Part shown: positions 1 to 13,793 of the stretch, one piece after another
Position numbering within the stretch: the first letter of the stretch is position 1
Layout: the number at the start of each line of letters is the position of its first letter
NCBI GenBank assembly: GCA_026981635.1
Contig: JALSIF010000219.1
Coordinates: forward strand, 1 to 13,793
Direction of reading: 5' to 3'
DNA: 13,793 nt
Origin: JALSIF01 sp026981635 [NCBI: bacterium]
Lineage (GTDB): Bacteria > 4484-113 > JALSIF01
Made by a program: the position numbers and the translations under genes
The notes under the pieces: model-generated
Told to the model about the DNA's origin: nothing
Seen by the model: only the letters and a program-made list of their open reading frames with translations
Databases searched by the model: none

Positions 1-2
1 CC

Positions 3-971
3 GGCTTCATCGGCTCCAATCTGGTGGAAGCTCTGCTCAGCCGGGGGGAGCGAGTCCGGGTAATTGACGACTTCTCCACCGGCCGGCTGGAGAACCTGGC
101 TCCTTTCCTTGACCGCATAGAACTGATTGAGGCCAGCATCACCGATGAAGACACCGTTGAGCGTGCCCTTCAGGGAGTGGACTATGTGCTTCACCAGGCC
201 GCCCTGCCCAGCGTGGCGCGCTCGCTTGAGGAGCCTGCCCGCACCAACCTGGTCAACGTCCAGGGGACGGTCATCCTGCTTGAGGCGGCAATAAGGGCAA
301 GAAACGAGGGGCTTGCCCCCATCAAGCGCTTTGTAATAGCTGGCTCATCCAGTGTTTACGGCAACACAACCCGACTGCCCAAGCGGGAAAGCGATACTCC
401 CTCTCCCCTCTCCCCCTATGCAGTCAGCAAGCTGGCCCAGGAGCATTATGGCCAGATTTTCCACCGGGTCTACGACTTGCCGGTGATAATACTTCGCTAC
501 TTCAACATTTACGGTCCCCGCCAGGATCCCCTGAGCCAATATGCAGCGGTTGTACCTGCCTTCATCACCGCCTTGCTGCGGGGCGATCGGCCGGTTATCT
601 ACGGGGACGGAGAACAAACCAGGGATTTCACCTATGTGGCCGATTGTGTTCAGGCTAACCTCAGGGCCTGCACCGCCCCCAGTGAAGCCTGTGGAAAGAT
701 CTTCAATGTCAGCTTCGGAAAGCGGATCTCCATCAACGAGCTGCTCTCCACCATCTGTGAGCTGATGGGCAAGGAGCCGGTTGAACCCCTCTATCAACCC
801 GCTCGCCCCGGCGATGTGCGTGATTCGCTTGCCGATACCAGCCTGGCCAGGCAGTATCTCGGCTACCATCCCAACTTCCCGCTGGAAAAGGGCCTCATGG
901 AGACCATACGCTGGTTCCAGCAGGCTCAGCCTACCGCCAAAGTGCTTGAGCAGGGAATGGAGCAGGCCTAG
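3..971 (+). CDS. NAD-dependent nucleotide-sugar epimerase, WbpP-like (5' partial)
   Basis: Extended short-chain dehydrogenase/reductase that probably interconverts UDP-hexoses or UDP-N-acetylhexosamines at C4 for surface polysaccharide synthesis in the cytoplasm. The frame is open to the window edge. The first visible residues, GFIGSNLVE, are the second half of the GxxGxxG NAD-binding loop, so only about ten N-terminal residues are missing; the GTG at 24 is internal. HQAALPSVARS, the GSSSVYG serine region (codons around 342-362) and the catalytic YxxxK pair (Tyr at 417-419, Lys at 429-431) are all present, as are RYFNIYGPRQDP and GDGEQTRDF. The HQAALxSVxRS and RQDP segments resemble the WbpP/UDP-GlcNAc 4-epimerase branch more than plain GalE. 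Exact substrate is inferred. Its TAG stop overlaps the stop of the convergent gene at 968. Confidence 0.9.
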   Translation, partial: GFIGSNLVEALLSRGERVRVIDDFSTGRLENLAPFLDRIELIEASITDEDTVERALQGVDYVLHQAALPSVARSLEEPARTNLVNVQGTVILLEAAIRARNEGLAPIKRFVIAGSSSVYGNTTRLPKRESDTPSPLSPYAVSKLAQEHYGQIFHRVYDLPVIILRYFNIYGPRQDPLSQYAAVVPAFITALLRGDRPVIYGDGEQTRDFTYVADCVQANLRACTAPSEACGKIFNVSFGKRISINELLSTICELMGKEPVEPLYQPARPGDVRDSLADTSLARQYLGYHPNFPLEKGLMETIRWFQQAQPTAKVLEQGMEQA

Positions 972-1879
972 CCCAGCTTCACCGTGAGGTAGGCCTTGAG
1001 CTTGTCGGCGATATCGGTGTAGGTTTCATACTCCAGAAGGTCGTGCTTCATGTAGTCCACCAGGGGAAGCTCGTACCCCTCCCCCCGCCTGCGGACAAGC
1101 ACTACCCGCTTGCCCTGGCCATAGGCGACCCCGATAAGCATGAGCATAGTTGAGTTCCACTCATCAATCAGAAACACCGCCGCCTCGCTCTCCTGGATGT
1201 TCTCACACAACCGGCAAGCCTGGTCAAGGTCGTTTAGGGGCTCCTCCATCCGGTAGGGCACTAGATTTATCTCCCGGATGGCGGGCACAATCACCCGCTC
1301 CCAAAGTTCGTCGTTGCGCGCACTCTGGGCAAGGTGCACCGTCACCTTCTTCTCGGTGAAGATGGGGTTTTTCCTGCACTGTCCCTCAGGAAACCTCCAG
1401 CAGCGGATAGTGTCGGTAGCGTCGCGGCGGTTTCTGAGTAGCCTAAGGTAGTCGCGCTTTAACTCCTCCAGCGCCTGTTCAACCTGCTCCTGGGTGACCG
1501 GCAGCTCCACTTCGGCCCCCCCCAGATGGCGCTCCATCTCCACCCCCGGGTTCTGAACCTCGGTGTAGTAGGGGCACTGCTCGCAGGTGGAAAAGTCGTA
1601 GAGCCTGATGCCCAGTTCCCGGCAGCTCATGGAGACGACCACCTTCCCCTCCCCCCGATAGGGCTTAAGCTCCGTTCCCAGGGAAAGGAAGCGGCAACGG
1701 GGGACGGACAGGATCTGGGGGACCTCGCAGTTGTAGCAGGTTAGCGGGTCAACCTCGTTTACGTGGGGATCGGTGGAGATGACGCAGCGGGTGGTTCCAC
1801 GTTCCACCCGCCGGAAACGGCAGGCGGGGATGTCCAGGAAGTTCTCAAAGGTTGGACCTCGCCTTCGCTTAGGGCTCAA
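968..1879 (-). CDS. Cysteine-rich protein with C-terminal nucleoside deoxyribosyltransferase/TIR-like domain
   Basis: Not recognised as a named family. The 303-aa protein has 12 cysteines: Cys20, 32, 48, 51, 62, 86, 99, 102, 160, 168, 222 and 225, including CxxC pairs at 48/51, 99/102 and 222/225, which suggests zinc or Fe-S binding. A helical linker spans about 128-152. Residues 178-303 read like the NDT/TIR-like Rossmann fold: VTVHLAQSARND, a helix, VIVPAIREINLVPYR, then AAVFLIDEWN, IGVAYGQGKRVVLV and a terminal helix. In catalytic relatives a Glu precedes the Leu-Gly of the NVFYELG-like motif; here that position is Leu248, so enzymatic activity is doubtful and ligand sensing is an alternative. 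The TTG start at 1877-1879 is supported by a GGAGG 6 nt upstream. It is divergent from the small putative zinc-ribbon gene at 1968. Fold assignment is by pattern only. Confidence 0.8.
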   Translation of the reverse strand: MSPKRRRGPTFENFLDIPACRFRRVERGTTRCVISTDPHVNEVDPLTCYNCEVPQILSVPRCRFLSLGTELKPYRGEGKVVVSMSCRELGIRLYDFSTCEQCPYYTEVQNPGVEMERHLGGAEVELPVTQEQVEQALEELKRDYLRLLRNRRDATDTIRCWRFPEGQCRKNPIFTEKKVTVHLAQSARNDELWERVIVPAIREINLVPYRMEEPLNDLDQACRLCENIQESEAAVFLIDEWNSTMLMLIGVAYGQGKRVVLVRRRGEGYELPLVDYMKHDLLEYETYTDIADKLKAYLTVKLG

Positions 1880-1885
1880 CGGCAG

Positions 1886-1890
1886 CCTCC
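1886..1890 (-). promoter_or_regulatory. Ribosome binding site deciding a TTG start
   Basis: GGAGG on the minus strand, 6 nt before the TTG at 1877-1879. It supports this rare start codon over internal ATGs. Confidence 0.75.
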
Positions 1891-1896
1891 GTGAAA

Positions 1897-1902
1897 GTTA
1901 TA
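1897..1902 (-). promoter_or_regulatory. Candidate extended -10 element for the cysteine-rich gene
   Basis: The minus strand reads TGCTATAAC: a TGn extension followed by TATAAC, one mismatch from the sigma-70 consensus TATAAT. The implied transcript starts just before the GGAGG, giving a short leader. No convincing -35 hexamer is visible 16-18 bp upstream, as expected if the TGn extension compensates. Confidence 0.5.
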
Positions 1903-1950
1903 GCACCCATCCCCAAATCCACCGCCCTATGGTGGGCCACCTGCTCCTGC

Positions 1951-1956
1951 TATCAT
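1951..1956 (+). promoter_or_regulatory. Candidate extended -10 element for the small zinc-ribbon gene
   Basis: The plus strand reads TGCTATCAT, a TGn extension plus a TATCAT hexamer. It ends 11 nt before the ATG at 1968, so transcription would start within about 5 nt of the start codon. Together with the missing Shine-Dalgarno sequence, this points to a nearly leaderless mRNA. It is the mirror of the minus-strand TGCTATAAC about 50 bp away. Confidence 0.45.
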
Positions 1957-1967
1957 ACCCGCCCACC

Positions 1968-2258
1968 ATGGATGAAGGGAAGGGACGGGACTGCCGTGGA
2001 CTGCTCTACGACCCCTACCCGGAAGGGGTAGGAAGCGGCAACGTACGCTATTTCTTCTGCACTTGTGGAGCCAGTGCCTGGGATCTCAGCACCCTACCCG
2101 GCGGCCAGATCCCCCTGCGCGGGGTCTATGAGATTGCCTGCTGCAACTGCGGTAGAAAGACCCGGTTTGACTTCGGGCGGGAGGTCTTCTACGAACACGA
2201 ACCCTACATCCCAGAGAGCGAAGAGGAGACCAGGTTTGCTGGCCGGGTCTACGACTAG
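1968..2258 (+). CDS. Small putative zinc-ribbon protein (96 aa)
   Basis: Unrecognised small cytoplasmic protein with no signal peptide or membrane segment. Cys31-x-Cys33 (FFCTCGAS) and Cys58/59-x-Cys61 (ACCNCGRK) are about 25 residues apart and look like two metal knuckles; Cys9 is extra. The C-terminus is acidic (IPESEEET). The frame is open upstream to 1773, but that part lies antisense to the divergent gene and has the composition of a shadow, so it was excluded. ATG 1968 is chosen because it follows a candidate -10 element closely; ATG 1929 is a less likely alternative. Neither has a clear Shine-Dalgarno. It is convergent with nadA, with stops 9 bp apart. A role in nucleic-acid binding or as a partner of the divergent cysteine-rich protein would be inference only. 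Confidence 0.65.
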   Translation: MDEGKGRDCRGLLYDPYPEGVGSGNVRYFFCTCGASAWDLSTLPGGQIPLRGVYEIACCNCGRKTRFDFGREVFYEHEPYIPESEEETRFAGRVYD

Positions 2259-2271
2259 CCAGGCCCGCTAG
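2255..2271. repeat. Inverted repeat holding both convergent stop codons
   Basis: CTAGC (2255-2259) and GCTAG (2267-2271) flank a 7-nt loop. The TAG stop of the zinc-ribbon gene lies in the left arm and the nadA stop in the right arm. A 5-bp stem without a T-tract is too weak to call a terminator; it may simply reflect the frequent CTAG stop context here. Confidence 0.4.
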
Positions 2272-3332
2272 CCCTTCCCGTTGTCCACCTTAAGGGGCCT
2301 TCCCCGACCGATCTCAAGCATGCGGTCAATGGCTCGCCGTGCCCTCCTGATCACCTCTTCCGGAAGCTCAACGATCTGCTCGGGGCGGGGCTCCTTCATG
2401 CACTGAAGGACATTGCGCAGGTTAATCCGCTTCATGTAGGGACAGAGAACGCAGCTGCCAATAAACTCACTTTCGGGAAACTCCACCCTGAGCCGGTCGG
2501 CCAGCCCACACTCGGTAACCAGCATGAACCGACCCGGATGGTGGCTGCGCACATACTCCACCATGTTGCCGGTGGAGCCGGCCAGGTCAGCGTGGGCCAC
2601 CACCGCCGCATCGCACTCGGTGTGGACCAGAACTTTGAGGTCGGGGAAGCGGCGCTTGAAGTAGTCCACCGTCTCGGCCATGAAGTTCTCGTGGACGATG
2701 CAGGTTCCCTGCCAGGTAATGAGCCGCTTTTTGGTGTAGGGCTGGAGGTTTTGGGCCATAAGCTGGTCGGGGATGAAGATCACCTCATCCCCCTCCATCG
2801 CCTCAATCACCTCCAGAGCGTTGGCGCTGGTACAGCAAGCATCGCTCTCCGCCTTCACTTCGGCGCTGGTGTTGATGTAACAGACCACCGGCACCCCGGG
2901 ATGCTCCGCCTTGAGCCTTCTCACCTCCCCGGCGGTGATGGAGTCAGCCAGCGAGCATCCCGCATCGGGGGCGGGATGAAGAACTGTCTTGTGGGGGGAA
3001 AGCACCTTGGCCGTTTCGGCCATGAAGCGCACCCCGCAAAAGACGATCACCTCGGCTTCAGACTCAGCAGCATGGCGAGAGAGGCCCAGCGAGTCTCCCG
3101 AGTAGTCGGCAATACCATAGATGATGTCCGGGGTCTGGTAGGAGTGGGCAAGGATGACTGCCCGTTTCTCCTCCTTCAGCCGGTTGATCTCCAAGGTGAG
3201 GGGAGCGATCAGCTCACACTCGGCAAGGGAGAACTCGGCATGGCGCAAGTGCTCATAAAGGCGCTCCGCCTCTCGCCTGATCTGTCCAGGGCTGAAATCC
3301 AGATCGGAGAACTCTACCGCTGGCTGCTGCAC
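2268..3332 (-). CDS. nadA: Quinolinate synthase NadA
   Basis: Condenses iminoaspartate with dihydroxyacetone phosphate to quinolinate, the second step of de novo NAD synthesis from aspartate, using a [4Fe-4S] cluster in the cytoplasm. The 354-aa length is normal for the family. Signature segments are AHSYQTPDI (62-70), IADYSGDSLGLS (74-85), FCGVRFMAETAKVLSP (98-113), PDAGCSLAD (122-130), HTEC (237-240) and CVLCPYMKRINL (294-305). Likely cluster ligands are Cys99, Cys240 and Cys297. HTEC replaces the more usual HPEC. The GTG start at 3330-3332 is the most upstream start in frame; an AGGCGG lies 10 nt before it. It follows atpC on the same strand after 99 bp, so it may be read through from the atp operon or have its own promoter. 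No nadB or nadC is in the window. Confidence 0.97.
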   Translation of the reverse strand: MQQPAVEFSDLDFSPGQIRREAERLYEHLRHAEFSLAECELIAPLTLEINRLKEEKRAVILAHSYQTPDIIYGIADYSGDSLGLSRHAAESEAEVIVFCGVRFMAETAKVLSPHKTVLHPAPDAGCSLADSITAGEVRRLKAEHPGVPVVCYINTSAEVKAESDACCTSANALEVIEAMEGDEVIFIPDQLMAQNLQPYTKKRLITWQGTCIVHENFMAETVDYFKRRFPDLKVLVHTECDAAVVAHADLAGSTGNMVEYVRSHHPGRFMLVTECGLADRLRVEFPESEFIGSCVLCPYMKRINLRNVLQCMKEPRPEQIVELPEEVIRRARRAIDRMLEIGRGRPLKVDNGKG

Positions 3333-3431
3333 CTTGTTGTTACCGCCTGCCCCTCGCTGGTTTCCTTACCTTTTTTACCACAATAACCCCAGATTGGTCT
3401 TAGTTGCGGCAGGCAACGAGAAACTGGCCCC
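3333..3431 (-). promoter_or_regulatory. nadA leader: local hairpin and competing long-range pairing
   Basis: The 99-bp atpC-nadA gap contains a perfect 5-bp hairpin, GTTGC/GCAAC, at 3403-3417. Part of it (GCCTGCC in RNA, 3408-3414) is also complementary over 7 nt to GGCAGGC at 3345-3351, which overlaps the AGGCGG ribosome-binding candidate at 3343-3348. The two structures are mutually exclusive. A weak -10-like TATTGT lies between them, at about 3380-3385 on the minus strand, without a clear -35. No T-tract follows the hairpin, so it is not a standard terminator. The sequence does not match what I recall of the NAD+-I riboswitch. Regulation is inferred. Confidence 0.3.
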
Positions 3432-3875
3432 TCAGACTGGCGGTGCCTGGCGCTTGACCACCTTCAGGCGGGTGAGGTTTCGCTCCCGCTGAAGCTTGAG
3501 CTCCTCCACCTCCCATGGCTCAAAGGCGGTGTAGGGATCGGCCGAAAGCTGGTTGAGCTTTTCCTCCGCCTCGGCCAGGTTGCGGGTGGCGCGATCCACA
3601 TCAATCTCGTCGCGGTGCTCAGCCATGTCGGCAAGGATGCGCACCCCCTCTCGGTGAACCTCTAGGAACCCACCGTGGGTGGCGAAGAACTCCACCTTCC
3701 CATCGGGAAGGCGGACAATTAGCTCGCCAATGCGCAGGGCAGCGATCATGGGCTGGTGGTGGGCCCAGACCCCAAAGTAGCCGTCCAGCCCGGGGGCGAT
3801 GATGGATACCACCTCACCCTCCCAGATGGGTCCATCGGGGGTGTAGAGCTCAAGCCGGTAGGTCCTAGCAGCCAT
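3432..3875 (-). CDS. atpC: F-type ATP synthase epsilon subunit
   Basis: Epsilon subunit of F1, part of the central stalk, which couples rotation to catalysis and can inhibit ATP hydrolysis. It has 147 aa, slightly longer than the usual 130-140. The N-terminal beta-sandwich (about 5-88) carries LELYTPDGPIWEGEV, APGLDGYFGVWAHHQPMIAAL and ATHGGFLEV. The C-terminal helical hairpin begins at EIDVDRATRNLAEAEEKL. The IDxxRA pattern there is the I/LDxxRA motif linked to ATP binding by epsilon in Bacillus PS3. The ATG at 3873-3875 follows a GGAGGTGG at 3887-3894 embedded in the end of atpD; the atpD stop is 6 nt upstream, suggesting translational coupling. It is the last gene of the ATP synthase operon. 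Confidence 0.97.
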   Translation of the reverse strand: MAARTYRLELYTPDGPIWEGEVVSIIAPGLDGYFGVWAHHQPMIAALRIGELIVRLPDGKVEFFATHGGFLEVHREGVRILADMAEHRDEIDVDRATRNLAEAEEKLNQLSADPYTAFEPWEVEELKLQRERNLTRLKVVKRQAPPV

Positions 3876-3881
3876 CGCCCG

Positions 3882-5333
<1,452 letters not shown>

Positions 5334-5359
5334 CTACTCCTTGATGATTGCGGTTTGGA

Positions 5360-6268
5360 TCAGGCACCTCCGCCCATCTTGCGCAGCGCTTCTGCGCCGC
5401 CCACGATGTCCAGTATCTCGTTGGTGATGCCCTCCTGGCGGGCCTTGTTGAACCAGAGGGTGAGGGTCTTGATCATGTCCTCTGCCGCCTGGGTGGCGTT
5501 GTCCATTGCCACCATCCTCGCCCCGTGCTCGCTGGTGTAGGTCTCCTGAATGGCCCTAAACAACACCGCCTCGTAGTAGCGGGGAAGCAGGGTGCCGATC
5601 ATCTCCGGCCCGGAGGGCTCAAACAGGACCTCGCCCTTTAGCCCTCCCCCATCTGCCTCGGCAAAGGGCCTGACCGATTCTTCGGTGATGGGGAGAAGCT
5701 GGCGCTGGGTGGGGATGTTTTTGACCACGTTGATGAAGTGGGCGTAGATCAGGTCAACCCGCTCGTAGCGGCCGCTGAAAAACAGCTCCCGGGCAAGGTC
5801 GGCGATGGGCTTTACCTCCCGGTAAGTAGCCTGCTTGGAGAACCATGGATAGTGGCGCACGATCTCAACCTTCCGGCGGCGGAAGAAGAGCCACCCCTTG
5901 CGACCCACCGTAATGAGGTCCACCTCCCTGCCCTGCTCCTTCTGCTGGTGAATGTAGGAGCGGGCCGCCCGGATCAGGTTGGCGTTGAAGGCCCCACACA
6001 GCCCCTTCTCTGCCGTAAGTAGGATAAGCAGGCTGCGACCGGTGGGCTCGGGAACGGTGGAGAGGGGGTGGGGATATTCGGAGAGGTGGGGAGCAAGGTC
6101 GGCCATCAGGCGGTTTAGGGTGTCAAAGTAGGGGGCGCTAAGCCTGGTCTGTCCCTCCGCCCGGGAGAGCTTGGCGGCCGAGACCATCTTCATGGCTCGG
6201 GTTATCTGGCGGGTGTTGTTGACCGACTTTATCCGCCGCTTGATGGCCCTTTCCTTTCCACCCGGCAT
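5360..6268 (-). CDS. atpG: F-type ATP synthase gamma subunit
   Basis: Gamma subunit, the rotating central shaft linking the c-ring to the alpha3beta3 head. It has 302 aa, slightly above the usual 285-295. The N-terminal helix KRRIKSVNNTRQITRAMKMVSAAKLSRA and the C-terminal helix with SEHGARMVAMDNAT and NEILDIVGGAEAL are the family signatures and form the coiled shaft. The Rossmann-like middle carries LLTAEKGLCGAFN. The ATG at 6266-6268 follows a GGAG about 7 nt upstream, inside the end of the preceding unrecognised gene, whose stop is only 3 nt before this start. That spacing implies translational coupling of atpG to the inserted ORF. Confidence 0.98.
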   Translation of the reverse strand: MPGGKERAIKRRIKSVNNTRQITRAMKMVSAAKLSRAEGQTRLSAPYFDTLNRLMADLAPHLSEYPHPLSTVPEPTGRSLLILLTAEKGLCGAFNANLIRAARSYIHQQKEQGREVDLITVGRKGWLFFRRRKVEIVRHYPWFSKQATYREVKPIADLARELFFSGRYERVDLIYAHFINVVKNIPTQRQLLPITEESVRPFAEADGGGLKGEVLFEPSGPEMIGTLLPRYYEAVLFRAIQETYTSEHGARMVAMDNATQAAEDMIKTLTLWFNKARQEGITNEILDIVGGAEALRKMGGGA

Positions 6269-6271
6269 GGC

Positions 6272-6709
6272 CTAACTCCCTTCTCCCTTGCCTTCGTCCT
6301 CTTCCTTCCCGCTTTCTTTCCCCTCTCCCACCTGATCACGAAGATGGGAGGCAAAACCGATCTCTACCCCCTCCTCGGCGGGTGCATAACCCTCCCGCTC
6401 GGGGAAGAAAACCACCGAGGTGATGAACTGCCACAGGATCAGCACATAGGCCTTGTAGCAGACCTTGCGCCGTTTCTCTGGCGGGATGTACTCCCCATCC
6501 TCAGTAAAGGCGGGGATGGAGCAGAAGTTGGGGTGCTCCACCCAGAGGCCAAGCTGGTCCACTCCCACAATACGGGCATAGAAGCTGGGCTCGTCTATGC
6601 CCTGCACACCAATGAGCTTCAAGGCATCGGGATTGACCCTAAGGAGCACCTTGGCCCCCTCAATCTCCTTGATGCTCATCTCTGTAGGGGTACCAGGCAA
6701 CGCTTCCAC
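6272..6709 (-). CDS. Unrecognised 145-aa protein encoded between atpA and atpG
   Basis: Not a canonical ATP synthase subunit and not a family I recognise. A compact core at about 16-106 carries EIEGAKVLLRVNPDALKL, SFYARIVGVDQLGLWVEHP and AYVLILWQFITSVVFFPE, an alternation suggesting a small beta-barrel, possibly Sm-like or PilZ-like; this is inference. There are two cysteines (63, 84) and no signal peptide or clear membrane helix. The last 24 residues are a low-complexity Gly/Glu/Lys tail (QVGEGKESGKEEDEGKGEGS), probably disordered. The GTG at 6707-6709 is 5 nt after the atpA stop, with GAGG 3 nt upstream; ATG at 6677-6679 (MSIKEIEG) is a plausible alternative. Its stop is 3 nt from the atpG start. 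The coding sequence is intact, and codon use looks like the neighbours, so it is an operon member, not debris. Confidence 0.85.
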   Translation of the reverse strand: MEALPGTPTEMSIKEIEGAKVLLRVNPDALKLIGVQGIDEPSFYARIVGVDQLGLWVEHPNFCSIPAFTEDGEYIPPEKRRKVCYKAYVLILWQFITSVVFFPEREGYAPAEEGVEIGFASHLRDQVGEGKESGKEEDEGKGEGS

Positions 6710-6714
6710 CTGCC

Positions 6715-8295
6715 TCAGGCCGCCTCTCCGCCGGCCGCCGGCACCTCCTCAAGCTCCCCCTGGGCCTTGAGCTCCTCGCGGAACTTGGCGGTGAACTCCT
6801 CGCAGGCCTTCTTGAGCTTCTGCTCAATCTCCTCGGGGAGCTGGCCGGTCTGGCGGATGTGGATGAGGATCTCCTCGTAATTCTCCTTCACGTAGGCAAT
6901 GAGTCCCTTCTCGTAGTCGCGCACCTTGGCCACCGGAAACTCATCCAGGTAGCCCTGGGTGCCGGCGTAGATGGCTACCACCTGCTCCTCGTTGGGGACC
7001 GGCTGATACTGGCCCTGCTTGAGGAGCTCGGTCATCCGCTCACCGCGGGTGAGCTGACGCTGGGTGGCGGGGTCAAGCTCGGAGCCAAACTGGGCAAAGG
7101 CGGCCAGCTCACGATACTGGGCCAGGGCCAGGCGGAGCATGCCGGCCACCTTCTTCATCGCCTTGGTCTGGGCAGAACCACCCACCCGGCTCACCGAGAG
7201 ACCCACGTTGATGGCCGGTCGGATGCCCTGGTAGAAGAGGTCGGGCTCCAGGTAGATCTGGCCGTCGGTGATGGAGATCACGTTGGTGGGAATGTAGGCG
7301 GAGACGTCGCCCGCCTTGGTCTCAATGATGGGCAGGGCAGTAAGTGACCCGCCGCCGTGATCATCGTTCAGTTTGCAGGCCCGCTCAAGCAGGCGCGAGT
7401 GGAGGTAGAAGACGTCGCCCGGGTAGGCTTCACGGCCCGGCGGGCGGCGAAGCAGCAGGGAGAGGGTGCGGTAGGCATCGGCGTGCTTGGAGAGGTCGTC
7501 GTAGATCACCAGCACATCCTTGCCCTGCCAGAGGAACTCCTCCCCCATGGCGCAGCCGGCGTAGGGGGCGATGTACTGGAGGGGAACTGGGTCGGAGGCA
7601 GTAGCACTTACCACCGTGGTGTACTCCATGGCGCCGTGCTTCTCCAGCACATCCACCACCCGGGCCACGGTGGAGCGCTTCTGCCCGATGGCCACATAGA
7701 TACAGATCACCGGTCGGTCGGTGTTCTGGGTGGATTTCTGGTTGATGATGGTGTCAATGACGATGGCGGTTTTGCCGGTCTGGCGGTCGCCGATGATCAG
7801 CTCACGCTGGCCACGGCCGATGGGGATCATGGAATCTATCGCCTTGATGCCAGTCATCAGGGGGATCTTTACCGGCTCCCTCAGCACCACACCGGGGGCT
7901 TTCACCTCCAGCGGGCGGGTCTTCTTGAGGGGGATGGGGCCCTTGCCGTCGAGCGGCTGACCGAGGGGATTTACCACCCGGCCGATCACCGCCTCCCCCA
8001 CCGGCACGCTCATCACCCGGCCGGTGCGCTTGACTGTGTCCCCCTCCTTCACCTTCTCCCCGGAGCCCATCAGCACCACCCCGACGTTCTCCTCCTCCAG
8101 GTTGAAGGCGATGCCGTAGACCTCGCCGGGGAACTCCAATAGCTCCATCGCCATGCAGTTCTCAAGCCCGAAGACCCGGGCGATACCGTCGCCCACCGAG
8201 AGCACAATCCCCCGGTCCTCCAGCTTGAGCTCCCGCTCGTAGGACTCAAGCTGCTGCTTGATTACACTGGCAATCTCTTCCGGTTTGATGCTCAT
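6715..8295 (-). CDS. atpA: F-type ATP synthase alpha subunit
   Basis: Regulatory nucleotide-binding subunit of F1, which binds nucleotide non-catalytically and supplies the arginine finger to beta. It has 526 aa. Motifs seen are [16 protein letters not shown] (delta-contact N-terminus), [23 protein letters not shown] (33-55), Walker A GDRQTGKT (169-176), the Walker B-like [12 protein letters not shown] (261-272), [16 protein letters not shown] (291-306) and [10 protein letters not shown] (367-376) with the arginine finger Arg370. The C-terminus ends in an Ala/Gly-rich stretch. The start ATG at 8293-8295 has a strong GGGAGGAG (8301-8308) 5 nt upstream. It lies 21 bp after atpH. Unusually, an unrelated ORF, not atpG, follows it. 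Confidence 0.99.
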
Positions 8296-8316
8296 AACCG
8301 CTCCTCCCTGTTGAGG

Positions 8317-8880
8317 CTAGGCCATCAGGCGAGCCTCCGGTGCATTGAGCAATTCATAGAGCTCCTTGAGGGCGGTGCTCAGGCTTCCGTCTATCACCCG
8401 ATCGCGGCCCAGGTAGACCACCAGGCCACCCAGCAGGTCGGGATTCACCCTGAAGGTGGTGCGGAAGTTGTAGTCACTGAACTTCTTAATCACCGCAAGA
8501 AGCTCCTGCTTCTCCTCCTCGGTGAGCTCCACCGCACTCTCCACCACCACATCCTCCACCCCGCGATAGCGGTCGGTGAGGATGTCGTAGTAGTCCAGCA
8601 CCGCCTGAATGTCGGCCGCCCTCCCCCTGCGCAGCATGAGTCTGATCAGCTCAAGCAGGGGTCTTGCGGGAGGCTCCTCAAATAGCTCCTGGATAAACTG
8701 GAGCTTGGCCTCCAGGCTGATCTCGGGGTGCTGGATGAAGCGGCGCACCTCGGGATCGGAAAGCTTTTTCTCCAGGTACATGGCCTGCTGGTCAATCTCC
8801 TCCACCAGCCCCTTCTCTTTAGCCAGCTCAAACAGGGCGGTGGCGTAGCGCTTGGCCACTGGCAGATTTACTCCCTTCAT
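8317..8880 (-). CDS. atpH: F-type ATP synthase delta subunit
   Basis: Delta subunit (OSCP homologue), part of the peripheral stalk joining the b subunits to the top of F1. It has 187 aa, typical for the family. The N-terminal helical domain starts VAKRYATALFELAKEKG and contains LIRLMLRRGRAADI. The C-terminal region has VESAVELTEEEKQEL and PDLLGGLVVYLGRDRVIDGSLSTAL, matching the family's conserved GG and VIDGS positions. The ATG at 8878-8880 is 11 nt after the atpF stop with only a weak G-rich ribosome-binding site, so coupling to atpF is likely. The order b, delta, alpha is the classic F-ATPase arrangement. Confidence 0.97.
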   Translation of the reverse strand: MKGVNLPVAKRYATALFELAKEKGLVEEIDQQAMYLEKKLSDPEVRRFIQHPEISLEAKLQFIQELFEEPPARPLLELIRLMLRRGRAADIQAVLDYYDILTDRYRGVEDVVVESAVELTEEEKQELLAVIKKFSDYNFRTTFRVNPDLLGGLVVYLGRDRVIDGSLSTALKELYELLNAPEARLMA

Positions 8881-8891
8881 GGCCGCCCCAC

Positions 8892-9383
8892 TCAGAGCTC
8901 CCTTAGCTCGCCGATGAAGCGCCTGACCAGCTGGTGGTGCTTCTCTTCATCCAGACCCTCGCGGAGGACCTTGCGGGTGAGGTCAAAGCTAAGGTCAATG
9001 GCCAGGCGGCGGATCTCCTCCTTGGCCGCCTCCCGCTCCCGCTCAATCTCCTCGCGGGCTCGCTGGAGCATACGCTCCTTCTGCAGCTCCGCCTCCTCAC
9101 GAAGCTTCTCGGCCAGCTCCTCCCCTTTGCGCATCGCCTCCTGGAAGCGCTTCTGGGCCTCGTCCTCAATCTTTCTCAGCCTCTCCTCCAGCTCCTTCTG
9201 GCGCTGGTCAAGCTCCGCCTGTCGCCGCTCGGCCTCCTTGAAACCCTGCTCAATCAAGGCCCGGCGCTGGTCAATTACCTCCACCACCGGCTTCCAGGCC
9301 AGCCGGTAGAGGACATACCAGAAGACCAGCGTGCCGATGAGGGCGATGGGGATGAGCTTTACCTGTTCAATGAAGAATTCCAC
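8892..9383 (-). CDS. atpF: F-type ATP synthase b subunit
   Basis: b subunit of Fo, the peripheral stalk that holds the stator. It has 163 aa: one N-terminal membrane helix at about 9-29 (LIPIALIGTLVFWYVLYRL), then WKPVVEVIDQRR and a long, strongly charged coiled-coil region (about 40-140) rich in Glu, Arg, Lys and Gln, ending in a helix that would contact delta. Only one b-type gene is present, so the stalk is probably a homodimer. The GTG start at 9381-9383 is fixed by AGGAGG (9390-9395) at 6 nt, which overlaps the stop codon of atpE; this gives coupled translation. Confidence 0.97.
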   Translation of the reverse strand: MEFFIEQVKLIPIALIGTLVFWYVLYRLAWKPVVEVIDQRRALIEQGFKEAERRQAELDQRQKELEERLRKIEDEAQKRFQEAMRKGEELAEKLREEAELQKERMLQRAREEIEREREAAKEEIRRLAIDLSFDLTRKVLREGLDEEKHHQLVRRFIGELREL

Positions 9384-9393
9384 CCGCGCCCTC

Positions 9394-9609
9394 CTACTTT
9401 ACGAAGGCGATCAGGAGCACGTAGAGGGTGAGCGCCTCAATGAAGCCCGCACCGATCAGCATGGCGGTCTGGATGCGGCCGATGGCCTCCGGCTGACGGC
9501 CCATCGCCTGCATGGCACCCATGCCCAGCAGGCCGATGCCGATGCCGCTGCCGATCACCGACAGACCAACTCCAAGTGCGTATCCGGCTCCCTCTGCTGG
9601 AATGCCCAT
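9394..9609 (-). CDS. atpE: F-type ATP synthase c subunit (proteolipid)
   Basis: Membrane-ring subunit carrying the translocated ion. It has 71 aa with two membrane helices: the first about 12-35, including GSGIGIGLLGMGA, the second about 47-69 (MLIGAGFIEALTLYVLLIAF). The polar loop RQPE (38-41) is typical. The ion-binding carboxylate is Glu58. In Na+-type rings, such as that of Ilyobacter tartaricus, a Gln in helix 1 and a Ser after the Glu complete the site; here these positions are Ile25 and Ala59, so H+ coupling is inferred. The frame runs open upstream to 9735, overlapping atpB, but ATG 9607-9609 gives the normal c-subunit start and has AAGGAGG (9621-9627) 11 nt upstream. Confidence 0.97.
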   Translation of the reverse strand: MGIPAEGAGYALGVGLSVIGSGIGIGLLGMGAMQAMGRQPEAIGRIQTAMLIGAGFIEALTLYVLLIAFVK

Positions 9610-9653
9610 TTTGGTTCTTTCCTCCTTCTTGGAATTTGTGGATCTCTCTTTGG

Positions 9654-9669
9654 CCCCGCTTGGGCGGGG
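9654..9669 (-). promoter_or_regulatory. Intercistronic hairpin between atpB and atpE
   Basis: In the 85-bp gap before atpE, CCCCGC and GCGGGG form a perfect 6-bp G/C stem with a 4-nt loop. No T-tract follows on the minus strand, so termination is unlikely. In E. coli the atpB-atpE gap enhances c translation, as c is needed in many more copies than a. A comparable stabilising or processing role here is inference. Confidence 0.45.
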
Positions 9670-9694
9670 ATAGCTTACAAGGATCGGTTCTAGC

Positions 9695-10582
9695 CTAGGC
9701 GGCGTGGCCCGCCTCCTCGTGGGCGTGCTCCTCATGGGGAAGGGATAGGGCGATATAGAGGGTGGAGAGGAGAGAAAAGATTACCGCCTGGATCACCGAG
9801 AGCAGTGCGGCCAGGAAGATGAAGAAGAAGTAGAGGAAGACGCCCATGAACTTGGGAAGTAGGCCGGTGCCCACCGTACCTACCACTAGGCCGCCAAACA
9901 CGGCCAGGAGCACATCCTTGGAGAAGATGTTGCCGAACAGTCGCAGGGAGAGGCTCACCGGTCGCATGAGCTTCTCCATCAAGTGGATGATGGCAAACAG
10001 CGCCCCCAGAAGGACGGTCATCACCAAGGGAAGGGAGGGGTCGTAGCCCACCAGGTGGAGGAAATACTTCTTGGGGCCGTTTCTCACCAGCTCGGTTATC
10101 TCGGTGGCGAAAAATACCACCAGCGCCATGCCGAAGTTGATCCCCCACACCGAGGAGGGAGGCTTCATCAGTACCACCAGCTCAAAGAAATTCATGAAGA
10201 GGATGACCACAAACAGCCCTCCCACCAGGCCGATGTAGCGGTCAACCTCCTTGGCACCCAGGATCTCCCCGAAGAATCTCCTCAGCCCGTCCACCACCCA
10301 CTCGGTGAAGATGGCAAACCGGCTCCCCGGCTTTACCCTGACCAGGCGGGAGAAAACCACCGCCCAGCCGAGGACGATGACGAGGGCTAGGGTGAAATAG
10401 AAAACAGTAGAGATATCCTTCACCGTGTAGGCGAAGAGGTCGGAGCCAAAAAGCTTGAACACTACCGTCTCCGGTGACGCATCAGGTAGTGCTCGTAGGA
10501 AAAGCAGGGTAACAAGATCGGGGAGCTCGGGTACGTGTACCCCGGCTGCCTCACCACCTTCACCGCCAACCAGGATAAACAT
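9695..10582 (-). CDS. atpB: F-type ATP synthase a subunit
   Basis: Stator subunit of Fo that provides the two proton half-channels next to the c-ring. It has 295 aa from the chosen start, with five to six hydrophobic helices. The key segment is PVSLSLRLFGNIFSKDVLLAVFGG (208-231): essential Arg214 and Asn218 are present, and Asp223 sits where E. coli has Glu219, with Lys222 in place of Gly218. The last helix has IQAVIFSLLSTLYIALS with Gln265. The C-terminal tail, HEEHAHEEAGHAA, is His/Glu-rich and could bind metal or protons. The frame is open upstream to 10702, but ATG 10580-10582 is preferred: it lies 8 nt after the previous stop, follows AGGTGG at 4 nt, and avoids a 40-aa non-membrane extension. 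Confidence 0.95.
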   Translation of the reverse strand: MFILVGGEGGEAAGVHVPELPDLVTLLFLRALPDASPETVVFKLFGSDLFAYTVKDISTVFYFTLALVIVLGWAVVFSRLVRVKPGSRFAIFTEWVVDGLRRFFGEILGAKEVDRYIGLVGGLFVVILFMNFFELVVLMKPPSSVWGINFGMALVVFFATEITELVRNGPKKYFLHLVGYDPSLPLVMTVLLGALFAIIHLMEKLMRPVSLSLRLFGNIFSKDVLLAVFGGLVVGTVGTGLLPKFMGVFLYFFFIFLAALLSVIQAVIFSLLSTLYIALSLPHEEHAHEEAGHAA

Positions 10583-10590
10583 CCTTCCAC

Positions 10591-11046
10591 CTACCTGCCT
10601 AACTCTGAGTGCCTCTTTCGCCCGCTTCCCCAAAGCTGGGACACACCCAGCCCCAGCAGGGTCGCGGGTACCGCTCCCACGCCCACAACAAGCCCCATCC
10701 ACTCGCCTCTAAGCCACCAGAAGATGGGGATAAGGCTAAGGAGCGCCGAGAGTTTAGCAACGAGAACTAGAAGTGTAAACCAGCCCGGCGGGGCGGGCCG
10801 ATCACCCCCCCCATGGAGGGGACGAAACAGGCTCCGAATGGTTGCCCCAAGCAGCAGCCAGTTTATAAGCGACCATCCCCCCATCACCAGCAAGGAGCGG
10901 TAGGTAAGGCCGGGAACTAGGGGAACAAGTGCCAGCCAAGCCAGGGTCCAGAAGAGGATGCCCAGGGCGACCCTGCTTTCCCGGTAGGGGGAATCGGGGT
11001 CGGCCGAAAACACCTCCCGCACCCAGCTTGGATCAGGAGCTGCCAT
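10591..11046 (-). CDS. atpI: AtpI-like ATP synthase accessory membrane protein
   Basis: A 151-aa membrane protein with four predicted helices at about 25-45, 50-70, 89-111 and 115-138 and a basic C-terminus (GSGRKRHSELGR). Position (just before atpB), length and topology fit the ATP synthase subunit I family, whose members assist c-ring assembly and, with AtpZ, have been linked to Mg2+/Ca2+ transport. The helix-2 segment GWSLINWLLLGATIRSLF resembles the conserved part of that family. The ATG at 11044-11046 lies inside the preceding gene, with a 14-bp overlap, so translation is probably coupled. The identification rests on context and topology more than on residues. Confidence 0.7.
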   Translation of the reverse strand: MAAPDPSWVREVFSADPDSPYRESRVALGILFWTLAWLALVPLVPGLTYRSLLVMGGWSLINWLLLGATIRSLFRPLHGGGDRPAPPGWFTLLVLVAKLSALLSLIPIFWWLRGEWMGLVVGVGAVPATLLGLGVSQLWGSGRKRHSELGR

Positions 11047-11278
11047 CGGTGAGTTTGGCCACCTGGCCGATGAGATTTGCCACCTCTATCAGACTTGCCA
11101 CCAGCCCCAGCAGGGTGACCAGGGGCATCAGGAAGGTGGTGCCCAGCTTGCCGTCCAAGAATCTGCCCAGAAAGAAGCCCACCAGGGGACCCGCCACCAT
11201 CACCATGGGGATGGTGCTGGCGATGGCATAGATCCTTAGCTGGCGGCTTAGCCCCTTGGGGTCGTCAAAGAAGCCCAC
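11033..11278 (-). CDS. atpZ: AtpZ-type F1Fo-ATPase accessory protein
   Basis: An 81-aa protein with two membrane helices, about 17-41 and 48-70. The hairpin VGFFLGRFLDGKLGTTFLMPLVTLLGLVASLIEV carries the GxxxGxxLD pattern and the position at the operon head typical of the small ATPase gene 1/AtpZ family. Members act with AtpI in ATP synthase assembly or divalent-cation supply. The GTG start at 11276-11278 is the only sensible one in frame, but an AGGGGG ribosome-binding candidate is 14 nt away, farther than normal. It is the first gene of the atp cluster, 18 bp after the protease stop and overlapping the next gene. A nearby ATG at 11285 is out of frame. Confidence 0.85.
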   Translation of the reverse strand: MGFFDDPKGLSRQLRIYAIASTIPMVMVAGPLVGFFLGRFLDGKLGTTFLMPLVTLLGLVASLIEVANLIGQVAKLTDGSS

Positions 11279-11296
11279 TGGCCATAGCTTAGCCCC

Positions 11297-13306
11297 CTAG
11301 GGCATAAAACGGACAATCCAGGGCAGGTCCCGCTCGTCCACCACGCCGTCTCCCGACGGGTCCAGCCAGGGGCGGAAGAGACCGCTGGTGTTGTCCACCC
11401 CCAGGGGGAGCAGGTCGTTCAGGGTCTCCACATCCTTCCCGTCCACCACCCCATCCTCGTTGAGGTCACCCCTAAGGCTCATCACGTCAATGAGCACCAC
11501 ATCCTCCGAGGAGCCGAACTGGGGGCTGTCCACCTGGGCGCGGATGCGGTAGCGGCCGTTTCTGAGCCCGCCGAGCTGGAGGGCAAAGATGGCCGGCACC
11601 CCGTCCTCCACCCCATAGGGCTCGGCTGAGACCTCCCCCTCCCGCTCAAAGAAGAGGCGCACCTGGCTGGTGTCTCCCGGCCCCTTCACTTCAACCCGGA
11701 TGCGAAAGTCGTTTACTCCCATGGTGTTGTAGAAGGAGAGGTTGGGCGGGCTTACGATCTGGGCCCGGGGCAGGGGTCGGCCGATGTCCAGCGAAAAGCT
11801 CACCCCGTTGTTCTGGGCCAAACGCTGAATCTGGCTTATGTCAATGGAGTAGCTCCCGTCATAGGAGACCAGTGGCGGATTGGTGTTGCGGTTAAGCTCG
11901 GTCACCCCGGCCGTCCCCGGAGCGGGGTCGCCACCGTCACCCAGGTTGCCGGTCCCCTCAAAGCCCATCAGGTCAAAGTTGCCATCGGCCTGGATGAGGC
12001 GCAGGAAGGGGTGGAGGTCGGGATGGGGGTCCTCAAAGTCGTTGACGTTATACATGTTTTGCGGCCGGTTGGGGGAGAGGAGCAGCTCCACCATGCGCTC
12101 ATCCACCTGCCAGATGAGCAGGCCGGGAACCGGGTCGGTGCCGGTGGAGGGCTGATCGCCGAGATAGACAAAGGAGTTTCGCCTCGCCTCAAGCAGGAAG
12201 TACTCCTTCCCCTCGCTGCCGGGGACATCAATCCGGATCACCCTGCCCCGCCCCTCCGCCTGGTCGGCATCCAGCAGGAAGACGTTGAAGTCGTCAAAGT
12301 CCTGCAGGGTGGCCTGGTCCCAGCGAAGCAGTATCCGGCTTAGGGCAGAGGGGATGACGGCAGGGTCGGTGAAGGGGCCGAAGCCCATGATGTCCCAGTA
12401 GCCCACCCCGAATGACTCATCGCCGTCGTCGCCCGGATTGCCGCCCAGTTCGGCAAAGCGGGACAGGGGCCCATAGTCGTAGTAGTCGGGCAAGCCCATG
12501 AGATGGCCCACCTCGTGCTCAAAGAAGTGGAGCCCGTTGTCAATGTGGGACTGGTGGATGAAGATGGCCCTCCTTACCACCTTTCCGTCGTAGGTGGTCC
12601 CCAGGTCCATGAGCTGGCGGGTGAAGGGGACAAAGTCCTCAATGTCGGTGGGCAGGATAAAGATTATCCCGTCAACGTCGCCGTTCTGGTCGCTGTCAAA
12701 CTGGGCAAAGTCCACCTCCTGATCGGCAAGCTCCAGCCAGCCCCTAACATCGTCGTCGGTGATGCCGGTGAAGGGGTCGCCTCCCCCGTAGGTGTGACCG
12801 AGCTGATAGATCTCACCATCCTCGGCAGGATAGATGGAGCCGGTGAGGTCCAGCGAGCCGATGGTCTCGTCGTCCAGCCGGCGGGGAGTGGGGTCAAAGG
12901 TGGCCGGGTCGTAGTAGCTTGCCCGCCGGTAGTACTCCCTAAGGGACTCCTCCCCGTCCTCCGGGTCAACCGAGAAGAGGCGCTGGCTGATCTGCTGGTT
13001 GGTGTAGGCCAGGCCGTCAAAGTCGGTCAGGTAGCCCACCTTTAGCACCAGCAGGCGGATGGCCCCCCGGGTGGGCATGGTGTCATCAAAGGAGGGCTGC
13101 TCCGCCCCAAGCTTCCCCCCAAAGTAGAGGTCAAGCACGGTGGGCCCCTGGTAGCGGTCAAGCATCAGGGGAGGGGGCGGGGAGTTGCCAGTATGGCTGG
13201 GGAGTTCCCCCTCCGGCCGGCCCTGCCTCCCGCAGGAGAGGGAAAGGGCGAGCGCCAGGAAAATCACCAGGGAAAGCACACCTGAAGCTCTGAGGCTCAT
13301 CCTCAT
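11297..13306 (-). CDS. Exported M6-type (immune inhibitor A-like) metalloprotease with dockerin-like C-terminus
   Basis: A 669-aa secreted protease. The N-terminus has a basic start, a hydrophobic core (LSLVIFLALALSLS) and Cys25, giving a lipoprotein-like cleavage site, although Ser at -3 is unusual. A Pro-rich linker follows (44-47). From about 83, GAIRLLVLKVGYLTDF, SLREYYRRASYYDP and a calcium-type DSDQNGDVD (204-212) match the M6 plan. The active site is HEVGHLMGLPD (264-274): zinc His264 and His268, catalytic Glu265 and the third ligand Asp274. GYWDIMGFG (302-310) supplies the Met-turn region. Residues 612-669 hold two dockerin-type calcium loops, DLNEDGVVD and DPSGDGVVD. Two in-frame ATGs (13306, 13300) lie at the start, with AGAGGG about 5 nt before the first. 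The substrate is unknown; extracellular protein degradation is the family role. Confidence 0.92.
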   Translation of the reverse strand: MRMSLRASGVLSLVIFLALALSLSCGRQGRPEGELPSHTGNSPPPPLMLDRYQGPTVLDLYFGGKLGAEQPSFDDTMPTRGAIRLLVLKVGYLTDFDGLAYTNQQISQRLFSVDPEDGEESLREYYRRASYYDPATFDPTPRRLDDETIGSLDLTGSIYPAEDGEIYQLGHTYGGGDPFTGITDDDVRGWLELADQEVDFAQFDSDQNGDVDGIIFILPTDIEDFVPFTRQLMDLGTTYDGKVVRRAIFIHQSHIDNGLHFFEHEVGHLMGLPDYYDYGPLSRFAELGGNPGDDGDESFGVGYWDIMGFGPFTDPAVIPSALSRILLRWDQATLQDFDDFNVFLLDADQAEGRGRVIRIDVPGSEGKEYFLLEARRNSFVYLGDQPSTGTDPVPGLLIWQVDERMVELLLSPNRPQNMYNVNDFEDPHPDLHPFLRLIQADGNFDLMGFEGTGNLGDGGDPAPGTAGVTELNRNTNPPLVSYDGSYSIDISQIQRLAQNNGVSFSLDIGRPLPRAQIVSPPNLSFYNTMGVNDFRIRVEVKGPGDTSQVRLFFEREGEVSAEPYGVEDGVPAIFALQLGGLRNGRYRIRAQVDSPQFGSSEDVVLIDVMSLRGDLNEDGVVDGKDVETLNDLLPLGVDNTSGLFRPWLDPSGDGVVDERDLPWIVRFMP

Positions 13307-13361
13307 CCCAGCCCTCTCACCTCTAGCTTACCCAAGATGGAGGGCAGGGATGACCGACCGG

Positions 13362-13377
13362 AGCCCCATTTGGGGCT
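13362..13377. repeat. Hairpin downstream of the partial exported gene
   Basis: AGCCCC (13362-13367) and GGGGCT (13372-13377) form a perfect 6-bp stem with a 4-nt loop, 8 bp after the stop of the minus-strand partial gene. There is no T-tract on either strand, so this could be a weak or Rho-assisted 3' end, or an RNA-stability element. The 78-bp gap up to the protease start shows no convincing promoter hexamers beyond a TANNNT at about 13325-13330. Confidence 0.35.
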
Positions 13378-13384
13378 GGCTCTC

Positions 13385-13793
13385 CTACTGCGCCGGGCAG
13401 CCGCCGATGGCGTCAAAGGAGTAGTGGTGGAGGGTCTCCGACTCTGCCTCAACCGCCCCCTCCAGGTTGAAGGTCATGCCGGTGGGCAGGCCGGCCGGCT
13501 GGACCGGGTAGGCGGCAAGCACATAGTCGCTGCCCGGCCCTCCCGCCAGGAGCATCCCCCGGTCAAAGCTAGCGTAGCGCTGGTCCTCTGGCTCCTCAAT
13601 GCCGGTGGGGCCATAGAAGAGATAGACGTCCACCCCCTGGTGCTCCATGTCCAGGTTGAAGGCGAGAAGCGACTCGGCCCCGCCGCTTGAGGTGTCGCCG
13701 GTGTTGGGGTTCTGGTCCTGGTCCAGGGCGACCCAGTAGCCCATCTTTAGCACCCGGTCCCCGTCGGTCTGGACCACCTGGGTGGGCAGGGGC
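13385..13793 (-). CDS. C-terminal part of a probable exported beta-rich protein (5' partial)
   Basis: The frame runs open to the window edge, leaving 135 C-terminal residues. The GTG at 13777 is internal. The fragment is rich in Gly, Asp, Glu and Tyr with alternating hydrophobic residues, as in a beta-sandwich. GYWVALDQDQNPNTGD and GGAESLLAFNLD recall calcium- or sugar-binding modules of extracellular proteins with DxDxNPxTG loops, but I cannot name the family. It ends in IGGCPAQ with a single Cys near the C-terminus. Export cannot be confirmed because the N-terminus is missing. It precedes the dockerin-like protease on the same strand by 78 bp, suggesting a shared extracellular function, which is inference. 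Confidence 0.8.
   Translation of the reverse strand, partial: PLPTQVVQTDGDRVLKMGYWVALDQDQNPNTGDTSSGGAESLLAFNLDMEHQGVDVYLFYGPTGIEEPEDQRYASFDRGMLLAGGPGSDYVLAAYPVQPAGLPTGMTFNLEGAVEAESETLHHYSFDAIGGCPAQ

Follow-up and report, generated by a model that had tools for sequence, protein, structure and literature searches.

The atp operon and its additional gene

The window analysed here, a continuous stretch of 13,793 nucleotides, carries an F-type ATP synthase operon on its minus strand (positions 3432–11278), with the genes in the order atpZ, an open reading frame in the position of atpI, atpB, atpE, atpF, atpH, atpA, X, atpG, atpD and atpC. The names of atpA (F1 alpha, 6715–8295, minus strand; TIGR00962, E 4.9e-252), atpG (F1 gamma, 5360–6268, minus strand; TIGR01146, E 7.8e-88), atpD and atpH come from profile matches and that of atpZ from PF09527, and atpB, atpE, atpF and atpC were named by reading; the frame in the atpI position has no Pfam match, and an Rfam scan of the window returned no matches. 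Upstream of atpZ lies a gene for what by eye is a secreted peptidase-like protein (11297–13306, minus strand), with a dockerin-like end just below the Pfam cut-off, and positions 968–1879 (minus strand) encode a cysteine-rich protein of 303 amino acids with no Pfam or NCBIfam match.

The interval between atpA and atpG, the genes upstream and downstream of it, holds an intact open reading frame that we refer to as X (6272–6709, minus strand). Read from a GTG start it encodes 145 amino acids and lies 5 nt after atpA and 3 nt before atpG; an earlier reading of the sequence alone (hereafter the sequence-only reading) had given these spacings, which are correct for that start codon. An alternative start, an ATG at position 6679, gives a protein of 135 amino acids and a 35-nt gap to atpA. 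By eye X has no long hydrophobic segment, and it is apparently a small soluble protein.

The order of the F1 genes is one of the best conserved in bacteria, and the sequence-only reading had described it as rarely interrupted and had proposed a survey of atpA–atpG gaps. In 104 atpA–atpG pairs (7 gamma matches without an atpA partner in range having been dropped), the gap between the two profile matches is 428–631 nt in all ten genomes of the class to which the window belongs; among the 94 other pairs the median is 31.5 nt, and three have a gap of at least 300 nt, occupied by other open frames. Gaps of this size are rare outside the class. Large atpA–atpG insertions in other genomes (G061, G056 and G137) were rejected as copies of X, as by eye they hold unrelated open frames: two small lipoprotein-like frames lie in this interval in the unrelated genome G061 (L085:557–1269, plus strand), and a transporter-like frame in the opposite direction in G137 (L087:937–2403, plus strand). 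Three genomes of family f2 have an extra signal-peptide-like frame between atpG and atpD (L025:9236–9985 and L023:9456–10331, plus strand, and part of the open frame L028:1764–2945, plus strand); the copy in G005 has no Pfam match, and the region in G008 (L029) holds Ns.

Homologues of X are present in all nine same-class relatives (E 1.2e-26 or better), so that with the window's own genome X is found in ten of ten, spread over four family codes (f1–f4) and always in the same atpA–atpG interval; the G007 contig is cut off within atpA on one side and within atpD on the other, with the C-terminal part of atpA present. For each of three pairs of X genes dN is far below dS (dN and dS of 0.16 and 1.22, 0.16 and 0.88, and 0.30 and 1.04, by NG86 only, with dS at 0.9–1.2 being near saturation), and X evolves under purifying selection; the conserved appearance noted by the sequence-only reading is genuine. 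GC-rich DNA gives rise to many spurious open reading frames, including one of 178 amino acids on the opposite strand here, but the occurrence of X in ten genomes, the low dN relative to dS and the homologues in other phyla make it exceedingly improbable that X is a chance open frame or an assembly artefact, and we reject a chance frame on the conservation; X is a genuine gene. The sequence-only reading had held that absence from the locus in close relatives would point to chance insertion; instead, the slot is occupied in every class genome. As the same slot is filled in all class genomes examined, X most simply reached it before these genomes diverged. In a tree a branch with weak support (57/59; 60% of bootstrap trees) has all the atp-linked copies to one side of it, and we do not claim a single origin for them.

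At the junction of X and atpG the minus strand reads gaagggagtTAGgccATG, with a Shine-Dalgarno-like AAGGGAG for atpG (6276–6282, minus strand) within the last codons of X, where the sequence-only reading had placed the atpG ribosome-binding site. Measured from the first base that follows the X stop codon, the atpG start lies between -8 and +11 nt in all ten class genomes: at -8 in five (G001, G005 and G009 by script, G007 and G008 by eye), at +2 in G003, +3 in G006, +9 in G004 and +11 in G002, and by eye at +3 in the window. Overlapping gene pairs are usually coupled, as were 13 of the 14 tested by Huber et al. (PMC6728339), whose study also describes coupling in a gene pair 10 nt apart. We infer that translation of X and atpG is coupled; of the earlier proposal that gamma synthesis is tied to X, the location of the Shine-Dalgarno sequence stands and the tie itself is plausible.

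Predicted fold and comparison with known families

The AlphaFold model of X alone, made with 16 aligned family members, has 10-residue block means of 81–96 over residues 1–90, which agrees with the compact, beta-rich core anticipated by the sequence-only reading; that reading had also proposed such a model, and the outcome is an Sm-like barrel with a low-confidence tail. The predicted barrel corresponds to positions 6401–6679 (minus strand; residues 1–93 of the ATG form) and consists of a helix followed by five strands in the Sm-type order, and the strand order in a model of the family member from UASB270 agrees with it. A Foldseek search of the PDB with the X model gave probabilities up to 0.99 and a best E of 0.035, with no hit at E ≤ 0.001; apart from two ribosomal entries, the best 50 of 359 matches are to Sm, LSm, Gemin or Hfq entries or to spliceosomal complexes, and the chain matched in the latter is presumably an Sm protein. 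By VIA the best match of the X model is the Y68T mutant of M. jannaschii Hfq (Z 7.3, 1.8 Å over 54 residues) and the UASB270 model matches Hfq with Z 7.0; both values are under 8, a level below which the tool cautions that a match can reflect no more than a common arrangement. The VIA matches listed for both models are Hfq, LSm, Gemin6/7 and spliceosomal entries, to which the X list adds one RimP and one decapping-factor entry; their similarity, together with Z values of 6.2 and 6.4 at rank 50 for the two models, favors a true Sm-like barrel. We thus predict, from moderate scores, that X and its family are small beta-barrels of the Sm type. Four residues, G27, D41, G44 and W46, are invariant in all 21 rows of the family alignment A4.

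The X protein of the window has no sequence match in Pfam, NCBIfam or the PDB, in keeping with the earlier view that it resembles no known subunit or family; no ATP-synthase family is among the Pfam and NCBIfam results, and by profile X does not qualify as a subunit. Searches with family alignments gave little more: among solved structures there was nothing for alignment A1 and two chance-level rows for A4; a SodC-type NCBIfam model matched one of ten A1 members weakly (E 0.007), and CPSF100_C, DUF7678 and other Pfam models matched one of 21 A4 members each (E at least 0.056). With only such weak single-member matches, the identification of X as a known subunit or family was set aside. Hfq is absent from the Pfam results for the 10 A1 members (E ≤ 10) and the 21 A4 members (E ≤ 1), and LSM is likewise unmatched. 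The YKHA-type motif, which is the Sm2-type motif of Hfq, is found in none of the 16 rows of alignment A2; the segment likely to be its equivalent in the X family is [ILV]xW..[IV], present in all 16. X is therefore like the Hfq, LSm and Sm proteins in its predicted topology but unlike them in having no profile match, no YKHA-type motif, and 18 residues separating the third strand of its model from the fourth; judged by profile and motif, it is not Hfq.

Other comparisons are possible. RimP is a ribosome maturation factor whose C-terminal domain is an Sm-like barrel. One RimP chain is among the structure matches of X (5gl6, Z 6.3), and PF17384, the RimP C-terminal domain, matches one of 21 A4 members at a noise-level E of 0.31; X differs from RimP in being without a second domain. 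AtpZ and AtpI are, like X, products of non-subunit genes grouped with the ATP synthase genes, and atpZ is also in the window; they are membrane proteins encoded at the start of the atp operon, whereas X is placed within the F1 block and by eye has no long hydrophobic segment. The atp operon of Rhodobacter (Rhodopseudomonas) blasticus has an extra gene between those for gamma and beta, which is similar to X as an unexplained gene in the F1 block, but in another slot. X as phage or plasmid cargo was also considered and rejected, as a viral contig collection contained no relative, plasmids gave no match with X, and phages gave no match with the nuo-linked paralogue described below; the family phrog_5785 matched two of 21 A4 members (best E 2e-4), and among eight members scanned singly only that of G143 matched.

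Relatives in other operons and phyla

A search of the named genomes with the single X sequence found no match, and an alignment search found 15 loci, seven of them class members and eight from SZUA-336, KSB3, UASB270 and Marinimicrobia. The flanks of these eight (up to about 8 kb on either side, some shorter) contain no atp genes; homologues away from atp genes, the other sign of chance insertion given by the sequence-only reading, were found in other phyla within the flanks examined. In a survey of 385 genomes X is present in 17, ten of the class and seven others, and it occurs in all four genomes of a small phylum that includes KSB3 and in five of eight genomes of a second phylum. In the KSB3 phylum X follows mnmG in two genomes (mnmG by profile in one) and precedes an ABC transporter group in G106 and G372; G106 has it some 25 kb beyond atpG on one contig, and in G103 the distance to atpG is about 220 kb. 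The UASB270 protein is found again in G385, which shares its phylum with the KSB3 genome. In the second phylum the gene is preceded by cooS in G143 and G391, by cooS together with a cupin gene in G388, and by a ferredoxin–cupin pair in G390 (L060:5776–8100, plus strand, and L110, L111 and L112); the contig of the fifth genome is too short to show its neighbors. The Marinimicrobia relatives are at mixed sites.

A diverged paralogue of X is present between nuoD and nuoE in three class genomes, G005, G007 and G008 (L061:7399–7719, minus strand, and also L063 and L064, where it lies directly before nuoE), and its homology to X is supported by hhalign (94.6%, E 7e-8). Six of the nine class genomes with a nuoD match have no such open frame at the site, and the window's own genome (85% complete) has no nuoD match. 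Apart from the three genomes with this paralogue, there is one X match per genome among the hits of the genome survey.

The relatives next to mnmG, ABC transporter genes, cooS and nuo genes, and at mixed sites, indicate that X is not an F1 subunit by origin, and we conclude that it belongs to a family of predicted Sm fold that has become fixed in the atp operon of one lineage. The fold itself is known; the X family, its fixed atp slot and its nuo and cooS links were not found in profile libraries or in the literature at the level of titles and abstracts, in which no report of the X gene was found.

The same distribution raises the question of whether X has any special tie to ATP synthase. It could be a general housekeeping protein of Sm fold that is placed in the operon for steady co-expression, a reading that agrees with the varied contexts of its homologues (in the KSB3 phylum, the second phylum, Marinimicrobia and SZUA-336) and with their usual number of one per genome. 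The retention of the atp slot close to atpG throughout the class speaks against it, however, as do the nuo paralogue and the adjacency to cooS in another phylum, which repeat a theme of energy operons, and we regard a purely housekeeping role as unlikely.

Possible roles of X

The sequence-only reading had put forward an assembly factor, an inhibitor or regulator of F1, or an RNA-binding protein as candidate roles. Our best explanation, offered tentatively, with real doubt and with only a small lead over its alternatives, is that X is a co-translated accessory protein, for assembly or regulation, of the neighboring energy complex. Ribosomes leaving X would re-initiate on atpG, so that X and gamma would be made in step, and the barrel would be a protein-binding accessory in the biogenesis or regulation of the adjacent complex, which would be F1 for X in this operon and complex I for the nuo-linked paralogue; X would not act as an Hfq-like RNA chaperone. 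This accessory role is supported by the recurrence of energy operons (atp, nuo and cooS) and by the combination of the ten-of-ten slot, the rarity of large gaps and the closeness of the atpG start. It is weakened by the many homologues outside the class that are not in energy operons, by the nuo paralogue being missing from most class genomes with nuoD, by the moderate structural scores from VIA and Foldseek, by a weak charge argument (below), and because ATP synthase, complex I and CO dehydrogenase have no protein partner in common. Since relatives occur away from atp genes, the ancestral role of X must have been more general than F1.

One alternative is that X is an Sm-like RNA-binding regulator, which would bind atp mRNA (or else a small RNA) and adjust how the F1 cistrons are translated, in a lineage without detected Hfq. 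The Sm fold is known mainly for RNA work, the predicted Sm-like fold of X would make RNA binding possible, and X overlaps or adjoins the initiation site of atpG. No class genome has a match to PF17209 (Hfq) at E ≤ 0.001 (0/10), and none of the 17 X-bearing genomes has one over the cut-off, with a sub-threshold match in G106; but a lack of Hfq is common, as in 324 of the 385 genomes of the survey no match reaches the cut-off. X as an Hfq replacement was set aside and no correlation is claimed, as just 61 of 385 genomes have Hfq over the cut-off and ten of the 17 X genomes are of one class. The missing YKHA-type motif and the lack of Hfq and LSM matches also argue against a regulator of this kind.

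Charge bears on the same question. The cores, cut at the last conserved motif, are acidic in 18 of 18 proteins (pI 4.4–5.5), and five further relatives have whole-protein pI values of 4.8–5.8; over the first 95 residues, pI ranges from 4.5 to 6.7 among the 16 A2 rows, so that part of the acidity of the core lies after the barrel. The three nuo paralogues have a pI of 5.3–6.3 as whole proteins and of 9.2–9.8 over their first 80 residues. The view that acidity of the barrel disproves RNA binding was abandoned on these values, and because the charge argument weakened on recheck we raised the RNA-binding alternative slightly and lowered the accessory explanation. On sequence composition, charge counts weakly against RNA binding, and the missing Hfq motif and mostly acidic make-up lean, again weakly, to a protein-binding accessory.

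The Gly/Glu/Lys tail (6275–6352, minus strand; residues 110–135 of the ATG form) is of low AlphaFold confidence, as expected of the disordered tail described by the sequence-only reading, but it is not a conserved feature. Among the ten atp-linked members it exceeds 10 amino acids in eight and is 4–5 in the other two (range 4–71), and it is 2–5 amino acids long in eight relatives elsewhere; as it is not conserved, the tail was rejected as a functional domain. Lysine-rich tails, which count in favor of an RNA-binding role, are found in four of the ten atp-linked members, but the tail is short in several. The DNA of the tail in the window is 76% purine, compared with 51% in the core, and carries the atpG Shine-Dalgarno sequence; the Gly/Glu/Lys make-up may thus owe as much to purine-rich codons as to function. 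Taking the motif, charge and tail together with the fold, an RNA-binding regulator is a possible but somewhat unlikely role for X.

A broader form of the accessory explanation, which we consider distinctly unlikely, is that this unnamed Sm-fold family would serve as a common accessory of energy complexes, inserted in the atp operon of one lineage, copied to nuo within that lineage and attached to the CO dehydrogenase genes in another, where it would match synthesis or assembly of the adjacent complex to the state of the cell without classical Hfq-type RNA chaperoning. Cell state might be sensed, for example, through nucleotides, by analogy with several Hfq entries among the listed structure matches of X that carry AMP, UMP, CTP or ADPNP.

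The X family spans several uncultured phyla, and we found no database entry for it. A class-wide and probably co-translated protein at this position would be either a new factor in ATP synthase biogenesis or control, or a new way for proteins of the Sm fold to act on energy operons.
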